Positions 1 to 64,000 of a stretch of 64,000 nucleotides of DNA are shown piece by piece. The notes beneath the pieces are model-generated. The model searched no databases and was not told the DNA's origin. It worked only from the letters and a program-made list of their open reading frames with translations. The DNA is from Lutibacter sp. Its GTDB lineage: Bacteria; Bacteroidota; Bacteroidia; Flavobacteriales; Flavobacteriaceae. Within the stretch, counting starts at the first letter, position 1, and every line of letters begins with the position of its first letter. The DNA is taken from NCBI RefSeq assembly GCF_013139515.1, contig NZ_WTAR01000022.1:1-64000 (forward strand), written 5' to 3'. The position numbers were made by a program, and so were the translations under genes.

Positions 1-1090
1 CTCCAAAATAATAAGCAATATCAACCGAAGACCCCACTGATTTTGTGTAGTACGACATTCCTTTTTGAGCCTCATTCAACGTAAAGAACTCTCCATTTAT
101 ATCAGATAGATTTATTAAAGCATCAACTCCTTTTAGTAACACACCTTCTTTATATTCAAATATATTTAATTCCGGTTTTTTGTTATGTAGAGCTTGGGCA
201 AAAATTAAGAATGGATACATAGCATAACGTTGATAATATGGCCCTTCTGTATAATAACCATCTGGTGAAAATGGTTCATCTAAATTTGCGAAAAAGCCTA
301 CTTTTTGACCTTCTGTTTTAATGAACCCACCATCATTATCTTTCATTCCAACTTTAAGATTGTCAATTTTTAAACCATGTAAAGCTGTTTGTAATAAGTT
401 ATCGTCTTCCATTACCAGTGCAATCATACCTACTGCTACATTACCCCAAGTACTATGGTTATGTACTCTATTAAAAAATTGTGGGTTATCTATAGATATA
501 AAATCTGCAAAAGGTCTAAATAAATTTGTTTCCAACTGTTCTCTTTCATTTTTACTTAGATATTCGTAAATGCAATCATAAGCCTGACTCGTATATACCA
601 ACCAATTTGACTCATTTAAACATTGCCAAAATAATTTACCCCTAGCATACGATCTTGTTTGTGGGTGTAAAGGCAATGTTGGATATAATTTTTCATAAGC
701 AAATAGCATTTCTTTAACATATAAGGCATATTTTTCATTATCTAAAATCTGGTATAAAACACCAGCTTTTTGCATCATCGAATAATTCTTTTTATGACGT
801 TCATGAGTATAACCCCCCGAGAAATCTTTTGGAATTGGCACATCAATTCCAACTAATATTTCAGCATCAATTTCTTCCTTAACTTTCGCTAGCGTTTCAT
901 CAAATAACGGAACATTTCCTAAATTTTCTCTAATGTTCTGAACACCTTTTTGAGTTAAAACAAGTTTTGGGTGATTACTATCATCATTTTTATCTGTATA
1001 CTTAATTGTACTATTTTTACATGAAAACATAGATATTTGTGTAAAAATTAAAATCACAATTAAGAACTTATGTTGAGTTATTTTATACAT
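1..1090 (-). CDS. PL17 oligoalginate lyase lipoprotein (partial, 3' end outside window)
   Basis: The frame is open on the minus strand from an ATG at 1090 to the window edge, about 363 codons; the ORF track omits it because it has no stop here. Residues 1-24 form a lipoprotein signal ending in FSC. The body closely resembles family PL17 exolytic alginate lyases such as Alg17C, which cut alginate oligomers to unsaturated uronate monomers. It keeps the Asn-His pair in FNRVHNHSTWGN and the tyrosine-rich SPDGYYTEGPYYQRYA segment; in characterised PL17 enzymes these supply the catalytic Asn, His and Tyr. The heparinase II/III-like C-terminal beta domain would lie beyond the edge. A promoter and operator-like repeat sit directly upstream. 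The gene probably borders an alginate utilisation locus outside the window (inference). Confidence 0.9.
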   Translation of the reverse strand, partial: MYKITQHKFLIVILIFTQISMFSCKNSTIKYTDKNDDSNHPKLVLTQKGVQNIRENLGNVPLFDETLAKVKEEIDAEILVGIDVPIPKDFSGGYTHERHKKNYSMMQKAGVLYQILDNEKYALYVKEMLFAYEKLYPTLPLHPQTRSYARGKLFWQCLNESNWLVYTSQAYDCIYEYLSKNEREQLETNLFRPFADFISIDNPQFFNRVHNHSTWGNVAVGMIALVMEDDNLLQTALHGLKIDNLKVGMKDNDGGFIKTEGQKVGFFANLDEPFSPDGYYTEGPYYQRYAMYPFLIFAQALHNKKPELNIFEYKEGVLLKGVDALINLSDINGEFFTLNEAQKGMSYYTKSVGSSVDIAYYFG

Positions 1091-1096
1091 ATTAAA

Positions 1097-1121
1097 TTGG
1101 TTAACCAGTTTGGTTTACCAA
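1097..1121. promoter_or_regulatory. Operator-like inverted repeat over the PL17 promoter
   Basis: A 25-bp imperfect palindrome has arms TTGGTTAACCAG and TTGGTTTACCAA, which match at 10 of 12 positions when one is reverse-complemented. Each arm also contains its own TGGTnnACCA palindrome. This TGGT..ACCA form resembles sites of FadR-type GntR regulators, which commonly control alginate loci in Bacteroidetes. It overlaps the -7 box and the expected transcription start of the lyase, a repressor position. No GntR gene is inside the window. Confidence 0.6.
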
Positions 1122-1149
1122 ATATATATATATTTGTGTATTAAACAAA
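1119..1149 (-). promoter_or_regulatory. Bacteroidetes promoter of the PL17 lyase
   Basis: Read on the minus strand, a -33 box TTTG (1149-1146), a 19-bp spacer and a -7 box TATATTTG (1126-1119) fit the Bacteroidetes consensus TTTG-N19-TAnnTTTG exactly. Transcription should begin near 1113, giving a leader of about 22 nt before the ATG at 1090. Confidence 0.7.
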
Positions 1150-1547
1150 AGTTTTTTCAAAAAATAAAATATGCGTAAATTTGCAATTGAAACAAAAGAC
1201 AAACTAAAATAGATTAGCATTCCTAGCATTGCAACTTATTTATTTACTAAAGAAGGGTTTATACAGATTACAAAACGAAAGAGGTACAAATAATCTATAA
1301 TAAATTATCATCATTTAACAAAATGTTAAATGAAATAAAAGGATCAACACAAAATTGAATTATATAGAATGGAAATTTGATTTTTAGCAAAAACTAAGAT
1401 TACATATATTTAATCAATTAATATCCTATTAAAAACAACTAAAATTCAATAACTCAGATACACCTTTCCCCTTCTAACCTACTATAAACAAAGAGAAATT
1501 ACTTATTGTATCGGAAAGTAACTGATTATCAAAATTTTATATATCTT
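1150..1547. other. Gene-poor stretch with decayed coding traces
   Basis: No intact gene is visible. On the plus strand a 41-codon frame from ATG 1171 to TAA 1291-1293 is broken by one TAG at 1210. Its halves (MRKFAIETKDKLK and a Lys/Arg-rich tail) are not recognised. A short coding-like repeat at 1478-1525 recurs near 7952. Together with the Fic remnant next door, this looks like a site of past insertion and decay. Confidence 0.4.
1478..1525 (+). repeat. Dispersed short repeat, copy 1 (degenerate gene tail?)
   Basis: This 48-bp segment is similar to 7952-7999. Read on the plus strand, both copies give peptides sharing NKEKL-IV-ES and end in a stop codon (TGA here, TAA in copy 2). Similarity extends more weakly on both sides, so it may be the surviving 3' end of a once-duplicated gene. 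The source gene was not identified. Confidence 0.35.
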
Positions 1548-1874
1548 TTAACACATAATATTTAAATGTGAAATAAACTCATTATTATGGTTTATATCTT
1601 TAGATAAAGTATGCATTGATGCATTGGGAAGGGTTAGCAATGCTTTTCCAAATGTATTTTCTTTACAATTTACCAAATCACACATATCAGTTAAAGCTTC
1701 TTTAATTTGATATTCATTATCTAAGGATTTATAATTTGTTCTAGAGATACCAACTCTTCGTTTTCTGACATTACGTTCTATTCCAAGATCTTCAATTAAA
1801 AGACTATCAATATCTTCAATTCTAGCTACTATTAAAGGTGGACTTGCAACAAAAAGTCCATAACTTAAATACAT
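1548..1874 (-). pseudogene. Fic-domain protein remnant
   Basis: This 108-codon frame resembles the middle of Bacteroidetes Fic proteins: the segments DLGIERNVRKRRVGIS, TNYKSLDNEYQIKEAL and ENTFGKALL match the part just before the Fic loop. Fic enzymes AMPylate target proteins using an HPF(A)DGN(K/G)R motif, which normally follows KALL within about 20 residues. Here it is absent: the frame continues with unrelated residues and stops, and I could not find the motif in the other minus-strand frames just downstream. The N-terminal region expected before residue 1 is also missing. I read it as a decayed fragment without activity. The family assignment is from memory of the pattern. Confidence 0.55.
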
Positions 1875-1891
1875 TGTAACATATTCATAAA

Positions 1892-1929
1892 AAAGAAACC
1901 TTATAGCTTAACAACTATAAGGTTTCTTT
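1892..1929 (-). terminator. Rho-independent terminator after the LRR lipoprotein
   Basis: A perfect 15-bp stem (AAAGAAACCTTATAG and its complement) with an 8-nt loop is followed by a T run on the minus strand. It lies 70 bp past the stop of the lipoprotein gene. Confidence 0.8.
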
Positions 1930-1998
1930 ATTAAAAAAATTTACTTTTTACAATTAACAATAGTAATGCTTAAGCAACTAAATACGTTTATAAATTAA

Positions 1999-3660
1999 CT
2001 AATAGGAAGGGCAAGTTGTATTATAACTTGCACCTGCATCTTTTATCCATCCAGTATTTGGTGGTGTAAAACCTGCATCAATTTTTATACAAGTTAAGCC
2101 CGTATTGATATCCGCCATAAAATCCCATATGTTGGTATTATTTCCATTTGATATATCTAAACTCGTTAAGTTATTATCAAAACATCTAAGACGGGTTAAT
2201 GCAGTATTATTTGAAACATCTAAACTTGTTAAGTTATTGATAGCACAATACAAAATTGATAATGCTGTATTATTTGATATATCTAAACTTGTTAAGTTAT
2301 TGTCAGAGACACTCAATGTACTTAACGCTGTGTTTTTTGAGATATCTATACTCGTTAAGTTATTCTGATAAACTCTTAACTCTGTTAACAATGTATTATT
2401 TGAAACATCTAAACTTGTTAAACCATTACCATCACACTTCAATCCTGTTAAGTTTGTGTTTTTTGAAATATCAAAACTTGTTAAGTTATTGTTATCACAG
2501 TTAAGCGTTGTTAAATTAACAAAAGCTTCAATGCCTGTTAAATCACTGATGCCTTTATTACGAACATATATACTACCCGAAAAAGCAACCGCTTCTGTAA
2601 GTTGAATTTCACTATCATTATTTGTATTAATCGCAGTATTGGCTACCAATGCTGCTTTAAAATGAGCATCTGGTATATTAACCGAAACTCCTTCTGCAAC
2701 ATCAGTTACTGTAAGAATTACAATACCTGTAACACTAAAACCTCCATCTGATACCGCTACTGAAATAGAATGAGAGGTAGCAGTTTCATAATCCAGGGTT
2801 TTCCCAGGTGCTAAACTTATTTCTCCAGAGTTAGAAATAGTAAACATATCACTATTATTTGCTGCAGTTAAACTAAAGTTCAAGCCATTATTATCTGGGT
2901 CAGTAGCTTCTACTGTACCAATAACACTACTCGCTGCAATATCTTCTGCAGCTGTAAAAGATTGAGTTGTTTCTACAAAAACTGGAGCTTCATTAACATT
3001 TGTTACATTTATAATAACAGGTGTACTTACATTGTTTAAACCATCAAAAGCAGTGATTTGAATATTGTATTGTGTTTTTGTTTCGAAATCTAAATTACTT
3101 GTAGATTTTAAACTGATAGCACCACTATTAGTATCTATTTTAAAAAGACTACTAGAAGAGATAAGAAAATTTAGTGTATCACCATCTGCATCCGTAGCAG
3201 ACATTGTTCCTATAATTGTTGTTTCATTTGCATCTTCTTCAACTGTAAAAGGTCCTGACTGGGTAAATACTGGGCCTTCAGAATTCACATAAACTACATT
3301 AATAGTTACTGTTGCTGAAGCTGTTGATTCCCCATCTGATACCTCAACTGTTATAAGATGACTTGTAGCTGTTTTGTAATCTAAAGAAAATCCAGCTGCA
3401 AGTTTTAAATCACCATTACTTGAAATTTCGAATATTAAAGGAGTCTCGGGTTTGGCTAATTGTACTATACTATAACTGAGCTCTGTACTTTCTGCATCTG
3501 TAGCAGTTACTTTTCCTATAATACTGCTTGATGTTATATCTTCAAGGGCATTAAAAGATTGTGCTTCAATTTCTGGAGCCGTATTTAGCACCTCATCTTT
3601 ACTACATGCAAATATGATTAATAACGATAGCATTGTAATAACTTTAAAATAATTTTTCAT
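1999..3660 (-). CDS. Surface lipoprotein with cadherin-like and leucine-rich repeats
   Basis: The 553-residue product starts with a lipoprotein signal (IIFACS, lipid-accepting Cys19), so it should be anchored in the outer membrane. Residues about 28-330 contain three cadherin-like modules, each with SSIIGTV..TDAD-type and D-Y/F-E-T-A/K-T calcium-site strings. Residues about 375-505 form six 21-residue leucine-rich repeats of pattern LxxLxCxxNNLTSLDISNNT. Such domains mediate protein or carbohydrate contacts at the cell surface; no enzymatic motif is visible, and there is no type IX sorting tail. The gene stands alone between a terminator and a promoter that mirrors that of the LytTR operon, suggesting it is a target of that regulator (inference). 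Confidence 0.85.
   Translation of the reverse strand: MKNYFKVITMLSLLIIFACSKDEVLNTAPEIEAQSFNALEDITSSSIIGKVTATDAESTELSYSIVQLAKPETPLIFEISSNGDLKLAAGFSLDYKTATSHLITVEVSDGESTASATVTINVVYVNSEGPVFTQSGPFTVEEDANETTIIGTMSATDADGDTLNFLISSSSLFKIDTNSGAISLKSTSNLDFETKTQYNIQITAFDGLNNVSTPVIINVTNVNEAPVFVETTQSFTAAEDIAASSVIGTVEATDPDNNGLNFSLTAANNSDMFTISNSGEISLAPGKTLDYETATSHSISVAVSDGGFSVTGIVILTVTDVAEGVSVNIPDAHFKAALVANTAINTNNDSEIQLTEAVAFSGSIYVRNKGISDLTGIEAFVNLTTLNCDNNNLTSFDISKNTNLTGLKCDGNGLTSLDVSNNTLLTELRVYQNNLTSIDISKNTALSTLSVSDNNLTSLDISNNTALSILYCAINNLTSLDVSNNTALTRLRCFDNNLTSLDISNGNNTNIWDFMADINTGLTCIKIDAGFTPPNTGWIKDAGASYNTTCPSY
2149..2526 (-). repeat. Six tandem 63-bp units encoding the leucine-rich repeats
   Basis: Units begin at 2149, 2212, 2275, 2338, 2401 and 2464. 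Each carries a near-identical core (ctaaacttgttaagttatt on the plus strand) that encodes NNLTSLD. The regular period and high identity make unit gain or loss by recombination plausible. The plus-strand ORFs listed here are shadows of the repeat. Confidence 0.85.
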
Positions 3661-3683
3661 TGTTTGTTTTTAATATTCTTCAA

Positions 3684-3748
3684 CAAACATATAACACACT
3701 ACTTGTTATAAAGCAAACCACTTTATGAATAGAAAATTGAGTTTGTGA
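3684..3748 (-). promoter_or_regulatory. Promoter and shared upstream element of the LRR lipoprotein
   Basis: On the minus strand there is a -7 box TATGTTTG (3691-3684) and a -33 TTTG (3717-3714) with a 22-bp spacer. A 27-bp element (3722-3748) lies immediately upstream. It agrees at 23 of 27 positions with 7793-7819, which sits the same way before the promoter of the LytTR response regulator. The longer-than-usual spacer fits a promoter that needs an activator. Confidence 0.55.
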
Positions 3749-3919
3749 ACGGAATAAGTATTCACTAAATAGTATAAAACTCAGTCATTACAACTGAGCA
3801 TTTTTTTAAACTAACTATTAAATTGGGAACTATGATCTAACGGTACTCAATTTTAGCATAGAAATTTCTAGAATAATAGTAATATTATTTGACGATTGGT
3901 TGTTTACTACTAGACTTAT

Positions 3920-4060
3920 TCATGAATTACTAATATCAACTCCTTTTTCAATAGCTCCAATATCTATGTTTCCATTCGTTCGTAAAGTTCCTGTATCAAT
4001 TGCTAGTTTTATGGATGGTAATTGGAGTTTGGAAATAGAAATAAATCTTAATTTTAGAAA
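3920..4060 (-). pseudogene. C-terminal remnant of a beta-helix-type secreted protein
   Basis: On the minus strand, the open frame running into the stop at 3920-3922 reads ...LAIDTGTLRTNGNIDIGAIE... The AIDTG...RxNGxIDIGA(F/I)E pattern is typical of the end of parallel beta-helix secreted proteins, including many polysaccharide lyases. No start or preceding helix coils remain, because the histidine-kinase gene ends at 4064. It is probably a leftover of a lost gene; the fragment is too short for a firm family call. Confidence 0.4.
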
Positions 4061-4063
4061 AAT

Positions 4064-6991
4064 CTAAAACTTTCTTTTAAAAGGCATTGTTACAACTACT
4101 TTGGTGCCTTTAGCTACTTCATTTTCATATAAATCAGTAATACTATAACCAATGTGTTCGTTATATTGCTTTTTAAAAATTTCTAATCTTTTTTCTATTG
4201 CTCCAAGAGCAAACGATTCGTGATGATTTCCTTGACGATTAGAAATTTCAGATGCCTTACACCTTCCAATTCCATTATCAGTAATTACACATTGCAAACT
4301 GTTGTCTATAAAAGTAAATTTAATATTAAGTTCTTTTTCACCTTTTTTATGCAATAAACCATGCACCAAAGCATTTTCAATAAAAGGTTGAATTAATAAG
4401 GACGGAATTTCTAAATTTTCTTTTGAACTAAAAGAAATAGTATACTTAAACTCATCTCCAAAACGAAGATTTTCTAATTGTAAATACACTTTTAAGAAAT
4501 CTAACTCTTTATCTATAGAAATAAAATCTTGACTAGAGTAACTCAACGTGTTTCGTATGAGTTCTGCAAACAACACAATAGAATCATAAGAAGCTTCTGT
4601 ATCTTGTTTTAATACTAAATCTTGTATAGAGTTTAAGGCATTAAAAATAAAGTGCGGATTCATCTGCGATCTTAATGCTGTTAAATTTATATTTATTAAC
4701 TCTTTCTCTAAGGATAACTTTTCTAATAGCGCAATTCGTTCTTTTTCTTTGCTTTTTATTTTTTTAATAAAATACCAAATAGTGCTTCCAAAAATTAATA
4801 TGGAAACACCTAAAATAAACCACCAAGTTTTCCAATATGGTTTATTTATTAAAAACGTAAGTTCAATTATTTTCTTTTTATTATTAGCAGTATTAGTTTG
4901 TACTTGAAACGTATAATTACCTGCCGATAAACTATTGTATTTAACAGCGTTTATACCTAAATCCGTAACTAACCAATTATCATTAAGTCCTTTTAATCGA
5001 TATTTATAGTTCCCTTTTTGGTTATATAAAAAACCATTTACATTAAAACCTATTTTTATTGTATTCTGATTATGGTTCAATTTATAATTAGAGACAATTA
5101 TGGTATCTTTTTCATTAATTTCTAAGTTATTAAAGTAAATTTCTGGGTTTTGTGTTTTAAACGCTTTTTCTTTATCTACTGAAAACAAACCAACGTTAGA
5201 CGAGAAAAACACTTTGTTGTTTAATATTTCTATACCAGAAATGTCATAAGATAAAATACCTTCTCTTTTGGTTAATGTTTTTAATTGATCTGTTGTAACA
5301 TCAAGTACTTGAATACTATTTTCTAAGGAAATCCATAATTCATTTTTGTCTGCTTTAATTTTCCCTATGTAATTAGATGATAAGCCATTTCTTGTTGTAT
5401 AATGATGTATAACACTATCATTTTTAATTCCAAAAACACCATTTTTAAAAGTTGATACCCAGATAACACCATTAGCTGTTTCAGACATTGAGTTACCGTA
5501 AATAGATTTTCCCTCAAATTGAATTTTTTTTGGGTTCCAAATACTATCATATTTAACTAGGTCATCTACATATGCGACATAAACATCATTTTTAGTTTTA
5601 TTATAATGTGATGCATATGTCCTTTTTCCATTAGAAATAAAAATTTCATCATTATTAATATTAGCATTTTCTAGTTTTATTACCGAACTATAACTCGTAA
5701 GAAGTAGGTCATTATTTTTCAGTAATGTTATACTTTTAGCAGTGTTAAATTTCTTTAACTTATTAATTTTACTTAATTGTTGCCTTTTGTAATTATAGGT
5801 ATAAGATTCTAAATCTTTACTTATAAAAACTATATTTTTTTTTGGGTGATATTTAATTACTGATACTCTATCTTTTGAGGGCAAGACTATGTGCTTTTCT
5901 ATGTTCGTTGCTACATTATAAAACCCTATACTTCCTGATTTAGTTCCAAAAACTAATGTATTATTATCTATTATATCTAAACTGCTTATGTTTTTGTTTT
6001 TTTCTGAAACACTACAAGTTTCAATATTAATATTTGGAATTACATAAACTCCATTGTTTAACGTTGTTAACCAATAGTTATCATCTTTATCTTTTAAAAT
6101 TTTTGTGATATCTCTACCTTTTAAAATTCGTTTCTTTAAACGAAAATTATTTGATGTAAATTCATACACCCAAACTCCAGAGTTTGTGCCTATCCAAATT
6201 TCATTTTCATTTTCATTTTCAAATAAGGTATAAATTCGTTCTTTAGCTAAAGCTTCAAATCCTTTTATTTTGTTGATTTTTTCTTCTGAAATATTAAATT
6301 GAAAAAATATATTTATGCCACTTCTTTTCTCTTTTAAGAAAAAAGAGGAGCCTACCTTAAATATTTTAATTTTACCTTGAGATACAGAACGTCCGTTTTT
6401 ATTTCTAAATAATAAGTTTGACGTCAATAATTTTTTAATATTATTTTCTGGAGTTATATTTAGTATAGAACCTGCATTTGATACATAAATCGTGTTATTT
6501 AATTTATATGGAACTCCAAATGATTGTTTGTTATTAAAACATTGTTCTATAATTTTTGTATTTAAATCTATTTTATAAATATGCCTTGAAGATACTACCC
6601 ATAGATATTTCCTTTTAATTATAAACTCTGCTAACTCTCCTTTTAATAATTTATTTAAATCTGTAAATAAGTGTAATTTTCCGTTATCTGTATAAAAAAA
6701 TTGACCTGAAATATTATTACACCAAATACGTCCTAAACTATCTTGTTTAGCTCCAAAAACAGATAACCCGCGTTGTTCTTCATTGCTATAATTCTTAAAT
6801 GTTTTACCATCATATCTAAAGAGTCCTTTAGCTGCAGATAACCAAATAAAACCTTTGTCATCTTCCATGACACCATAAAATTCTTTATCAGGTAATCCAT
6901 TTCTTTCTAAAATATGTATAGATACAGGCTCTTGTGCTTGTATTAAAAGTGAAGTACAAAAAATGAAAAATAAAAACAGTTTTTTTTTCAT
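4064..6991 (-). CDS. Propeller-type sensor histidine kinase (LytS-like kinase domain)
   Basis: The 975-residue protein begins with a cleavable signal ending ...LLIQAQ, followed by about 600 residues of two-component-regulator propeller repeats (recurrent IW(I/L)GT/S, GLF/GVW strings). A Y_Y_Y-type domain (YKYRLKGLNDNW) follows, then one membrane helix near 713-735, then a His_kinase domain. The phosphorylated His is about residue 780 in MNPHFIFNALNSIQ, the N box is FIENALVHG and the G box DNGIG. The sensor half should be periplasmic; such propellers resemble those of hybrid sensors for polysaccharide fragments, but the ligand is unknown. It lies 10 bp after its response-regulator gene in one operon, and unlike hybrid systems the receiver is a separate protein. 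Confidence 0.93.
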   Translation of the reverse strand: MKKKLFLFFIFCTSLLIQAQEPVSIHILERNGLPDKEFYGVMEDDKGFIWLSAAKGLFRYDGKTFKNYSNEEQRGLSVFGAKQDSLGRIWCNNISGQFFYTDNGKLHLFTDLNKLLKGELAEFIIKRKYLWVVSSRHIYKIDLNTKIIEQCFNNKQSFGVPYKLNNTIYVSNAGSILNITPENNIKKLLTSNLLFRNKNGRSVSQGKIKIFKVGSSFFLKEKRSGINIFFQFNISEEKINKIKGFEALAKERIYTLFENENENEIWIGTNSGVWVYEFTSNNFRLKKRILKGRDITKILKDKDDNYWLTTLNNGVYVIPNINIETCSVSEKNKNISSLDIIDNNTLVFGTKSGSIGFYNVATNIEKHIVLPSKDRVSVIKYHPKKNIVFISKDLESYTYNYKRQQLSKINKLKKFNTAKSITLLKNNDLLLTSYSSVIKLENANINNDEIFISNGKRTYASHYNKTKNDVYVAYVDDLVKYDSIWNPKKIQFEGKSIYGNSMSETANGVIWVSTFKNGVFGIKNDSVIHHYTTRNGLSSNYIGKIKADKNELWISLENSIQVLDVTTDQLKTLTKREGILSYDISGIEILNNKVFFSSNVGLFSVDKEKAFKTQNPEIYFNNLEINEKDTIIVSNYKLNHNQNTIKIGFNVNGFLYNQKGNYKYRLKGLNDNWLVTDLGINAVKYNSLSAGNYTFQVQTNTANNKKKIIELTFLINKPYWKTWWFILGVSILIFGSTIWYFIKKIKSKEKERIALLEKLSLEKELININLTALRSQMNPHFIFNALNSIQDLVLKQDTEASYDSIVLFAELIRNTLSYSSQDFISIDKELDFLKVYLQLENLRFGDEFKYTISFSSKENLEIPSLLIQPFIENALVHGLLHKKGEKELNIKFTFIDNSLQCVITDNGIGRCKASEISNRQGNHHESFALGAIEKRLEIFKKQYNEHIGYSITDLYENEVAKGTKVVVTMPFKRKF

Positions 6992-7001
6992 TATATTTTT
7001 T

Positions 7002-7751
7002 TTAAAATTTAATTATTCTCTCAAAATCATCAACTCTTGCTCTCGATATTTTAGCTTTTAAAACCCCATTAACAAGAGTAATGGTTAATGCTGTTTTATT
7101 TAAAAATTCTATATGTGATAAATTAACTATCCACGCTCTATGAGAACGAAAAAAAGAAGTTTCTTTTGGCAATACATTTTCAAAGTACTTTAAATTTTTA
7201 CTAGTTGTAATCCTCTTGTTACCTTTTAAGTGTATTGTACTATATGCTCCATCAGCTTCTACTGCAATAATGTCTTCTAAATTAACAATTCTTCTATTAC
7301 CTATCTCTGGAAGTACTATTTTTTTATAATTCTTATCTTTTATAGATTTTAACAAAGTTTGGTAATCAACTAATGCTAATTGTTTATTTAATTTATCTTC
7401 TAATTTTTGTAATGTTAGAGTTAATTTTTTTCTATCAATAGGTTTTACTAAATAATCAATGGCATTTAACTCAAAAGCTTTGATTGCATATTGATCATAA
7501 GCTGTCACAAAAATAATTTCAAACTCAATCTTATCGAAGAATTTTATAATTTCATAACCCGCGTAATTAGGCATCTGTACATCTAAAAAAACTACGTTTG
7601 GTTTTATTTTTTTAATTTGCTTAACTCCTTCTTCTAAATTATTACAAGTCGCAATAATTTCTATATTAGAAGAACTTCTTTCCAATAAATTGGTCAGTAC
7701 ATTTCTTGCACTTTGTTCATCGTCAATAAGTATTGCTTTAATATTAGTCAT
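7002..7751 (-). CDS. LytTR-family response regulator
   Basis: The 249-residue protein has an N-terminal receiver domain (acidic pair in LIDDEQSARN, phospho-acceptor Asp57 in VVFLDVQMP, Lys in YLVKPID) and a C-terminal LytTR DNA-binding domain from about residue 145 (IVNLEDIIAVEADGAYSTIHL, FFRSHRAWIVNLSHI). LytTR domains bind short direct repeats upstream of promoters. It is the first gene of the operon with the propeller kinase, its likely partner. The 27-bp element before its own promoter also precedes the LRR lipoprotein, which suggests autoregulation and control of that gene. Confidence 0.93.
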   Translation of the reverse strand: MTNIKAILIDDEQSARNVLTNLLERSSSNIEIIATCNNLEEGVKQIKKIKPNVVFLDVQMPNYAGYEIIKFFDKIEFEIIFVTAYDQYAIKAFELNAIDYLVKPIDRKKLTLTLQKLEDKLNKQLALVDYQTLLKSIKDKNYKKIVLPEIGNRRIVNLEDIIAVEADGAYSTIHLKGNKRITTSKNLKYFENVLPKETSFFRSHRAWIVNLSHIEFLNKTALTITLVNGVLKAKISRARVDDFERIIKF

Positions 7752-7756
7752 GAAAA

Positions 7757-7819
7757 CAAAGGTAACAATAGATTCTTACTTACTGCAAAGAGTTTATGAA
7801 TGGTAAATTGGGTTTGTAA
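7757..7819 (-). promoter_or_regulatory. Promoter and shared upstream element of the LytTR/kinase operon
   Basis: The minus-strand -7 box TACCTTTG (7764-7757) and -33 TTTG (7789-7786) are separated by 21 bp. The -7 box is only 5 bp from the ATG, so the mRNA would be nearly leaderless. The 27-bp element at 7793-7819 lies 3 bp beyond the -33 box and matches 3722-3748 at 23 of 27 positions. Confidence 0.5.
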
Positions 7820-7951
7820 GTTATAACACAAATATCTAAGAAGACATTCTTCTTAATAAGAAAACTAAGTTGAATATATTCATTTTATTTGATAAGATCA
7901 AACAAAAGAAAGAAAAACACTACACTTAGAATTCACATAACCTCTCGGCAA

Positions 7952-7999
7952 CACCCGTTAAATAAAGAAAAGTTACATATTGTATTGGAAAGTGATTAA
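7952..7999 (+). repeat. Dispersed short repeat, copy 2
   Basis: Counterpart of 1478-1525. The plus-strand reading is HPLNKEKLHIVLESD followed by TAA. Conservation of the reading frame and of the stop position suggests both are remains of the 3' end of one gene family rather than a structural repeat. Confidence 0.35.
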
Positions 8000-8013
8000 T
8001 TATTTAAAACATT

Positions 8014-8152
8014 TTAATAACAACTCTTATTTTCATGAATTGGCGGGAAAGGTTCAGTACCAAAAGAACAGTACACACAGCAATCACTATCTTTAGTTTT
8101 TAAAACTGTTTTACAATTTTTGAATTCATAAAAAAAATATAATATTTTTCAT
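8014..8152 (-). pseudogene. Frameshifted Cys-rich small protein
   Basis: The minus-strand frame ending at 8014-8016 encodes a peptide with motif DCCVYCSFGTEPFPP and a terminal KSCY, a compact Cys-rich pattern seen in small Bacteroidetes proteins. It has no start codon in frame. An ATG at 8152-8150 lies in another frame and would join it if the run of eight T residues (8137-8130 on this strand) were one base shorter, giving about 45 residues. This is either a recent homopolymer frameshift, a sequencing error, or slippage. The function is unknown; clustered Cys suggests metal binding (inference). Confidence 0.45.
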
Positions 8153-8247
8153 ACTAAATATTTAAATATAAATTGTCCATTTACACTTAATTTTGTAAGG
8201 TATCTCATTTTATTTTGACATAATATTTATACTAAAATCATTCACTA

Positions 8248-9384
8248 ATGAAATTTAAACTTCCGCTAATAATATTATTATTTTTATCAGTTACAATTGC
8301 ATCTGCTCAATTTAAAAATCCAAAAAAATTACCTTTTACTTGGAAAACTGACACTATAAATCGCTCTGTTGACCTTTCAGAAATACAGATAGCGCTTCCA
8401 AAAGGCTCATTTCCAACACTCGATAAACCAAAATTTGTGAATAAAGCTGAAGGACTAGAAATGTTTTTCCCAAAAGAACCTGTAATAGCGGTCGAAATTA
8501 ATGGTATTGCAAAAGCATATTCCTTAAATATTTTAACGATGCACGAGATAGCAAATGATGAACTTGAAGGAGTACCAATTTTGGTAACTTACTGTCCATT
8601 ATGTAATTCAGGAATTGTATATAACCGAAAAATAAACCATCAAGGAGTAAAAGAAATATTAGAATTTGAAGCTTCAGGCATGTTGCGAAATAGTGATATG
8701 GTAATGTTAGATAGAAAAACTGAAACTTTATGGCAACAACTATTAGGAGAGGCTATTGTTGGTGATTATAACGGAACTGAATTAGATATTATACCGTCAT
8801 TAATAATTTCAGTTGAAGAATTTTTTAAACGTTACCCAGAAGGTAAAATACTATCTAAAAAAACTGGATTTGCATCCTCTGAAAAAAATTACGGTCATAA
8901 TCCTTATAAAAAATATGATGAAAAAGAAAATCCAATTGAGTACTTTTTTAATAGTGACAAAGTAGATAAACGTCTACCGGCAATGGAGCGTATTGTAGAT
9001 ATTGAAAGTGATGGAGAATATAAAGTGTATACTTTTACAAGTGTTGCAAAAAGTGGTGTTATTAATGATACTTTTAAAAATAAAAATGTTGTATTATTTT
9101 ATAAACATGGAACAATTTCAATTCTAGATGAAAATGATATTTCAGCGTCTAAAGATGTTGGTTCTGTAACTGTTTTTAATGCTATAATTGATAATGAACA
9201 ATTATCGTTTAAAGGTGAAAATAACGTTTTTATTGACACTAAAACTGAGTCTAAATGGGATATAACTGGTTACTGTTATTCTGGAAAATTAAAAGGAAAA
9301 CAATTAAAAATTGAACCTCATAGCAATCATTTTGCATTTGCTTGGTTAGCATTTAATCCTGAGAGTGAGATTTATAAAGAATAA
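8248..9384 (+). CDS. DUF3179 domain secreted protein
   Basis: The 378-residue protein has an N-terminal signal peptide (...TIASAQ) and the DUF3179 core: PVIAVEINGIAKAYSLNIL, then TYCPLCNSGIVYNR with the CPLC pair at about 116-119, and LWQQLLGEAIVGDYNG. DUF3179 proteins have no established activity; the conserved CxxC and nearby polar residues suggest a metal or redox site. The length is normal for the family. It is a lone gene, convergent with holA, and no partner is evident. Confidence 0.85.
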   Translation: MKFKLPLIILLFLSVTIASAQFKNPKKLPFTWKTDTINRSVDLSEIQIALPKGSFPTLDKPKFVNKAEGLEMFFPKEPVIAVEINGIAKAYSLNILTMHEIANDELEGVPILVTYCPLCNSGIVYNRKINHQGVKEILEFEASGMLRNSDMVMLDRKTETLWQQLLGEAIVGDYNGTELDIIPSLIISVEEFFKRYPEGKILSKKTGFASSEKNYGHNPYKKYDEKENPIEYFFNSDKVDKRLPAMERIVDIESDGEYKVYTFTSVAKSGVINDTFKNKNVVLFYKHGTISILDENDISASKDVGSVTVFNAIIDNEQLSFKGENNVFIDTKTESKWDITGYCYSGKLKGKQLKIEPHSNHFAFAWLAFNPESEIYKE

Positions 9385-9423
9385 TTAGCACCGAAATTTA
9401 AAAGCTGTAATACTCAAATTTTA

Positions 9424-10428
9424 TTAGTGAATAATTTTAAAAAGTAATTCTTTTAAAATATCGCCACTTGGTAAAGCATTAGCTCCAACTCCTTTGCTTT
9501 TCACATCTGCTTCACGCAAATAAGCAATAATTTGAGAAACTTTTCGCATGGGATAATTTTTTGCAGCAGTAATATAATCTGACACAAAAAATGGACTTAC
9601 TTTTAATGCTCTAGCAACGCTATTTTTAGATTTATCACTTAAACTATGATAAGTAAGTAGTTGAGTAAACAAACTATTTAATAAAGAAATTGTAACAATA
9701 ATTGGATTAGCTTTCTGGTTTTTAGCAAAATAATTAATTATCATATTTGCTTTGTACACATTACGTTCACCAACGGCTTTACGCAATTCAAAATTATTAT
9801 AATCTTTACTTATTCCTATATTTTCTTCAATATGACTAGCGGTAATGGTAGAACCTTCAGGTAAAACAACCATTAACTTATCTAATTCGTTACTTATTTT
9901 GCTTAAATCGTCTCCCAAAAATTCAACTAGCATTACTGCTGCCTTAGATTCTATTAGATATTTTTTACCAGACAAAACTCGTCTAATCCACTCTCCTATT
10001 TGGTTTTCATATAGTTTTTTACTCTCATAAACTACACCACTTTTTTGAAGTGCTTTGTACAGTTTTTTACGTTTATCAATTGTTTTGTACTTATAACAAA
10101 TAACTAAAACCGTTGATGGTTGTGGATTTTCTACATAAGTTACTAGTTTTTCAATAGATCTAGATAAATCTTGCGCTTCTTTTACAACAATAACTAATCG
10201 TTCAGCCATCATTGGAAAACGCTTGGCATTGTCTGAAATTTGTTCAATAGTAACATCTCTTCCATATAAAACTTGCTGATTAAAACCTTTTTCTTCTTCA
10301 GAGAGTATATTTTCTTCAATAAATTCTGAAATTTTATCAATATAATAAGGCTCATTGCCCATTAAAAAATAAACAGGTTTTATATTTCCACTTTTAATAT
10401 CAGAAACTATTTTAGTAACGTCATTCAT
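9424..10428 (-). CDS. holA: DNA polymerase III subunit delta
   Basis: The 334-residue protein starts with the typical delta-subunit opening (GNIKPVYFLMGNEPYYIDKI) and has the internal SRSIEKLVTYVENPQPSTVLVI segment and the C-terminal clamp-loader collar region (ANPIIVTISLLNSLFTQLL). Delta opens the beta clamp within the clamp loader during replication. The length is normal. Only 29 bp separate its start from the divergent HsdR-N gene, so the two promoters must overlap the gene starts. Confidence 0.93.
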   Translation of the reverse strand: MNDVTKIVSDIKSGNIKPVYFLMGNEPYYIDKISEFIEENILSEEEKGFNQQVLYGRDVTIEQISDNAKRFPMMAERLVIVVKEAQDLSRSIEKLVTYVENPQPSTVLVICYKYKTIDKRKKLYKALQKSGVVYESKKLYENQIGEWIRRVLSGKKYLIESKAAVMLVEFLGDDLSKISNELDKLMVVLPEGSTITASHIEENIGISKDYNNFELRKAVGERNVYKANMIINYFAKNQKANPIIVTISLLNSLFTQLLTYHSLSDKSKNSVARALKVSPFFVSDYITAAKNYPMRKVSQIIAYLREADVKSKGVGANALPSGDILKELLFKIIH

Positions 10429-10457
10429 TTATAAAAAAAAATTAGCATTTTTGTTGA

Positions 10458-10904
10458 ATGCATCCATTGAATTTACCAACATATAAATTCAAAATCAAAA
10501 GTAATGAAAATAAGTACTTTATTTTTGATATTGTTAGAAAAAAATATGTGAGTCTTACTCCTGAGGAATGGGTACGTCAACATATAGTCCGTTATTTGGT
10601 TGAAGAAAAAAAATATCCAATTTCATTAATCACCATCGAAAAAAAATTAACCATTAACAAGTTAACCAAACGCACAGATATTGTGGTTTTTAATACTGAT
10701 GGCTTACCACATATTATTGTTGAATGTAAGGCTGCTTCTGTTAATATCAATCAAGATGCATTTGACCAAATTGCACGATACAATTTAAAATTAAAAGCCA
10801 ATTACTTGTTTGTTAGCAACGGTTTGAATCATTATTATTGTAAAATGGATATTGAAAATGAAACCTATATTTTTTTAGAAACTATCCCAAAATACAATTC
10901 GTAA
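10458..10904 (+). CDS. Stand-alone HsdR N-terminal-type (PD-(D/E)XK) nuclease domain protein
   Basis: The 148-residue product consists only of the N-terminal nuclease domain of type I restriction HsdR subunits. The PD-(D/E)XK core is intact: Asp74 in KRTDIVVFN and Glu89-x-Lys91 in IIVECKAA, followed by FDQIARYN, also conserved. There are no helicase motifs and no hsdM or hsdS in reach. This compact protein is commonly found beside holA in Flavobacteria, so it is probably a housekeeping nuclease-fold protein rather than a broken restriction gene (inference). The hydrolase gene follows 1 bp after the stop. Confidence 0.82.
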   Translation: MHPLNLPTYKFKIKSNENKYFIFDIVRKKYVSLTPEEWVRQHIVRYLVEEKKYPISLITIEKKLTINKLTKRTDIVVFNTDGLPHIIVECKAASVNINQDAFDQIARYNLKLKANYLFVSNGLNHYYCKMDIENETYIFLETIPKYNS

Positions 10905-10905
10905 A

Positions 10906-12168
10906 ATGAAAAAAAAATATTTTATTCGAACATTATTTGTGTTATTAATTTTAATAATTGGCAGCTATTTTATACCTGCTCCTCAGGCTGATTTTTTTGA
11001 TTTATACACAAAAAATGACAAGCCAGCTTTAAGTTTAAAAGAATTTAAAAGTAGAGCAACAAAACAAATTACTGTAAATAATGTTAAATGGAACTATTTA
11101 ACTAGTGGAAACGGAAAAGAAAGCATTTTATTTTTGCACGGAATGGGTGGTGCATATGATTTATGGTGGCAACAAGTAATTGAGTTTGAAAAAGATTATA
11201 AAATAATTACGTACACATTACCTGAAGAAATTAATTCATTGGAAAAAGCATCTGAAGGAATATTAAAAATTTTAGAAACTGAAAATATTAATAAATTCAA
11301 TGTAGTTGGAACATCAATGGGCGGTTACATTACTCAATATTTAGTTTCTTCAATCCCAAATAGGATTGAAAAAGCTGTTTTTGCAAATACTTTCCCTCCA
11401 AATAATTTAATTGAAAAAGTAAACGCAACTAAAAGTAAAGTAATTCCCTATTTACCCGAAATACTACTTTCAAAACTAGGAGAAAAAAAATTAAATAATG
11501 AATTAATACCCGCAGCAAAAAACTCTGAATTATTAAACGCTTTTTTACCAAGTTTGCCTTTTAGTAAAAAACAATTTATGAATCGATTTTATGTTGTAAT
11601 TGATAAATTTACTGCAACACCAGCAAAATATGAAATAAAACGAATTCCGAAATTAATTATTGAATCTGATAACGACCCTTTAATTCAGCCTCAATTAAGA
11701 ACAAAAATTAAAGAATTGTATTTAGATGCTGAAATTTATACATTTAAAAACGAAGGACATTTTCCATATATAAATGCTTCACAACAATATAATACTGTGC
11801 TACGCAATTTTTTAACTAAAGAAAATGAATTTAAAGCCGTAGAAAAGACAATTTATAATTATTTTGAAGGCAGAAAAAATGCAAATTTAGAAATTTTACA
11901 AACTGCTTTTTCAAAAAATGCAAGTTTATATACTAGTTTGAACAATACCGAATTAATTATCCCTTTTGAAGCATTTTTAAAAAAAGTAAAAAGTGACGGT
12001 GTTCAACAAATTAACACATCAATTTTAAATGGCGATATTGAAGGTGATATTGCTAATTTTAAAACACAGTTTATATATTCTAATGCATCTTATTCAGATT
12101 ATTTAACATTTCTAAAAGTACAAAAAGAGTGGGAAATTATTAGTAAAACATTTACTCAAAACTATTAA
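10906..12168 (+). CDS. Alpha/beta hydrolase with C-terminal SnoaL/NTF2-like region
   Basis: The 420-residue protein has an N-terminal membrane helix (about 7-24). An alpha/beta-hydrolase domain follows, with oxyanion string LHGMGG, nucleophile Ser137 in GTSMGGY, acid Asp257 in ESDNDPLI and His285 in EGHFPY. Residues about 300-420 look like an NTF2-like domain (FEGRKNANLEILQTAFSKNASLY), which is unusual on a hydrolase. The substrate is unknown. Its last base overlaps the start of the next gene, and the hydrolase, membrane protein and glycosyltransferase are tightly packed, suggesting one transcription unit. Confidence 0.8.
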   Translation: MKKKYFIRTLFVLLILIIGSYFIPAPQADFFDLYTKNDKPALSLKEFKSRATKQITVNNVKWNYLTSGNGKESILFLHGMGGAYDLWWQQVIEFEKDYKIITYTLPEEINSLEKASEGILKILETENINKFNVVGTSMGGYITQYLVSSIPNRIEKAVFANTFPPNNLIEKVNATKSKVIPYLPEILLSKLGEKKLNNELIPAAKNSELLNAFLPSLPFSKKQFMNRFYVVIDKFTATPAKYEIKRIPKLIIESDNDPLIQPQLRTKIKELYLDAEIYTFKNEGHFPYINASQQYNTVLRNFLTKENEFKAVEKTIYNYFEGRKNANLEILQTAFSKNASLYTSLNNTELIIPFEAFLKKVKSDGVQQINTSILNGDIEGDIANFKTQFIYSNASYSDYLTFLKVQKEWEIISKTFTQNY

Positions 12169-12722
12169 TGGTTGCATTTTTTAATTTTTTAACTGTACAC
12201 GCTACTAAAAGAAATATTAGAATAGGTGTTCTATTAATACTTCTCTTTAATATATTATTATTACCCGAATTTTCAAAATTATTTTCAGAAAACAACATTA
12301 AAATTAATGCTATTTTAGATTTAAAATTTTCTTATACAATTAACGAAGCTTACCTTTTAATTGAAAACTTAGGAGAAAACGGAAGAAATACATACAAATA
12401 CAAAACATTATTTATAGATTTCCCGTACGCGCTTATGTATAGCTTTGTTTATGCATTTATTATTATAATGTTATTAAATACAACTACTTTAAAAAGAATA
12501 AACTATGTATGTTTAGCACCTTTTTTTATAAGTTGGTTTGATGTATTAGAAAATTCTGGAATTATTTTAATGCTCCTAAAATATCCAACAAAACTAACTG
12601 CTATTTGCAATTTAACTTCTATTTTTACATCTTTAAAATGGATTTTTGCCGCAATTACCTTTTTAATAATTGTAACTTTATTTATAAATTTAATTTATTC
12701 AAAAACACTTAAAAAAAATTGA
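12168..12722 (+). CDS. Unknown inner-membrane protein
   Basis: The 184-residue protein has about four hydrophobic segments (near 15-32, 80-100, 110-135 and 150-175) and basic ends, fitting an integral inner-membrane protein. I recognise no family motif. It overlaps the hydrolase gene by 1 bp and the glycosyltransferase by 4 bp, so its translation is likely coupled to theirs. It may help anchor or supply a substrate to the glycosyltransferase, but nothing in the sequence proves that. Confidence 0.7.
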   Translation: MVAFFNFLTVHATKRNIRIGVLLILLFNILLLPEFSKLFSENNIKINAILDLKFSYTINEAYLLIENLGENGRNTYKYKTLFIDFPYALMYSFVYAFIIIMLLNTTTLKRINYVCLAPFFISWFDVLENSGIILMLLKYPTKLTAICNLTSIFTSLKWIFAAITFLIIVTLFINLIYSKTLKKN

Positions 12723-13717
12723 AATTAGCCATTGTTATATTAAATTGGAATGGAAAACATTTACTAGAAAAATTTACACCTTCAATAGTTAAATTTAGTA
12801 AGTTGCCCAACGTTGAAATTGTTGTTGCAGATAATGCTTCATCTGATGATTCAATCAATTTTATTCAACAAAAACACCCTGAGATTAAAATTGTTCAAAA
12901 TAGTGTAAATGGTGGTTATGCAAAAGGTTATAATGATGCTTTACAACATGTAAAAGCAGATATTTACGCTTTGGTAAACTCAGATATTGAAGTAACTGAA
13001 GGTTGGTTAAATCCAATTATTAAATTGTTTAAAAATGAACCTGAAACAGCCATTGTTCAACCAAAAATATTAGATTTTAAAAACAAAGATAAGTTTGAAT
13101 ATGCTGGTGCCGCAGGCGGATTTGTTGATAAATACGGTTATCCATATTGCAGAGGAAGAATTTTTGCAAATTTAGAAACTGACACGCAGCAATATAATGA
13201 TGAAGCAGAGATTTTCTGGGCTTCAGGAGCTTGTTTTTTTATTCGTTCTGAGATTTTTCACAATCTAGATGGTTTTGATGAAGATTATTTTGCACATCAA
13301 GAAGAAATTGATTTATGTTGGAGAGCTTTTAATCTTCAAAAAACAATTAAATATGTAGGAACTTCAACAGTATATCATATTGGAGGCGCAACGTTAAAAG
13401 AAGCAAGTCCTAAAAAAACTTTTCTAAACTTTAGAAACAGTCTATTTACATTGGTTAAAAATTTACCAAAAAACAGTATCATTCCAATTATATTTTCAAG
13501 ACTTATTTTAGATGGTATAGCTGGTGTTAAATTTTTAATAGAATTAAAACCAATACACACTTTTGCCATTATAAAAGCACATTTTAGTTTTTATTATTAT
13601 GTACTAAAAATGATTAAAAAAAGAAAAGTACTTCAACAAAAAAATAACTATTTTTCATTAAAAAGTATCGTTTGGAGCCATTTTATTGAAGGAAAAAACA
13701 CCTATAAAAAATTATAA
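12719..13717 (+). CDS. Family 2 glycosyltransferase
   Basis: The 332-residue protein has a GT-A fold N-terminus (LAIVILNWNG, VVADNASSD, NGGYAKGYNDAL), a metal-site NSD at about 87-89, and the acceptor-side EEIDLCWRA motif. This matches rhamnosyl/dTDP-sugar type GT2 enzymes that build surface glycans. Translation starts at a TTG that overlaps the previous stop (TTGA); the family begins at this residue and no better ATG exists, so the TTG start is well supported. The last 6 bp overlap the convergent TsaC-like gene. Confidence 0.9.
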   Translation: MKLAIVILNWNGKHLLEKFTPSIVKFSKLPNVEIVVADNASSDDSINFIQQKHPEIKIVQNSVNGGYAKGYNDALQHVKADIYALVNSDIEVTEGWLNPIIKLFKNEPETAIVQPKILDFKNKDKFEYAGAAGGFVDKYGYPYCRGRIFANLETDTQQYNDEAEIFWASGACFFIRSEIFHNLDGFDEDYFAHQEEIDLCWRAFNLQKTIKYVGTSTVYHIGGATLKEASPKKTFLNFRNSLFTLVKNLPKNSIIPIIFSRLILDGIAGVKFLIELKPIHTFAIIKAHFSFYYYVLKMIKKRKVLQQKNNYFSLKSIVWSHFIEGKNTYKKL

Positions 13718-14332
13718 AAAATCAATAGTTCCTTTACCTTCACGTATAATTGTAATTTCATCGTCAGATAAATCAATAATTGTAGAAGGAATATTTCCGC
13801 CAAAACCACCATCAATAACCGCCTCAACTCTATTTTTCCATTTTTCAAAAATTAATTCAGGATCGGTTGTGTATTCAATTAAATCATCTTCATCATAAAT
13901 TGATGTTGAAACAATTGGATTTCCTAATTTTTTAACTAACTCTCTAATGATATTGCTATCTGGAATACGAATTCCTACAGTTTTTTTGTTTTTAAATGCT
14001 TTCGGCAAGTTATTATTTCCAGGTAAAATGAACGTATATGGCCCCGGAAATGATTTTTTTAAAATTTTATAAGTTGGCGTGTTTATTTGCTTTACATAAT
14101 CTGAAAGGTTACTTAAATCGTAACATATAAAAGAGAAATTAGCTTTCTCTAATTTTACACCTTTAATTTTAGCCACTTTTTCCATAGCTTTTGCATTGGT
14201 TATATCACAACCAATACCATAAACTGTATCTGTAGGATAAATAATTAACCCTCCTTTTTTTAAAATAGCTACAATTTTTTCTATTTCACGCTCGTTAGGA
14301 TTTTCTTCGTAAATTTTTATTAGCTTAGACAT
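13712..14332 (-). CDS. Sua5/YciO/YrdC family protein (TsaC-like)
   Basis: The YrdC-fold nucleotide-binding core is clear: KKGGLIIYPTDTVYGIGCDI, followed by IRIPDSNIIRELV and NPIVSTSIYDEDDL. TsaC/Sua5 make threonylcarbamoyl-AMP for the t6A37 tRNA modification. The KGVKLEKANFSFI stretch departs from the usual KxR motif and is closer to YciO paralogues, so the exact role is uncertain. The ORF track starts 18 bp earlier, at 14350, but the conserved start MSKLIKIYEENP is at 14332, and a -7 box covers the upstream start. Confidence 0.85.
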   Translation of the reverse strand: MSKLIKIYEENPNEREIEKIVAILKKGGLIIYPTDTVYGIGCDITNAKAMEKVAKIKGVKLEKANFSFICYDLSNLSDYVKQINTPTYKILKKSFPGPYTFILPGNNNLPKAFKNKKTVGIRIPDSNIIRELVKKLGNPIVSTSIYDEDDLIEYTTDPELIFEKWKNRVEAVIDGGFGGNIPSTIIDLSDDEITIIREGKGTIDFL

Positions 14333-14347
14333 ACTACAAATTTTATA

Positions 14348-14355
14348 CAAATGTA
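14348..14355 (-). promoter_or_regulatory. -7 box of the TsaC-like gene
   Basis: TACATTTG on the minus strand fits TAnnTTTG; no -33 TTTG is present at the right distance. It would start transcription near 14342, supporting the ATG at 14332 as the start. Confidence 0.5.
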
Positions 14356-14372
14356 GTTTTTAAACCATAAAA

Positions 14373-14393
14373 AAACCTGCACTAAGCAGGTTT
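14373..14393 (-). terminator. Terminator of the RprXY-like pair
   Basis: An 8-bp stem AAACCTGC/GCAGGTTT with a 5-nt loop is followed by a T run on the minus strand, just after the response regulator stop. Confidence 0.75.
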
Positions 14394-14404
14394 AATTTTT
14401 CTTC

Positions 14405-15100
14405 TTATTTTTCAATAAGCCTAAATCCCTCTCCATGAATATTCAAAATTTCAACATCTTCATCTCTTTTTAAATATTTACGAAGTTTAGCTATATAAAC
14501 ATCCATACTACGTGAAGTAAAATAATTATCGTCTCGCCAAATTTTAGTTAAAGCTAACTCACGAGGCATTAAATCATTTTTATATATAGTAAGTAATTTT
14601 AATAATTTACTTTCTTTAGGTGATAATTTTTGAGCTTCACCATCATCAAATGATAAATGACGTAATTTTGAATTAAAATCAAACTTTCCAATTTTAAATT
14701 CAAACACTTCTTCTTCAACATCCTGTTCACTTTCTTTTCGCTGCATTATCGCTTTAATTTTATACAATAATACTTCAGAATCAAAAGGTTTATTTAAATA
14801 ATCATCGGCTCCTGCTTGATAACCTTTCAGTACATCTTCTTTCATAGTTTTTGCCGTAAGAAATATAATTGGTACTTCAGAATTTGTACTTCTTATATCT
14901 TTAGCTAATGAAAAACCATCTTTTCTAGGCATCATTACATCTAAAATACATAAATCATAATCATCATTTTTAAACATAATAAGACCTTCCAAGCCATCTT
15001 TTGCTAGTGTTACATTATAATCGTTTAATGTAAGATAATCTTTTAAAACAGTTCCAAAATTTGGATCGTCTTCAACTAATAAAATTTTCTTGTTTTCCAT
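14405..15100 (-). CDS. rprY: OmpR-family response regulator (RprY-like)
   Basis: The 231-residue protein has a receiver domain (LLVEDDPNFG, phospho-acceptor Asp54 in LCILDVMMP, Lys in DDYLNKPF) and a winged-helix DNA-binding domain from about 130 (LSPKESKLLKLL, TSRSMDVYIAKLRKYL). It resembles RprY of Bacteroides and its Flavobacterial orthologues, implicated in envelope and oxidative stress control. The kinase gene ends 11 bp upstream, so the two are co-transcribed. The symbol is by similarity of both members and gene order. Confidence 0.88.
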   Translation of the reverse strand: MENKKILLVEDDPNFGTVLKDYLTLNDYNVTLAKDGLEGLIMFKNDDYDLCILDVMMPRKDGFSLAKDIRSTNSEVPIIFLTAKTMKEDVLKGYQAGADDYLNKPFDSEVLLYKIKAIMQRKESEQDVEEEVFEFKIGKFDFNSKLRHLSFDDGEAQKLSPKESKLLKLLTIYKNDLMPRELALTKIWRDDNYFTSRSMDVYIAKLRKYLKRDEDVEILNIHGEGFRLIEK

Positions 15101-15111
15101 ATTTTATTTAT

Positions 15112-16680
15112 TTATACCAATGGTAATTTTGCAGTAAAAGTGCTTCCAATTCCTTTTTCACTTTCAACAGAAATTTCCCCTTGATGAATTTCTATTATTT
15201 TTTTTACGTATGAAAGTCCTAAACCATGTCCTTTCACATTATGAATATTACCTCTTTCTTCTCTATAAAACTTTTTAAATATATTTTTTTGAACTACTTT
15301 ACTCATTCCAATACCATTATCAGTTATTTTAACTATAATATTTTTTTCAGTATTACTTGTTGAAATATTAATTTTTGGTATTTCATTAGAATATTTAATT
15401 GCATTGTCTAACATATTAACAAAAATGTTGGTTAAATGGAATTGATTCGCTGTAATTTCAGCAAAACTAGCTTTAAAATCAATATTTATATCACCTCCTT
15501 TATCGTTAATTAATAATTGAATATGCGTTATAGCTTCCTCTATTATGTCGTGAGTATCAACAACTTCCTTACTAACATCTAATTGATTTTTTTCTAATTT
15601 AGATATTCTTAAAACATTTTCAACTTGTGTATGCATTCGCTTGTTTTCCTCCCTAATCATTTTCACATATCTTAACACCTTATCTTTGTCTTCTATAATC
15701 TTGGGATTTTTAATAGCATCTAAAGCTAAATTAATTGTTGCAATAGGTGTTTTAAACTCATGTGTCATGTTATTAATAAAATCTGTTTTAATTTCAGGAA
15801 TTTGTTTTTGCCTAACTAACTGATATAAGGCACTTACAAAAGCAACAATAATAATTAACACAAAAAATGCTGATAAAAACAAAATTTTAAAAATTGAAGA
15901 AAGGATGAATTTCTTTTCATCAGGAAACGTAACAAATAATTGAAAGTTACTATTTCCATCAGTATCAGCAAACATTGGCACTTTATAACTTTTTCCAGCT
16001 TCTTTTCTAAAATAACCCGATTTTACTTGCGTTGCTAAACCATTACTGTAAATACCATATTTAAAATTGGTTGCAATTCCTCTACGCTCCAATTCATTAT
16101 TAAGCCTATACGTAATTTCCTCATTACTTACCCTTTTATGTATTGGCATTCTAGAAGTAATTGCATCAAATGCAGGTTCTAATTTAGCTTTAATTGCCTT
16201 ATCAAATCTACTTACTTTTATGTATTTTTCTTCAGGTGGATTTACTAAACTTCCTGAATTATCAATAATATCACCTTTTACAACTACAATTTCTTCTTTA
16301 CTATAAATTTCTTTAAAATCAATAGAATCATTTTCAAAGAACTCAGTTGGTACTTTATAATTTTGTTCAATTATACTCTGAGAATATCTAAATCTTTCAT
16401 TATTAGTTGTATCAATTTTTTCATAAATAAACTTACTAATATCTGAATAATCTAACTTACTACCACTAGGTACTCTTTCAGAAATATCATCATAAAAGTT
16501 TTCAAATTCTCTTTCTTTAATATCTTCTGAAACTTTTGCCAGAGCAAATCTCACATTAGAAGTAAACTGTTCTTCTGTAATTTGTATCGTGTTTTTAATC
16601 CAAAATACTTGTACCGAAATAATACCAATTAAGGCAATACTCATTAAAATAATAATAAGTACAAATATTCTTTTTCTCAT
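15112..16680 (-). CDS. rprX: Sensor histidine kinase (RprX-like)
   Basis: The 522-residue protein has membrane helices near 5-27 and 262-286 bounding a periplasmic sensor of about 235 residues. A HisKA domain follows with His306 in NNMTHEFKTPIATI, then a HATPase with N box NMLDNAIKYS, DNGIGMS and GHGLGLSYVK. It should autophosphorylate and pass phosphate to the downstream RprY-like regulator. The length and layout match Bacteroidetes RprX. A TATTTTTG sequence lies only 4 bp before the ATG; if used, the mRNA would be almost leaderless. Confidence 0.88.
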   Translation of the reverse strand: MRKRIFVLIIILMSIALIGIISVQVFWIKNTIQITEEQFTSNVRFALAKVSEDIKEREFENFYDDISERVPSGSKLDYSDISKFIYEKIDTTNNERFRYSQSIIEQNYKVPTEFFENDSIDFKEIYSKEEIVVVKGDIIDNSGSLVNPPEEKYIKVSRFDKAIKAKLEPAFDAITSRMPIHKRVSNEEITYRLNNELERRGIATNFKYGIYSNGLATQVKSGYFRKEAGKSYKVPMFADTDGNSNFQLFVTFPDEKKFILSSIFKILFLSAFFVLIIIVAFVSALYQLVRQKQIPEIKTDFINNMTHEFKTPIATINLALDAIKNPKIIEDKDKVLRYVKMIREENKRMHTQVENVLRISKLEKNQLDVSKEVVDTHDIIEEAITHIQLLINDKGGDINIDFKASFAEITANQFHLTNIFVNMLDNAIKYSNEIPKINISTSNTEKNIIVKITDNGIGMSKVVQKNIFKKFYREERGNIHNVKGHGLGLSYVKKIIEIHQGEISVESEKGIGSTFTAKLPLV

Positions 16681-16781
16681 TATTCAAAAATAAACTTTTA
16701 ACAGTATAAATGTTAAATTTTAACGTAAGTTAACAAAAAATACAATTTTTTAACAATATATTAAGAAATTTTGTAAAGAAA

Positions 16782-17363
16782 TTATTTTTCTACTAGTACT
16801 TTATAAAGTTTATCAACTTGTTTTTTTGTAGCTTCTAGTGTAGTATTTGTAATTATGAAATCTGATTTTTCAATTTTTATAACATCTGAAGTTTGATGTT
16901 GCATTCTTTCTAAAATTTGCTGTTTAGAAATTTTATCACGCTTAATAATTCTTTCTATTTTATCTTCAAAATTAGCAGTTACGGTTATCACATAATCGCA
17001 TATTGTATTCGTACCACTTTCAAATAAAATAGCAGATTCATACATCACAACTTTAGTTGTTTGCTTTTCAATAAATTTTTTGAAATGCAATTTAACTTTT
17101 GGGTGCACTAATGTATTTAATGCTTTTAATTTTTCTTTATCATTAAAAACAACGTTAGCAATATAATTTCTACTTAGCTTATTATTTACATATGCTTTTT
17201 CACCAAAAAGTGTAGTTATATCTTGTATTAGTTGCTTATCAGAATTCATTAACTCTTTAGCTTCAACATCAGCAATATAAACTACAGCACCCAGTTCTTT
17301 AAATAACTGTAACACTGTGCTTTTACCGCTTCCAATACCACCTGTTAAACCTACTATTATCAT
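16782..17363 (-). CDS. coaE: Dephospho-CoA kinase
   Basis: The 193-residue protein has the P-loop GLTGGIGSGKST at residues 5-16, followed by ELGAVVYIADVEAKEL and YESAILFESG, all typical of CoaE. It phosphorylates the ribose 3' OH of dephospho-CoA in the last step of CoA synthesis. Its start overlaps the stop of the YbbR gene by 4 bp (ATGA), so it is the last gene of the nusB-to-coaE operon. Confidence 0.93.
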   Translation of the reverse strand: MIIVGLTGGIGSGKSTVLQLFKELGAVVYIADVEAKELMNSDKQLIQDITTLFGEKAYVNNKLSRNYIANVVFNDKEKLKALNTLVHPKVKLHFKKFIEKQTTKVVMYESAILFESGTNTICDYVITVTANFEDKIERIIKRDKISKQQILERMQHQTSDVIKIEKSDFIITNTTLEATKKQVDKLYKVLVEK

Positions 17364-18328
17364 CTTTGAATTAAAAATTCTATTTGACTTGGGTTAATTT
17401 TTAGTGTAGAAATAAATTCGCTTTGTTGTTGTATTGTTGGAGTTAAATACTTAATTAATGTATCGTTTTTATACTGATTAAAATCGTACACAATTAAAAA
17501 ACTATTTTTGGTTATTTTGTTAAAGTTTGAAAGCCCTGCTTGATAAATAACTTCAATTTCTTTTGGAAAAGTGTTAATTTGCATATTCTCAGGCTTATTA
17601 ATTAAAGTTATTGGTAACATAAATTTTCCTTCAGTAAATTTATCAACCTTACCTGTAACTATTATTTTAGTTGCTGAAAAAGTTAAATGCTCTTTTTGTA
17701 ATGGAAGTTTTAAAGGTAAATCTTTATGAATAGACTCATAAACATCGCTTAATTTTAATACTGAAGTTGTTAACTCTTTTATTGAATCTACAAACTTTTC
17801 AGGACCTGTTATTAAAACAGAATCTGGCTTAATTATTATATTTTCAATAAAATTATAACCTAATTTAAATTTTATATCTAATGATGGGTTTACAGGTATC
17901 TTTTTAGATTTATTATTTCCTAACTCAATAAAAATTGTATCATTTAAAACATTCACAACTTCTGTTTCATTAGATAATTGAGCTTTTAAATACGTAATTT
18001 GTTGGTTAGGTAACATATAAAAACTTGAACCGTTTTTAATAGTGTTCTTTAAACTTAAAACAACCTTACTTTTTTTTACTTTGTATTTTAACAACGTAAA
18101 ACCCGGAGCTTTTAAAGCTATTTTAATTTCAGAAACTGGTTGAGATTGTAGTAATTTTCCTGCAGGAATATCTTTATATGTTACTCTAAAAACGGCTAAA
18201 CTAGTATATGTTTTAGATAATTCAATTAACAACCAAATTATTGAAGTTAATAACAATATAAATAAAAACACTTTAGCTTTTCTTTTATTGTTAATTGATA
18301 AGTTTGTTTGTTGTGTAGCTGTTTTCAT
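17360..18328 (-). CDS. YbbR-like domain protein
   Basis: The 322-residue protein has a single N-terminal membrane helix (about 20-40, FLFILLLTSIIWLLIELSK) and an extracytoplasmic region with YbbR-type beta repeats: IPVNPSLDIKFKLGYN, IIKPDSVLITGPEKFVDSI and MLPITLINKPENMQ. YbbR domains are structural modules; in other phyla they accompany c-di-AMP cyclase, but none is present here. The position between yajC and coaE is a conserved Bacteroidetes arrangement. Confidence 0.82.
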   Translation of the reverse strand: MKTATQQTNLSINNKRKAKVFLFILLLTSIIWLLIELSKTYTSLAVFRVTYKDIPAGKLLQSQPVSEIKIALKAPGFTLLKYKVKKSKVVLSLKNTIKNGSSFYMLPNQQITYLKAQLSNETEVVNVLNDTIFIELGNNKSKKIPVNPSLDIKFKLGYNFIENIIIKPDSVLITGPEKFVDSIKELTTSVLKLSDVYESIHKDLPLKLPLQKEHLTFSATKIIVTGKVDKFTEGKFMLPITLINKPENMQINTFPKEIEVIYQAGLSNFNKITKNSFLIVYDFNQYKNDTLIKYLTPTIQQQSEFISTLKINPSQIEFLIQR

Positions 18329-18354
18329 TTACTAATAATAAGATTTAAATATAC

Positions 18355-18384
18355 AAAAAAAGTGAGTTTAAAAACTCACTTTTA
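18355..18384 (-). terminator. Hairpin after yajC
   Basis: AAAAAGTGAGT pairs with ACTCACTTTTT around a short A/T loop and gives a T run on the minus strand. It lies between yajC and the YbbR gene and may partly attenuate the downstream YbbR-coaE genes. Confidence 0.6.
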
Positions 18385-18403
18385 ATTAAATATGTATTAT
18401 TTC

Positions 18404-18724
18404 TTATTTAGCTACTTTTGGTGCTTGTAACTTTTTACTAAGTTCCATTGAAATTGATGAACGTTCAAATTTCATTTTTCCGGCTCCAGTTTCAATAATA
18501 ACAGTATTGTCACTATCAACAATATCTAAAATTTTACCGTGAATACCACTTGTTGTTATTATTTTATTTCCTTTTGCAATTGATGCCTGAAAAGATTTTT
18601 CATTCTTTTGACGTTTCATTTGTGGACGAATCATAAAAAAATAAATGACTACAAACATTAGCAAAAATGGTAACATTCCTTGTAATGTGCTTGTTCCTAC
18701 TTGTAAAAATATTGATGTGTACAT
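18404..18724 (-). CDS. yajC: Preprotein translocase accessory subunit YajC
   Basis: The 106-residue protein has one N-terminal membrane helix (LPFLLMFVVIYFFMI) directly followed by the hallmark RPQMKRQKNEKSFQASIAKGNKIITTSGIHGKI. YajC binds SecDF-YidC at the Sec translocon. The size is normal. It lies downstream of nusB and the DUF1573 gene in the same operon. Confidence 0.93.
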   Translation of the reverse strand: MYTSIFLQVGTSTLQGMLPFLLMFVVIYFFMIRPQMKRQKNEKSFQASIAKGNKIITTSGIHGKILDIVDSDNTVIIETGAGKMKFERSSISMELSKKLQAPKVAK

Positions 18725-18758
18725 TAATTATATTTTAAATTATTAATTTTCTTTTAAA

Positions 18759-19241
18759 TTATTTTTTAAATGATGGCTTTTTAGTAGAACCATCTTTACC
18801 AATTACAATTCCTGAAATACGCAACATCTCAGTTCCTTTTTCAGTATTTGTTTTAAGTGTAATTGATTTACTTTGTTTACCTGTTCTTCCTCTTGAATTA
18901 AATGAGAATTTTAACTCAGCTGACTCACCTGGTTTAATAGCTTCTTTTGGCCATTCAGGTACTGTACAACCGCATGATGCTTTTGCATTTGTAATTATTA
19001 AATCTACTTTCCCTGTATTTGATATATTAAAAATACCTTCTATAACATCTCCTTCTTTAATATCACCAAAATTATATTCAGTTTTATCAAATTCAATAAT
19101 TGGGGCTCCTAAATTAATGATTGCATCTCTTTCTTTTGCTGTTTCTAAATTTGTTTCTTTTATTTTAGAAGCTGCATTTTCTTTACAAGAAACTATTACT
19201 AAACTTAGGATAGCAATATAAATAATTTGAATTTTTTTCAT
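18759..19241 (-). CDS. DUF1573 lipoprotein
   Basis: The 160-residue protein starts with a lipoprotein signal (LVIVSCKE, Cys19) and carries one DUF1573 domain: EFDKTEYNFGDIKEGD, FNISNTGKVDLIITNAKASCGCTVPEWP and GKQSKSITLKTNTE. The CGCT motif is conserved. DUF1573 has an Ig-like (ASH/MSP) fold without known activity. The location between nusB and yajC recurs in Flavobacteria, but a functional link is not shown. Confidence 0.87.
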   Translation of the reverse strand: MKKIQIIYIAILSLVIVSCKENAASKIKETNLETAKERDAIINLGAPIIEFDKTEYNFGDIKEGDVIEGIFNISNTGKVDLIITNAKASCGCTVPEWPKEAIKPGESAELKFSFNSRGRTGKQSKSITLKTNTEKGTEMLRISGIVIGKDGSTKKPSFKK

Positions 19242-19265
19242 TTTTAAAAGTTTTGTTTTATACTA

Positions 19266-20204
19266 TTAAAGTAGTCCTCTTCCAATTTTATTCAACCTTT
19301 TTGAAGCTGTAAAATCTTTTAAAATTTTATCTAAAACTCCGTTAATAAAAAAGCTACTTTTATTGGTTGAATAATCTTTAGAAATCTCTATATATTCATT
19401 TATTGTAACGCGCGTTGGCATAGATGGGAATTTTAAAAATTCACAAATAGCCATTTTTATTAAAATCATATCTATATCTGCAATTCGTTCAGAATCCCAG
19501 TTAGGTGTTTTATCAATAATATCTTTTTCAAACTCCGTATGGTTTAACACTACTTTTCTAAATAAATCAACAACAAACTGTTTGTCATCAATATCTTTAT
19601 ACAAGTTCCCTAAATGAAAAGCATTATTTGGTTTTAATTGATTTAATGTTTTAACAACCCAAGTATTTACAAACGGAATATCATCAACCCAACTAATACT
19701 TTTATCTTCAAAATATTCAGAAAGTTTTTCATTTGGAGCAATAATTTCTTTAAATAGAGCTACTAAAAACTCTTTTTCTTCTTGAAATGAAGATTTTTCT
19801 GAACTCATAAACGCTTTATAAAGCTCACTTTCTTTAGTTAACTTTAGTATTTCATGAATATATTCATTGTCTAAAGTCCAATAATTTAATTTGTTAGTTT
19901 CTAAATGCGTATTTAATGAAACGCTTTCATCTAACAATTTAAAAATTTCAAGATCAATAAATTTACTGCTTGGTTTTAATTCTTCGGCAGTTGCCAAATG
20001 TTTCTTTTGAGAAATTCCAATATGCTTCTTTTCTAGATTTTTTACTTCAACAAACAAACGAAGTGTTAATGCATATAAATCATACATTTTATCTATACTT
20101 CCATATAAGAATTTTTCTTCCTTTGTTAAATTGTCACTTTTAGATTGTAATAACGCATATACAGATTGCATTACTTTAACTCTAATATGTCTTCTATTTA
20201 TCAT
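19266..20204 (-). CDS. nusB: Transcription antitermination factor NusB (long Bacteroidetes form)
   Basis: The 312-residue protein begins MINRRHIRVKVMQSVYALLQS and ends with the NusB core (ADIDMILIKMAICEFLKFPSMPTRVTINEYIEISKDYSTNKSSFFINGVLDKIL). Typical NusB is about 140 residues; Bacteroidetes versions carry a long insert between the first helix and the core, as here. NusB pairs with NusE to bind boxA RNA in rRNA antitermination. It is the first gene of the operon running to coaE. Confidence 0.92.
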   Translation of the reverse strand: MINRRHIRVKVMQSVYALLQSKSDNLTKEEKFLYGSIDKMYDLYALTLRLFVEVKNLEKKHIGISQKKHLATAEELKPSSKFIDLEIFKLLDESVSLNTHLETNKLNYWTLDNEYIHEILKLTKESELYKAFMSSEKSSFQEEKEFLVALFKEIIAPNEKLSEYFEDKSISWVDDIPFVNTWVVKTLNQLKPNNAFHLGNLYKDIDDKQFVVDLFRKVVLNHTEFEKDIIDKTPNWDSERIADIDMILIKMAICEFLKFPSMPTRVTINEYIEISKDYSTNKSSFFINGVLDKILKDFTASKRLNKIGRGLL

Positions 20205-20240
20205 TTAAAGAACTTTGAAATTTTTAGTGTTTTAAAGCTG

Positions 20241-20248
20241 CAAAAATA
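20241..20248 (-). promoter_or_regulatory. -7 box of the nusB operon
   Basis: TATTTTTG on the minus strand matches TAnnTTTG, 36 bp before the nusB start. No proper -33 TTTG is seen. Confidence 0.45.
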
Positions 20249-20380
20249 CTACTATTTTTTATAAATTTAATAGTGTTTTTTAATTTTTTAATCAAAGTTA
20301 AAACTATCATAAACAAATTAAAATAAAATTTAATTCATGTATCTTCGTGCTTTCAAAATTGAAGTACCCTTATTTTTTTT

Positions 20381-22135
20381 ATGAAAGCATTACAATATTT
20401 AAATAAATACTTTTTTAAATACAAGTTTAGATTGCTTGTAGGGATTGTAATTACTATTTTTTCTAAAGTATTAATATTACAAGTTCCTCAACTTGTAGAA
20501 GAATCTATAAATTTAGCTGAAGATTATAAAAACGGACTTATTTATGATTTTGAATTTGTAAAATCTTCACTGCTTAACAATATACTTCTTATAATTGGTG
20601 TGGCTTTACTTTCTGGTTTTTTCACTTTTTTAATGAGACAAACCATTATTGTAACTTCTAGATTAATTGAATTTGATTTAAAAAATGAAATTTATCAACA
20701 ATACCAGCGTCTTTCACTAAATTTTTACAAAAAAAACAAAACCGGTGATTTAATGAACCGAATTAGTGAAGATGTAAGTAAAGTTAGAATGTATGTTGGG
20801 CCGGCTGTTATGTATACTATGAATATGTTAGTGTTATTTGTAGTTGCAATTATAAAAATGTACGATATAGATCCTTTATTAACAAATTACACCTTATTAC
20901 CACTACCCTTTTTATCTATCTCTATTTATTTTTTAAGTAGAATTATAAATAAACGAAGTACCATTGTACAGCAATATTTATCAAATTTAACAGCAAATGC
21001 ACAAGAAACTTTTTCAGGAATTAGTATTTTAAAATCTTATGGCATTGAGCACAAAACAAGTGTTGAGTTTGAAGAGCTTGCTAATACTTCAAAAGAAAAA
21101 AATATAGATTTATTTAAAGCACAAGCTTTATTTTTTCCATTAATGATTTTATTAATAGGTTTAAGTAATATTTTAGTTATTTATATTGGAGGTTTAAGAT
21201 ATATTGAAGGCTCAATTACTTTAGGTGTTATTGCACAATTTATTATGTACGTAAATATGTTAACGTGGCCTGTTGCAGTAGTTGGCTGGGTAACATCAAT
21301 GATACAACAAGCTGAGGCTTCTCAAAAGCGTATCAATGAATTTTTAAAACATCAACCAGAAATTGTTAATAACAACCAAAATTCCTCAAAAATTAATGGA
21401 GAAATTGAATTTAAAAACATTTCGTTTACTTATGATGATACAAATATTACAGCCTTAAAAAATGTAAGTTTTAAACTGGAAAAAGGAAAAACTTTAGCTA
21501 TTTTAGGAAATACTGGTTCAGGAAAATCAACAATTATAAATTTAATTGCTCGTTTATACGATACTAATTTGGGTGAAATTTTAATTGATGGAACTACGAT
21601 CAAACAACTTAATTTAAATAATTTAAGACAAAGTATTGGATTTGTACCACAAGAAGCTTTCTTGTTTTCAGATACTATAAAAAACAATATTAAATTTGGT
21701 GATGAAACTGCCTCAGACAGCAAAATAGAACAAGCTGCAAAAGATGCATATATCCATCATAATATTATTAATTTTAATGACGGCTACAATACTTATGTAG
21801 GTGAAAGAGGTGTTACCCTTTCTGGAGGTCAAAAACAACGAATATCTATTGCTAGAGCAATTATTAAAGATCCAAATATTTTAATTTTTGACGATTGTCT
21901 ATCAGCTGTAGATACTGAAACTGAAGAGATAATTTTAAATAACTTATACAAAGTTAGTAAAAACAAAACAACCATTATTGTAAGCCATAGAATTTCATCA
22001 ATTAAAAATGCTGACACTATAATTGTACTTGAAAATGGCGAAATAATTCAACAAGGATCACATTCTAAGTTGGTTCATATTAATGGGTATTATAAAGAAC
22101 TATTTGAACAACAACTTTTAGAAAAAGAAATATAA
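20381..22135 (+). CDS. ABC exporter half-transporter (MsbA-like) with Asp in place of the Walker B Glu
   Basis: The 584-residue protein has a six-helix export-type membrane domain (about 1-310) fused to an ATPase. Walker A is GNTGSGKST (376-384), the signature LSGGQ (480-484), and the H-loop His is 536. Walker B reads LIFDD (501-505): the usual catalytic Glu after the second Asp position is Asp. That change is typical of the degenerate site of heterodimeric exporters, yet no partner gene is adjacent. The cargo could be lipid or drug. TATCTTCG at 20340-20347 is a near -7 box. Confidence 0.9.
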   Translation: MKALQYLNKYFFKYKFRLLVGIVITIFSKVLILQVPQLVEESINLAEDYKNGLIYDFEFVKSSLLNNILLIIGVALLSGFFTFLMRQTIIVTSRLIEFDLKNEIYQQYQRLSLNFYKKNKTGDLMNRISEDVSKVRMYVGPAVMYTMNMLVLFVVAIIKMYDIDPLLTNYTLLPLPFLSISIYFLSRIINKRSTIVQQYLSNLTANAQETFSGISILKSYGIEHKTSVEFEELANTSKEKNIDLFKAQALFFPLMILLIGLSNILVIYIGGLRYIEGSITLGVIAQFIMYVNMLTWPVAVVGWVTSMIQQAEASQKRINEFLKHQPEIVNNNQNSSKINGEIEFKNISFTYDDTNITALKNVSFKLEKGKTLAILGNTGSGKSTIINLIARLYDTNLGEILIDGTTIKQLNLNNLRQSIGFVPQEAFLFSDTIKNNIKFGDETASDSKIEQAAKDAYIHHNIINFNDGYNTYVGERGVTLSGGQKQRISIARAIIKDPNILIFDDCLSAVDTETEEIILNNLYKVSKNKTTIIVSHRISSIKNADTIIVLENGEIIQQGSHSKLVHINGYYKELFEQQLLEKEI

Positions 22136-22163
22136 AAATAGTGATATAAGTCAATTATTTTTA

Positions 22164-22171
22164 TAGATTTG
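22164..22171 (+). promoter_or_regulatory. -7 box of the PUR gene
   Basis: TAGATTTG matches TAnnTTTG and puts the transcription start near 22178. This lies downstream of the ORF-track start (22169), so translation must begin later, at 22217. Confidence 0.55.
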
Positions 22172-22216
22172 TGTAGAAATCTAATTATAGGATTAATTAA
22201 AAATAGAGAGTTAATT

Positions 22217-22591
22217 ATGGAAAAAGAACATTTAGAGCAAGAGGAAATATTCTCACAGGTTCTGAGAGCAGGAAGAAGAACTTACTTTTTTGATGTAAGA
22301 GCTACGAAAGCTGAAGATTATTACTTAACAGTTACGGAAAGTAAAAAATTCACACACGATGATGGATCATTCCATTACAAAAAACACAAAATTTATTTAT
22401 ACAAAGAAGATTTTTCTGAATTTAATGAGATGCTAAAAGCAGCAACTGATTATATTTTAACTGAAAAAGGTGATGAAGTAATTTCTGAACGTCATCAAAA
22501 GGATTTTAAAAAACCTTCTGAATTAAAAAGTGAAACTGAAGAAGTTACAAGTACTGAAAGTTTTACTGATGTAAATTTTGAAGATATTTAA
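22217..22591 (+). CDS. PUR-alpha-like nucleic-acid-binding protein (DUF3276)
   Basis: Starting at MEKEHLEQEEIFSQ gives about 124 residues with the single PUR repeat: SQVLRAGRRTYFFDVRATKAEDYYLTVTESKKF and HKIYLYKEDFSEFNEMLKAATDYIL. DUF3276 proteins are bacterial PUR-alpha homologues that bind single-stranded DNA or RNA and are very common in Bacteroidetes. The ORF track adds 16 residues (MCRNLIIGLIKN...) that overlap the promoter and are not part of the family. The C-terminal tail is acidic. The gene is monocistronic and ends in a terminator. Confidence 0.88.
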   Translation: MEKEHLEQEEIFSQVLRAGRRTYFFDVRATKAEDYYLTVTESKKFTHDDGSFHYKKHKIYLYKEDFSEFNEMLKAATDYILTEKGDEVISERHQKDFKKPSELKSETEEVTSTESFTDVNFEDI

Positions 22592-22610
22592 AATTACATC
22601 CATCTAAATT

Positions 22611-22636
22611 AAAAACACTTCTTTCGAAGTGTTTTT
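22611..22636 (+). terminator. Terminator of the PUR gene
   Basis: An 11-bp stem AAAAACACTTC/GAAGTGTTTTT with a 4-nt TTTC loop runs directly into a long T tract on the plus strand. Confidence 0.85.
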
Positions 22637-22648
22637 TTTTGCATAAAA

Positions 22649-22673
22649 AAAACCGACTTTATAAGTCGGTTTT
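22649..22673 (-). terminator. Terminator of sucC
   Basis: An 11-bp stem AAAACCGACTT/AAGTCGGTTTT with a 3-nt loop is flanked by T runs in both directions. It lies 24 bp past the sucC stop on the minus strand. Confidence 0.8.
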
Positions 22674-22696
22674 TTAATTTTATAATTTAAGTTTTT

Positions 22697-23893
22697 TTAA
22701 CTCGCTAAAACTTCTTTTACTTTATCTGCAGCTTCCTGAAATTCAGTAGCTGAAATTACATCTAATCCACTAGCGTCAATTAATTGTTTAGCCTCAATTG
22801 CGTTTGTACCTTGTAAACGTACAATAATTGGTACTTTAATAGCATCTCCCATATTAATAAAAGCATCAATAATACCTTGTGCTACTCTATCACAACGTAC
22901 AATACCACCAAAAATATTAACTAAAATAGCTTTTACGTTATCATCTTGTAAAATAATTCTAAAAGCTGTTTCAACACGTTTAGCATCAGCGGTACCACCA
23001 ACATCTAAAAAGTTAGCAGGCTCACCTCCAGATTGTTTAATTAAATCCATAGTACTCATTGCTAAACCAGCACCATTTACCATACATCCAACATTACCAT
23101 CTAAATCTACATAATTTAAACCTGCAGCATTTGCTTCAACTTCAATATCGTTTTCTTCACGTAAATCACGTAATGCAGCTAAATCTTTATGACGGAACAA
23201 CGCATTGTCATCTAAAGTTACTTTAGAATCAACAGCTAAAATTTTATCATCTGATGTTTTTAAAACAGGATTTATTTCAAATAACGAAGCATCCGATTTT
23301 ACGAAAGCAGTATATAAAGAAGTAACAAATTTTATCATTTCTTTCAATGCTCCACCTGATAAACCTAAGTTAAAAGCAACTTTACGTGCTTGAAAAGGTT
23401 GTAATCCTATTAATGGATCTATTTCTTCAGTAAAAATTAAATGTGGTGTTTTTTCAGCAACAGCTTCAATATCCATTCCACCTTCAGTAGAATACATAAT
23501 CATATTTTTACCTGTAGCTCTATTTAATAAAACAGACATGTAATATTCATCTGGTTCATTTTCACCTGGGTAATATACATCTTCAGCAACTAATACTTGG
23601 TGCACTTTTTTACCTTCAGCAGAAGTTTGTGGTGTTTTTAACATCATTCCAATCATGCTTTCAGAAATAGTTTCAATTTCAGCTAAACTTTTTGCAAGTT
23701 TAACTCCTCCACCTTTTCCACGACCACCTGCGTGAATTTGTGCTTTTACAACCCACCAACCTGTACCGGTTTCAGTAGCTAATTGTTTTGCAGCTTCCAC
23801 TGCTTTTTTATGATTATCTGCAACAATTCCACGTTGTATTCTAACGCCAAAACTGTTTAATAATTCTTTTCCTTGATATTCGTGTAAATTCAT
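22697..23893 (-). CDS. sucC: Succinyl-CoA ligase (ADP-forming) beta subunit
   Basis: The 398-residue protein begins MNLHEYQGKELLNSFG and has the ATP-grasp nucleotide site (WWVVKAQIHAGGRGKGGGVK), FEINPVLKTSDDKILAVDSKV for metal, and the CoA-ligase end (LDVGGTADAKRVETAF, VNIFGGIVRCDRVAQGI). With SucD it converts succinyl-CoA to succinate with ATP formation in the TCA cycle. The length is normal. sucD is not adjacent, so the two subunits are encoded apart, a common layout in Flavobacteria. Confidence 0.96.
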   Translation of the reverse strand: MNLHEYQGKELLNSFGVRIQRGIVADNHKKAVEAAKQLATETGTGWWVVKAQIHAGGRGKGGGVKLAKSLAEIETISESMIGMMLKTPQTSAEGKKVHQVLVAEDVYYPGENEPDEYYMSVLLNRATGKNMIMYSTEGGMDIEAVAEKTPHLIFTEEIDPLIGLQPFQARKVAFNLGLSGGALKEMIKFVTSLYTAFVKSDASLFEINPVLKTSDDKILAVDSKVTLDDNALFRHKDLAALRDLREENDIEVEANAAGLNYVDLDGNVGCMVNGAGLAMSTMDLIKQSGGEPANFLDVGGTADAKRVETAFRIILQDDNVKAILVNIFGGIVRCDRVAQGIIDAFINMGDAIKVPIIVRLQGTNAIEAKQLIDASGLDVISATEFQEAADKVKEVLAS

Positions 23894-23921
23894 TAGAAAT
23901 AAAGGTTTTATTAAATATGGA

Positions 23922-23929
23922 CAAATGTA
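23922..23929 (-). promoter_or_regulatory. -7 box of sucC
   Basis: TACATTTG on the minus strand, 28 bp before the ATG, matches TAnnTTTG; the -33 region lacks TTTG. Confidence 0.5.
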
Positions 23930-24086
23930 ATAATCATAACTTGAATTTTATGTTGAATTGCAAAAAAGTTTTTCGTTGTGTAACATAATGTTTTTTTTAA
24001 GGTCTTTAATATTATTAACATTTATTTAAGAGGGTATATTTTATAACTTAAATAATTTAGCGGCATCCTAAAAGCCTTAAAAAAAC

Positions 24087-26528
24087 ATGAAAACGTATTT
24101 CATCATATTTTGTTTATTAATAGTCTCCTATTCATATTCACAGTCTAGTGTTAAATCTATAAATGCTGTACGAGTCTCAAATTCACCTACTATTGATGGT
24201 GTTTTGGATGATGAAGCTTGGATTAATGCTGAAATAGCTAAAGATTTTACAATGTTTAGACCAGGTTCTGGAGATAAAGAACCTGAAAACAAAAAAACAG
24301 AGGTAAAAGTTATTTATGATGATGAAGCAATTTATTTTGGTGCTTTTTTATATGATGATGATGTTAATAGCATCCCCAAAGAATCTGCAACAAGAGATAA
24401 TTTTGCACAAACAGATTGGTTTGGAGTTATTATAAATACACTTAATGATGGTCAAAACGATACTGAATTTTTTGTGCAAGTAACAGGAAACCAAGCTGAT
24501 GCAAAAGTAAGTATTAACAATGAAGATTTTAGTTGGAATGCCGTATGGACTAGCGCAGCTAAAATTAATAGTAAAGGATGGGTAGCTGAAATTAAAATTC
24601 CCTATTCAGCATTACGATTTTCTAATGGAAATGTACAAACTTGGGGATTAAATTTTCACAGAAGAATTCAAAATAAAAAAGAACAATATACTTGGAATTT
24701 TATTGATAAAACGAACGGTAGTCTTGGTCAATACTCTGGAATTTTAGAAGGTTTAAAAAACATACAGCCTCCTACTCGTTTAAGTTTTTATCCGTATGCT
24801 TCTTCTTCATATGTAACATTTGATGGCAATAATGAATTTAATACCAATTATGGAGTTGATGTAAAATATGGAATTAATGAAAGTTTTACATTAGATGCTA
24901 CTTTAATACCAGATTTTGGACAAACTGCCTTTGATGATGTCACCTTAAATTTAGGCCCTTTTGAACAACATTTTTCTGAAAAAAGATCGTTTTTCACTGA
25001 AGGAACAGAACTTTTTAGTAAAGGTGATTTATTTTATTCAAGAAGAATTGGAAATGCACCTACAGCCTATTATGACGAAGAAAATTTAGGTGAAAATGAA
25101 GAAATTATTGACAATCCTACAAGTGTAAATATGCTAAATGCTATTAAAATTTCTGGTAGAACAAAAAAAGGATTGGGAATAGGTGTTTTTAATGCAATTA
25201 CAGAAAAAACTGAAGCTACAATTAAAAAAAATGAAATTGACCCTGTCTCATTTGAAGAAATAATTTCTTTTAGAAAAGTAGTTACAGAACCTTTTGCAAA
25301 TTATAGTGTTGTTGTACTTGATCAACAATTTAACAAAAATTCATCAGTAAGTTTTGTAAATACAAATGTACTAAGAAATGGTTCTTTCAGAGACGCAAAT
25401 GTTTCTGGACTGCTTTTTAATTTATCTAATAAAACTAATAAATATAATGTAAATGGTGGTGTTGGAATGAGCACTATTAATGAATTTGGAGAAAAATCTA
25501 CCGGGTATATTTCAAGCATTGAAATAGGAAAAGTAAGTGGACACTGGCAATATGAAATAGAACATAACCTACAAGATACCAAGTTTGATAAAAACGATTT
25601 AGGGTTTCAAAGAAGAAATAATTTTAGCAATTTTGAAGGTAAAATATCATATCGCATCTTTGAACCTACCGAAAAGTTTGATGATTATAGAATTACTTTT
25701 TGGGGTGGTTTAAACTATCTCTATAAACCCAATACATACACAGGTAATTATATGGGTCTCAATTACTTTTTTCAAACTAAGAAAACGAAGACCGCTTTTG
25801 GTGGAAATGTTCAAAGTAATATTGGAAATCAATTTGATTATTATGAACCAAGGGTTGAAGGAAGATATTTTAAACAAGGAGGAAGGTTATCTTCTAACCA
25901 ATGGTTTTCTACAGATTATAGAAAGAAATTTGCAATAGATGCTAATATATTCTACGCCAAAAGGTTGAATGATGACAATCATTTTATATTTACTGAAATA
26001 GCTCCAAGATATAGAGTGAATGATAATTTATCTTTTATATATAGTTTAAGATATACTAAAGACACAAATGATAAAGGTTATGTAAATGAATTAGAAAACG
26101 GTGCTATAATTTTTGGAAATAGAGATGCTAAATCTGTTACAAATTCAATTTCTGGAAAATATAATTTTAGCACAAAAGCTGCACTTTCACTTACCTTCAG
26201 ACAATATTGGTCACCTGTTAAATATGACGATCAATATTATGTATTAAATAATGATGGTACATTATCTGAAGATAGCTATACAGCAAATCATGATATTAAT
26301 TTCAACACTTGGAATTTCGACCTTAATTTCACGTGGGAATTTGCACCTGGAAGTCAATTAATTGCGCTGTACAGAAACTCTCTTTTTAATGAAGATGAAT
26401 TTTCTGACTTAAACTTTAAAGACAATCTAAGCAACTTATTTAAAGAGCCAATGCTCCATAATTTTTCAGTTAGAATGGTTTATTATATAGACTATAACAA
26501 TGCGAAAAAATGGTTTAGAAAAAGCTGA
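24087..26528 (+). CDS. DUF5916 protein: CBM9-like domain plus outer-membrane barrel
   Basis: The 813-residue protein has a signal peptide (...VSYSYSQ) and a CBM9-like N-terminal domain (SPTIDGVLDDEAWINAEIAKDF, EVKVIYDDEAIYFGAFLYDD, GWVAEIKIPYSALRF). A long beta-rich C-terminal region (about 240-813) contains FFTEGTELFSKGDLFYSRRIG and ends in an aromatic-alternating strand (FSVRMVYYIDY), as outer-membrane barrels do. Proteins of this DUF5916 layout are frequent in Bacteroidetes; no activity is established. It is a single gene, followed after a 67-bp gap by the LolD-like ATPase. Confidence 0.85.
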   Translation: MKTYFIIFCLLIVSYSYSQSSVKSINAVRVSNSPTIDGVLDDEAWINAEIAKDFTMFRPGSGDKEPENKKTEVKVIYDDEAIYFGAFLYDDDVNSIPKESATRDNFAQTDWFGVIINTLNDGQNDTEFFVQVTGNQADAKVSINNEDFSWNAVWTSAAKINSKGWVAEIKIPYSALRFSNGNVQTWGLNFHRRIQNKKEQYTWNFIDKTNGSLGQYSGILEGLKNIQPPTRLSFYPYASSSYVTFDGNNEFNTNYGVDVKYGINESFTLDATLIPDFGQTAFDDVTLNLGPFEQHFSEKRSFFTEGTELFSKGDLFYSRRIGNAPTAYYDEENLGENEEIIDNPTSVNMLNAIKISGRTKKGLGIGVFNAITEKTEATIKKNEIDPVSFEEIISFRKVVTEPFANYSVVVLDQQFNKNSSVSFVNTNVLRNGSFRDANVSGLLFNLSNKTNKYNVNGGVGMSTINEFGEKSTGYISSIEIGKVSGHWQYEIEHNLQDTKFDKNDLGFQRRNNFSNFEGKISYRIFEPTEKFDDYRITFWGGLNYLYKPNTYTGNYMGLNYFFQTKKTKTAFGGNVQSNIGNQFDYYEPRVEGRYFKQGGRLSSNQWFSTDYRKKFAIDANIFYAKRLNDDNHFIFTEIAPRYRVNDNLSFIYSLRYTKDTNDKGYVNELENGAIIFGNRDAKSVTNSISGKYNFSTKAALSLTFRQYWSPVKYDDQYYVLNNDGTLSEDSYTANHDINFNTWNFDLNFTWEFAPGSQLIALYRNSLFNEDEFSDLNFKDNLSNLFKEPMLHNFSVRMVYYIDYNNAKKWFRKS

Positions 26529-26595
26529 TAATAATAATTAGGTATTTATTTTAACTTTTAGCTGTTTAACTTTATTATTTATTTATTTTTGAATT

Positions 26596-27258
26596 ATGAT
26601 AAAGGCAAAAAATATACATAAATTTTACGGTACTTTAGAAGTATTAAAGGATGTAAGTTTAACTATTAAAAAAGGAGAAATAGTTGCTATAGTTGGCCCT
26701 TCAGGAGCTGGTAAAACAACACTTTTACAATTATTAGGTACTTTAGATAAGCCTGCTGAAGTTATTGGCGCTGAAATAAAAATTAATAGTACCAACGTAT
26801 TAACTTTAAAAGACACTTCTTTATCCAAATTTAGAAATCAACATATTGGATTTATTTTTCAATTTCATCAATTATTACCTGAGTTTACCGCAATTGAAAA
26901 CGTGTGCATCCCTGCTTTTATAGGAAATACTTCAAAAAAAGAAGCCGAAAAAAAAGCTTCTGATTTACTAGATTTCTTAGGTCTTTCTGACAGAAAACAA
27001 CATAAACCAAATGAACTTTCTGGTGGTGAACAACAACGTGTTGCTGTTGCAAGAGCATTAATTAACAATCCTGATGTTATTTTTGCCGATGAACCAAGTG
27101 GTAATTTAGATTCAGCCTCAGCAAAAAAACTACATGAATTATTTTTTGAACTTCGAAATAAATTTAACCAAACGTTTGTAATAGTAACGCATAATGAAGA
27201 ATTAGCTGATATGGCAGATAGAAAATTAGAAATGAAAGATGGTGAAATTATCAACTAA
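26596..27258 (+). CDS. LolD-like ABC transporter ATPase
   Basis: The 220-residue protein is a complete ABC ATPase: Walker [11 protein letters not shown]-loop [18 protein letters not shown], signature [15 protein letters not shown], Walker [13 protein letters not shown] and H-loop VTHN. The [10 protein letters not shown] and DEPSGNLD strings are typical of the LolD/MacB group, which power lipoprotein release or MacB-type efflux. The membrane partner (LolC/E-like) is not adjacent. TATTTTTG lies 4 bp before the ATG. mtnN follows 12 bp later. Confidence 0.88.
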
Positions 27259-27270
27259 ACTACTTATAAA

Positions 27271-28005
27271 ATGATTGGTATTATTAGTGCAATGCAAGAA
27301 GAAATGCAAGCCTTATTAAATGAACTTAAAAATGTTTCAACCTCTGAAAAAGGTATGAGAACTTATTACTCAGGTACTTTATTTAATAAAAATGTTGTAC
27401 TTGTTTTTTCTCGTTGGGGAAAAGTAGCTTCGGCTGTTACCACTACTCAATTAATAAACGATTTTAATGTTAGTGAAATTATTTTTACAGGCGTTGCTGG
27501 TGGAATTATTAACGAACTTAATATTGGAGATATTGTTATTGGAAAAAATATGTATCAACACGATTTAAATGCGAGTCCGTTTTACGAGAAACTAGAAATT
27601 CCAATTCTAAAAAAGAAATTTTTAAAAACTACTGATGCTACAAAACTTTTAGAAGCTACTACTTCATTTTTATCCACCTATAACAAGTACATAGAAAACG
27701 CTGATGCTCAATTATTTGAAATAACAAACCCAAAAGTGATTTTTGGTGATATTGCTAGCGGTGATCAATTTATATCTAGTTTAAAAAAGATTAAAAAACT
27801 AAATAAATTAATACCAACTGCTACTTGTGTAGAAATGGAAGGAGCTTCAGTTGCGCAAGTTTGTTTTGAATATGATATGCCTTTTTCAATTATTAGAATT
27901 ATTTCAGATAAAGCAAATGATAATGCAACTATTGATTTTCCAAAATTTGCAAATTCAATTGCAAGTAATTATGCTTTAGGAATTTTAAAAAACTATTTTG
28001 CATAA
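27271..28005 (+). CDS. mtnN: 5'-methylthioadenosine/S-adenosylhomocysteine nucleosidase
   Basis: The 244-residue protein opens with MIGIISAMQEEMQALL (general-acid Glu in EE), has FTGVAGGIINELNIGDIVIG, the ribose-binding VEMEGASVAQVC and the catalytic Asp in IRIISDKAND. It hydrolyses MTA and SAH to adenine plus thioribose or ribosyl-homocysteine, recycling S-adenosylmethionine by-products. The adenine released could feed the deaminase at 44871. It is probably co-transcribed with the ATPase gene upstream. Confidence 0.93.
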   Translation: MIGIISAMQEEMQALLNELKNVSTSEKGMRTYYSGTLFNKNVVLVFSRWGKVASAVTTTQLINDFNVSEIIFTGVAGGIINELNIGDIVIGKNMYQHDLNASPFYEKLEIPILKKKFLKTTDATKLLEATTSFLSTYNKYIENADAQLFEITNPKVIFGDIASGDQFISSLKKIKKLNKLIPTATCVEMEGASVAQVCFEYDMPFSIIRIISDKANDNATIDFPKFANSIASNYALGILKNYFA

Positions 28006-28029
28006 ATACTATTGATTTTAATATCTTTG
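27997..28029 (+). promoter_or_regulatory. Promoter before the BatA-like gene
   Basis: -33 TTTG (27997-28000) and -7 TATCTTTG (28022-28029) are separated by 21 bp, two longer than ideal. Transcription would start about 10 nt before the ATG at 28047. Confidence 0.45.
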
Positions 28030-28046
28030 AAAAATCCTTTTAAACA

Positions 28047-30005
28047 ATGCAATTTAAGCATCCTGAAATTTTATATGCACTTCTACTACTTATCATCCCG
28101 ATATTAGTTCATTTATTTCAGTTACAACGTTTTATAAAAATACCTTTTACCAATGTTAAAATTTTAAAAACTATTGAAAAACAAACACGCAAAAGTGCAC
28201 GTTTAAAAAAGTGGTTGGTGCTAATTACTAGATTATTAATTTTTACTTGTTTAATTATTGCTTTTTCTCAACCTTATTTTTCTAAAAATAGCATACACCA
28301 AAATTTTAATACTACTGTCTATTTAGACAACTCCTTTAGTATGCAGGCAAAAGGAAAAAGTGGAGAATTGTTAAAAAGTGCTGCACAAGAATTAATTGAA
28401 AATTATACAAATTCTAATCACTCAATTTCGTTACTAACAAATAACCAAAGTTTCAAAAATTTAACTCCTGAAGCTTTTAAAAATGAGCTAATAAAAGTTA
28501 AGTACCATCCAAATAAATTAGATTTAAACAGTATCTTATTAAAAGCTCAAAATTTAGAGTCAACTAAAGAAAATACCTTAAATAATTTAATAGTAATATC
28601 TGATTTTCAAGATTTTACAAACAATACTATTGTTAATTTTGAAACTTCTAAAGCTATCATTAACTTAGTTAAAGTAACGGCAAACAACACTCTAAATAGT
28701 TTTATTGATAGTGTTTTTATTGAAGACAATTCTTCAACTGAAATAACTATTCATGCCATTATTAAAACCGCTAAAAACACAACTTCAACAATTCCTATTT
28801 CGTTATTTAATAATGAAATTTTAATTGGAAAAACCACTTCAAAATTTAAAGATTCTAAGATTCATACTCTACAATTTACGATTCCAAAATCAACAAATTT
28901 TAACGGTAAAATATTATTAATTGATGATAGTTTAGAGTTTGATAACACCTTTTATTTTTCAATTTCAAAACCAGAGAAAATTAATGTATTAAGTATTGGA
29001 AGTACCGCTAAATTTCTAAACAAAATTTACACTAAAACTGAATTTAATTACACTACTACTCTACTTCAAAATTTAAATTACAACAATCTTCAAAATCAAC
29101 ATTTAATAGTACTAAATGAACTTAAAAAAATACCAACTGAACTTATAAATAGTTTACAAGATTTCACAAAAAAAGGAGGTAATTTAGTTATTATTCCTTC
29201 AGTAAATACTCATTTAGATTCTTATAATTTGCTTTTCAGAACTTTAGATTTAGAAAAAATTATTAATAAAATTGAAAGTGAACACAAAATTATGACGATT
29301 AATTATGAGCATCCTCTTTTAAATGATGTTTTTGAAAAAAGAGTAAATAATTTTCAATACCCAAAAACAACCACTTATTTTCAAACTAAAAATAGTGCAA
29401 ACACTTCCATCATAAAATTAGACAATAATCAACCTTTTATTTCTTCAAAAGAAACAAGAAATGGAACTATCTATTTTATCTCTTCACCATTAAATCAAGA
29501 AATATCAGATTTCACACAATCGCCTTTAGTAGTTCCTGTCTTTTATAATTTTGCTAAAAACAGTTTAAAAACTTCTCAATTATACTATACCATAGCTAAA
29601 AACACGAATCTTGAAATTTCAACTTCTCTAGAAAAAGATCAAGTTTTAAAAATTTCAGCTAAAAATATTGAGTTTATTCCTTTGCAAACTAGTTCTCAAA
29701 ATAGCGTATTACTAAACATACAAAATCAACTATTAGAAAGCGGTTTTTATACTATTTTAAATGGCAATACAAAAATTAAAACAGTAGCATTTAATTATAA
29801 CAGAGAAGAAAGTAAGCAACAAATAGTAGATCTTAAAAGCCTTTTTGAAACAAAAAATAATATTTCTATTTCAACTTCAATTGCTGAATCTCTAGGTAAA
29901 ATAAACAACCAACAAAAAATCAATTGGCTTTTTAAATGGTTTTTAGCATTTTCTGTACTATTTTTGTTAATTGAAATGCTGATACTAAAATATTTCAATA
30001 AATGA
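28047..30005 (+). CDS. BatA/aerotolerance-type membrane protein
   Basis: The 652-residue protein begins with the BatA N-terminal domain: MQFKHPEILYALLLLIIPILVHLFQLQRF...PFTNVKIL, followed by a second helix (WLVLITRLLIFTCLIIAFSQPYF). A von Willebrand A-like segment with TVYLDNSFSMQAKG comes next, in which the metal-site DxSxS is present as DNSFS. The rest is extracytoplasmic and beta-rich, and a final helix lies at about 632-648. Such proteins work near envelope stress systems. The stop overlaps the next start by 4 bp (ATGA), so it is coupled to the dihydroorotase-like gene. Confidence 0.87.
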   Translation: MQFKHPEILYALLLLIIPILVHLFQLQRFIKIPFTNVKILKTIEKQTRKSARLKKWLVLITRLLIFTCLIIAFSQPYFSKNSIHQNFNTTVYLDNSFSMQAKGKSGELLKSAAQELIENYTNSNHSISLLTNNQSFKNLTPEAFKNELIKVKYHPNKLDLNSILLKAQNLESTKENTLNNLIVISDFQDFTNNTIVNFETSKAIINLVKVTANNTLNSFIDSVFIEDNSSTEITIHAIIKTAKNTTSTIPISLFNNEILIGKTTSKFKDSKIHTLQFTIPKSTNFNGKILLIDDSLEFDNTFYFSISKPEKINVLSIGSTAKFLNKIYTKTEFNYTTTLLQNLNYNNLQNQHLIVLNELKKIPTELINSLQDFTKKGGNLVIIPSVNTHLDSYNLLFRTLDLEKIINKIESEHKIMTINYEHPLLNDVFEKRVNNFQYPKTTTYFQTKNSANTSIIKLDNNQPFISSKETRNGTIYFISSPLNQEISDFTQSPLVVPVFYNFAKNSLKTSQLYYTIAKNTNLEISTSLEKDQVLKISAKNIEFIPLQTSSQNSVLLNIQNQLLESGFYTILNGNTKIKTVAFNYNREESKQQIVDLKSLFETKNNISISTSIAESLGKINNQQKINWLFKWFLAFSVLFLLIEMLILKYFNK

Positions 30006-31255
30006 CAATACTTCTAAAATCTGCAATAATTATTGATAATTCAAGTCCGTTTCATCTTCAAAAAAAGGATTTATTGATAAAAAACGGGATTATCACGAAA
30101 ATTGCTAGTTCAATTAAAAATGATGATTCTATAAAAGAAATTAAACTTAAAAATCTACATATATCTCAAGGTTGGTTTGATACAAGTGTGTGTTTTGGTG
30201 AACCTGGTTTTGAAGAACGTGAAACTATAGAAAATGGTTTAATTACAGCAGCTAAAAGTGGCTTTACGGCAGTTGCAGTAAATCCAAATACATATCCAGT
30301 TGCTGACAATAAATCCGCTATTGAGTATCTTAAAAATAAAGCAAACGGTTTTGCTACTTCTTTATATCCAATAGGTAATCTAACAAAAAAAGGAGAAAGT
30401 AAAGATATTGCAGAACTATTTGATATGCAAAACTCTGGAGCAATTGCTTTTGGAGATTATAACAAACCTATAAGCAATGCCAATTTATTGAAAATTGGAT
30501 TGTTATATGCTCAAAATTTTGATGGACTTGTTTTAAGTTTTCCTCAAGACAGTGCAATTGCTAGTAGTGGTTTAGTAAATGAAGAAAAAATTAGCACAAA
30601 ATTAGGTTTAAAAGGAATTCCTGCGATGGCGGAAGAGCTACAAATTGTAAGAGATTTATTTATATTAGAATATACTGGTGGAAAATTACACATCCCTACA
30701 ATTTCAACTCAAAAATCAGTTAAACTAATTAAAGAAGCCAAAAAGAAAGGCTTAAATGTAACGTGTAGCGTTGCTGCACATCATTTAGTGCTAACAGATG
30801 ATGAATTAACAAAATTTGATTCAAACACAAAAATTTTACCACCTTTACGTACTTTGAAAGATACAAAAGCATTAATAAAAGGTTTAAATGAAGGCGTAAT
30901 TGATATGATTACAAGTGACCATAACCCAATTGATATTGAACACAAAAAAGTTGAATATCAAAATGCAAAATTTGGAACAATTGGTTTAGAAAGCCTGTTT
31001 GGTGCTTTAAATAAAGTTGTTGAAACTGAAACATTAATTACTTGTTTAACAACAAATCCTAGAAATAGGTTTAATATTGAAAAAGTTTCAATTAATGAAG
31101 GTAAAAAAGCAAGTTTAACACTTTTTAATCCTGATTTTGAATATACATTTGCTGAAAACAACATTTATTCAACTTCAAAAAATTCGGTATTTCTAAATAA
31201 AAAATTAAATGGAAAAGTATATGGCATTATTGCAAATAACAACATTGAAATTTAA
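30002..31255 (+). CDS. Dihydroorotase-like protein lacking the HxH metal motif
   Basis: The 417-residue amidohydrolase-fold protein resembles type I dihydroorotases: GEPGFEERETIENGL, ANPNTYPVADNKSAIEYL-like strings, VAAHHLVLTDDEL and MITSDHNPID. In active enzymes the first strand ends DxHxH; here the corresponding text is GWFDTSVCFGEPG, so both His ligands are missing. This is known of non-catalytic PyrC paralogues that associate with aspartate carbamoyltransferase, and a structural role is more likely than catalysis. The overlap with the BatA-like gene is common in Flavobacteria. I leave the symbol blank because pyrC would imply activity. Confidence 0.85.
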   Translation: MTILLKSAIIIDNSSPFHLQKKDLLIKNGIITKIASSIKNDDSIKEIKLKNLHISQGWFDTSVCFGEPGFEERETIENGLITAAKSGFTAVAVNPNTYPVADNKSAIEYLKNKANGFATSLYPIGNLTKKGESKDIAELFDMQNSGAIAFGDYNKPISNANLLKIGLLYAQNFDGLVLSFPQDSAIASSGLVNEEKISTKLGLKGIPAMAEELQIVRDLFILEYTGGKLHIPTISTQKSVKLIKEAKKKGLNVTCSVAAHHLVLTDDELTKFDSNTKILPPLRTLKDTKALIKGLNEGVIDMITSDHNPIDIEHKKVEYQNAKFGTIGLESLFGALNKVVETETLITCLTTNPRNRFNIEKVSINEGKKASLTLFNPDFEYTFAENNIYSTSKNSVFLNKKLNGKVYGIIANNNIEI

Positions 31256-31285
31256 TTAAACACACTACAACTAAAATCTAAATTT

Positions 31286-31615
31286 ATGGAAAATCAAACA
31301 GTAACCGAAGGAAAAACAATAGCAATTATTAGTTATATTACTTGGTTTGGAACATTAATTGCTTTTATAATAAATAATGACAAAAGAAATTCATTTGCCG
31401 CTTTTCATATTAGACAAATGGTAGGTTTATCATTATTCTCATTAGCAAATATATTTGTAGTTGGGCTTTATGTTAATAGTGGTATTTCTGGTTTAATTAG
31501 CCTTATACTTTTTGTATTCTGGATTATTGGCTTTATTGGAGCTATACAAGGTGAAGAAAAAAAGATTCCTTTATTGGGAGACTTATTTCAAGAATGGTTT
31601 AAAGGAATTGCTTAA
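31286..31615 (+). CDS. Small DUF4870-like membrane protein
   Basis: The 109-residue protein has three or four hydrophobic segments and the layout TVTEGKTIAIISYITWFGTLIAFIINNDKRNSFAAFHIRQ, in which a short polar stretch with AAFHIRQ separates the first two helices, as in DUF4870/Tic20-like proteins. The function is unknown. It follows the dihydroorotase-like gene by 30 bp and is closed by a terminator, so it is probably the last gene of that unit. Confidence 0.8.
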   Translation: MENQTVTEGKTIAIISYITWFGTLIAFIINNDKRNSFAAFHIRQMVGLSLFSLANIFVVGLYVNSGISGLISLILFVFWIIGFIGAIQGEEKKIPLLGDLFQEWFKGIA

Positions 31616-31637
31616 TAATTATTAAAATAACACTTTT

Positions 31638-31663
31638 AAAGTCGTGCCTTAAAGCGCGACTTT
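31638..31663 (+). terminator. Terminator between the DUF4870-like and esterase genes
   Basis: A 10-bp stem AAAGTCGTGC/GCGCGACTTT (one G-U pair), loop CTTAAA, then a T-rich tail. It ends only 12 bp before the esterase ATG, so the esterase promoter must overlap it. Confidence 0.8.
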
Positions 31664-31675
31664 TATTTTATACAT

Positions 31676-32329
31676 ATGAAAGAATTATCATTAAAATACA
31701 TTGTAAGAGAACCAAATCAACAAACTGAAAATACTTCATTATTAATATTATTACACGGCTACGGTAGCAATGAAGAAGATTTATTCTCATTTGCAACTGA
31801 ATTACCTGACAATTTATTAATTATAAGTGCAAGAGCACCACAAAGCCTAGGTTTTGGAAGTTACGCTTGGTACAGCATTAATTTTACAGCTGATGAAGGA
31901 AAATTCTCTGACATACCGGAAGCTATTGAAGCAAGAGAAACTATAGCTACTTTTATTGATGAAATTCAAGAAAAATATAAAATAGCACCAAATAAAACAT
32001 TTTTATTAGGATTTAGTCAAGGAACAATTTTAAGTTATTCGGTAGCACTTAATTATCCTGAAAAAATTCAAAAAATTATTGCTTTAAGCGGCTATATAAA
32101 TCCTGAATTATTATCTGAAAATTTAAAGAATAAAGATTATTCTAAGTTAGATTTCTTTATCTCACATGGAAGCGTAGATCAAGTAATTCCTGCAGATTGG
32201 GCTAAAAAAGCACCACTGTTTTTAGATCATATAAATGTTAAAAATTCATATAAAGAATATGGAGTTGGCCATGGTGTTGCACCTCAAAATTTTTTCGACT
32301 TTAAAAAATGGATTGAAGAGAGAATGTAA
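31676..32329 (+). CDS. Phospholipase/carboxylesterase-family hydrolase
   Basis: The 217-residue alpha/beta hydrolase has LLILLHGYGSNEEDLFSFA, nucleophile Ser in LLGFSQGTILSY, the acid in SHGSVDQVIP and the catalytic His in YGVGHGVAP. This is the pattern of the YpfH/acyl-protein-thioesterase-like carboxylesterase group, cytoplasmic and without a signal peptide. Natural substrates are probably small acyl or carboxyl esters. Its mRNA likely ends at one of the hairpins downstream (32387 or 32508). Confidence 0.88.
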   Translation: MKELSLKYIVREPNQQTENTSLLILLHGYGSNEEDLFSFATELPDNLLIISARAPQSLGFGSYAWYSINFTADEGKFSDIPEAIEARETIATFIDEIQEKYKIAPNKTFLLGFSQGTILSYSVALNYPEKIQKIIALSGYINPELLSENLKNKDYSKLDFFISHGSVDQVIPADWAKKAPLFLDHINVKNSYKEYGVGHGVAPQNFFDFKKWIEERM

Positions 32330-32386
32330 ATTAACACCTAAACTGCTTTACTCTATTCATAATGAGAATTTTAAAAAAATATTTTT

Positions 32387-32410
32387 AATTAATGATTTAT
32401 ATCATTAATT
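32387..32410. terminator. Hairpin after the esterase gene
   Basis: Perfect 10-bp stem AATTAATGAT/ATCATTAATT, 4-nt loop, but only a short T run follows. The stem is all A/T-rich, so it would be weak as a terminator. Confidence 0.35.
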
Positions 32411-32528
32411 TTCAATGAAGCAAGTTTTACCTTTAACATATAATTACCAAAAAGCTTTAGCTCTGATTATCCTAAGGCATTAGAACTAAACTTAAAAAGT
32501 AATTTAGCCACCTCAAAATTTGAGGTGG
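32411..32528 (+). ncRNA. Possible structured small RNA ending in a strong terminator
   Basis: In this 318-bp gene-free gap, AAGTTT (32422-32427) can pair with AAACTT (32488-32493), enclosing the hairpin GCTTTAG/CTAAGGC (32454-32460 with 32472-32478; 11-nt loop). A strong terminator follows at 32508-32528. A long rod with internal bulges resembles 6S-type RNAs of Flavobacteria, but I cannot match a consensus by eye and see no clear TAnnTTTG promoter. It could equally be the 3' UTR of the esterase gene. Confidence 0.3.
32508..32528 (+). terminator. Strong Rho-independent terminator
   Basis: CCACCTCAA pairs with TTGAGGTGG around a 3-nt loop and is followed by seven or more T residues. Its GC-rich stem is stronger than most in the window and it lies 180 bp beyond the esterase stop. 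Confidence 0.85.
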
Positions 32529-32648
32529 TTTTTTTATTATACTATAGTTATATTAAAAAAAAACAATAAAAGTAACAACTATCATTTTATATGTAATATA
32601 TTTTCTATAACATTGTTCTTTTAAAACTTAAAATTTCATTTATAGAAT

Positions 32649-33392
32649 ATGGAAATACTAGGAATTGATGTTGGAGGAACTGGAATAAAAGGCGCATTAG
32701 TAAATGTAGAATCTGGAGTATTAACCACCGAAAGACATAGAATACCAACACCAAAACCTGCTACACCCGAAGCTGTTGCAGATACCATTCAACAATTAGT
32801 AAACCATTTTAATTGGAAAGGTTTAGTAGGCTGTGGTTTCCCAACTCCTTTACAACATGGAAAATGTTTAACAGGTGGAAATTTGCATGAAGATTGGAAA
32901 GGAACTCAAGTAGATAAATTATTTAAATCTAAAACTGGAAACGATTTTTCAATAGTAAATGATGCTGATGCTGCCGGGCTTGCTGAAATTAATTTTGGAG
33001 CTGGAAAAGGTGTAAAAGGAACCGTAATTATGATTACTTTAGGTACTGGAATTGGTTCTGGTTTATTTTTAGACGGTAAATTGTTACCAAACACTGAATT
33101 TGGGCATGTACTTTATAAAAATGGAGAAATTTTTGAAAAATATGCCTCAGACTCAGCAAGAAAAAGAGATGATTTAAGTCGTAAAGCTTGGGGAAAAAGA
33201 TTACATAAATATTTTAAACATATTAATTTATTACTATCTCCCGATTTAATTATTATTGGTGGTGGAGCAAGTAAAAAGTTTGATAAATTTGAAGCAAAAA
33301 TTGATATTGATGTGCCTATAATCCCTGCTGAAGCTGAAAATGAAGCTGGAATAATTGGTGCTGCAATGGCTGCTAAATATCAAATTAAATAA
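32649..33392 (+). CDS. ppgK: Polyphosphate glucokinase-like ROK kinase
   Basis: The 247-residue ROK-fold kinase has phosphate loop GIDVGGTGIKGALV, catalytic-region NDADAAGLAEINFGAGKG, second phosphate loop TLGTGIGSGLF and adenosine-site IIIGGGASKKFDKF. This compact form without the ROK zinc motif matches polyphosphate-glucose phosphotransferases, which phosphorylate glucose with polyphosphate and/or ATP. The symbol is by family; donor preference cannot be read from sequence. It ends 8 bp inside the convergent DUF58 gene. Confidence 0.85.
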   Translation: MEILGIDVGGTGIKGALVNVESGVLTTERHRIPTPKPATPEAVADTIQQLVNHFNWKGLVGCGFPTPLQHGKCLTGGNLHEDWKGTQVDKLFKSKTGNDFSIVNDADAAGLAEINFGAGKGVKGTVIMITLGTGIGSGLFLDGKLLPNTEFGHVLYKNGEIFEKYASDSARKRDDLSRKAWGKRLHKYFKHINLLLSPDLIIIGGGASKKFDKFEAKIDIDVPIIPAEAENEAGIIGAAMAAKYQIK

Positions 33393-34716
33393 ATCCTTTA
33401 GCTTTAAATTCTAGGTATTTATTAATCACATTTACAGTAAGTTTTTGTGGCTTTGTTAAAATTCCGTAAATACCTTTACTCTCTAATTCTTTAACTATTA
33501 ATCTTTTTTCGTAGGCGAATTTTTCAGCAATTGTTTTATGATAAATAGTTTGTAAATCTTCTGCATTTTCATTTATTAAATCATCTAACTCAGTATTTTC
33601 AAAAAATACCACAACTAATAAATGCTGCTTTGCAATAGCCTTTAAAAATGGTATCTGACGCTTTAACGATGAAATATGCTCAAAATTTGTATATAAAATA
33701 AGTAAACTTCTTTGTGTAATTTTTCTTTTTATAAAGGCATATAAAAATCCATAATCAGAATCAGAATACTGAGTAGAAATTGAGTATAACGCTTCATTTA
33801 TAGTATTTAAATGCGTTTTTTTATTACTTGCAGCAACTACTGTATCAACCTTTTTTGAAAAAGTTAACAAACCAGCTTTATCATTTTTACGAAGTGCAAT
33901 ATTTGAAAATGCTAACGTAGCATTTATTGAGTAATCCAATAATTTTAACTCTTCAAAAGGCATTTTCATGACTCTTCCTGTATCTATAATAGAATAGATT
34001 GGTTGCGATTTTTCATCTTGATATTGATTTACCATTAATTGTGAACGCTTTGCAGTAGCTTTCCAATTTATAGTTCGTACATCATCACCAATTATGTAAT
34101 TTTTAATTTGTTCAAATTCTAACGTATGTCCAATTCTTCTAATTTTTTTTAACCCAAATTCAGTTAAGCGATTGCTCATTGCTAAAAATTCATACTTTTT
34201 CATTTGAATGTATGAAGGATAGACAGCAACCTTTTCATTCTCTTGAAATTGATACCTTTTTGAAACAATTTTTAAAAACGTTGAAACATACACATTCAAT
34301 TTTCCAAAGTAATATTCGCCTCGTTCCACAGGTTTAACTGTATATTCAAATTCCCAAACATTTGAAGGATTAATAGATGAAACTTGTTCAAAATCTCTTT
34401 TTTGAAATTGCTCAGGTAATTCATCAATTACTTTAACTTCAATTTTAAAATTATAGTTATTTTTAATTGTTATTGGAATTGGGTTATTATCTGAATTTGA
34501 AAATTTTTGAGTTAAAATTCTTCTTGCAGAAATACCTTTTTTATCTTTAAAAAGTAAAAACACATCACTAACAAATAACACACCTAAAATTATAACTAAA
34601 TACCAGGCTATAACATATAAAATTGGAAACCAAAAAGAAACCAAAAATGTTGCAGCAATAATAGTTATGTATGCATAAAAACGTTCGTGTATGTATAATT
34701 TTTTAATAAAATTCAT
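33385..34716 (-). CDS. DUF58 (BatB-like) membrane protein
   Basis: The 443-residue protein has two N-terminal membrane helices (about 12-50) and then the DUF58 module: GLKKIRRIGHTLEFEQIKNYIIGDDVRTINWKATAKRSQLMVNQYQDEKSQPIYSIIDTGR. The GDDVRTINWKATAR-type string is the family hallmark and leads into a VWA-like fold. It acts with MoxR-type ATPases in assembling or activating membrane complexes. It follows moxR by 11 bp and is the last gene of the SpoIIM-to-DUF58 operon. Confidence 0.9.
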   Translation of the reverse strand: MNFIKKLYIHERFYAYITIIAATFLVSFWFPILYVIAWYLVIILGVLFVSDVFLLFKDKKGISARRILTQKFSNSDNNPIPITIKNNYNFKIEVKVIDELPEQFQKRDFEQVSSINPSNVWEFEYTVKPVERGEYYFGKLNVYVSTFLKIVSKRYQFQENEKVAVYPSYIQMKKYEFLAMSNRLTEFGLKKIRRIGHTLEFEQIKNYIIGDDVRTINWKATAKRSQLMVNQYQDEKSQPIYSIIDTGRVMKMPFEELKLLDYSINATLAFSNIALRKNDKAGLLTFSKKVDTVVAASNKKTHLNTINEALYSISTQYSDSDYGFLYAFIKRKITQRSLLILYTNFEHISSLKRQIPFLKAIAKQHLLVVVFFENTELDDLINENAEDLQTIYHKTIAEKFAYEKRLIVKELESKGIYGILTKPQKLTVNVINKYLEFKAKGFI

Positions 34717-34727
34717 TAAATATGATT

Positions 34728-35711
34728 TTATCTTGGAATTTCAACAGATTGCACAATAATATCAATCACTTTATCAGCTGTCATGCCTTCCATTTCACGT
34801 TCAGGAGTTACAATTATTCGATGTCTTAACACAGGTGAAATTACTTTTTTAATATCTTCTGGAACTACAAAATCACGACCATTAATTGCAGCAAAAGCTT
34901 TTGACGCATTTAAAACTGCAATACTCGCTCTTGGAGAACCTCCTAAATATAAATGCGGATGGTTTCTAGTTTTAGTGATTAATTGAGCAATGTATTTCAT
35001 TATTTTTTCTTCAACTAAAACATCAAAAATTTTATTTTTATATGTTAGTAAATCTGCTTCAGAAATTAATGCTGAAATTAACGTTTGTGGTAAAACTCCT
35101 TTTCTTTCTTGATGTGTTTTTATAATTAAAATTTCTTCTTCTAAATTAGGGTAACCAACATCAATTTTAAATAAAAAACGATCTAATTGTGCTTCTGGCA
35201 ATGCGTACGTTCCCTCCTGTTCTATTGGGTTTTGAGTTGCTAAAACCATAAACGGAGGTTTCATTTTGTACGTGCTACCATCAATTGTTATTTGACGTTC
35301 TTCCATCACTTCAAACAAAGCAGCTTGTGTTTTCGCTGGTGCTCGGTTAATCTCATCAATTAAAACTAAGTTTGAAAAAATAGGCCCTTTTTTAAATTCA
35401 AACTCTGAAGTTTTCATATTTAAAATTGAAGTTCCTAGAACATCACTTGGCATTAAATCTGGTGTAAATTGAAGTCTGCTAAAACCTGTATCAATTGTTT
35501 TAGACAATAATTTGGCTGTAATTGTTTTTGCAACACCTGGCACACCTTCAATTAATACATGTCCGTCAGCTAATAATGCAACAAGTAGTAAGTCAATAAA
35601 ATTTTCTTGACCAACTATTATTTTTCCCAACTCAGTTTTTATTTGAGTTACAGCATTTTTCAAATTATCGAGATTCACTCTAGTATCAAAATTCAAATCG
35701 TTATTTTCCAT
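34728..35711 (-). CDS. MoxR-family AAA+ ATPase
   Basis: The 327-residue protein has Walker A GVPGVAKTITAK, Walker B LVLIDEINRAPAKTQAALFEVMEERQ, sensor 1 ATQNPIEQEGTYALPEAQLDRF and sensor 2 in GGSPRASIAVL. MoxR ATPases are chaperone-like and usually pair with DUF58/VWA proteins, as here. Its start overlaps the end of the DUF4350 gene by 11 bp. Confidence 0.94.
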   Translation of the reverse strand: MENNDLNFDTRVNLDNLKNAVTQIKTELGKIIVGQENFIDLLLVALLADGHVLIEGVPGVAKTITAKLLSKTIDTGFSRLQFTPDLMPSDVLGTSILNMKTSEFEFKKGPIFSNLVLIDEINRAPAKTQAALFEVMEERQITIDGSTYKMKPPFMVLATQNPIEQEGTYALPEAQLDRFLFKIDVGYPNLEEEILIIKTHQERKGVLPQTLISALISEADLLTYKNKIFDVLVEEKIMKYIAQLITKTRNHPHLYLGGSPRASIAVLNASKAFAAINGRDFVVPEDIKKVISPVLRHRIIVTPEREMEGMTADKVIDIIVQSVEIPR

Positions 35712-36906
35712 ATTGAATTGTTTTTTTAAAATTTTCTATCATTGAATTTAATTGCATAAGTTCATTCGTTGTTACGTCATTTTTTAAATGAATTTCATCA
35801 CAATATTGAAATAATTTTTCAACACTTTCTAAAGAATTCCCACTTCTAGATGAAACATATTTATAAAAAGTAGTGTCTATGGTTGTTGTAGGGATATTCA
35901 ATTTAGTTCTAATAAACGCCAATAAATAATTTATTTTATGTTCTGCAATATTTTTATGCTCTTGTTTTTCAAAATACATATTTGCTATAGTGCGTGTAAA
36001 AGCAACTGTTTGATTTTTTAAAGGTGTTAACACTGTAATTTTACGCTGCTTTCGTTTTCCTTCAAAAATAATAAAGAAAAATACGCCTATTAACACCATA
36101 TAATAAGCCCATTTTAAGTATTTATTATTTAGCAAATAATAAATTGGAGATGTTATTTTACTTTTTCCTGTTTTATAATATGAATCCCACAAAATGGGTA
36201 AATCATCTCTTAAATAGGATAAAACATTTGCTGCGTGTTGATGATTTGAAGGTTTTAGTATTGAATAATTTGTAAAGACTTCAGGAAATGTATGAAAATA
36301 AAAATCGCCTTTCCCATAGGTAAACTTTACAAAATTCACACCTTCTTCTGTTCTTTCTTCATTATCATTTACATATCCTGTAATGCCCAAAATAGTTGAA
36401 TTTAAAGTGTCTATTTTTGTAAAAACCTGATTTACAAAAGGTCTATCATAAGAATATTCTTTTCCTTTAAATACGTTGTTTTTAAATTTAAAAGTAACTT
36501 TTTCATCTAAATTTTTACTTACTAATTGTTTTGTCTCAAAATTTAAGGTGTCAATATTCATTCCATGAGTTGAAATAAAAACAGTATTGCCTCTTTCAAC
36601 AAATTTCATTAAACGTAAAAACTCAGCATTTCCAAAATTTAAAGTTTCATCAACAAAAAAGTAAGTTCCAGCACGTGTAGTATCTTCCAAATAAATATAA
36701 GGTGGTATTTTTATAGTTGTTATTTCTTCAGAAGGAAATAAATTGAATAGTTCTTCTCGTAACACAAAAGTTCCATAAGGTATTTTATGTTTTGCAACAT
36801 AACTTGGAAACCAATTTACAGGTGTTTTTTTAGTAGTTTCAAGGTAAATAAGCCCAAAAACTAACACTAAAAAAGCAATGCTGTATATAATTTTTTTTGT
36901 GTTCAA
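35701..36906 (-). CDS. DUF4350 domain membrane protein
   Basis: The 401-residue protein has a signal/membrane helix at its start and a second helix near 262-280 (WAYYMVLIGVFFFIIFEGKRKQR). The region between them carries the DUF4350 pattern (SYVAKHKIPYGTFVLREELFNLFP, GNTVFISTHGM, YGKGDFYFHTFPEVFTNYSIL), a glutamine-amidotransferase-like fold without a catalytic triad. The cytoplasmic tail has FTRTIANMYFEKQEHKNIAEHKI. It is a usual neighbour of DUF4129 and MoxR genes; its mechanism is unknown. Confidence 0.85.
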   Translation of the reverse strand: MNTKKIIYSIAFLVLVFGLIYLETTKKTPVNWFPSYVAKHKIPYGTFVLREELFNLFPSEEITTIKIPPYIYLEDTTRAGTYFFVDETLNFGNAEFLRLMKFVERGNTVFISTHGMNIDTLNFETKQLVSKNLDEKVTFKFKNNVFKGKEYSYDRPFVNQVFTKIDTLNSTILGITGYVNDNEERTEEGVNFVKFTYGKGDFYFHTFPEVFTNYSILKPSNHQHAANVLSYLRDDLPILWDSYYKTGKSKITSPIYYLLNNKYLKWAYYMVLIGVFFFIIFEGKRKQRKITVLTPLKNQTVAFTRTIANMYFEKQEHKNIAEHKINYLLAFIRTKLNIPTTTIDTTFYKYVSSRSGNSLESVEKLFQYCDEIHLKNDVTTNELMQLNSMIENFKKTIQYGK

Positions 36907-36907
36907 C

Positions 36908-37645
36908 TTATTTTTTTTGAATTAAATGAGTTATTTGTGAAAAATCTGATGCTACTCGCATAAACTCGGTTTCGTTAATTGTGAAATTTCCGTACCAAAT
37001 AAAATCGTACAGTCGTGTTAAACTCACAAAAGATTTTTGAATTACTTTAGGTTCAATTTCTTTGCTATAATCTTCATTTGTTTTTTGCTGTTCCCAAGTT
37101 ATTAACCTCTTACTTTCAAGCTCTTTTAACATATTAATATAATAATAACGAACTGCTAAACGGTAGTTTTTTTGCGATATTGCCTTTTGAATTAGCATCA
37201 AAATATCTTTTGTTTTAATTAACTCTTCTTCTTCAGTAATTAAAACAACTGGTTTATTTTTTGCTGTTGTTATTATTGAATTTGAATTTACTTTTAAGAA
37301 AAATTTAAACAACAGAAACAGTACAATTCCTGCAATTATGTAAGGCAACGCTGTAAGAATATTTGCTAAAATTCCTTTTGCATATTTTACACCAAAAATC
37401 CATTCTAACAAACGAGAAAGCTGACGAATTATCCAATTAAAAACACGCTCAAAAAAAGATGGTTCAGCTTTCGCAGTATCTTTTTCATATATAAAATCTT
37501 TATTAGATTTGTAGTTCTCTAAATTGTTGGTGTTGAACTTTTTTTGTTGAATAGTACTTTTATCATTTTTCACCTTCAATGAATCAGTCTGCGCTAAAAC
37601 ACTAACTGAGAATAGTATAAAAAAGAAAAATAATAGTGTACGCAT
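36908..37645 (-). CDS. DUF4129 domain membrane protein
   Basis: The 245-residue protein has a signal peptide (...SVLAQ), a membrane helix near 105-122 (LPYIIAGIVLFLLFKFFLKV) and the DUF4129 C-terminal region (QKAISQKNYRLAVRYYYINMLKELESKRLITWEQQKTNEDYSKEI, LYDFIWYGNFTINETEF). DUF4129 is typical of transglutaminase/MoxR operons. A 1-bp gap to the DUF4350 gene indicates co-translation. Confidence 0.87.
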   Translation of the reverse strand: MRTLLFFFFILFSVSVLAQTDSLKVKNDKSTIQQKKFNTNNLENYKSNKDFIYEKDTAKAEPSFFERVFNWIIRQLSRLLEWIFGVKYAKGILANILTALPYIIAGIVLFLLFKFFLKVNSNSIITTAKNKPVVLITEEEELIKTKDILMLIQKAISQKNYRLAVRYYYINMLKELESKRLITWEQQKTNEDYSKEIEPKVIQKSFVSLTRLYDFIWYGNFTINETEFMRVASDFSQITHLIQKK

Positions 37646-37661
37646 TGCTATTTACAAAGTT

Positions 37662-38552
37662 TTAATCGTTTCCTATATTTTCAATTTTTTCAAAAGTACC
37701 TGTAAAGTTTTTCTGCTCATTTAAATCAAAATAAATAAATGCTGAAGAAACTAAAGTAACTGAATAAAACAAAAACTTACCCAAATACGCTAACAAATTA
37801 AGGACTAGATAAATAGGATCTTCCAAAATTCCCAATATAGCTGTTGGATCTTCATTCATCATAGAAGTTCCCATAGAAACTAATTGATAGATTAATGATG
37901 GTATCGAAAAAATAAAACCTAACATGGCAACCAATAAGCCTATTACAAAAACAACTCCAAAAGTATTCCACCATTCATTTTTAATTAATGTAAAACAATG
38001 AGAAATAGTGTCACCTACACTTTTGTTTTCAAAAACCATAATTGGCATTGCTAGTGTTAGCACAATTGAAATATAAATAACTGGAAAAAAACAAAGTACG
38101 TAAGCTACAATCATCATTAAAATTGCTAACATTCCTAACCCTAAAAATTTCCAAACATTTGCATAGGTTTTTTCTTTAACTTCATCAAAATTAGCAACTC
38201 CATTATTTTTTATATAGGACTGAACATAATACAAAGAAACTTCAGCTAATAATGTATAAACAATACCAAAAACAGCAAACATTGCTAAAAGCCAACCAAA
38301 CATACCAAACATATTTCCAAATACTGCTGAAGGATCTGGAGCAGATTGATTTACATTTACAATTCCTTTAATGGCACCTGAATAAGAAATCATTGCAAAA
38401 ACCAATAGTGCAGCACCAATTAATAATACGGGTCCAATAATTTTAAATACCGTTAAAAAGTAATCTTTCCAATTTTCACGTATAAAAGTAAAAGTATCTG
38501 TTATAATTGCTCCTAAATCACGTTCTTTTTTAAATTCAATGAAATTGCTCAT
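37662..38552 (-). CDS. Multi-pass membrane protein of the MoxR operon
   Basis: The 296-residue protein has about six hydrophobic helices and an opening (IEFKKERDLGAIITDTFTFIRENWKDYFLTVFKIIGPVLLIG) common to Bacteroidetes membrane proteins near SpoIIM and RDD genes. It lacks catalytic motifs. The FTLIKNEWWNTFGVVFVIGLLVAML string resembles the membrane domain of glycerophosphodiester phosphodiesterases, but the enzyme part is absent. It overlaps the SpoIIM gene by 17 bp. Confidence 0.8.
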   Translation of the reverse strand: MSNFIEFKKERDLGAIITDTFTFIRENWKDYFLTVFKIIGPVLLIGAALLVFAMISYSGAIKGIVNVNQSAPDPSAVFGNMFGMFGWLLAMFAVFGIVYTLLAEVSLYYVQSYIKNNGVANFDEVKEKTYANVWKFLGLGMLAILMMIVAYVLCFFPVIYISIVLTLAMPIMVFENKSVGDTISHCFTLIKNEWWNTFGVVFVIGLLVAMLGFIFSIPSLIYQLVSMGTSMMNEDPTAILGILEDPIYLVLNLLAYLGKFLFYSVTLVSSAFIYFDLNEQKNFTGTFEKIENIGND

Positions 38553-39513
38553 CTTTTTGTTGTTTAAGTTTGGTTAATTTTATGGGGTATATTACATAAT
38601 AATATACAATTGAAATAAATGATGTTATTATAATAAATAATGCCAACCAATTTGGCATTTCTGTATGACGCGTTATAAATCCTTCTAAAAACCCTGCAAT
38701 TATAAAAAAAGGTATGGTACTCACCATAATTTTTAAACCGGCTTTAAAACTATTTGTGAAAGATGTTAATCGTGAATATGTTTTAGGGAATAACAGTCCA
38801 TTACCTAACACTAAACCTGCACAACCTGCAATTATTATTACAGAAATTTCTATAGTTCCGTGTATCCAAATGGTTCTAGACGATTCCCAAAGCAATCCTT
38901 TTTCATAAAAAAAGTATAAAAACGAGCCTAACATAATTCCGTTACGCATCATTATAAATAAGGTGCCAACTGAAAAAAGCATGCCAAAAACAAAAGCTGT
39001 CATAGCTACTTTAATATTATTTAAAGTAATTAAAATAAACATATTTGTTTCGTCCATTTTTTTGTAAACCGCCATTGGATCACCCTTTTCAATGTTTTCT
39101 AAAGTTGTGTTTACATAATCATCACCTAAAATTAAACGAACAAAATCTCCATCATTAGCGGCTGAATAAGCGCCAATTATTGTGAAAAATAAAAAAGTTA
39201 GAAACGCAATACCCAATTGTTTATGGTATTGAGCAAATTGCAATGGAAATTCTGTTTTAAAAAAAGTAAGTAATCTATTTTTACTTTCTTTTTTGGTTTT
39301 ATAAATTTTTTGATGTGCTTTTGAAGCTATAGAATTTAAATATTTTTCGGTATTACTTTTAGCATAAAAAGTTTTAGCATAACTTAAATCATCGGTAATT
39401 TCAATGTATAAATCAGATAGCTTATCTGGTGAAACTTGTTCTTTATTATCAAGAACATTTTCAAATAACAGCCACTTATTTTTATTTCTTTTTACAAATG
39501 AAGCTTCACGCAT
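38536..39513 (-). CDS. SpoIIM-family (stage II sporulation M-like) membrane protein
   Basis: This protein of about 325 residues has a basic cytoplasmic N-terminal region and several membrane helices with the SpoIIM/DUF95 pattern (FVFGMLFSVGTLFIMMRNGIMLGSFLYFFYEKGLLWESSRTIWIHGTIEISVIIIAGCAGLVLG). Flavobacteria do not sporulate; this family pairs with RDD and MoxR genes and its role is unknown. The ORF track starts at 39564, but the conserved beginning MREASFVKRNKNKWLLFE is at 39513, leaving room for divergent promoters. It is the first gene of the six-gene operon. Confidence 0.85.
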   Translation of the reverse strand: MREASFVKRNKNKWLLFENVLDNKEQVSPDKLSDLYIEITDDLSYAKTFYAKSNTEKYLNSIASKAHQKIYKTKKESKNRLLTFFKTEFPLQFAQYHKQLGIAFLTFLFFTIIGAYSAANDGDFVRLILGDDYVNTTLENIEKGDPMAVYKKMDETNMFILITLNNIKVAMTAFVFGMLFSVGTLFIMMRNGIMLGSFLYFFYEKGLLWESSRTIWIHGTIEISVIIIAGCAGLVLGNGLLFPKTYSRLTSFTNSFKAGLKIMVSTIPFFIIAGFLEGFITRHTEMPNWLALFIIITSFISIVYYYVIYPIKLTKLKQQKDEQFH

Positions 39514-39618
39514 TTTTTTTACTTTTGTCTTTTCAATAGTTTTACAACTATTCTCAACATTCAAGTGAACGAATGTAAAAAATCAAATTGTATCAGCCAA
39601 AAAAAGAACGTATATAAA

Positions 39619-40335
39619 ATGGATAATTTTCATATAGAAACCGCACAAAATGTAACAATTCATCAAAATGTTGCACCACTGAGTACTCGCATTGGTGCTT
39701 TTTTAGTTGACATGCTAATTATTGCAGGTTATTATCTAATAATATATTTAATACTTAACGCGCTTGGACTTCGTTTAAATGAGTCTTTATATGTTTTTTA
39801 TGTACTTTTAAGTTTGCCTGTATTTTTTTACAGTTTACTTTTTGAAACTTTAATGAACGGACAAACACCGGGCAAATATGTTGGTAAAATTAGAGTTACA
39901 AAACTTGATGGTTCTAAACCAACATTTGGTAGTTATTTAATTCGTTGGGTTTTACGATTAATTGATATCAGCTTAGCTTCAGGTTCTGTAGCACTTCTCA
40001 CTATTTTATTAAATGGAAAAGGACAACGTTTAGGCGATTTGGCTGCCGGAACAACTGTAATTTCAGAAAAAAATACTATTTCAATTTCTGACACTTTATT
40101 AGTTGATATTCCTGATGAATACAAACCTACTTTCCCTCAAGTTACTTTGTTAAATGATAAAGACATTCAAACTATCAAAGAATTATACTTAAAAGCTAAA
40201 AGAAATGGAAATCATAATACAATTTTAAAGCTTTATCAAAAAATTATTGATATTACTGAAATTACGACTGAAATGCCTCCTATCAATTTTATTGATGTAG
40301 TTATTAAAGATTATAACTATTTTACACAACGCTAA
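39619..40335 (+). CDS. RDD-family membrane protein
   Basis: Starting at MDNFHIETAQNV gives about 238 residues with the RDD domain: APLSTRIGAFLVDMLIIAGYYLII (Arg and Asp as named), LFETLMNGQTPGKYVGKIRVTKLDGSKPT and GQRLGDLAAGTTVI. A soluble tail of about 85 residues follows. The ORF track starts at 39565, but those 18 residues fall in the divergent promoter region. It is head-to-head with the SpoIIM gene, a common pairing in Bacteroidetes, suggesting joint function. Confidence 0.87.
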   Translation: MDNFHIETAQNVTIHQNVAPLSTRIGAFLVDMLIIAGYYLIIYLILNALGLRLNESLYVFYVLLSLPVFFYSLLFETLMNGQTPGKYVGKIRVTKLDGSKPTFGSYLIRWVLRLIDISLASGSVALLTILLNGKGQRLGDLAAGTTVISEKNTISISDTLLVDIPDEYKPTFPQVTLLNDKDIQTIKELYLKAKRNGNHNTILKLYQKIIDITEITTEMPPINFIDVVIKDYNYFTQR

Positions 40336-40398
40336 TTATAGTTTTAATATGATTAGCTATGGCAATTTTCAATTACCTTTATCTTATTCAAAAAAATA

Positions 40399-41031
40399 AT
40401 GAATTTCACTCATTTTAAAAAGCATATATCAACTTTAAAACAACATTCAATTGGTGGTTTAGATGCACAATTTAGTTTAGCTCCAAAATTAAGGTTACGC
40501 TATTCTGAAGAAAAAATTAATGCCTTAAATCCTAAAAAAGCTGCTGTAGTTGCATTATTTTACCCAAATAACAAAAATGAAACTTGCTTTTTATTAACAT
40601 TACGTGCAAATTATAATGGAACTCATTCTTCTCAAATAAGTTTTCCTGGCGGAAAAATTGAATTAAAAGATACTTCACTTAAAAATACTGCCTTACGTGA
40701 AACCAATGAAGAAGTAGGGGTTTTAGAAGATAATATTGTTGTTTTTAAACAAATGACAGATGTGTTTATTCCTCCAAGCAATTTTGTAGTAACACCATTT
40801 TTAGGGTATTTAGATGCAATTCCAACTTTCGAAAAAAATCATGAAGTTGCTGAAATCATCTCAGTGACTGTTCATGATTTACTAAATGAAAAATCAATAA
40901 CAACAACTACCTTATCAACTTCATACGCTAAAAATATTAAGGTACCATGCTTTGTATTAAACAATTACATTGTTTGGGGTGCAACCGCAATGATGCTGAA
41001 TGAAATCAAAGAATTATTAAAAAAAATATAA
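40399..41031 (+). CDS. NUDIX hydrolase, CoA pyrophosphatase-like
   Basis: The 210-residue protein has LRANYNGTHSSQISFPGGKIE, a CoA-pyrophosphatase signature, and the Nudix box (GGKIELKDTSLKNTALRETNEEVGV). As in other CoA-type members, the first Glu of the box is Asp. Such enzymes cleave CoA and CoA esters to 3',5'-ADP and 4'-phosphopantetheine. The acyltransferase gene is 50 bp downstream on the same strand and has its own -7 box. Confidence 0.88.
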   Translation: MNFTHFKKHISTLKQHSIGGLDAQFSLAPKLRLRYSEEKINALNPKKAAVVALFYPNNKNETCFLLTLRANYNGTHSSQISFPGGKIELKDTSLKNTALRETNEEVGVLEDNIVVFKQMTDVFIPPSNFVVTPFLGYLDAIPTFEKNHEVAEIISVTVHDLLNEKSITTTTLSTSYAKNIKVPCFVLNNYIVWGATAMMLNEIKELLKKI

Positions 41032-41044
41032 ACTATTTTTTGCT

Positions 41045-41052
41045 TAGATTTG
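41045..41052 (+). promoter_or_regulatory. -7 box before the acyltransferase gene
   Basis: TAGATTTG fits TAnnTTTG, 28 bp before the ATG; no spaced TTTG upstream. Confidence 0.45.
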
Positions 41053-41080
41053 TAACTCATTCAAAACCAAACCAACCATA

Positions 41081-41893
41081 ATGCCAATATTTAAAAGAAA
41101 CCCTTTTGGACATATTTTATTTTTAAAAAGATGGCTTGTACGTATTTTCGGAGTTGTTTCTCACGGAAGATATAGACGATTTAACCGACTTCAAATTGAA
41201 GGCTCAGAAATTATTAGAGAATTACAAGATTCAAATGTATTATTTGTTTCAAATCATCAAACATATTTTGCTGATGTAGCCGCAATGTTTCATGTTTTTA
41301 ATGCTTCACTAAAAGGAAGAGTAGATTCTTTAAAAAATATTGGTTATATATGGAACCCTAAGTTAAACATATACTATGTTGCTGCTGCAGAAACCATGAA
41401 ATCTGGTTTATTACCTAAAATATTTGCATATATAGGCTCCGTTTCTATTGATAGAACTTGGAGAAGTGCTGGTCAAAATGTAAACAGACAAGTAAAACAA
41501 TCTGATATTAGTAACATTGGAAAAGCTTTAGATGATGGTTGGGTTATTACATTTCCACAAGGAACAACAAAACCTTTTAAACCTATTAGAAGAGGAACAG
41601 CTCATATTATTAAAACTTATAAACCTGTAGTAATTCCTATTGTAATTGATGGTTTTAGAAGGTCTTTTGATAAAAAAGGATTAATGATTAAGAAAAGAAA
41701 TGTACTGCAAACTATGGTTATTAAAAAACCTATGGAAATTGATTATGAAAATGATACTATTGATGAAATTGTTAAAAGAATAGAAATAGAGATAGAACAA
41801 CATCCCTCTTTTTTAAAAGTAACACCTCCTGAAGAATATAAAAAATCTGAAGAAGAATTAAACAAAAAAAGAACTTTTTGGGATGTATATTAA
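41081..41893 (+). CDS. 1-acyl-glycerol-3-phosphate acyltransferase-like protein (PlsC family)
   Basis: The 270-residue protein has the PlsC-fold core. The catalytic HX4D motif appears as SNHQTYFADV, with five residues between His and Asp, and the glycerophosphate-binding FPEGTR appears as FPQGTTKPF. The third block (YKPVVIPIVIDGFRRSF) is normal. It has N-terminal hydrophobic character without a clear signal. Most likely it acylates a lysophospholipid or related lipid, but the motif changes suggest a different acceptor. It shares a terminator with dps. Confidence 0.83.
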   Translation: MPIFKRNPFGHILFLKRWLVRIFGVVSHGRYRRFNRLQIEGSEIIRELQDSNVLFVSNHQTYFADVAAMFHVFNASLKGRVDSLKNIGYIWNPKLNIYYVAAAETMKSGLLPKIFAYIGSVSIDRTWRSAGQNVNRQVKQSDISNIGKALDDGWVITFPQGTTKPFKPIRRGTAHIIKTYKPVVIPIVIDGFRRSFDKKGLMIKKRNVLQTMVIKKPMEIDYENDTIDEIVKRIEIEIEQHPSFLKVTPPEEYKKSEEELNKKRTFWDVY

Positions 41894-41934
41894 AACAAAC
41901 ACAGCTTTTAGATTTTAAAAGCTGTGTTTGTTTT
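41892..41934. terminator. Bidirectional terminator between the acyltransferase gene and dps
   Basis: A perfect 19-bp stem (AAAACAAACACAGCTTTTA) with a 5-nt loop, with A/T runs on both sides. It begins at the acyltransferase stop and serves both convergent genes. Confidence 0.88.
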
Positions 41935-41950
41935 CAATTAAACTTAATTA

Positions 41951-42421
41951 TTATTTCAGCCACGCATTTAACATCCAAATTGTTTTTTCTTGCTCTGCAA
42001 TAAAATCACTCATCATTGAGTTTGTTCCTTCATCATTAGCATCGTCAGATTCATTTAAAATATGTCTTTCAATTTTTAATAATTCTGATAAAGAGTTTAC
42101 AACTAGTTCAACTCCATCAACATCCTTACTAATATTTTTACCAACTTTTACTTTTGACAGTTCTGAATATTCAGAAAAAGTGTGCAATGGTGTACCTTCT
42201 AATGTTAATATGCGCTCAGCAATCATATCAATTTTTTCTTGAGAATCTGTATAAAACTCTTCAAATTTAATATGTAATTCAAAAAATGATTTTCCTTTAA
42301 TATTCCAATGTAATCCTCTTAAATTTTGGTAATACACTTGAAAATTTGCTAGTAAGTTATTTAAATTAATTACTACATTTTTTGTCTTTTTACTGTCTAA
42401 TCCTAAAATTGTTGTATTCAT
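41951..42421 (-). CDS. dps: Dps ferritin-like DNA-protection protein
   Basis: The 156-residue protein has the Dps ferroxidase pattern shared between subunits: LRGLHWNIKGKSFFELHIKFEEFY and EKIDMIAERILTLEGTPL. Dps forms 12-subunit shells that oxidise Fe(II) with hydrogen peroxide and protect DNA. It is divergent from oxyR and has a LysR-type palindrome upstream of its promoter, so induction by peroxide through OxyR is likely. Confidence 0.95.
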   Translation of the reverse strand: MNTTILGLDSKKTKNVVINLNNLLANFQVYYQNLRGLHWNIKGKSFFELHIKFEEFYTDSQEKIDMIAERILTLEGTPLHTFSEYSELSKVKVGKNISKDVDGVELVVNSLSELLKIERHILNESDDANDEGTNSMMSDFIAEQEKTIWMLNAWLK

Positions 42422-42457
42422 ATTTTTGCGTTTTTTATGTTATTTTTATTTCTATTA

Positions 42458-42465
42458 CAAATTTA
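42458..42465 (-). promoter_or_regulatory. -7 box of dps
   Basis: TAAATTTG on the minus strand, 36 bp from the ATG. The -33 region lacks TTTG, as expected for a promoter that depends on an activator. Confidence 0.5.
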
Positions 42466-42498
42466 TTCAAAAATAAACTCAATAACATATAGTTAATA

Positions 42499-42523
42499 TT
42501 GATAGTTTTAATATCTTTATCAA
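42499..42523. promoter_or_regulatory. Candidate OxyR site between dps and oxyR
   Basis: TTGATA (42499-42504) and TATCAA (42518-42523) form an inverted repeat with a 13-bp A/T-rich centre, the T-N11-A type of LysR-family sites. It is centred about 60 bp upstream of the expected dps start and close to the oxyR start, suited to activating dps and controlling oxyR itself. The ORF track's TTG start of oxyR lies inside it. Confidence 0.5.
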
Positions 42524-42537
42524 AAATATTTATACAA

Positions 42538-43488
42538 ATGACTATTACACAACTTAAATACGTATTAGCAGTTGCTGAACATCAAAATTTCACCATTGCA
42601 TCTGAGCATTGTTTTGTTACGCAGCCAACATTAAGTATGCAAATTCAAAAGCTTGAAGAAGAATTAAACACTCAAATTTTTAACAGAAAGAAAAAACCCA
42701 TTCAGTTAACCGAAATTGGTAATAAAATTATTGAACAAGCAAAAATTATTGTTGATGAAAGCAATAGAATTACTGATATTGTAGATCAACAAAAAGGCTA
42801 TATTGGTGGTGATTTTAGGTTAGGGATTATTCCTACTATTATGCCAACATTATTACCTTTATTTTTAAAATCTTTTATTAAAAAGTATCCTAAAGTCAAT
42901 TTAAAAATTGAAGAATTAACGACTGAAGATATTGTAAAAAAATTAGCTGACGGACACATTGATGTTGCAATTGCAGCAACACCTCTAGAGAACGAGGCGA
43001 TTAAGGAACGTATACTTTACTACGAACCTTTTGTTGGTTTTGTTCCTACAGAGCATCGCTTATTTAGCAATTCTAAAATTGAAGTAGATGATTTAAATAT
43101 AGAAGATATTTTATTATTAGAAGATGGCCATTGTTTTAAAGAAAGTATTCTTAATTTGTGTAGCACTTTTGGAAAAGCAAATCAATCTTTTCAATTGCAT
43201 AGTGGTAGTTTTAATACTTTAATTAAACTTTCTAAAGAAGGTTTAGGTATGACTTTACTACCATATTTACAAACGTTAGATACAAGCCAAGAAGACAAAA
43301 AATATTTACGTGAATTTAATGAGCCTGTACCTGCAAGAGAGGTAAGTCTTATTTATCACAAATCTCAATTAAAAATTCAGCTTATTGAAGCCTTAAAAAA
43401 TGCGATAGATGGAATTATTAGAGGCGTTATTGCTTTTAACGATGTTAAAATAATAAGTCCTATTCAACAAAAAAGAGGAGTCTTGTAA
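42538..43488 (+). CDS. oxyR: Peroxide-sensing LysR regulator OxyR
   Basis: From the ATG at 42538 (MTITQLKYVLAVAEHQNF) the protein has 316 residues: an N-terminal LysR helix-turn-helix (CFVTQPTLSMQIQKLEEELNTQIF) and the substrate-like domain. The peroxide-sensing cysteines are in EDGHCFKESILNLC, matching the redox pair of E. coli OxyR. It should activate dps next door upon oxidation. The ORF track begins 13 codons earlier at a TTG that lies in the regulatory palindrome. Confidence 0.94.
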   Translation: MTITQLKYVLAVAEHQNFTIASEHCFVTQPTLSMQIQKLEEELNTQIFNRKKKPIQLTEIGNKIIEQAKIIVDESNRITDIVDQQKGYIGGDFRLGIIPTIMPTLLPLFLKSFIKKYPKVNLKIEELTTEDIVKKLADGHIDVAIAATPLENEAIKERILYYEPFVGFVPTEHRLFSNSKIEVDDLNIEDILLLEDGHCFKESILNLCSTFGKANQSFQLHSGSFNTLIKLSKEGLGMTLLPYLQTLDTSQEDKKYLREFNEPVPAREVSLIYHKSQLKIQLIEALKNAIDGIIRGVIAFNDVKIISPIQQKRGVL

Positions 43489-43500
43489 GACTCCTCTTTT
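43471..43500 (+). terminator. Terminator built on the end of oxyR
   Basis: AAAAGAGGAGTC pairs perfectly with GACTCCTCTTTT. The 6-nt loop TTGTAA is the last sense codon plus the stop codon of oxyR, so the stem's 5' arm is coding. A long T run follows. Confidence 0.85.
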
Positions 43501-43502
43501 TT

Positions 43503-43700
43503 TTAATTTTTAACTAAAGCTAAACAAGTATGTAGGTCTGGTTTATTTACCGTAAACTCTCTTAGCCAAAAATATAATTCTTTTATTTCAAAAGGTAGTA
43601 ACCTATTTATTGCTTTTTCCAATTCTTTTTTAAATAAGTCTTTATTGAAACTAACTTTTTCAAGTACTGTCTTAGTGTACTCAAACATTGCTCTTGCCAT
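43503..43700 (-). CDS. Small conserved hypothetical protein (65 aa)
   Basis: The 65-residue protein (ARAMFEYTKTVLEKVSFN..., then INRLLPFEIKELYFWLREF) is helical and basic, without signal or membrane segment. The pattern looks like a small protein family conserved in Flavobacteria; I cannot name a function. It is convergent with oxyR and ends within its terminator. The clean ATG start and protein-like composition support it as real. Confidence 0.65.
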   Translation of the reverse strand: MARAMFEYTKTVLEKVSFNKDLFKKELEKAINRLLPFEIKELYFWLREFTVNKPDLHTCLALVKN

Positions 43701-43815
43701 ATTTTAAAAGATTTTAGTTGGTTAAACTTAAAACGCTAAATTAATTTTTTTAGTACATAAATATACAAAAAAAAATAACACAAACAACTACTAATCACCG
43801 TTCACTTGCGAAAAC

Positions 43816-44082
43816 TTACAATTTATTTATTTTTTCAAGCAGTTTATTAGCATTTTTCTCAAGTTCTAAATTTAAACTTTTAAAATGTGCTTTCTTGCTT
43901 TCAACATTTTTTATGTGAACTTTTTCAATTAATGCATCAAAAGTTACTATTGCTTCATCTATAATAGCTTCAGTACCTTTTGTAGTTGCTTTTGGGTTTA
44001 ATAATTCCCAAGCATAACACTCTTCAATTATATCACCTAATACGTAATTAATATCTTTTTTTAAATTTTTAATACTTGCCAT
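43816..44082 (-). CDS. Small conserved hypothetical protein (88 aa)
   Basis: The 88-residue protein (ASIKNLKKDINYVLGDIIEECYAWELLNP...) is predicted to be all-helical with a charged C-terminal half (LELEKNANKLLEKINKL), possibly a helical bundle. There is no signal peptide. It resembles small Flavobacterial hypothetical proteins of similar length. A -7 box lies 24 bp upstream. No function can be assigned. Confidence 0.7.
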   Translation of the reverse strand: MASIKNLKKDINYVLGDIIEECYAWELLNPKATTKGTEAIIDEAIVTFDALIEKVHIKNVESKKAHFKSLNLELEKNANKLLEKINKL

Positions 44083-44105
44083 ATTTCTTTCTATTTTTTA
44101 CATTG

Positions 44106-44113
44106 CAAATTTA
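44106..44113 (-). promoter_or_regulatory. -7 box of the 88-aa protein gene
   Basis: TAAATTTG on the minus strand, start codon 24 bp downstream; no -33 TTTG at the usual distance. Confidence 0.45.
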
Positions 44114-44190
44114 CGAGATTTTGATGAATTTAGCCACAAAAACATCAAAAATTAACTATAATTTACGTACAAATTGTTTAAATAATGGTT

Positions 44191-44730
44191 TTAGTTAACT
44201 TTAGTTAAACTGTTTAAAATATTTAATGAATTTTCAATGTGCTTTTCTGCTCCAAACTGGCTATTAAAAATATATTGTACAATGCCACTTTTATCTATCA
44301 CGTAAGTTACACGTCCGGGCAAAAAGACCATACTTTTTTTAACTCCAAACAGTTTTCTTACTTCATTATTAATATCAGCTAATAACGTAAATGGTAAATT
44401 ATATTTCTCTTCAAATTTCTTGTGAGACTCTACATTATCAGCGCTAATTCCAATAACTAAGGCTTCAAGTTTTAAAAAATCTTCAAAGTCATCTCTAAAC
44501 TTACAAGCTTCTTTTACACAACCTGGTGTATCATCTTTTGGATAAAAATAAATAACCATTGGCTTTCCAATTAAACTATTAACTGTAAACGCATTTCCAT
44601 TTTGATCATTTAGCTTAAATGACGGTACTTTATCTCCAACTTCAAGTTTTTTCATACTATTATCATTCATTTTAAAGCTTAAAAAAATTAAGCTTACAAC
44701 TATAATTACTACAGCTATAATTTTTTTCAT
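44191..44730 (-). CDS. bcp: Bcp/PrxQ peroxiredoxin with N-terminal anchor
   Basis: The 179-residue protein has an N-terminal hydrophobic helix (about 3-19) followed by the PrxQ domain: EVGDKVPSFKLNDQNGN, IYFYPKDDTPGCVKEACKFRDDF with peroxidatic Cys and resolving Cys five residues apart, and VTYVIDKSGIVQYIFNSQ. It reduces hydroperoxides using thioredoxin. The helix suggests it sits on the periplasmic side or is membrane-tethered, unusual for a classical cytoplasmic Bcp. Proximity to oxyR/dps fits peroxide defence. Confidence 0.9.
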   Translation of the reverse strand: MKKIIAVVIIVVSLIFLSFKMNDNSMKKLEVGDKVPSFKLNDQNGNAFTVNSLIGKPMVIYFYPKDDTPGCVKEACKFRDDFEDFLKLEALVIGISADNVESHKKFEEKYNLPFTLLADINNEVRKLFGVKKSMVFLPGRVTYVIDKSGIVQYIFNSQFGAEKHIENSLNILNSLTKVN

Positions 44731-44772
44731 CTATAAGTTTTTAACAAATATCAATTAATTTATTTAAATGAT

Positions 44773-44780
44773 TAATTTTG
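44773..44780 (+). promoter_or_regulatory. -7 box upstream of the purine deaminase
   Basis: TAATTTTG fits TAnnTTTG and would give a leader of about 85 nt before the ATG at 44871, with no other motif visible in it. Confidence 0.35.
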
Positions 44781-44870
44781 CAGTATGAAATATGATTAAG
44801 ACATTGTTTCTACACAAACTAAATACATGTAATTATAATTACATTTTACCATATAAAAAAAAGAATACAA

Positions 44871-45878
44871 ATGAAAAATTTTATTGAAAACTTACCAAAA
44901 GCTGAATTACATTTACATATTGAAGGGTCTTTTGAACCTAAATTAATGTTTGAAATTGCAAAAAGAAATAATATTACTATTCCATACAATTCAGTTGAAG
45001 AAATTGAAGAAGCCTATAAATTTGATTGTTTACAAGACTTTTTAGATATTTATTATCAAGGAGCTGGTGTTTTAATTAACGAGCAAGATTTTTACGACTT
45101 AACCTATAGTTATTTACAAAAATGTGCGTCTCAAAATGTACGTCATACTGAAATTATGTTTGACCCACAAACACATACTGAGCGTGGTATTTCATTTGAA
45201 ACCGTTATAAATGGAATTTCTAAAGCTTGTGATGACGCTGAAGAAAAACTAGGAGTTACTTCTTTATTAATTATGAGTTATTTACGCCATTTAAGCGAAG
45301 ATGATGCCTTTAAAACATTAAAGCAATCAATACCTTTTAAAGATAAAATTACTGCTGTAGGTTTAGATTCTTCTGAAAAAGGAAATCCTCCTTCAAAATT
45401 TAAAAATGTATATGAAGCTTCCGTTAATGAAGGTTATATTCCTGTTGCACACGCTGGTGAAGAAGGCTCAGCAGATTATGTTTGGGAGGCTATTGATATT
45501 TTAGGAATTAAGCGTATTGACCACGGTAACAATTCACTTCAAGATGAAAAATTAGTTGAAGAAATAGTAAAACGAGATATGGCTTTAACTGTTTGCCCAT
45601 TATCTAATACGGCATTACAAGTTGTTGATGATTTAAAAAATCATCCGCTAAAAAAAATGATGGATTTAGGTTTAAAAGTTACCATAAATTCTGATGATCC
45701 TGCTTATTTTGGTGGGCAAGTAAATAAAAACTACTTAGAAATTCAAAAAGCATTAAATTTATCAAAAGAAGAAATTTACAATCTTGCTAAAAATTCTTTT
45801 CAATATTCATTGTTAGATACTACAAAAAAACAATTGTATTTAAATGAATTAGAAGTATATTACACTAACAATAAGTAA
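44871..45878 (+). CDS. Adenosine/adenine deaminase
   Basis: The 335-residue amidohydrolase has metal-site HLHIEG, the zinc-binding/catalytic VAHAGEEGS, IKRIDHGNNS, and NSDDPAYFGG. The long matches FLDIYYQGAGVLINEQDFYDLTYSYL and EIMFDPQTHTERGISFETVINGI are closest to type 2 adenine deaminases within the adenosine deaminase family. It would turn adenine (or adenosine) into hypoxanthine (or inosine); adenine can come from MtnN. The exact substrate is not settled by sequence alone. Confidence 0.88.
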   Translation: MKNFIENLPKAELHLHIEGSFEPKLMFEIAKRNNITIPYNSVEEIEEAYKFDCLQDFLDIYYQGAGVLINEQDFYDLTYSYLQKCASQNVRHTEIMFDPQTHTERGISFETVINGISKACDDAEEKLGVTSLLIMSYLRHLSEDDAFKTLKQSIPFKDKITAVGLDSSEKGNPPSKFKNVYEASVNEGYIPVAHAGEEGSADYVWEAIDILGIKRIDHGNNSLQDEKLVEEIVKRDMALTVCPLSNTALQVVDDLKNHPLKKMMDLGLKVTINSDDPAYFGGQVNKNYLEIQKALNLSKEEIYNLAKNSFQYSLLDTTKKQLYLNELEVYYTNNK

Positions 45879-45914
45879 ATTTAAACTTCGTTACTTTTAA
45901 ATAACTAACAAACT

Positions 45915-46505
45915 ATGAGAAATAAAATTAACATTGCTATTGTACTATTTATTATTACTACAAGTGCCTTTAGCCAAGCAAACAAAGTTTATATTGATAC
46001 TGGTTCTGTAAAAAATCAATTTGACTATTTAATTGATAAATCGTATTCATATAAAGATTATAAGAATATAAAACTTAACTGGTTAGTTACGTTAAAAAAC
46101 AATGTTTCTGATACTTTAGCTGTATCAAAAAAAGAAATTTTAACAAATTACAAAACTATCAATTCTCAAAAAACCACCATAGATAGTTTAAGAGATTCAT
46201 TGGTTATTTCAAAAAAAAACACAACTGTTTTAAGTAACGAAAAACAAAGTATTTCTTTCTTAGGTATTCAGTTTAGCAAGTCATTTTTTAAAACACTCAT
46301 GGTTTTAATTATTTGTGGTTTAGCAGCTTTACTTACTTTCTTTATTATACAATACAAACAAAGTTATAGTATTATAAAGCAAGCCGAATCAAATTTAAAA
46401 GAAACAGAAGAAGAGTTTGAAACTCACAGAAAAAGAGCTTTAGAACGTGAGCAAAAAGTAATGCGTAAATTACAAGATGAATTAAATAAACAGAAAAAAG
46501 AATAA
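45915..46505 (+). CDS. Secreted/membrane coiled-coil protein of unknown function
   Basis: The 196-residue protein has a signal peptide (...TTSAFSQ), an extracytoplasmic stretch of about 95 residues rich in Lys/Ser/Thr (KTINSQKTTIDSLRDSLVISKKN), a membrane helix near 131-150 (LMVLIICGLAALLTFFIIQY) and a charged C-terminal coiled coil (ESNLKETEEEFETHRKRALEREQKVMRKL). I recognise no named family. It lies 36 bp after the deaminase and 6 bp before the Crp/Fnr gene, so all three may be one unit. Confidence 0.72.
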   Translation: MRNKINIAIVLFIITTSAFSQANKVYIDTGSVKNQFDYLIDKSYSYKDYKNIKLNWLVTLKNNVSDTLAVSKKEILTNYKTINSQKTTIDSLRDSLVISKKNTTVLSNEKQSISFLGIQFSKSFFKTLMVLIICGLAALLTFFIIQYKQSYSIIKQAESNLKETEEEFETHRKRALEREQKVMRKLQDELNKQKKE

Positions 46506-46511
46506 TTATAA

Positions 46512-47138
46512 ATGAATGTAGATGAATTAATTAAAACAGAACTTTCATTTTTAGGAAGTTCATTATTGAATGATATTTTAGCATCATCTACAACAATGCA
46601 GTTTAAAAAAGACACGGAATTACTTCGCGAAGGTCAATTTGTAAAAGTAATTCCAATAGTATTAAATGGCTTAATAAAAGTATTTTCTAGATACGAAGAC
46701 AAAGAACTATTATTGTACTACATAAAACCGGCCGAAAGTTGCGTAATGTCGTTCTCAGCAAGTTTAAAAAATACACCAAGCCAAGTATTTGCAATTACTG
46801 AGGAAGATACCACTGTTTTATTATTACCCGTTAATAAAGTTGATAATTGGGCTAAAAACTTTCCTAATTTCAACCAATTATTTTTTGAACAATACAATGT
46901 TAGATACAATGAATTGTTAAAAACAATCAATCATCTTTTGTTTGATAAATTAGATGTAAGACTCTATACTTATTTAGTTGAGAAAAAGGACATTACCCAA
47001 AAAAATCCTATTAAAATTTCACACAGACAAATTGCGAATGAATTAGGTACTGCTCGTGAAGTTATTAGCCGACTTATAAAAAAATTAGAAGGAGAAAACA
47101 AAGTGAAACAACTCACAAATAAAATTGAAATTTTGTAG
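46512..47138 (+). CDS. Crp/Fnr-family transcription regulator
   Basis: The 208-residue protein has a cyclic-nucleotide-binding-like domain (LREGQFVKVIPIVLNGLIKVFSRYEDKELLLYYIKPAESCVMSF) and a C-terminal winged helix (ISHRQIANELGTAREVISRLIKKLEGENKV). It lacks the Fnr iron-sulphur cysteines and the cAMP-contacting RS-type residues, so the signal is unknown. A perfect GTGACT-N2-AGTCAC site lies 5 bp past its stop, before the DUF2892 gene. Confidence 0.88.
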   Translation: MNVDELIKTELSFLGSSLLNDILASSTTMQFKKDTELLREGQFVKVIPIVLNGLIKVFSRYEDKELLLYYIKPAESCVMSFSASLKNTPSQVFAITEEDTTVLLLPVNKVDNWAKNFPNFNQLFFEQYNVRYNELLKTINHLLFDKLDVRLYTYLVEKKDITQKNPIKISHRQIANELGTAREVISRLIKKLEGENKVKQLTNKIEIL

Positions 47139-47142
47139 AGTG

Positions 47143-47156
47143 GTGACTACAGTCAC
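47143..47156. promoter_or_regulatory. Candidate Crp/Fnr-family site upstream of the DUF2892 gene
   Basis: GTGACT-ac-AGTCAC is an inverted repeat containing GTGA-N6-TCAC, the Crp/Fnr architecture. Its centre is about 43 bp upstream of the start predicted from the -7 box at 47179-47186, close to the classic class II activator position. Confidence 0.5.
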
Positions 47157-47178
47157 TGCTAATTACTTATATTTAGAA

Positions 47179-47186
47179 TAATTTTG
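47179..47186 (+). promoter_or_regulatory. -7 box of the DUF2892 gene
   Basis: TAATTTTG fits TAnnTTTG, transcription start near 47193; no -33 TTTG, so an upstream activator site would be needed. Confidence 0.45.
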
Positions 47187-47216
47187 AATTAAATTTTAAA
47201 CTAAACCTTTTTTATT

Positions 47217-47423
47217 ATGAAAAAAAACATGGGAAACATTGACAAGATGTTAAGAGTATTAATAGCTGTTATAATTGCTGTATTATATTTTGCTACAGAT
47301 TTAATTCCAGGAACTTTAGGTATTGTTCTTTTAGCATTAGCTGGCGTTTTTGTACTTACAAGCTTTATAAGTTTTTGTCCGTTATACGCTCCTTTTGGAT
47401 TAAGCACTTGCAAAAAAGAGTAA
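47217..47423 (+). CDS. DUF2892 membrane protein
   Basis: The 68-residue protein fits the DUF2892 pattern: NMGNIDKMLRVLIAVIIAVLYF, two membrane helices (about 12-28 and 35-52) and a conserved FCPLYAPFGLSTCK end. It probably lies in the inner membrane. The family is widespread and often lies near Crp/Fnr regulators or sulphur-transfer genes; its role is unknown. The minus-strand ORF over it is a shadow. Confidence 0.87.
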   Translation: MKKNMGNIDKMLRVLIAVIIAVLYFATDLIPGTLGIVLLALAGVFVLTSFISFCPLYAPFGLSTCKKE

Positions 47424-47434
47424 TAATATCATAA

Positions 47435-47462
47435 AAAAAGAAGCTTTTAAAAGCTTCTTTTT
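47435..47462. terminator. Bidirectional terminator between DUF2892 and PTPS genes
   Basis: AAAAAGAAGCTTTT/AAAAGCTTCTTTTT forms a 12-bp stem with a TTAA-type loop and T runs on both strands between convergent genes. Confidence 0.8.
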
Positions 47463-47873
47463 TTATTCACCACAATAGGTTACAAAATTTCTTGGAGTTT
47501 CGTAAAGTGTAATTGAAAGTTCTAAGTTTTCATCAATTTTTAAGCGAAGTTTATTCCAAATTACCACTGATATATTTTCAGCAGTTGGGTTTAAAGTTTT
47601 AAAAGCCTCAACTTCTTCATTTAAATTTTTATGATCGAATTTCTCTTCAATTTCAACATCAATCAATTCTTTTAACACCTTCATATCCATCACAAAACCA
47701 GTTTCTGGATGAATTTCACCTTTCACAGAAACAATTAACTCATAATTATGCCCATGATAATTTGGATTTGCGCATTTACCAAATACAGTTGCGTTTCTCG
47801 CATCTGTCCAATCTGCGTTGTATAATCTATGAGCAGCATTAAAATGTGCTTTTCTATTTACGGTTACTTTCAT
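47463..47873 (-). CDS. queD: 6-pyruvoyl-tetrahydropterin synthase/QueD family enzyme
   Basis: The 136-residue protein has zinc His residues in AHFNAAHRL and HGHNY, the catalytic Cys in GKCANPNYHGH, and FDHKNLN plus PTAENISVVIW. The spacing C-x5-HGH is that of eukaryotic-type PTPS; bacterial QueD usually has C-x3-HGH. It converts dihydroneopterin triphosphate to 6-carboxy- or 6-pyruvoyl-tetrahydropterin; in bacteria the usual destination is queuosine. It sits 9 bp after idi in one unit. Confidence 0.88.
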   Translation of the reverse strand: MKVTVNRKAHFNAAHRLYNADWTDARNATVFGKCANPNYHGHNYELIVSVKGEIHPETGFVMDMKVLKELIDVEIEEKFDHKNLNEEVEAFKTLNPTAENISVVIWNKLRLKIDENLELSITLYETPRNFVTYCGE

Positions 47874-47882
47874 TTATAATTT

Positions 47883-48401
47883 TTATTTACTGATAAAACT
47901 ATAATATTTTTCAAAAATTATTTTAAACCATTCAGTATAAATTTCAGTGTGCAATAACATATCATTTTTCACTTCTTCAACAGTCATCCATTTAAAACTT
48001 TCAACCTCTTCCCTATTAATTATTGGGTTTTCGCTATAATACCCAATCATAATATGGTCTAATTCGTGTTCAGTTAAACCATTGTCAAACGGTGCTTTAT
48101 AAATAAATGATGTTACTTCTTTCAACTCACAAACAAAACCCATTTCTTCTTGCAAACGACGTTTACCCGCTTCTAAATTACTTTCTCCATTTCGCTGATG
48201 ACTACAACAAGAATTTGTCCATAACAAAGGTGAATGGTATTTATCAGCTGCACGTTGCTGCAACATTAACTCGCTTTTATCATTAAAAATAAATACTGAA
48301 AATGCTCTGTGCAATACAGCTTTTTCATGCGCCTCCATTTTTGGCATTAAACCAATCTGTTCGTCTTTTTCGTTTACTAAAATTACCTGTTCTTCTTTCA
48401 T
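47883..48401 (-). CDS. idi: Isopentenyl-diphosphate delta-isomerase (type 1)
   Basis: The 172-residue Nudix-fold protein begins KEEQVILVNEKDEQIGLMPKMEAHEKAVLHRAFSVFIFN. It has the active-site Cys in TNSCCSHQR and the metal/catalytic Glu in LTEHELDHIMIGYY. It interconverts isopentenyl and dimethylallyl diphosphate for isoprenoid synthesis. The length is normal. A -7 box lies 17 bp upstream. Confidence 0.94.
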   Translation of the reverse strand: MKEEQVILVNEKDEQIGLMPKMEAHEKAVLHRAFSVFIFNDKSELMLQQRAADKYHSPLLWTNSCCSHQRNGESNLEAGKRRLQEEMGFVCELKEVTSFIYKAPFDNGLTEHELDHIMIGYYSENPIINREEVESFKWMTVEEVKNDMLLHTEIYTEWFKIIFEKYYSFISK

Positions 48402-48418
48402 TATCTTTTGAATTGCAA

Positions 48419-48426
48419 CAAATTTA
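48419..48426 (-). promoter_or_regulatory. -7 box of idi
   Basis: TAAATTTG on the minus strand, 18 bp before the ATG at 48401; drives idi and the PTPS gene. Confidence 0.5.
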
Positions 48427-48515
48427 CAATTTTCAATTGAAAGATTAAATAATTGAATGACTGAAATAAGCTAACATTTAATCTTTTATATTTCAATCTT
48501 TAATCTTTAAATTCC

Positions 48516-48523
48516 TAAATTTG
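48516..48523 (+). promoter_or_regulatory. -7 box of prfC
   Basis: TAAATTTG fits TAnnTTTG; transcription would begin near 48530, about 11 nt before the ATG at 48541, giving a very short leader. Confidence 0.45.
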
Positions 48524-48540
48524 CACCTCAAAATTTGAAT

Positions 48541-50130
48541 ATGAGTTTTTTAGAAGAAATAGAACGCAGACGTACATTTGGAATTATATCTCACCCTGAT
48601 GCTGGTAAAACAACATTAACCGAAAAATTGTTATTATTTGGTGGTGCAATTCAAGAAGCTGGTGCAGTAAAAAACAACAAAATAAAAAAAGGTGCCACTT
48701 CCGATTTTATGGAAATTGAGCGTCAACGTGGTATTTCTGTAGCTACTTCAGTACTTGCTTTTATTTACAAAGACAAAAAAATAAATATTTTAGATACGCC
48801 TGGGCATAAAGATTTTGCTGAAGATACCTTTAGAACTTTAACTGCAGTAGATAGTGTAATTGTTGTAATTGATGTTGCAAAAGGTGTTGAAGAACAAACT
48901 GAAAAACTGGTTGAAGTTTGCAGAATGCGTAAAATTCCAATAATTGTATTTATCAATAAATTAGATCGTGAAGGAAAAGATGCGTTTGATTTATTAGATG
49001 AAGTTGAACAAAAATTGGGATTACGAGTTACACCTTTAAGTTTCCCTATTGGAATGGGGTATGATTTTAAAGGAATTTATGATGTGTATGGAAAGAAAAT
49101 AAATCTATTTTCTGGAGATAATAAACAAACCATATCAGAAGGTGTAGAATTTACTGATATTTCTACTCCTGAATTAGATGAAATTATTGGAGAAACTCCA
49201 GCTGAAACATTAAGAGAAGAATTAGAATTAGTTACTGAAGTTTACCCACCTTTTAACAAAGAAGAGTATTTAAACGGGGATTTACAGCCTGTATTTTTTG
49301 GTTCAGCTTTAAATAATTTTGGAGTTAAAGAGTTATTAGAATGTTTTATTGAAATTGCTCCTTCACCACAACCCAAAAATTCTGAAGAGCGTTTAATAGA
49401 TTCAAAAGAAGAAAAAATGACTGGTTTTGTGTTTAAAATCCACGCAAATATGGATCCAAATCACAGAAATCGTTTAGCTTTTATAAAAATTGTTTCAGGA
49501 ACTTTTAAACGAAATGTACCTTATTTACATGTTCGAAATAATAAAAAAATGAAATTTTCTAGTCCAAATGCCTTTTTTGCTGAAAAAAAGGAAATTGTTG
49601 ATGAATCTTTCCCTGGTGATATTGTTGGTTTACAAGATACAGGAAACTTTAAAATTGGCGATACGTTAACCGAAGGTGAAAATCTAAACTTTAAAGGTGT
49701 TCCAAGTTTTTCACCTGAACATTTTAGATATGTTAATAATGCCGACCCTTTAAAATCTAAACAATTAGCCAAAGGTTTAGATCAACTTATGGATGAAGGT
49801 GTTGCCCAATTATTCACCTTAGATTTAAACGGTAGAAAAATAATTGGTACTGTTGGTGCTTTACAATATGAAGTTATCCAATACCGTTTAGAGCACGAAT
49901 ATGGCGCAACTTGTAGTTACGAAAACTTACCCTTACATAAAGTCTGCTGGGTTGAACCTGAGGACATTAAAAATGATGAATTTAAAGAATTTAAACGTAT
50001 TAAACAGCGTTTTTTAGCTAAAGACAAACAAGGACAATTAGTGTTTTTAGCAGATTCAGCATTTACAATTCAAATGACACAAAGTAAATATCCAACGGTT
50101 AAATTACACTTTACTAGTGAGTTTCAATAA
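48541..50130 (+). CDS. prfC: Peptide chain release factor 3
   Basis: From ATG 48541 (MSFLEEIERRRTFGIISHPDAGKTTL) the product has about 529 residues: P-loop HPDAGKTT, switch II DTPGHKDF, NKLD guanine-specificity motif, then the EF-G-like domains (SFPGDIVGLQDTGNFKIGDTLTEGE; PEHFRYVNNADPLKSKQLAKGLDQLMDEGV). RF3 is a GTPase that removes RF1/RF2 from the ribosome. The ORF track adds two residues from a TTG. The last 17 bp overlap the convergent bshC. Confidence 0.96.
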   Translation: MSFLEEIERRRTFGIISHPDAGKTTLTEKLLLFGGAIQEAGAVKNNKIKKGATSDFMEIERQRGISVATSVLAFIYKDKKINILDTPGHKDFAEDTFRTLTAVDSVIVVIDVAKGVEEQTEKLVEVCRMRKIPIIVFINKLDREGKDAFDLLDEVEQKLGLRVTPLSFPIGMGYDFKGIYDVYGKKINLFSGDNKQTISEGVEFTDISTPELDEIIGETPAETLREELELVTEVYPPFNKEEYLNGDLQPVFFGSALNNFGVKELLECFIEIAPSPQPKNSEERLIDSKEEKMTGFVFKIHANMDPNHRNRLAFIKIVSGTFKRNVPYLHVRNNKKMKFSSPNAFFAEKKEIVDESFPGDIVGLQDTGNFKIGDTLTEGENLNFKGVPSFSPEHFRYVNNADPLKSKQLAKGLDQLMDEGVAQLFTLDLNGRKIIGTVGALQYEVIQYRLEHEYGATCSYENLPLHKVCWVEPEDIKNDEFKEFKRIKQRFLAKDKQGQLVFLADSAFTIQMTQSKYPTVKLHFTSEFQ

Positions 50131-51709
50131 CACTAAATTGTAATTGCAACGGCTGTAAAGTATTTAATAGCATAGGTATAAATTCAGTTCCAAGTTCTAA
50201 ATATATTTCAGAAAAGTTACGTATACGTTCTTCCAAATTTTGATTTGGAAATAGCTCATTTTGTAGCTTTGTAATTCTTTCAACAACATCAGAAAGTTTA
50301 CGTTTTTGTGCTTTTAACAATCGTTTTTCTAAATTAGAAATTCCGTTTAGCTGCTTTTTTTCTTGTGCATTTACAGCACCTAAAAAAGAAATATCAGTTT
50401 GTTTAGCTAGTTCTTTTAAATTGATAAATTGCTGCTCTAGATGTTTCTTTTGTTCAGAAAAATCTATTTCAATTTTAGAAATTTCTTTTACTTTTTTGGC
50501 AATTAAATATTCTTGTTTAACAAACAATTCTTCCAAAGAAATATTCAAATTAGCACTTTTTATTAATTGTTTTTCTGAAGCTAACAATACAGAATTTCGT
50601 AACAATAAAATTGGAAAAGGTGTTTTTACAGCATTAAAGTAATTTTTTAATTGAAACCAATAAGCCAATTCTCCACCTCCACCAATATAACATATGTTTG
50701 GTAAAATTATCTCTTGAAACAATGGTCGCATAATTACATTTGGACTAAAACGTTCTGGATAATTTGTGACTTCTTCCAACAATTCATCTTTAGAAAATGC
50801 AATTGTTGTATTATTAACCTTAAAACTATTGTCTTCAAAAATTATGCGTTCTCTTAAGTCCTTTTTTAAATAAAATAAGTTAATCTCTCTAGGGTTTACT
50901 TGTATTTTGTAGTTTTTACCTAATTCATTATTTGTCTTAGAAACTTCTTTAAATGACCTATTATTCAACAACTCATCTTTAATAATTGGTGTAAATTGTT
51001 GTTTTAATTGTACGTCATCACCATCAATAATTACCAAACCATATTCCCCAAAAAGTTCATTTACTAAATAACGAGTAGCAGCAGTTAAATTATTATGTTT
51101 TAAATATGAGTTTTTAAATAATTCTTTTAAATAATTTGCATTTTTTGTAGTTCCAATCAATTTTGAGAACTCTTCAAAAACAGTATCAAAATCGTTTGTT
51201 TTTAACCTACCAACTGCTCCACTGCTTTGTCGGTTCCAAGCAATTTTTTTATTTTTTAAATTGAAAAAATTTATTTCCTCAAAATCGTGATCTTCAGTTG
51301 CCATCCAGTAAATTGGCACAAAATTCTGATGAGGAAATTCCTTTTTTAAGTGCTTTGCTAAGTTTATAGTATTTACTATTTTATATAAAAAATACAACGG
51401 GCCTGTAAATATATTTAACTGATGGCCAGTTGTAATAGTAAAGGTATTTTCTTCTGAAAGCAGTTCAATATTTTGATGTGTTTTTTGAGAAGTTTTAGTA
51501 GTTTTATATTGATGTGTTAATGCTTCAACCAAAACCTTTCTTGAATTGGGTTGAAATGATTCTTTTTTAAGTTTTAGCTGTTTTTTAAATCCTGCTAAAT
51601 CAGGAAAATTGCCATAAAATGAAGATAATTTAGGATTCTTGTCTAAATAGTCACAAATTATAGGCGAAAAGTAGCCTGTTTTTTGAAATGGAATATGATG
51701 TACTTTCAT
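50114..51709 (-). CDS. bshC: Bacillithiol cysteine-adding enzyme BshC
   Basis: The 531-residue protein has TGHQLNIFTGPLYFLYKI and IYWMATEDHDFEEI, the nucleotidyl-like HxGH-type and DHD motifs, plus LFQEIILPNICYIGGGGELAYW and a long coiled coil at about 400-470. BshC attaches cysteine to glucosaminyl-malate in the final step of bacillithiol synthesis, so the organism is likely to use bacillithiol as its low-molecular-weight thiol. The length is normal; the methyltransferase gene lies 5 bp upstream. Confidence 0.94.
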   Translation of the reverse strand: MKVHHIPFQKTGYFSPIICDYLDKNPKLSSFYGNFPDLAGFKKQLKLKKESFQPNSRKVLVEALTHQYKTTKTSQKTHQNIELLSEENTFTITTGHQLNIFTGPLYFLYKIVNTINLAKHLKKEFPHQNFVPIYWMATEDHDFEEINFFNLKNKKIAWNRQSSGAVGRLKTNDFDTVFEEFSKLIGTTKNANYLKELFKNSYLKHNNLTAATRYLVNELFGEYGLVIIDGDDVQLKQQFTPIIKDELLNNRSFKEVSKTNNELGKNYKIQVNPREINLFYLKKDLRERIIFEDNSFKVNNTTIAFSKDELLEEVTNYPERFSPNVIMRPLFQEIILPNICYIGGGGELAYWFQLKNYFNAVKTPFPILLLRNSVLLASEKQLIKSANLNISLEELFVKQEYLIAKKVKEISKIEIDFSEQKKHLEQQFINLKELAKQTDISFLGAVNAQEKKQLNGISNLEKRLLKAQKRKLSDVVERITKLQNELFPNQNLEERIRNFSEIYLELGTEFIPMLLNTLQPLQLQFSVIETH

Positions 51710-51714
51710 TAAAT

Positions 51715-52365
51715 TTAAACTGTTCTTTGAAATAAAGTATATACATATTCTCTTAAACCACCCGAAGGTTGTGTATACGTGTAATTAAACGACTTTAATA
51801 ACTTAAAATCAGTACCTAAACGTTCTTGTAACATAGCTTCGTTATAATTAAACACATCTAAACCGCTACATTTTTTTGCACCTTCTAAATTAAATTCGGC
51901 CAAAATTACATATCCTTTTAAACGTATAACTTTTTTAATTAAATCAAAATAAGCTTTTTGTTGTTCTTCAGTAGTAAAAAAATGTAATACAGCTCTATCA
52001 TGCCATACATCAACATTTTTTAATTTTAGTAATTCTGATGGATTTGTTAAGTCATCGACAATAAATTTAACCTCAGCATTCTTATATTCTGTTAAATTAT
52101 TTTTCAATTCAGTTAATGCTGAAGCTGCAATATCATTTACAACAATATTTGAATATCCTTTATTTAATAATAATTCTATTAATGTTGCTGCACCAACACC
52201 GGCATTAAAAATTAAAGCATCTTTTGGTAAATTACACTCTGAAATTAATTGCAGGGAAGGAATTGGATCTTCTTCATACCAACCTAAACTATCAGCAGGT
52301 GTTTTTTGATACGCATTATTCCAGTGCTTTTCAAAGTCGTAATTTGGTACTAAATTATCTTCCAT
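51715..52365 (-). CDS. Class I SAM-dependent methyltransferase
   Basis: The 216-residue protein opens NYDFEKHWNNAYQKTPADSLGWYEEDP and has a Rossmann SAM site (FNAGVGAATLIELLL, with NAG in place of the usual DxG), VVNDIAASAL for ribose contact, and DVWHDRAVLHFFTTEEQQKAY as motif IV-V. The string DVWHDRAVLHFF recurs in small methyltransferases acting on small molecules such as thiols or tellurite. The substrate is unknown. The 5-bp gap to bshC suggests co-transcription. Confidence 0.85.
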   Translation of the reverse strand: MEDNLVPNYDFEKHWNNAYQKTPADSLGWYEEDPIPSLQLISECNLPKDALIFNAGVGAATLIELLLNKGYSNIVVNDIAASALTELKNNLTEYKNAEVKFIVDDLTNPSELLKLKNVDVWHDRAVLHFFTTEEQQKAYFDLIKKVIRLKGYVILAEFNLEGAKKCSGLDVFNYNEAMLQERLGTDFKLLKSFNYTYTQPSGGLREYVYTLFQRTV

Positions 52366-52564
52366 TAGTAAATCTATTTATTTTGATAAAAGTAAACAAT
52401 TTTGACTGTTTGTCGAAATTGAATAAAATAGCTAACAAATATTTAACATTTTATTCTTTAAAAGATAAAAATGAGAATCGTAGAACGCTTCATCAATAAA
52501 CTTTAAGACCTTAAAATAATTGATCAACCCTGATATTTATCACTCCTTTTTAGTGGATTAATAA

Positions 52565-52572
52565 TAATTTTG
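52565..52572 (+). promoter_or_regulatory. -7 box of the porin gene
   Basis: TAATTTTG fits TAnnTTTG, transcription start near 52579, about 38 nt of leader; no spaced TTTG. Confidence 0.4.
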
Positions 52573-52616
52573 CAAAATATTATATCAAAATCCTATTCAA
52601 ACTACTCCAAACCAAC

Positions 52617-53723
52617 ATGAACCATTTACCAAAAATCATAGTAATTATTTTTCTTTCTTTCATTTCTATGAACACGTATTCACAAGCCAACACTAAAAAA
52701 TTAAAACTTTATGGAGATGTGCGTTTTAGAACTGAAATGGATAGAAATTCTGACAAAACAGATGGTACAACAAGAGATGACAGAGATCGATTACGTTATC
52801 GTTTAAGATTTGGATTTAACTATACATTAATCAAAAATATTGAATTTGGCGGGCGTGTTCGTTCAGGAAACCCTGCAAATCAACAATCACCACATGTTAC
52901 GCTAGGAAAAGAATTTCATAGTGATGATTTTTCAATAGATAAAGCATTTCTAAAATTAAAATCTAACAAAGGACTTTGGGCTTGGGCTGGTAAAAACAGC
53001 ATGCCTTTTTGGGAACAAAATGAATTTCTTTGGGATGGAGATGTAAATCCAGAGGGAATTGCTTTTGGAGGAAGTTTTAATTTAAGTGAAAAATCTAAAT
53101 TAACACCTGTTTTGGGTCATTTTATTGTTGGCCACTCAGGTGAAAACTTTAGTGATGATACTAGTTTATCTATCATTCAATTAAAATTAAATACTACTAT
53201 TGGAGAGAATAATTTAACACTATCAAGTGGTTTTATTAAAGGAAATGACATTCCTGATAAACCAGACGGAACACATACTTTCTTAATAGATTATAAAATT
53301 TGGGCTACAAGTTTACAATACAAATTCAACAAAATTGGTTTGGTACTTGGTTTAGATTATTTTGAAAATTTATCTGATTATAAAAACAACTCTGATATTG
53401 CTGATGTTTTTGAAGATCAAACAACTGGTTACGTAGGAAGTTTATTGTATAGCATTAAGAAATTTCAATTTGGATATTATTATGCACATGTTGAAAAATA
53501 TGCTTTAGTTGATTTTTTTGCTCAAGATGATTGGGTGCGTTGGGGAACTAGTGACTACACACGTTCTAGTAATTTTGATGGACACGAATTCAGAATTAAA
53601 TATAAAATTAACAAACAATTCAATACTGTTTTAAGAACTTATTTTGTGGAAGGACTAGAAACCACAGGAACAACACTTGAAACTGGAACAAGAATTCGTT
53701 TAGATTTAAATATTAAATTTTAG
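52617..53723 (+). CDS. Outer-membrane porin-like protein
   Basis: The 368-residue protein has a signal peptide (...MNTYSQ), then strands alternating charged and aromatic residues: KLYGDVRFRTEMDRN, DRDRLRYRLRFGFNYTLIKNIEFGGRVRSG. It ends in RIRLDLNIKF, a typical outer-membrane barrel C-terminus with terminal Phe. It fits the putative-porin group of Bacteroidetes. Substrate selectivity is unknown. It stands alone, convergent with the TPR gene. Confidence 0.83.
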   Translation: MNHLPKIIVIIFLSFISMNTYSQANTKKLKLYGDVRFRTEMDRNSDKTDGTTRDDRDRLRYRLRFGFNYTLIKNIEFGGRVRSGNPANQQSPHVTLGKEFHSDDFSIDKAFLKLKSNKGLWAWAGKNSMPFWEQNEFLWDGDVNPEGIAFGGSFNLSEKSKLTPVLGHFIVGHSGENFSDDTSLSIIQLKLNTTIGENNLTLSSGFIKGNDIPDKPDGTHTFLIDYKIWATSLQYKFNKIGLVLGLDYFENLSDYKNNSDIADVFEDQTTGYVGSLLYSIKKFQFGYYYAHVEKYALVDFFAQDDWVRWGTSDYTRSSNFDGHEFRIKYKINKQFNTVLRTYFVEGLETTGTTLETGTRIRLDLNIKF

Positions 53724-53814
53724 AAGTCATCTAATTTAATTAAAACAGCCTTAATTCTTAAACTTTACAAAACAACTAACCATAAAATTGTTCAAAAAGA
53801 CAATCTAACTTATT

Positions 53815-54444
53815 TTATTTAGTTGCCAATGCCAATCCTTCTAATGCTGATACATCATTTGGTTTATTTAATAGTGCTTTTTGAAATAACACTTTTGCTT
53901 CTTTCTTTTTACCCAGTTGCAAATTTGTCCAGCCATACATTAATAAACCATCATAATCAAAAGGATATAAATCTACTATTTGTTTATAATACATTTGAGC
54001 TTTGTCAAATTGTGAACGATTGTAATAAATAGTTCCTAAATAATACATTGCTTTGGTATTATGTGGCGAATTTTCTAAAATACTTTTATATATAATTATT
54101 ACTTCTTCCCAATTACCTATGGCAGCTAATGGAAAAATAGTTCCAAATTTTGGTTCATCAGCATAAGGCATCAATTCACTTGCTTTATTATAAAAAATAA
54201 TAGATTCGGTAAAATTTCCGGCCATATAGTTTAACCAACCTAAACGTAAATTGGTTTCATAGGAGTTTTCATCGTATAAACCTTTTAACTCATCTGCGGC
54301 TAATTTATAATCCCCATCTGCTTCAAATGAATAACTTTTACTAAATGCTTCTTGTAAATTTGTAAAATTTACTTGTGCAAATACTACGGGTTTCACACAT
54401 AAAATAAACAATCCTATAATACTTATCTTTCTTAAAATTTCCAT
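53815..54444 (-). CDS. Secreted TPR protein of the YaiO/UT-M23 operon
   Basis: The 209-residue protein has a signal peptide (...KPVVFAQ) and four to five tetratricopeptide repeats (YSFEADGDYKLAADELKGLYDEN, YMAGNFTESIIFYNKASELMP, YYNRSQFDKAQMYYKQIVDLYP, LQLGKKKEAKVLFQKALLNKP). It is periplasmic or surface exposed and probably a scaffold. Its start overlaps the end of the YaiO-like gene by 13 bp, so translation is coupled. Confidence 0.85.
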   Translation of the reverse strand: MEILRKISIIGLFILCVKPVVFAQVNFTNLQEAFSKSYSFEADGDYKLAADELKGLYDENSYETNLRLGWLNYMAGNFTESIIFYNKASELMPYADEPKFGTIFPLAAIGNWEEVIIIYKSILENSPHNTKAMYYLGTIYYNRSQFDKAQMYYKQIVDLYPFDYDGLLMYGWTNLQLGKKKEAKVLFQKALLNKPNDVSALEGLALATK

Positions 54445-55748
54445 GTAATTCCTGCTGTTATATTTTGTTGGTTAAATGTAAATACTTTTGATGTGCTATC
54501 TAAATTTTCAGTATAATAATTATCTTCTAGCTCCATAAAAGAATAACCTACTTTTATAGTTGAACTTTTAGTAAAAAATTGGACTACTGCTCCAAATTCA
54601 TTCAATGCTGTTGCAGCTTGATTGTAAAGTACTGCTCCATTATTAGCTGTAAAGTTATGCATATCACCAACAGTTCCGTAACCAACAATTGAAAACTTTT
54701 CGGTGTTAACAGATAAACCTCCTGTAAAAATCGTGCTTGAATCTGGATCTTCATTTTGATATTGAAGACCTCCAAATGGCACAAATAAAGTGCTTCCTAA
54801 AGGGTATAAAGCCATATTATAACCTGCTTGAAATTGGTTGTAACCATTTAAATTAGAAACCGAAACATTTATGGTATTTCTCATAAAGTATGAAGCTTTT
54901 GACAATGAACCACCAAAAACAATATCGCTATAATTTATAGTTGAAGATGATGAAGTTGATCTTCCTGGTCCTCCAACAGGAATTGTAGTATCTACATTTA
55001 AATTATCATAATCTCCATAAACAACATGTATAAATGTATCTAAATACCATCTATTTCCTAAAGCAACAGTTACATCTGCATAATAGCGTGTTTCGCTTCC
55101 TTTATATGTCTGGTTTTCAAGTAAATCTCCGCTATTTCCTTGCTGAACTGATGTAGTTGACATTACTGAAAGCTGATGAAATAAATTTACTCGTTTTGAC
55201 AAAGGATGGCTAAGCCCTAATGAATACAACTGATAATTTTCAGGAAATAAACGTATATCTCCATCTTCTGAATTTGTATCGGCTTTTAATAAAGCATCAT
55301 AATCTACATTGTTAGTTGCCAATACATTTAAACTTAAAGAACTTACAAAGGGATATTCCAAATTAATGGATTCTTTTAACTTCTTATTCATTTTATCATA
55401 AAATAAACGTGATTCTAATAACAAACCACTATAACGATATGACCAATATAAATATTCTTGCACTACAACATCATACGTATCAACCGCATATGCTTCTTCT
55501 AATAATTGAATGGCATTTAACATTTTATTTTCTTTAAAATAGGCAATTCCCATACGAACTTTCAAATAATAAAAATCAATTCCTGCAGCTCTAGATTCTT
55601 TCCCTAAAGCTAATAAAGGCTTCCAATCCTGTTTTAAATAAAGTGCATACGTTGTGCTATCTACTTGTTTAAATGATAAGGATGCTTTTTGTGCATTGGC
55701 AGCAGTTACCAACCACAAAACCAATATTACTGTAAGTTGTTTTCCCAT
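54432..55748 (-). CDS. YaiO-like outer-membrane beta-barrel protein
   Basis: The 438-residue protein has a signal peptide (...VTAANAQ), an N-terminal TPR-like part (about 20-130) and a barrel half (about 150-438) with alternating strands such as LYSLGLSHPLSKRVNLFHQLSVMSTT and SSTIKVGYSFMELEDN, ending ITAGITWKF. This is the YaiO barrel layout, seen next to TPR proteins and polysaccharide-modifying enzymes. It overlaps its upstream partner (UT-M23) by 22 bp and its downstream partner (TPR) by 13 bp. Confidence 0.83.
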   Translation of the reverse strand: MGKQLTVILVLWLVTAANAQKASLSFKQVDSTTYALYLKQDWKPLLALGKESRAAGIDFYYLKVRMGIAYFKENKMLNAIQLLEEAYAVDTYDVVVQEYLYWSYRYSGLLLESRLFYDKMNKKLKESINLEYPFVSSLSLNVLATNNVDYDALLKADTNSEDGDIRLFPENYQLYSLGLSHPLSKRVNLFHQLSVMSTTSVQQGNSGDLLENQTYKGSETRYYADVTVALGNRWYLDTFIHVVYGDYDNLNVDTTIPVGGPGRSTSSSSTINYSDIVFGGSLSKASYFMRNTINVSVSNLNGYNQFQAGYNMALYPLGSTLFVPFGGLQYQNEDPDSSTIFTGGLSVNTEKFSIVGYGTVGDMHNFTANNGAVLYNQAATALNEFGAVVQFFTKSSTIKVGYSFMELEDNYYTENLDSTSKVFTFNQQNITAGITWKF

Positions 55749-57958
55749 TTTAATTTAATTTTTGAATTTTTTGAGGTTTTACATTCAATATGTATCGTCT
55801 TATTTTTAAATACTACACTGTTAGCTGAAAATAGTACGCGATTTTTATTTCCTTCAATTTTAGATTGAAGTTCCATATTTTGAGGACTAAACGTTTGCTC
55901 CGTTTCTTTATAAGAAAGTTGATATTTACCTTTTAAAAATAGGACTAAAGGAACTAAAAAATCTTGAATTGTTAATAAAGGAAATCGGTATAAATGATGT
56001 ACAGGAAACCTTGTTTTTATCAACAAATTAGTTTGATCGCTTAACACTACTTTATAAAAAGAACGATAAAAATAAAACAACGCACTTCTTTTAGAACCCA
56101 AATAATTTAAGCTAGAAAACGTTTTGCCATTATTTTCATAATACAGTTTTGCATTTGTTTTTAAGCAGTGCAAATAAGACTGGTTATAACTATCAACCTC
56201 ATTTATAATTGAATAACTAACTTCTTTCTCAGCATCTTTCATTATTCTTAGCTCAAATTCATCACCAGGATTCCATTTAAAAGCATTTTGCAATAAAGTA
56301 ACTGTAGAAATAGTAGCTATAGTTTCTCCTTCCTTCGGAATTCCTTTTTCTACCAAATTTAATGATGAGTTATCATCTTTCACAATATATTCAAACAATG
56401 GCCAAAACGTAGTTTGATCACCAATTTTTGAAGTAGATTGCAATTGAAAATGTAAATGTGGGTATGGAGAACGACCAGAATTACCACATTTTCCAATTCC
56501 CTGACCTTCAACAACAACATCACCAATATGTACGGTAATTGAACCTTTTTTTAAATGACTTACTTTTGAAAACAAATACATATCGTGTTGTATTACAACT
56601 GTATTTCCCCAATTTTGAAGTGTATTTGCAACACCTATTTCATTATCTTCAATAGTATTAACAACTGCCACAACAGTTCCCATTGCAGGAGCAATTACTG
56701 GTTTATCAAAACAATAATAATCACTTGTTAATAGTCCTTCTCCTTGAAATTCTTTTCCTGAAATAGCATCTTTAATAATAAAATCCCAAGCATATTTAAA
56801 AAAAAATTTGTGTGTATAAGCACCATCATGACCTTGATTTACTGTCCATTGTCCCATAAATGGCAAACGAATAGGGATTGTAAAAGCGGCATATTCCTTT
56901 GCTGAATGACTATCGAATAAATACGCATTAGTTTCAGGATTTTTTTGCTGAATTAAGGTTAAAATTGGTGATTTTGCTTGATTGTAACGTATTTTAAACG
57001 CGTATAAAACTCCTATAACAATCATATTAAAAGGCAAAGAGAAAGCCGATAATTCAAAAGAAGCAAAAAGCCTATCTGAACCTATTGTTGTTACTACTAA
57101 TACAGGAATTAACACTAAACTCCATACAAATGAAGCTTTTGATGGAATTAAAAAATAACCACCAATGGCAATGGCTGACAATATAAAGTTAAAACCATAG
57201 TATGTATAATTTAACGAACCCGTGTACATTCCTAAAAATGAGTAAAACCAATACGCTACAAAAAAACCAACCAATGATAATAAAAAATTAACTCGAGAAT
57301 GAATTAACAAACCAATTGAGATAAGCACTCCTGCCAAAATATTAAATTGAAAAAAAATTGCGCCTAATGATAAAAAATAGGTGTCAAAACCAGTATCAGC
57401 AAAAAAAGTAGTAAGTGTATCAACAATTACAACAAGTGTATTTCCGCCTAATTTAAAAAACATATTAGAAGGATACAAAGCTTCTGTATTTAACGCTATT
57501 TTAGAAAATGAAGGAAACGCTAACAGCATTAACCACATTCCAAACAAAAATGGAATACTTAAAAATGGGAGTTTATATTTTGCAAACAATCCCATAATAA
57601 CTATTGTGCTAAAAAAAGCGATAGTACCGCCAACAATAATTAATAACAATACTTCTAAACTTGGTAAAAAATACGTGCCAATACCTAAACCTACTAGCAA
57701 AGCATTAAAACTAAAAAGCCCTTGTTTAGCAATAACTGGAGAATATTCAAGAACTGTAGACAAGCCAACAGCTGTTAAAACTGCTATAAGTCCGCTTAAA
57801 CCTGTCCACCAATCAATAAAACTTACAACAACTAATATTGATGCTAAAATTTTATTTTCAGTAAAAAAAATTTGTGAGTAGCTTGTTAAAATAGCTTCTC
57901 CAATAAAAAGGCTTTTTTTTAAAAGTTTATCTTTCATTTGAAATATATAGGACTTCAT
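55727..57958 (-). CDS. Urea transporter fused to an M23-type peptidase domain
   Basis: This 743-residue protein is a fusion. Residues about 20-320 form a urea-transporter (UT) domain: FSFNALLVGLGIGTYFLP, LPFLSIPFLFGMWLMLL and the second repeat FNFILSAIAIGGYF, with about ten helices. Residues about 340-520 are an M23/LytM-type domain: WTVNQGHDGAYTHKFFFKYAWDFII, VIAPAMGTVVAVV, HLKKGSI and GNSGRSPYPHLHFQL with the HxH metal pair. The remainder is beta-rich. M23 domains cut peptidoglycan peptides. A channel-peptidase fusion is unusual; what it carries or cuts is unknown. Confidence 0.87.
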   Translation of the reverse strand: MKSYIFQMKDKLLKKSLFIGEAILTSYSQIFFTENKILASILVVVSFIDWWTGLSGLIAVLTAVGLSTVLEYSPVIAKQGLFSFNALLVGLGIGTYFLPSLEVLLLIIVGGTIAFFSTIVIMGLFAKYKLPFLSIPFLFGMWLMLLAFPSFSKIALNTEALYPSNMFFKLGGNTLVVIVDTLTTFFADTGFDTYFLSLGAIFFQFNILAGVLISIGLLIHSRVNFLLSLVGFFVAYWFYSFLGMYTGSLNYTYYGFNFILSAIAIGGYFLIPSKASFVWSLVLIPVLVVTTIGSDRLFASFELSAFSLPFNMIVIGVLYAFKIRYNQAKSPILTLIQQKNPETNAYLFDSHSAKEYAAFTIPIRLPFMGQWTVNQGHDGAYTHKFFFKYAWDFIIKDAISGKEFQGEGLLTSDYYCFDKPVIAPAMGTVVAVVNTIEDNEIGVANTLQNWGNTVVIQHDMYLFSKVSHLKKGSITVHIGDVVVEGQGIGKCGNSGRSPYPHLHFQLQSTSKIGDQTTFWPLFEYIVKDDNSSLNLVEKGIPKEGETIATISTVTLLQNAFKWNPGDEFELRIMKDAEKEVSYSIINEVDSYNQSYLHCLKTNAKLYYENNGKTFSSLNYLGSKRSALFYFYRSFYKVVLSDQTNLLIKTRFPVHHLYRFPLLTIQDFLVPLVLFLKGKYQLSYKETEQTFSPQNMELQSKIEGNKNRVLFSANSVVFKNKTIHIECKTSKNSKIKLKWENNLQ

Positions 57959-57970
57959 ATAATAATTTTA

Positions 57971-57996
57971 TGGATTCCAGCCTTCGCAAGAATGAC
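57971..57996. repeat. REP-like palindromic repeat (degenerate)
   Basis: GGATTCCAGCCTTCGCAAGA is a degenerate copy of the ATTCCTGC-cttc-GCAGGAAT palindrome that is scattered between genes in many Bacteroidetes genomes. A related CGTTCCTTCTTCGTTATGACG lies at about 58078-58098. Confidence 0.5.
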
Positions 57997-58006
57997 AAAG
58001 TAATTA

Positions 58007-58014
58007 CAAATCTA
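58007..58014 (-). promoter_or_regulatory. -7 box upstream of the UT-M23 gene
   Basis: TAGATTTG on the minus strand; a TTTG at 58034-58031 lies 16 bp further up, shorter than the usual 19. It suggests UT-M23, YaiO and TPR genes can be transcribed separately from the decarboxylase genes. Confidence 0.35.
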
Positions 58015-58123
58015 AAGGAGAAGTGAGCAACAAAGCAATCTTAAAATTTGAACTTCTTAATTACAGGTAATTTTAGTCGTTCCTTCTTCGTTATGACGTA
58101 TTATTATTACTTTTTAATTTGTA

Positions 58124-58175
58124 AGACTGAGCTTGTTGAAGTGTTTACTTTAATTATCTTCTACAAGCTCAGACT
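58124..58175. repeat. Inverted intergenic repeat
   Basis: AGACTGAGCTTGTTGAAG and CTTCTACAAGCTCAGACT form near-perfect arms about 16 bp apart. TGAGCTTGTxGAAG is a common interspersed palindromic element of Flavobacteria. It may act as a terminator or mRNA stabiliser after the PLP decarboxylase gene. Confidence 0.6.
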
Positions 58176-58192
58176 AACATTTTATCACTATT

Positions 58193-59554
58193 TTATTTAT
58201 TCTGAAGGTATTCTGGCACTAATTCTTGTCTTCTAAATACTTCTTTATCTTCAGCTTTTCGTACCAAATGCACTTCTCCTTTTTCATCAATTAAAACAAT
58301 ATTAGGACGATAGGTAATAAACTGCATCCATTGTGTCATGGTGTACGCTCCTACTCTTTTCACTACAAAATGATCTCCTTTATTTAACATTGGAAAATCT
58401 ATATTTTTACGAATCACATCAATATTCATACATAAAGGCCCGTAAATTGTTGTTGGCTCTGATTGAAAACTTGATTCATGTACCGGATAAATTTCGTGAT
58501 CGTACCAAAAAGCAGTGAACATTAAATTTACACCTGCATCAATTACCATAGATCGTCTTCCGTCAGCTAAACGCTTATTTGCTAAAACGGTTCCTGCCAA
58601 CCAGCCGGCATCATCAATTAAAGCCCGTCCTGTTTCTAAAATTAACATTGGAGTTTCATTATTTGGAAAATTAACAGCTGTCATAGCCGTTGTAATTGAA
58701 TGTGCATAATCATCAAAACTTGGTGTAGTGTCAGTTGCTAGCATATACGCACCTTGTAATGTGTTTTGTGATGCAAAACCTCCACCAACATCAATATAGC
58801 CAATACTAGTTTGAAAACGATCGTATGTTTTATTTGCCAAAGCTGCTAATTTTTCAACTGCAGTAGCATATGCTTTAGACATTGTTATATACGTTCCTAT
58901 ATGAATGTGTAACCCAATTAAATCTATTTTTCCGTTAGAAAGTAACCTGTTTATTGCATTCCAAGCTTCACCATTTTCATAATTAAATCCGAAACGATCC
59001 CACTGAGGAATAATTCCTGTATCCATATTTACCCGAATTGCAACTTGTGGACGTTCTTTTAATTTATCAACCAAACCAATAATTGTGTACAATTCATCAA
59101 AATGATCTATATGAACTAATGATTTATTGTTGATGGCTCTTATTAAATCGGCATCGCTTTTATCTGGTCCGTTAAAAATAATTTTATTTCCAGGTGTGCC
59201 ATTATCTATTGCTTTTTCATATTCAAAGCCTGAAACTACTTCAGCCCAAGCTCCTTCTTGATGAAAAATACGGCAAACAGCATCTAAATAATTAGTTTTA
59301 TATGACCATGCAAATTGCACTTTTGGATACCGTGTAGAAAACGCTCTATGCGCAGTTCTATAGGTTTCTCGCATTGTTTTTTCAGAAATAACAAACACTG
59401 GAGATCCATATTTTTCAATAATACCATCAATGGGTACATTGTCTATAGTTTCTATGGGTTGCAACCTTTTTACACTTCCAAATTTGTTTGGAATTCCTTC
59501 AACAACTTTTCTTAATACCGGGCGTTCATATATTTTTTTATTCATTTTTTTCAT
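58193..59554 (-). CDS. Type III PLP-dependent decarboxylase-like enzyme
   Basis: The 453-residue protein has the alanine-racemase-like PLP barrel: Lys86 in FAWSYKTNYL, HIHIG at 216-220, VGGGF at 256-260 and ETGRALIDDAGW at 307-318. The C-terminal domain has the active-site Cys375 in GPLCMN and GAYT. These features place it with diaminopimelate/ornithine/arginine decarboxylases of group IV; the substrate-specificity helix is not diagnostic by eye. Given its ATP-grasp and PqqD-like neighbours it may act on an amino acid made or tethered in a small pathway (inference). It lies 2 bp after the ATP-grasp gene. Confidence 0.86.
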   Translation of the reverse strand: MKKMNKKIYERPVLRKVVEGIPNKFGSVKRLQPIETIDNVPIDGIIEKYGSPVFVISEKTMRETYRTAHRAFSTRYPKVQFAWSYKTNYLDAVCRIFHQEGAWAEVVSGFEYEKAIDNGTPGNKIIFNGPDKSDADLIRAINNKSLVHIDHFDELYTIIGLVDKLKERPQVAIRVNMDTGIIPQWDRFGFNYENGEAWNAINRLLSNGKIDLIGLHIHIGTYITMSKAYATAVEKLAALANKTYDRFQTSIGYIDVGGGFASQNTLQGAYMLATDTTPSFDDYAHSITTAMTAVNFPNNETPMLILETGRALIDDAGWLAGTVLANKRLADGRRSMVIDAGVNLMFTAFWYDHEIYPVHESSFQSEPTTIYGPLCMNIDVIRKNIDFPMLNKGDHFVVKRVGAYTMTQWMQFITYRPNIVLIDEKGEVHLVRKAEDKEVFRRQELVPEYLQNK

Positions 59555-59556
59555 TT

Positions 59557-60600
59557 TTATAATTCTCCAAACATGATTATTTTTTCAAAATCGGCAATAT
59601 CACCTATTAAATCCCACGAATAACGGATAAACATTTTACCGTAAGCGTATTCAGTTACTGGTGCTACTTTTTCTCCCATTGCCATTCTGCATAACATTTC
59701 AGGAATATTTTGCCCTGCGCCAACTGCTAAATACACCCAAGCTGGTATACGAGGATTAATTTCAATTAAATGATATTCACCATCATCAGTCTTTATCATT
59801 TCAAGTTCCATAGCACCACGCCATTTTGTTTCTTTCATAATATGATGTGTTATTTCAAGTAAACGTTCATCATTTAATGTAATTCCTCCCCAAGCCTTTC
59901 CTTTATCTGTAATATATTGTTTACGCATAGCAACTGCAGAAATTGTATTTCCTTCTCCATCACCTAATGCAATTACATTTACTTCTGTTCCATGTACTGC
60001 TTCTTGTACTATAACTGGAAGTCCCCATTTTGCAGATAATTTATTAAAATAATACACACCTTGACTTTGGTTTACCACTTTATAAGCTTCGTAAAACTTA
60101 CCTTTTATATAATATGGATATGATAAAGGTTTTGGCAAATTTGCCAATTCTTTACTATTTAAAATTGGTTTACTAGCTGGTACGGTAATATTATATTTTT
60201 TAGCAAACTCAGGTAAATTATCTTTATGTCGTTCTTCAAACTGCTCCATAGTTGGTAAGAATGTACGAATACCCATTTCTAACAATTTTTTGCTAAATTT
60301 TATAAATAAGTACAATTCTGAATCAAAATTTGGAATAATTAAATCTAATTGCTCTCTTTCCTGAATATACGTTAAACGATCTAAAAATGCTTCACTTCCT
60401 GTTGAAGGGAAAGGCATTAGGTACGTTTTATCTACCAAATTTGGCATATAAATTCCTGGTTCTAAATTTTCATAGGCTAAACCTATAATTCGAACATTCA
60501 TTCCTGAATCTTTTATTCCTCTAATTACAGAAACTCCAGGACCTGGACTATCAATATTATTTAAACCTGTAACTGCTATAGTTATTTTTTTTGATGCCAT
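59557..60600 (-). CDS. ATP-grasp ligase
   Basis: The 347-residue protein has an N-terminal Rossmann-like part (ITIAVTGLNNIDSPGPGVSVIRGIKDSG), a central ATP-grasp region with YPYYIKGKFYEAYKV as the nucleotide-site Lys strand and VIVQEAVHGTEVNV, and the metal-site string YHLIEINPRIPAWVYLAVGAGQNIPEMLCRMAMGE. This matches CarB/PylC-like carboxylate-amine ligases, which activate a carboxylate as acyl phosphate and join it to an amine. The substrate is unknown. It sits between the PqqD-like and decarboxylase genes with 3- and 2-bp gaps. Confidence 0.86.
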   Translation of the reverse strand: MASKKITIAVTGLNNIDSPGPGVSVIRGIKDSGMNVRIIGLAYENLEPGIYMPNLVDKTYLMPFPSTGSEAFLDRLTYIQEREQLDLIIPNFDSELYLFIKFSKKLLEMGIRTFLPTMEQFEERHKDNLPEFAKKYNITVPASKPILNSKELANLPKPLSYPYYIKGKFYEAYKVVNQSQGVYYFNKLSAKWGLPVIVQEAVHGTEVNVIALGDGEGNTISAVAMRKQYITDKGKAWGGITLNDERLLEITHHIMKETKWRGAMELEMIKTDDGEYHLIEINPRIPAWVYLAVGAGQNIPEMLCRMAMGEKVAPVTEYAYGKMFIRYSWDLIGDIADFEKIIMFGEL

Positions 60601-60603
60601 AAC

Positions 60604-60843
60604 TTAGTCTAACATATTTTCACGTTTTAAAAAATCTAAATACTCATATAAATCACGACCTGCAGTTACTTTATCTATTTCAAATTCAGTTGTAATTTCA
60701 TCAATAATTTCATTGGCGGGTTTTCCTTCTTTTAAATGATGAATAATTAATAAACCTAATTCATTTGTTGTAAACGACTCACCTGTAGATGGTTTAAAAA
60801 TAAACCCGTTATCACTTATGGCTAGTGAATTTAATTTGCTCAT
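60604..60843 (-). CDS. PqqD-like small protein
   Basis: The 79-residue protein has the PqqD fold pattern: SLAISDNGFIFKPSTGESFTTNELG, LIIHHLKEGKPANEIIDEITTEFEIDKVTAGRDLYEYLDFLKRENML. PqqD domains are peptide-recognition elements in RiPP pathways and guide substrate peptides to modifying enzymes. Here no radical-SAM enzyme is near; the ATP-grasp is the adjacent enzyme. No obvious precursor peptide was found upstream. It heads the operon. Confidence 0.82.
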   Translation of the reverse strand: MSKLNSLAISDNGFIFKPSTGESFTTNELGLLIIHHLKEGKPANEIIDEITTEFEIDKVTAGRDLYEYLDFLKRENMLD

Positions 60844-61206
60844 ATATTGTTTTTTTACTATTAAAATTTATTGTTTACATCTCAAATTTCATAACTAATT
60901 TTTTAATGAAAAGCTATATTTGTTACTCAACATAAAATTAGATGTTTCAAAGATTTTATTAAGACTCTCACTTTTTAAAAAGGTTTAATGAACATTTGTT
61001 ACACAACTGTCAAAATTTTGCTACTAACATATTGCATTCTCTTAATTATATTTTATAACATTTTTGAACACTAACAATCAACAAGTTACAACTTATTCTA
61101 TGTTTTTATTCATTTTCATGTTAGGATTGCAAAACTATACAGACTATTAAAAAAATGGTTTATTACTATTTATTAAAATTCTAGAAATTCATAAAAACTA
61201 TTAAAA
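60844..61206. other. Intergenic region between the PqqD-like and OB-fold genes (divergent)
   Basis: This is a 363-bp AT-rich stretch that must hold the promoters of both divergent units. I looked for a RiPP precursor gene on both strands and found none with a convincing start, leader and core; short frames are broken by many stops. TATATTTG near 60912 on the plus strand is a possible -7 box, but far from the OB-fold gene. Nothing else stands out. Confidence 0.5.
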
Positions 61207-61680
61207 ATGAAAAAAAGAATACTAAAATGGGGTTTAATTCTTCTCGTTAGCGGAATTATTATTGGTGGCGCAGTTATCTACTTTATGTTTAATCAACCTC
61301 ACAGAAATATACAAGCAGCTACCGTTGATTATAAATTAGAAGCTTCTGCATTGGTAAAAGAATTCTTAACCGATGCTACTAAAGCAAATAATAAATATTT
61401 AGATGAAGAAGGAGAATCAAAAATAATTGCTATTTCAGGAACTGTTGCTTCCATTTCTGAAGATTTAAACAATCAGAAAGTACTATTTCTAAAAACCGAA
61501 ACTGATAAAGCAGGTGTAAGTTGCACTTTTACAACTGAAACAAATATGAATACCGAAAACTTTAAAGTAGGCGACCAAGCAAGTATAAAAGGAGTGATCC
61601 GTTCAGGTGCTGGTTACGATGAAGATTTAGAATTGTACGAAGATGTAATACTTGAAAAATGCAATATCATTCAGAATTAA
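61207..61680 (+). CDS. OB-fold (tRNA_anti-like) membrane-anchored protein
   Basis: The 157-residue protein has an N-terminal membrane helix (about 8-28, WGLILLVSGIIIGGAVIYFMF) and a tRNA_anti-like OB-fold domain (LVKEFLTDATKANNKYLDEEGESKIIAISGTVASISEDLN, CTFTTETNMNTENFKVGDQASIKGVIRSG). The domain faces the periplasm. Its function is unknown; neighbouring YceI genes are common partners in Bacteroidetes. The gap to YceI is 44 bp, suggesting one transcript. Confidence 0.83.
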   Translation: MKKRILKWGLILLVSGIIIGGAVIYFMFNQPHRNIQAATVDYKLEASALVKEFLTDATKANNKYLDEEGESKIIAISGTVASISEDLNNQKVLFLKTETDKAGVSCTFTTETNMNTENFKVGDQASIKGVIRSGAGYDEDLELYEDVILEKCNIIQN

Positions 61681-61724
61681 TAAAAACAATTAACAAACAT
61701 AATTTATAACTAAAAACAACTATC

Positions 61725-62297
61725 ATGAAAAAATTACTTTTCACAATTGCTATTTCAGGAATTTTAGCAATAACATCAGCATTTACACTACCAACAGTTA
61801 GTAAATTAGTCACTAAAGCTGGCCACATCAACTTCTTTTCACACACAGCTGTTGAAGATATTAGTGCCAATAATTATAAAGTAGTAAGCACATTAGATAC
61901 AGCTACCGGAGAAGTAGTTTACTCTGTACCCATGCAGGGGTTTGAATTTGAAAAAGCATTAATGCAAAAACATTATAACAGTAAAAAGTTTTTAGATACT
62001 AAAACATTTCCAAAGGCTAAATTTAAAGGTCAAATTACCAATCTTGAAGCTATTAATTTTGAAGCAGATGGAACTTACAATGCTACTATTACTGGGGAAA
62101 TGAATTTACACGGTATTACAAAAGCAATTACTGAAACTGCTACCATTACTGTTTCAGGAAACAAAATTACTGTTGAAACAAAAGTAAACTTAACTTTAGT
62201 TGATTATAAAGTTGCTTTTAAAGGTGGTAAACCATCAACAAACATTGCTAAAACTATTGAAGTAACTTCAAAATCTGAATATACTAAAGAAGGGTAA
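61725..62297 (+). CDS. YceI-family periplasmic protein
   Basis: The 190-residue protein has a signal peptide and the YceI lipocalin-like barrel: AGHINFFSHTAVEDISANNYKVVSTLD, FPKAKFKGQITNLEAI, YNATITGEMNLHGITKAITETATI and the terminal strand with TSKSEY. YceI proteins bind isoprenoid quinones or other amphiphiles in the periplasm. The length is normal. A terminator follows. Confidence 0.91.
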   Translation: MKKLLFTIAISGILAITSAFTLPTVSKLVTKAGHINFFSHTAVEDISANNYKVVSTLDTATGEVVYSVPMQGFEFEKALMQKHYNSKKFLDTKTFPKAKFKGQITNLEAINFEADGTYNATITGEMNLHGITKAITETATITVSGNKITVETKVNLTLVDYKVAFKGGKPSTNIAKTIEVTSKSEYTKEG

Positions 62298-62323
62298 ATA
62301 ACTAATTAAACCCCAATTTTTTA

Positions 62324-62357
62324 AAATCCTTTTACTTTTAATTAAGTAAGAGGATTT
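62324..62357 (+). terminator. Terminator after YceI
   Basis: AAATCCTTTTACTT and AAGTAAGAGGATTT form a 14-bp stem with one mismatch, followed by a T run. Confidence 0.8.
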
Positions 62358-62445
62358 TTTTTACAGCAATTTTAAATCAAAACTTAACACAAAAATAATT
62401 CATAATAAAAGAGTATATTTAGCACTTTTAAAATAAATTATTTAT

Positions 62446-63807
62446 ATGACAAGCAAAGTACAAGAACAAACATTATGGGGACATCCTAAAGGATTATATA
62501 TCTTATTTTTTACTGAGTTATGGGAACGTTTTTCATACTATGGTATGCGCGCTATTTTAATTTTGTATTTAACTGCAAAAACTACTGATAGCAATGCAGG
62601 TTTAGGTTGGGATAAAGTCTCTGCACTTGAACTTTATGGTTGGTACACCATGTTTGTATATGTATTATCTGTTCCAGGTGGTTTACTGGCTGACCGTTTA
62701 TTAGGGCAGAAAAAAACGGTGATGCTGGGTGGTTTTTTATTAGTAGCCGGACATATAATTTTAGCTTTTGATACCATAACAGCTTTTTACTCAGGATTGG
62801 TCCTTATTGTTTTAGGTGTTGGAGCTTTAAAACCAAACATTTCAACCATGGTTGGAGGGTTGTATAACAAAGGTGACGCTAAAAGAGATACCGCATTTAC
62901 CATATTTTATATTGGAATTAATATTGGTGCCTTTGCAGCACCTTTAATTGTTGGTTATGTGGGTGAAGTTATTAACTGGCATTACGGATTTGGATTGGCT
63001 GGTATTGGTATGACTATTGGACAGATCGTATACATATGGGGTCAAAAATATTTAAAAGATGTTGGGAATTTTGTTATTATTCCGAAGGAAAAAGGAACCA
63101 ATAAAAAAGTACCACTTACTGCTATTGAAAAAGACCGAATGATTGTTTTAATCTTATCGTTTATCATTGTCATTGTTTTTTGGGGAGCCTATGAGCAAGC
63201 AGGCGGGTTAATGAATTTATATGCGCGCGATAAAATTGACAGAGTCATGTTTGGCTTTACCGTACCTACAAGTTTTTTACAAGCATTACACGCCTTTTTT
63301 GTTATTTTATTTGGAGTTCCTGTAGCTTGGTTTTGGACACGTTGGCGTAAAAAAGGAAAAGAAAGTTCTTCACTCTTTAAAATGGGAGCCGGTACAATTA
63401 TTACTGGTTTAGGGTTTTTATTGTTGGCTGCGGCTGCACTTGAAACTGCAAGCTCGCTAGACGGTAAAGCATCTATTTACTGGATGTTTGGAGCTTATTT
63501 ATTACACGTAATTGGAGAATTAAGTATCTCACCCGTTGCCTTATCGTTTATCACCAAATTAGCACCTATAAAATACGCTTCTTTAATGATGGGAACTTAT
63601 TTTATGGTTTCAGGAGTTGGTAATAAACTAGCTGGTTTGGTAGGTGAAGCCGCTCAAAGCGCTGGTGAATACACTATTTTTATGGGTGTACTTATATTTT
63701 GTGTTTCATTTGGATTGCTACTTATAGTATTTGTTAAAAGGTTAAAGAAACTAACCCATGGAGCCGATGATGTAGATGAAAAAATAGTAATAGTTGAAGC
63801 TGAGTAG
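62446..63807 (+). CDS. Proton-dependent oligopeptide transporter (POT family)
   Basis: The 453-residue protein has the POT signature ELWERFSYYGMRAILILYL (the ExxER proton motif), the second motif GVGALKPNISTMVGGLY, FTIFYIGINIGAFAAPLIVGYVGE, and about twelve membrane helices. POT/PTR2 transporters import di- and tripeptides with protons. The length is close to bacterial family members. It has its own promoter region after the YceI terminator. Confidence 0.93.
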   Translation: MTSKVQEQTLWGHPKGLYILFFTELWERFSYYGMRAILILYLTAKTTDSNAGLGWDKVSALELYGWYTMFVYVLSVPGGLLADRLLGQKKTVMLGGFLLVAGHIILAFDTITAFYSGLVLIVLGVGALKPNISTMVGGLYNKGDAKRDTAFTIFYIGINIGAFAAPLIVGYVGEVINWHYGFGLAGIGMTIGQIVYIWGQKYLKDVGNFVIIPKEKGTNKKVPLTAIEKDRMIVLILSFIIVIVFWGAYEQAGGLMNLYARDKIDRVMFGFTVPTSFLQALHAFFVILFGVPVAWFWTRWRKKGKESSSLFKMGAGTIITGLGFLLLAAAALETASSLDGKASIYWMFGAYLLHVIGELSISPVALSFITKLAPIKYASLMMGTYFMVSGVGNKLAGLVGEAAQSAGEYTIFMGVLIFCVSFGLLLIVFVKRLKKLTHGADDVDEKIVIVEAE

Positions 63808-63860
63808 ATTTGAATAACGAGAATCTAAAAGCTTTAAACAATTATTTAGGAGTAAATTAA

Positions 63861-64000
63861 ATGCAAGATAGAAAACAACTTTTAAAATTGGATGTTTCCG
63901 TTTTTGAAAAAAATGGAAAATCAGAATTTGCGCAACTAGTTAAAAAAAATAAATTAAGAACAACTAGAGCTCTTAATGATTTTTTAATTGGAATGAAAAA
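63861..64000 (+). CDS. Unidentified gene, 5' part only
   Basis: From ATG 63861 the frame stays open for 46 codons to the window edge (MQDRKQLLKLDVSVFEKN..., then RTTRALNDFLIGMK). It is charged and likely helical, without signal or membrane helix. AGGAG lies about 7 bp upstream, a strong Shine-Dalgarno for this window. The text is too short to identify. A 16-codon frame (TTG start, NNENLKALNNYLGVN) just upstream looks incidental. Confidence 0.5.
   Translation, partial: MQDRKQLLKLDVSVFEKNGKSEFAQLVKKNKLRTTRALNDFLIGMK

Follow-up and report, generated by a model that had tools for sequence, protein, structure and literature searches.

A conserved six-gene unit in Bacteroidota is probably an RRE-organised biosynthesis-and-envelope module

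Six minus-strand genes of a Lutibacter genome form one conserved unit whose two blocks are inherited together. They probably make up a biosynthesis-and-envelope module, in which a ligase and a decarboxylase organised by an RRE would produce an amide-linked amine that is handled at the envelope by a UT channel, an M23 peptidase, an outer-membrane barrel and a TPR protein. The RRE, a PqqD-like protein, most likely recognises the N-terminal tail of the module's own decarboxylase. The genes lie in the window, by which is meant the whole stretch of 64,000 nucleotides that was analysed.

Block 1 begins with gene 1 (60604..60843, minus strand), which encodes a discrete PqqD-like RRE of 79 aa (PF05402, 2.5e-09). 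It continues with gene 2 (59557..60600, minus), an ATP-grasp ligase of 347 aa (ATPgrasp_Ter PF15632 and ATP-grasp_3 PF02655), and gene 3 (58193..59554, minus), a PLP decarboxylase of 453 aa belonging to the DAPDC/FigC/BtrK clade (PF02784/PF00278), with internal gaps of 3 and 2 bp. Block 2 consists of gene 4 (55727..57958, minus; 743 aa), a UT channel (PF03253, 3.2e-51, 174.7 bits) fused to an M23 peptidase (PF01551, 4.3e-14), gene 5 (54432..55748, minus; 438 aa), a barrel protein, and gene 6 (53815..54444, minus; 209 aa), a TPR protein, with overlaps of 22 bp (gene 4/gene 5) and 13 bp (gene 5/gene 6). The six genes, their coordinates, gaps and overlaps, and the 234 bp between the blocks were all exactly as the original prediction had placed them, and Pfam confirmed its family assignments for genes 1 to 4 (PqqD, ATP-grasp, PLP decarboxylase and the UT-M23 fusion) and for gene 6 (TPR). 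When the locus was compared with that of a congeneric relative, third-codon-position changes predominated in all six genes, which is coding-type divergence. Because of this pattern, and because the complete gene order is found again in distant genera, where the flanks differ, the six genes are not chance ORFs.

The original prediction had linked the two blocks by inference and proposed a check of neighbourhood co-occurrence, and when this was run on a phylum sample of 396 Bacteroidota genomes (related genomes included; ATP-grasp called at E<=1e-60), independence of the blocks was not seen. The ATP-grasp was found in 34 of the 396 genomes and the UT-M23 fusion in the identical 34 and none besides, two further UT-M23 profile matches in the sample being to the M23 domain only. 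The association (Fisher 6e-50) involves 27 genera and is a figure in which the kinship of the genomes remains. Where block 2 does not adjoin block 1, the UT-M23 gene was found elsewhere in seven of the eight genomes concerned, and at some loci one or more block-2 genes are missing beside block 1. The co-occurrence and the retention of block 2 in split genomes therefore favour linkage of the blocks. Four relatives carry the six genes in the same order with different flanks, one contig stopping inside gene 5. A scan of named genomes gave 229 encoded relatives, and in the best 80 of these 229 loci gene order is kept while the flanks vary, in hosts that include Bacteroidales, Flavobacteriales, Ignavibacteria, Chlorobiota/Kapaibacterium MAGs and one MAG labelled Victivallaceae. 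All six genes are near full length in 46 of these best 80 loci, and many of the others are cut off at the ends of short contigs. For five of the six proteins the pairwise distances are correlated (0.81-0.92), and genes 5 and 6 overlap by exactly 13 bp in 47 of 54 loci.

Occurrence is patchy. The ATP-grasp is present in just 5 of 201 genomes of a Flavobacteriaceae sample. At five loci the module group and the host do not correspond: Seonamhaeicola and Polaribacter carry a Lutibacter-type module, and a Bacteroidales-type module is present in a Lutibacter MAG and an Algibacter MAG. These mismatches and the patchiness suggest horizontal transfer of the whole module. A role in plasmid mobility was also considered and was rejected, the sole match being a distant Streptomyces protein with 27% identity. 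In the part of the literature that was covered, no report was found of PqqD, ATP-grasp, decarboxylase and urea transporter together, nor of UT, M23 and YaiO together. Culturable hosts of the module include Lutibacter agarilyticus, Lutibacter citreus, Polaribacter sp. Hel1_85, Seonamhaeicola sediminis and Labilibaculum euxinus.

The inter-block gap of 234 bp (57959..58192) contains repeats, as the original prediction had said, and they have copies elsewhere in the genome. Since two of its pieces (57967-58010 and 58127-58172) match such dispersed sequences, the gap looks like a local expansion; in 37 of 69 loci it does not exceed 40 bp. An imperfect inverted repeat (58115-58184, 27-nt arms, 81% complementary) overlaps a dispersed repeat between the blocks and may be either a mobile-repeat remnant or a terminator. 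Sigma-70 promoter and terminator scans, which are ill-suited to Bacteroidota, gave no clear difference from shuffled sequence.

By profile comparison, the PqqD-like protein is nearest to the B1 RREs that bind lasso-peptide leaders. A profile of 41 PqqD-like sequences matched TbiB1 (2.5e-11), TfuB1 (1.8e-08) and PbaB1 (3e-05), and true PqqD at just 0.15-0.36. B1-type RREs grip leader peptides through a [Y/W]xxPx[L/V/I/F/A] motif (PMC13381572). The groove residues N33, Y60, F74, M78 and L83 of LppB correspond to N27, Y/F54, F/Y68, L72 and L/M/I77 in the module protein, which thus combines relation to solved B1 RREs with a conserved groove and a cognate YxxPx[L/V/I] partner that it is predicted to bind. 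A different role for this protein, as a LysW-like carrier working through a conserved C-terminal residue, was rejected, its C-terminus not being conserved.

The partner motif lies in a leader-like tail at the N-terminus of the decarboxylase (residues 9-26, YERPVLRKVVEGIPNKFG; 59477..59530, minus strand), where the motif [YF]E[RK]Px[ILV]...K[FY]G was found in 109 of 109 orthologues, also at loci with strongly diverged PqqD proteins; the segment written out is [YF]E[RK]Px[ILV]x5Gx3K[FYIM]G. The Pro, the aliphatic residue following it and the Lys at Tyr+15 are present in all 109, and the Gly at +11 in 106. The tail lies ahead of the part that can be aligned with FigC and is absent from the genome's own LysA, and among 635 other proteins of the loci only 2% have Y..P.[LIVMF] in their first 45 residues. 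In the crystal structure of LppB with its leader, D70 hydrogen-bonds the leader Tyr (PMC13381572). Because the alignment with LppB (9x8z) is ungapped in this region and all twelve named LppB residues fit at one numbering offset, D70 corresponds to residue 64 of the PqqD-like protein, an Asp in the window (codon 60652..60654, minus strand). These contact assignments rest on one published complex and the alignment.

Residue 64 was picked in advance from the LppB contact and was predicted to follow the Tyr/Phe state of the tail. A tail Tyr occurs with Asp or Asn at residue 64 in 68 of 69 cases (the exception has His) and a tail Phe with Tyr, Ser or Ala in 24 of 24, in sequences that were chosen by similarity to the window's ATP-grasp and share ancestry. 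The mutual information of residue 64 equals 100% of the tail entropy, compared with 33% for the next position, and the pair ranks first among 20,010 PqqD x decarboxylase column pairs. On a control tree inferred from the ATP-grasp together with the tail-less part of the decarboxylase (a single tree with a simple rate model), the tail switches between Tyr and Phe about 8 times; residue 64 changes about 7 times, and the joint label needs 8 changes. When independent evolution was simulated, none of 20,000 runs fitted as well as the data: every run had at least 13 mismatches, versus 1 observed. Since both sides co-evolve at a contact predicted from RRE-leader structures, it is very likely that the RRE binds the decarboxylase tail. 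This would amount to a natural specificity code, Tyr with Asp/Asn and Phe with Tyr/Ser/Ala, that extends the Tyr-Asp and Trp-Gln pairs of the crystal structures.

The constancy of the tail can be read in a second way, namely that the tail serves as the substrate, a RiPP-like precursor joined to the enzyme, which the RRE presents, the ligase loads with an amino acid (for example on the invariant Lys at Tyr+15), the decarboxylase processes in cis and the M23 peptidase releases. Beyond the part that would bind the RRE, the Lys at +15 and the Gly at +17 vary no more than the binding motif does, with identical spacing from Tyr to K-x-G in 108 of 109 sequences, and BtrK-type relatives act on carrier-bound amino acids. 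Lasso leaders likewise place their key Thr near +15. They often have Gly at core position 1, in keeping with the published leader motif and Gly preference (PMC6784204). However, the invariant residues may just contact the ligase or the enzyme body, and the tail is rather unlikely to be the substrate. Slightly less likely again is a precursor-free RRE system in which a decarboxylase with a built-in leader and attachment Lys would carry its own swinging arm, which the ATP-grasp charges while the RRE grips it and which a cytoplasmic M23 domain unloads at the mouth of a repurposed urea channel.

A classical RiPP pathway, with its precursor elsewhere in the genome and the decarboxylase tail a mere leader mimic, would fit the lasso-class identity of the RRE, and unlinked precursors have precedent in some RiPP systems. 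However, when all gaps and 900-bp flanks of the best 80 of 229 loci were searched for a precursor peptide, no conserved small ORF was found; the search yielded antisense or internal fragments of an AraC-type regulator, missed PqqD starts, chance clusters and nothing else. No free-standing copy of the tail motif was found in 1.68 Mb of module loci either, the two "other" matches being decarboxylases too. The lasso B2 leader peptidase (PF13471) is above cut-off in only 3 of the 34 module genomes and absent from the window's genome, and the state of the decarboxylase tail can be predicted in full from residue 64. A classical pathway is accordingly improbable. Of the original prediction, the combination of peptide recognition, ligase and decarboxylase fits these results, while a separate modified-peptide substrate does not, none being conserved. 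Membership of a RiPP or lasso-peptide cluster is not supported, no conserved precursor gene having been found in the best 80 loci and the B2 peptidase being rare in the module genomes, and an asparagine-synthetase-like lasso cyclase was not seen, by size or type, among the recurrent neighbours of the loci. A graspetide synthetase cluster is not supported either: no dedicated precursor for the ATP-grasp was found in the best 80 loci, and the enzyme is CarB/PylC-like.

The closest solved protein to the decarboxylase is the N-citrylornithine decarboxylase 7kh2 (1.8e-74), followed by LysA and BtrK. The paper on FigC places that enzyme in a clade with SbnH, AcsE, MccE and BtrK, all from natural-product pathways. 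Catalytic K86, H218, E307 and C375 are invariant in 72 of 72 sequences, and Thr327, Tyr331 and Met355 of FigC are kept as T347, Y351 and M376. The Arg of DAPDC is missing (Thr347 takes its position), as is the Asp of ornithine, arginine and carboxyspermidine decarboxylases, and the citrate-binding H357 and R387 of FigC are replaced by I378 and Q408, again in 72 of 72. The kept Thr, Tyr and Met, the missing Arg and Asp and the lost citrate residues together suggest a conjugated substrate without citrate. Identity as a housekeeping LysA was rejected, as the TIGR01048 score of 208 bits is below the cut-off of 297.9, a true LysA (377 bits) is encoded elsewhere in the genome and the Arg is replaced. 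Identity with FslC/FigC was rejected likewise, on a score of 225 bits against a curated cut-off of 500 and on the two replaced citrate residues. A rhizoferrin-type siderophore or metallophore pathway, for which FigC/FslC as the closest characterised decarboxylase would speak, is on the evidence of these replacements improbable, and no NIS synthetase was seen among the recurrent neighbours. Finally, that two unrelated operons are adjacent by chance, which the 234-bp gap with repeats in this genome might be taken to indicate, is contradicted by the co-occurrence counts, the kept order, the split loci, the short gaps in relatives and the correlated distances, and is almost certainly wrong.

The ATP-grasp model (AlphaFold2, pLDDT 88) has a CarB/PylC-like fold whose best match is 2pn1 (TM 0.75/0.84), with PylC among the matches; the fold search placed it in the superfamily and gave no substrate clue.

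The UT channel domain of gene 4 (56999..57895, minus strand) has an altered pore. At the position of the dvUT Glu/Gln (A200 in the window's protein, E187 in dvUT), Ala or Ser was found in 64 of 64 module UTs, whereas all nine readable stand-alone Bacteroidota UTs have Glu or Gln. The two signature threonines (LPxxTxPF), both Ser in the window, are Ser or Ala in the module UTs (with one Thr) and Thr in all stand-alone UTs. A true urease is encoded in 1 of 34 module genomes versus 6 of 10 genomes with a stand-alone UT, and five further urease matches in module genomes are weak (about 25 bits) and resemble other amidohydrolases. Urea metabolism, or a functional urea transporter, was rejected on these counts and pore residues. 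The M23 domain (56399..56854, minus strand) has H383, D392, H501 and H503, which we take to be its zinc ligands (H, D, HxH), and these are invariant in 64 of 64 sequences, as is His 468. Loop charges, read with the general topology of UT proteins, place both UT termini in the cytoplasm, and the averaged profile has no strong hydrophobic segment after the UT. At one locus (L177, 4444-6698, in a single-contig genome) UT and M23 are separate genes with a 4-bp overlap, either a natural split or a frameshift, and the separate M23 has no signal peptide. From these three observations a cytoplasmic M23 domain is likelier than a periplasmic one, with modest confidence. The channel-peptidase of the original prediction is thus upheld as a fusion, with the provisos that the urea-site acid and both threonines are lost and that the peptidase would more likely face the cytoplasm. 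With these proteins comes a further subfamily of urea channels, one whose pore is altered.

Genes 5 and 6 both begin with signal-peptide-like segments. Gene 5 had no Pfam or NCBIfam match at 1e-3, and its AlphaFold2 model (mean pLDDT 91) has a TPR-like helical N-domain followed by a barrel of about 14 long strands, with fold matches to FadL, OmpG, BcsC and PelBC. The predicted outer-membrane barrel is therefore borne out by the model, but the family name YaiO is unproven, since no curated model matched. At five loci (L178-L182, families f17 and f35) the order is UT-M23, TPR and then a presumed barrel of about 280 aa that lacks the N-terminal TPR, which looks like a new division between TPR and barrel.

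Two kinds of neighbour recur. An AraC-type regulator of about 195 aa is present in 34 of the best 80 loci, mostly directly upstream of gene 1, and is not beside the module in the Lutibacter group; Pfam finds its HTH part only, and its N-terminal domain resembles a degenerate metal-binding domain (HMA-like, IKNMLCxCC). In two distant groups the module is accompanied by secreted proteins of about 260-280 aa that bear T9SS-type sorting tails; their genes lie between genes 2 and 3 at six loci and at or near gene 1 in L178-L182. Homology between the two protein groups may extend past the tail (hhalign probability 89% over 163 columns), and they may serve the pathway as a partner or target at the surface.

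In the preferred reading, that of an RRE-organised pathway to an amide-linked amine, the RRE clamp would unite the decarboxylase and the ATP-grasp ligase, or present the tail to the ligase. The ligase would first link an amino acid through an amide, so that its end no longer carries a charge, and the decarboxylase would then strip the carboxyl from this conjugate, leaving an amide-linked amine. We infer that ligation precedes decarboxylation, that the clamp organises the enzymes and that a small amine-bearing product would be exported. More tentatively, this product might pass the inner membrane through the UT channel, which lacks the urea-coordinating acid, might be processed by the attached M23 domain on the cytoplasmic side before or during passage, and might leave through the TPR/barrel pair.

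Like BcsC and PelB, gene 5 has a helical TPR domain and then an outer-membrane barrel, but with about 14 strands versus the 16 of BcsC/PelB-type exporters, and because it matches FadL and OmpG equally, polymer export is not implied. The module UT shares its fold, the first-site Gln and the aromatic residues with dvUT and the stand-alone UTs, but differs in the Ala/Ser at the second site, the M23 fusion and the lack of a urease link. The decarboxylase and FigC/FslC (7kh2) have the same fold, the same catalytic residues and equivalents of T327, Y331 and M355; however, the partner of FigC is an NIS synthetase and that of the module enzyme an ATP-grasp, and the module enzyme has the extra leader-like tail. 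BtrJ, BtrK (7ru7, 2j66) and BtrI, which have their known roles in butirosin biosynthesis, share with the module the logic of pairing an ATP-grasp ligase with a PLP decarboxylase that works on an amino acid in conjugated form, but the butirosin system uses an acyl-carrier protein where the module has an RRE. RREs have been used as a near-diagnostic sign of RiPP clusters, yet lasso machinery is missing around many discrete RREs of the lasso type (RRE-Finder, PMC7470986), and the module offers one explanation for such orphans, namely that the leader can be part of an enzyme. TbiB1, TfuB1, PbaB1 and LppB belong by profile to the same protein family as the module RRE, and on both sides the partner peptide has a [Y/W]xxPx[L/V/I/F/A]-type motif, with Phe allowed. 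Unlike the lasso and LPP systems, the module has no leader peptidase and no conserved precursor was found, and whereas their RREs read the motif on a precursor peptide, in the module it sits on an enzyme.

Follow-up and report, generated by a model that had tools for sequence, protein, structure and literature searches.

The closest described relatives of the channel domain considered here, the urea transporter of Desulfovibrio vulgaris (dvUT) and the mammalian UT-A and UT-B proteins (SLC14), share a fold of ten membrane helices (PMC10541013), arranged as an inverted repeat with LPxxT/SxPF motifs. In dvUT, Q24, V25, E187 and V188 form an oxygen ladder, with L129/T130 and L293/T294 as donors (PMC5311045, PMC4357013). 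M23 metallopeptidases, mostly peptidoglycan hydrolases, carry a zinc set of the form H(x)nD / HxH (PMC9662197); in the lysostaphin/LytM-type enzymes (MepM, ShyA, DipM, Csd1/2), as in the protein described here, this set is accompanied by a middle His. A third point of comparison is provided by the pearlin clusters (tgl, tmo). Their products are assembled at the terminus of a carrier peptide, from which they are later cleaved, and the clusters comprise an RRE protein, an ATP-using ligase, a tailoring enzyme, a membrane-bound metalloprotease for product release and a transporter (PMC9303977, PMC9016710).

The protein described here, UT-M23, joins a UT domain and an M23 domain in one polypeptide. 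C39 + ABC bacteriocin exporters, in which a cytoplasmic peptidase is fused to an exporter and cleavage is coupled to export, differ from it in that the folds are unrelated and the UT domain is a passive channel that lacks an ATPase. A full-text search of the open-licence literature returned no paper on the fusion, nor on PqqD together with an ATP-grasp enzyme, a decarboxylase and M23, and domain databases may well already list the architecture as such.

A conserved UT-M23 fusion in Bacteroidota

The window, that is, the whole stretch of 64,000 nucleotides of Lutibacter sp. DNA that was analysed, encodes the fusion as follows:

55727..57958, minus strand: UT-M23 fusion protein, 743 aa, a single open frame
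56999..57895, minus strand: UT channel domain, aa 22-320 (Pfam PF03253)
56384..56866, minus strand: M23 peptidase region, approximately aa 365-525 (Pfam PF01551)
55727..56338, minus strand: C-terminal beta-rich domain, aa 541-743, without a Pfam match

A sequence-only reading of this DNA had placed a urea channel and an M23 peptidase in one open frame at 55727-57958, and we find both Pfam matches well over their cut-offs, with PF03253 on aa 22-320 scoring 174.7 bits (cut-off 25) and PF01551 (Peptidase_M23) on aa 419-509 scoring 52.9 bits (cut-off 28.7). In phmmer, aa 11-331 align over the entire length of dvUT, and solved M23 peptidases align with aa 426-525. The two-domain description was nevertheless incomplete, as roughly 200 aa at the C-terminus make up a third domain, for which a Pfam search matched no family. 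The AlphaFold2 (AF2) model of the full fusion is poor (mean pLDDT 62.7), too weak for zinc or pore geometry, and Foldseek matches of the C-terminal domain taken from this model are weakly LolA-like with TM-scores near 0.3, values on which we do not claim membership of the LolA family.

Records of Lutibacter, Polaribacter and Seonamhaeicola, named strains included, show this architecture uninterrupted in a single frame (61-77% identity), as do Bacteroidales metagenome-assembled genomes (44% identity); in all, 52 loci from many genera with an intact, single-frame fusion were collected and aligned. Although the source is a draft genome (157 contigs, 90% complete), this recurrence refutes a sequencing or assembly error that joined two genes, the explanation that the sequence-only reading had itself set against its claim and one whose probability is now negligible. 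The UT-M23 fusion is thus genuine and conserved across Bacteroidota. In one further locus (L100), a frameshift of one base within a T7 run interrupts the UT-M23 gene, and a natural split of the gene was rejected on that account.

Of 396 Bacteroidota genomes sampled, 44 have a UT domain over the Pfam cut-off: in 33 of these it lies in a frame of 535-770 aa, one is the genome of the frameshifted locus (G205), and ten have ordinary UTs of about 300 aa. Every UT found among the Flavobacteriaceae (5 of 201 genomes) and within the genus of the source, Lutibacter (11 of 38 genomes), is of fused length. In a maximum-likelihood tree, all fused UTs group together (support 1.0, on a long branch of 0.80) and apart from all stand-alone UTs, which include dvUT and three proteobacterial plasmid UTs, and from this split the fusion looks like a single event followed by patchy inheritance. 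A search of viral contigs for the fusion gave no match, while a search of plasmids gave only separate UT genes or separate M23 genes.

The UT-M23 operon and a possible role in product release

The main clue to the role of UT-M23 is its operon, in which it is the fourth of six genes and which the sequence-only reading had passed over. The remaining five, all on the same strand, are:

60604..60843, minus strand: PqqD-like protein, 79 aa, of the RiPP-recognition-element type, first operon gene (PF05402)
59557..60600, minus strand: ATP-grasp ligase, 347 aa (Pfam ATPgrasp_Ter)
58193..59554, minus strand: PLP-dependent decarboxylase of LysA/FslC fold, 453 aa (Pfam Orn_Arg_deC_N and Orn_DAP_Arg_deC)
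54432..55748, minus strand: protein of 438 aa with a signal-like segment, TPR-like helices and an outer-membrane-type beta-barrel (AF2, Foldseek)
53815..54444, minus strand: TPR protein, 209 aa, with an N-terminal hydrophobic (signal-like) segment (Pfam TPR_2 and others)

The order PqqD-like, ATP-grasp, decarboxylase, UT-M23, TPR/beta-barrel, TPR is kept in about 50 loci with overlapping or near-zero spacing, the decarboxylase being present in 51 of the 52 loci, the ATP-grasp gene in 50, the TPR gene in 47, the PqqD-like gene in 42 and the barrel gene in 30; a different protein of about 279 aa, apparently a barrel as well, takes the place of the last in 17 other loci. The barrel gene overlaps UT-M23 by 22 nt, an overlap that is conserved, and the barrel gene in turn shares 13 nt with the TPR gene, exactly as in 23 of 27 such pairs. 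The association extends to whole genomes: the ATP-grasp protein (E <= 1e-30) is found in 34 of the 396 genomes, and these are exactly the 34 that carry UT-M23, intact or frameshifted, while within the genus the 11 genomes with UT-M23 are also those with a close homologue of the decarboxylase (at least 80% identity). Pairwise identities of UT-M23, ATP-grasp, decarboxylase and TPR proteins correlate with r=0.92-0.96, and we conclude from this that the four genes move together.

The PqqD-like protein, the only PqqD found in its genome, matches PF05402 with 37.8 bits (cut-off 23.4) and scores 19.8 bits against TIGR04353 (HPr-rel-A system PqqD), short of the cut-off of 35 that two of its relatives just pass; 42 of the 52 loci have its gene beside that of the ATP-grasp protein. 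Members of the PqqD family recognise peptides. The ATP-grasp protein passes the cut-off of Pfam ATPgrasp_Ter (40.6 bits), has PRK12767.1-4 as its best, sub-threshold NCBIfam match (95.9 bits), and on profile comparison matches ATP-grasp structures of the carbamoyl-phosphate-synthase type. The decarboxylase falls below every curated cut-off, including those for LysA (TIGR01048; 208 bits, cut-off 297.9) and FslC (225 of 500 bits), and since a genuine LysA (377 bits) is encoded at another locus in the same genome (G000:C83), we regard it as a specialised LysA paralogue. Its nearest solved structure is the N-citrylornithine decarboxylase FslC (7kh2, E=7.5e-67), and BtrK, the L-glutamyl-[BtrI ACP] decarboxylase, is among the next. 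Both FslC and BtrK act on an amino acid that is already joined to something else. The barrel protein is modelled well by AF2 (pLDDT 88.4, pTM 0.78), and its Foldseek matches are FadL, OmpG, BcsC and AlgE.

Because the fusion travels with this small biosynthetic operon and not with urea metabolism, a function in the release and export of a small product is probable. The more specific reading that we favor, tentatively and at somewhat less than an even chance, is that UT-M23 serves a carrier-peptide or RiPP-like pathway both as its membrane-bound release protease and as its exit channel. In this model, the PqqD-like protein would hold a putative carrier or precursor peptide, onto which the ATP-grasp enzyme would ligate an amino acid or a similar acid or amine; the LysA/FslC-like enzyme would then decarboxylate the conjugated amino acid, and the zinc-loaded M23 domain, attached to the UT domain on its cytoplasmic side, would release the modified residue by cleavage. 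With the urea-binding Glu and the Thr ladder gone, the re-tuned UT-fold pore may pass the small neutral or amine-like product outward over the inner membrane, and the TPR/beta-barrel proteins may carry it through the outer membrane.

This proposal is consistent with the kinship of the decarboxylase to enzymes of conjugated amino acids, with peptide recognition by PqqD, and with a set of functions that is the same as in pearlin clusters. The UT-M23 operon differs from the latter in that it lacks a radical SAM or MNIO enzyme, has protease and channel in one polypeptide, and uses an ATP-grasp protein as the ligase, with no PEARL (LanB-type aminoacyl-tRNA ligase) among the conserved operon genes. 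Against the proposal, no conserved precursor-peptide gene is found among the small ORFs within 7.5 kb on either side of all loci, although such a gene could be unlinked, and a urea-type pore is so narrow that it would admit very small products only. With neither a PEARL nor a nearby precursor, we do not file the operon as a pearlin member; it would only work alike. A cluster of small ORFs from six loci was rejected as a precursor candidate, being antisense, low-complexity DNA upstream of PqqD.

It is possible, though rather doubtful, that these loci represent a new kind of pathway for natural products built on carrier peptides, patchy but widespread in Bacteroidota, in which the UT fold has taken on the role of an inner-membrane exit pore and is covalently joined to the cytoplasmic M23 peptidase, which releases the product at the mouth of the pore. 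If the reading holds, the UT proteins, passive channels associated so far with urea alone, include a branch adapted to some other solute and coupled to a protease of its own, and M23 enzymes, treated as cell-wall hydrolases, have a cytoplasmic biosynthetic branch; the locus would point to a pathway of marine and environmental Bacteroidota that has not been described before, with six genes for an RRE, an ATP-grasp, a decarboxylase, the channel-protease, an outer-membrane barrel and a TPR protein.

Pore residues and the membrane side of the peptidase

The UT repeats had been described as intact, which is correct for the fold, but the pore differs from that of a classical urea channel. Fused UTs keep Q24 in 45 of 52 proteins, F27 and L84 in all 52, and P127, P132, F133, P296 and F297, like L84, in 51-52 of 52, and most of the paired Phe persist. 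Unlike in dvUT, UT-A and UT-B, the So-site Glu/Gln (dvUT E187) is lost in 52 of 52 (Ala in 34, Leu in 11, and S, F, I, Y or M in the rest), T130 is Ser in 48, and T294 is changed in 49 (Ser in 24, Val in 17, Ala in 8); the source protein has Ala200 at the So site, with Ser134 and Ser307 in place of the Sm-site Thr residues. All 11 stand-alone UTs compared keep E/Q at position 187 and both Thr residues. The pair of polar So/Si residues of dvUT (Q24 with E187), or a Q/Q pair, is therefore incomplete in the fused UTs. A loss of pore residues across all homologues, which the sequence-only reading had named as evidence against itself, is accordingly found for E187 and not for the fold, Q24, L84 or most of the paired Phe. 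Lungfish Ut-a2a likewise has Leu at the position of E187 (PMC5311045), so this loss is suggestive only and no proof of lost urea transport. The loss of the polar residue at the outer site is suggestive of a different or relaxed substrate.

Such losses, relaxed and variable as they are at the So and Sm sites (Ala or Leu for E187; Val, Ala or Ser for T294), also resemble a decaying filter, and would fit a UT domain that is a non-conducting trimeric scaffold, anchoring and clustering the M23 domain while the product exits elsewhere. In Thermus and some haloarchaea, related M23 proteins of this subtype use simple N-terminal helices as an anchor, which is compatible with a purely anchoring role. 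On the other hand, the UT signature is otherwise strongly conserved, as detailed above, and the outer-membrane barrel in the operon suggests transport; we consider the scaffold unlikely.

The M23 domain is probably active, as its set of zinc and catalytic residues is complete: H383, D392, H468, H501 and H503 are invariant in 52 of 52 fused proteins. The HxH core is intact, as had been noted, while the first motif is H-x8-D and not H-x3-D. This spacing sets the domain apart from LytM-type enzymes, as do its union with a ten-helix channel, the lack of a signal peptide and a predicted cytoplasmic location. This location follows from chain parity and the positive-inside rule: ten helices place the N- and C-termini of the UT domain on the same side of the membrane, and this side carries on average 9.6 Lys/Arg residues as compared to 3.1 on the opposite side, a bias of the same sign in 51 of 52 fused proteins and in stand-alone UTs. 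The M23 domain thus most likely lies in the cytoplasm, away from the sacculus; its weakly LolA-like C-terminal neighbor and the usual periplasmic habit of M23 enzymes speak against this. A C416-C491 disulfide was considered as a sign of the periplasm and rejected, as 43 fused proteins have both Cys and nine a single one, with no strict co-variation, a pattern that if anything favors a reducing compartment.

The subtype to which this M23 domain belongs is, unlike the LytM type, common to haloarchaea and Thermus, and the nearest non-fused relatives include haloarchaeal proteins of 42-46% identity. Haloarchaea lack murein. The tie to peptidoglycan suggested in the sequence-only reading is not supported, given these relatives and the predicted side of the membrane, and both also speak against periplasmic peptidoglycan salvage, in which M23 would act outside, the channel would import a fragment, and the decarboxylase and ATP-grasp enzyme would metabolise it. 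The hydrolase activity typical of M23 enzymes, the diaminopimelate decarboxylases within the LysA family, the LolA resemblance, LolA being periplasmic, and the outer-membrane barrel and TPR proteins of the operon all lend themselves to salvage. The cell, however, has its separate LysA, diaminopimelate would not fit a urea-sized pore, and the peptide-recognition protein is left without a role, and we judge salvage to be improbable.

Separation from urease

A full urease alpha subunit is encoded in six of the ten genomes with a stand-alone UT, in five of them within about 7 kb of the UT gene, as compared to one of the 34 fusion genomes, where it lies on another contig; the source genome has none. 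UT-M23 scores 108.3 bits against TIGR03441, the NCBIfam urea-transporter equivalog, far below the cut-off of 274.6. UT-M23 is not a urease partner, and its gene is always in another operon. An ordinary channel for urea (or for ammonia or a small amide) with a regulatory peptidase domain would explain membership of the Pfam UT family and the largely retained Q24 and Phe slots, but is very improbable in view of this separation, the equivalog score and the universal loss of the So-site residue. The proposal of the sequence-only reading that the channel serves a solute other than urea is, on the same grounds, probably right, and release and export of a small product remains the reading that we favor. 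The three plasmid UT genes that were opened all lie among urease genes.

Relatives of the M23 domain outside the fusion

Haloarchaeal plasmids encode M23 peptidases that share the H-x(n)-D subtype of the UT channel-M23 fusion (UT-M23) and are 42-46% identical to the fusion's M23 domain:

L147:4533-5606, haloarchaeal plasmid M23 peptidase
L149:3791-4654, haloarchaeal plasmid M23 peptidase
L150:3692-4618, haloarchaeal plasmid M23 peptidase

Haloarchaea are without peptidoglycan. Some of these proteins have N-terminal helices, and in Haloplanus the gene directly following that of the peptidase encodes an SMR exporter. In Thermomicrobium roseum (L148:4103-6699), the gene for an M23 protein of this subtype overlaps an MFS-transporter gene, a second pairing of a transporter with a peptidase.

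A disrupted copy and the upstream gap

In L100, from a single-contig genome, a T7 run within UT-M23 is the site of a one-base frameshift that disrupts the gene (L100:9867-10170); the frameshift may reflect phase variation, slippage or read error, indistinguishably. The decarboxylase and UT-M23 genes are separated by 234 nt (window 57959-58192), and this gap contains a short interspersed-repeat-like sequence, ATTCCAGCCTTCGCAAGAATGAC, that reads MDSSLRKNDK on one strand; the equivalent place in L002 gives a similar reading, MDSCLRRNDK.

Variation in operon content

A secreted-looking protein of ~280 aa, possibly an extra cluster member or substrate, is encoded before the PqqD gene in one genome group (L078, L079, L083, L085, L087, L089, L090 and L093). 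The operon is divergent in L066 and L069 (genomes G318 and G229), where a ~280-aa protein replaces the 438-aa barrel; in L066, an additional 159-aa gene sits between the decarboxylase and UT-M23.
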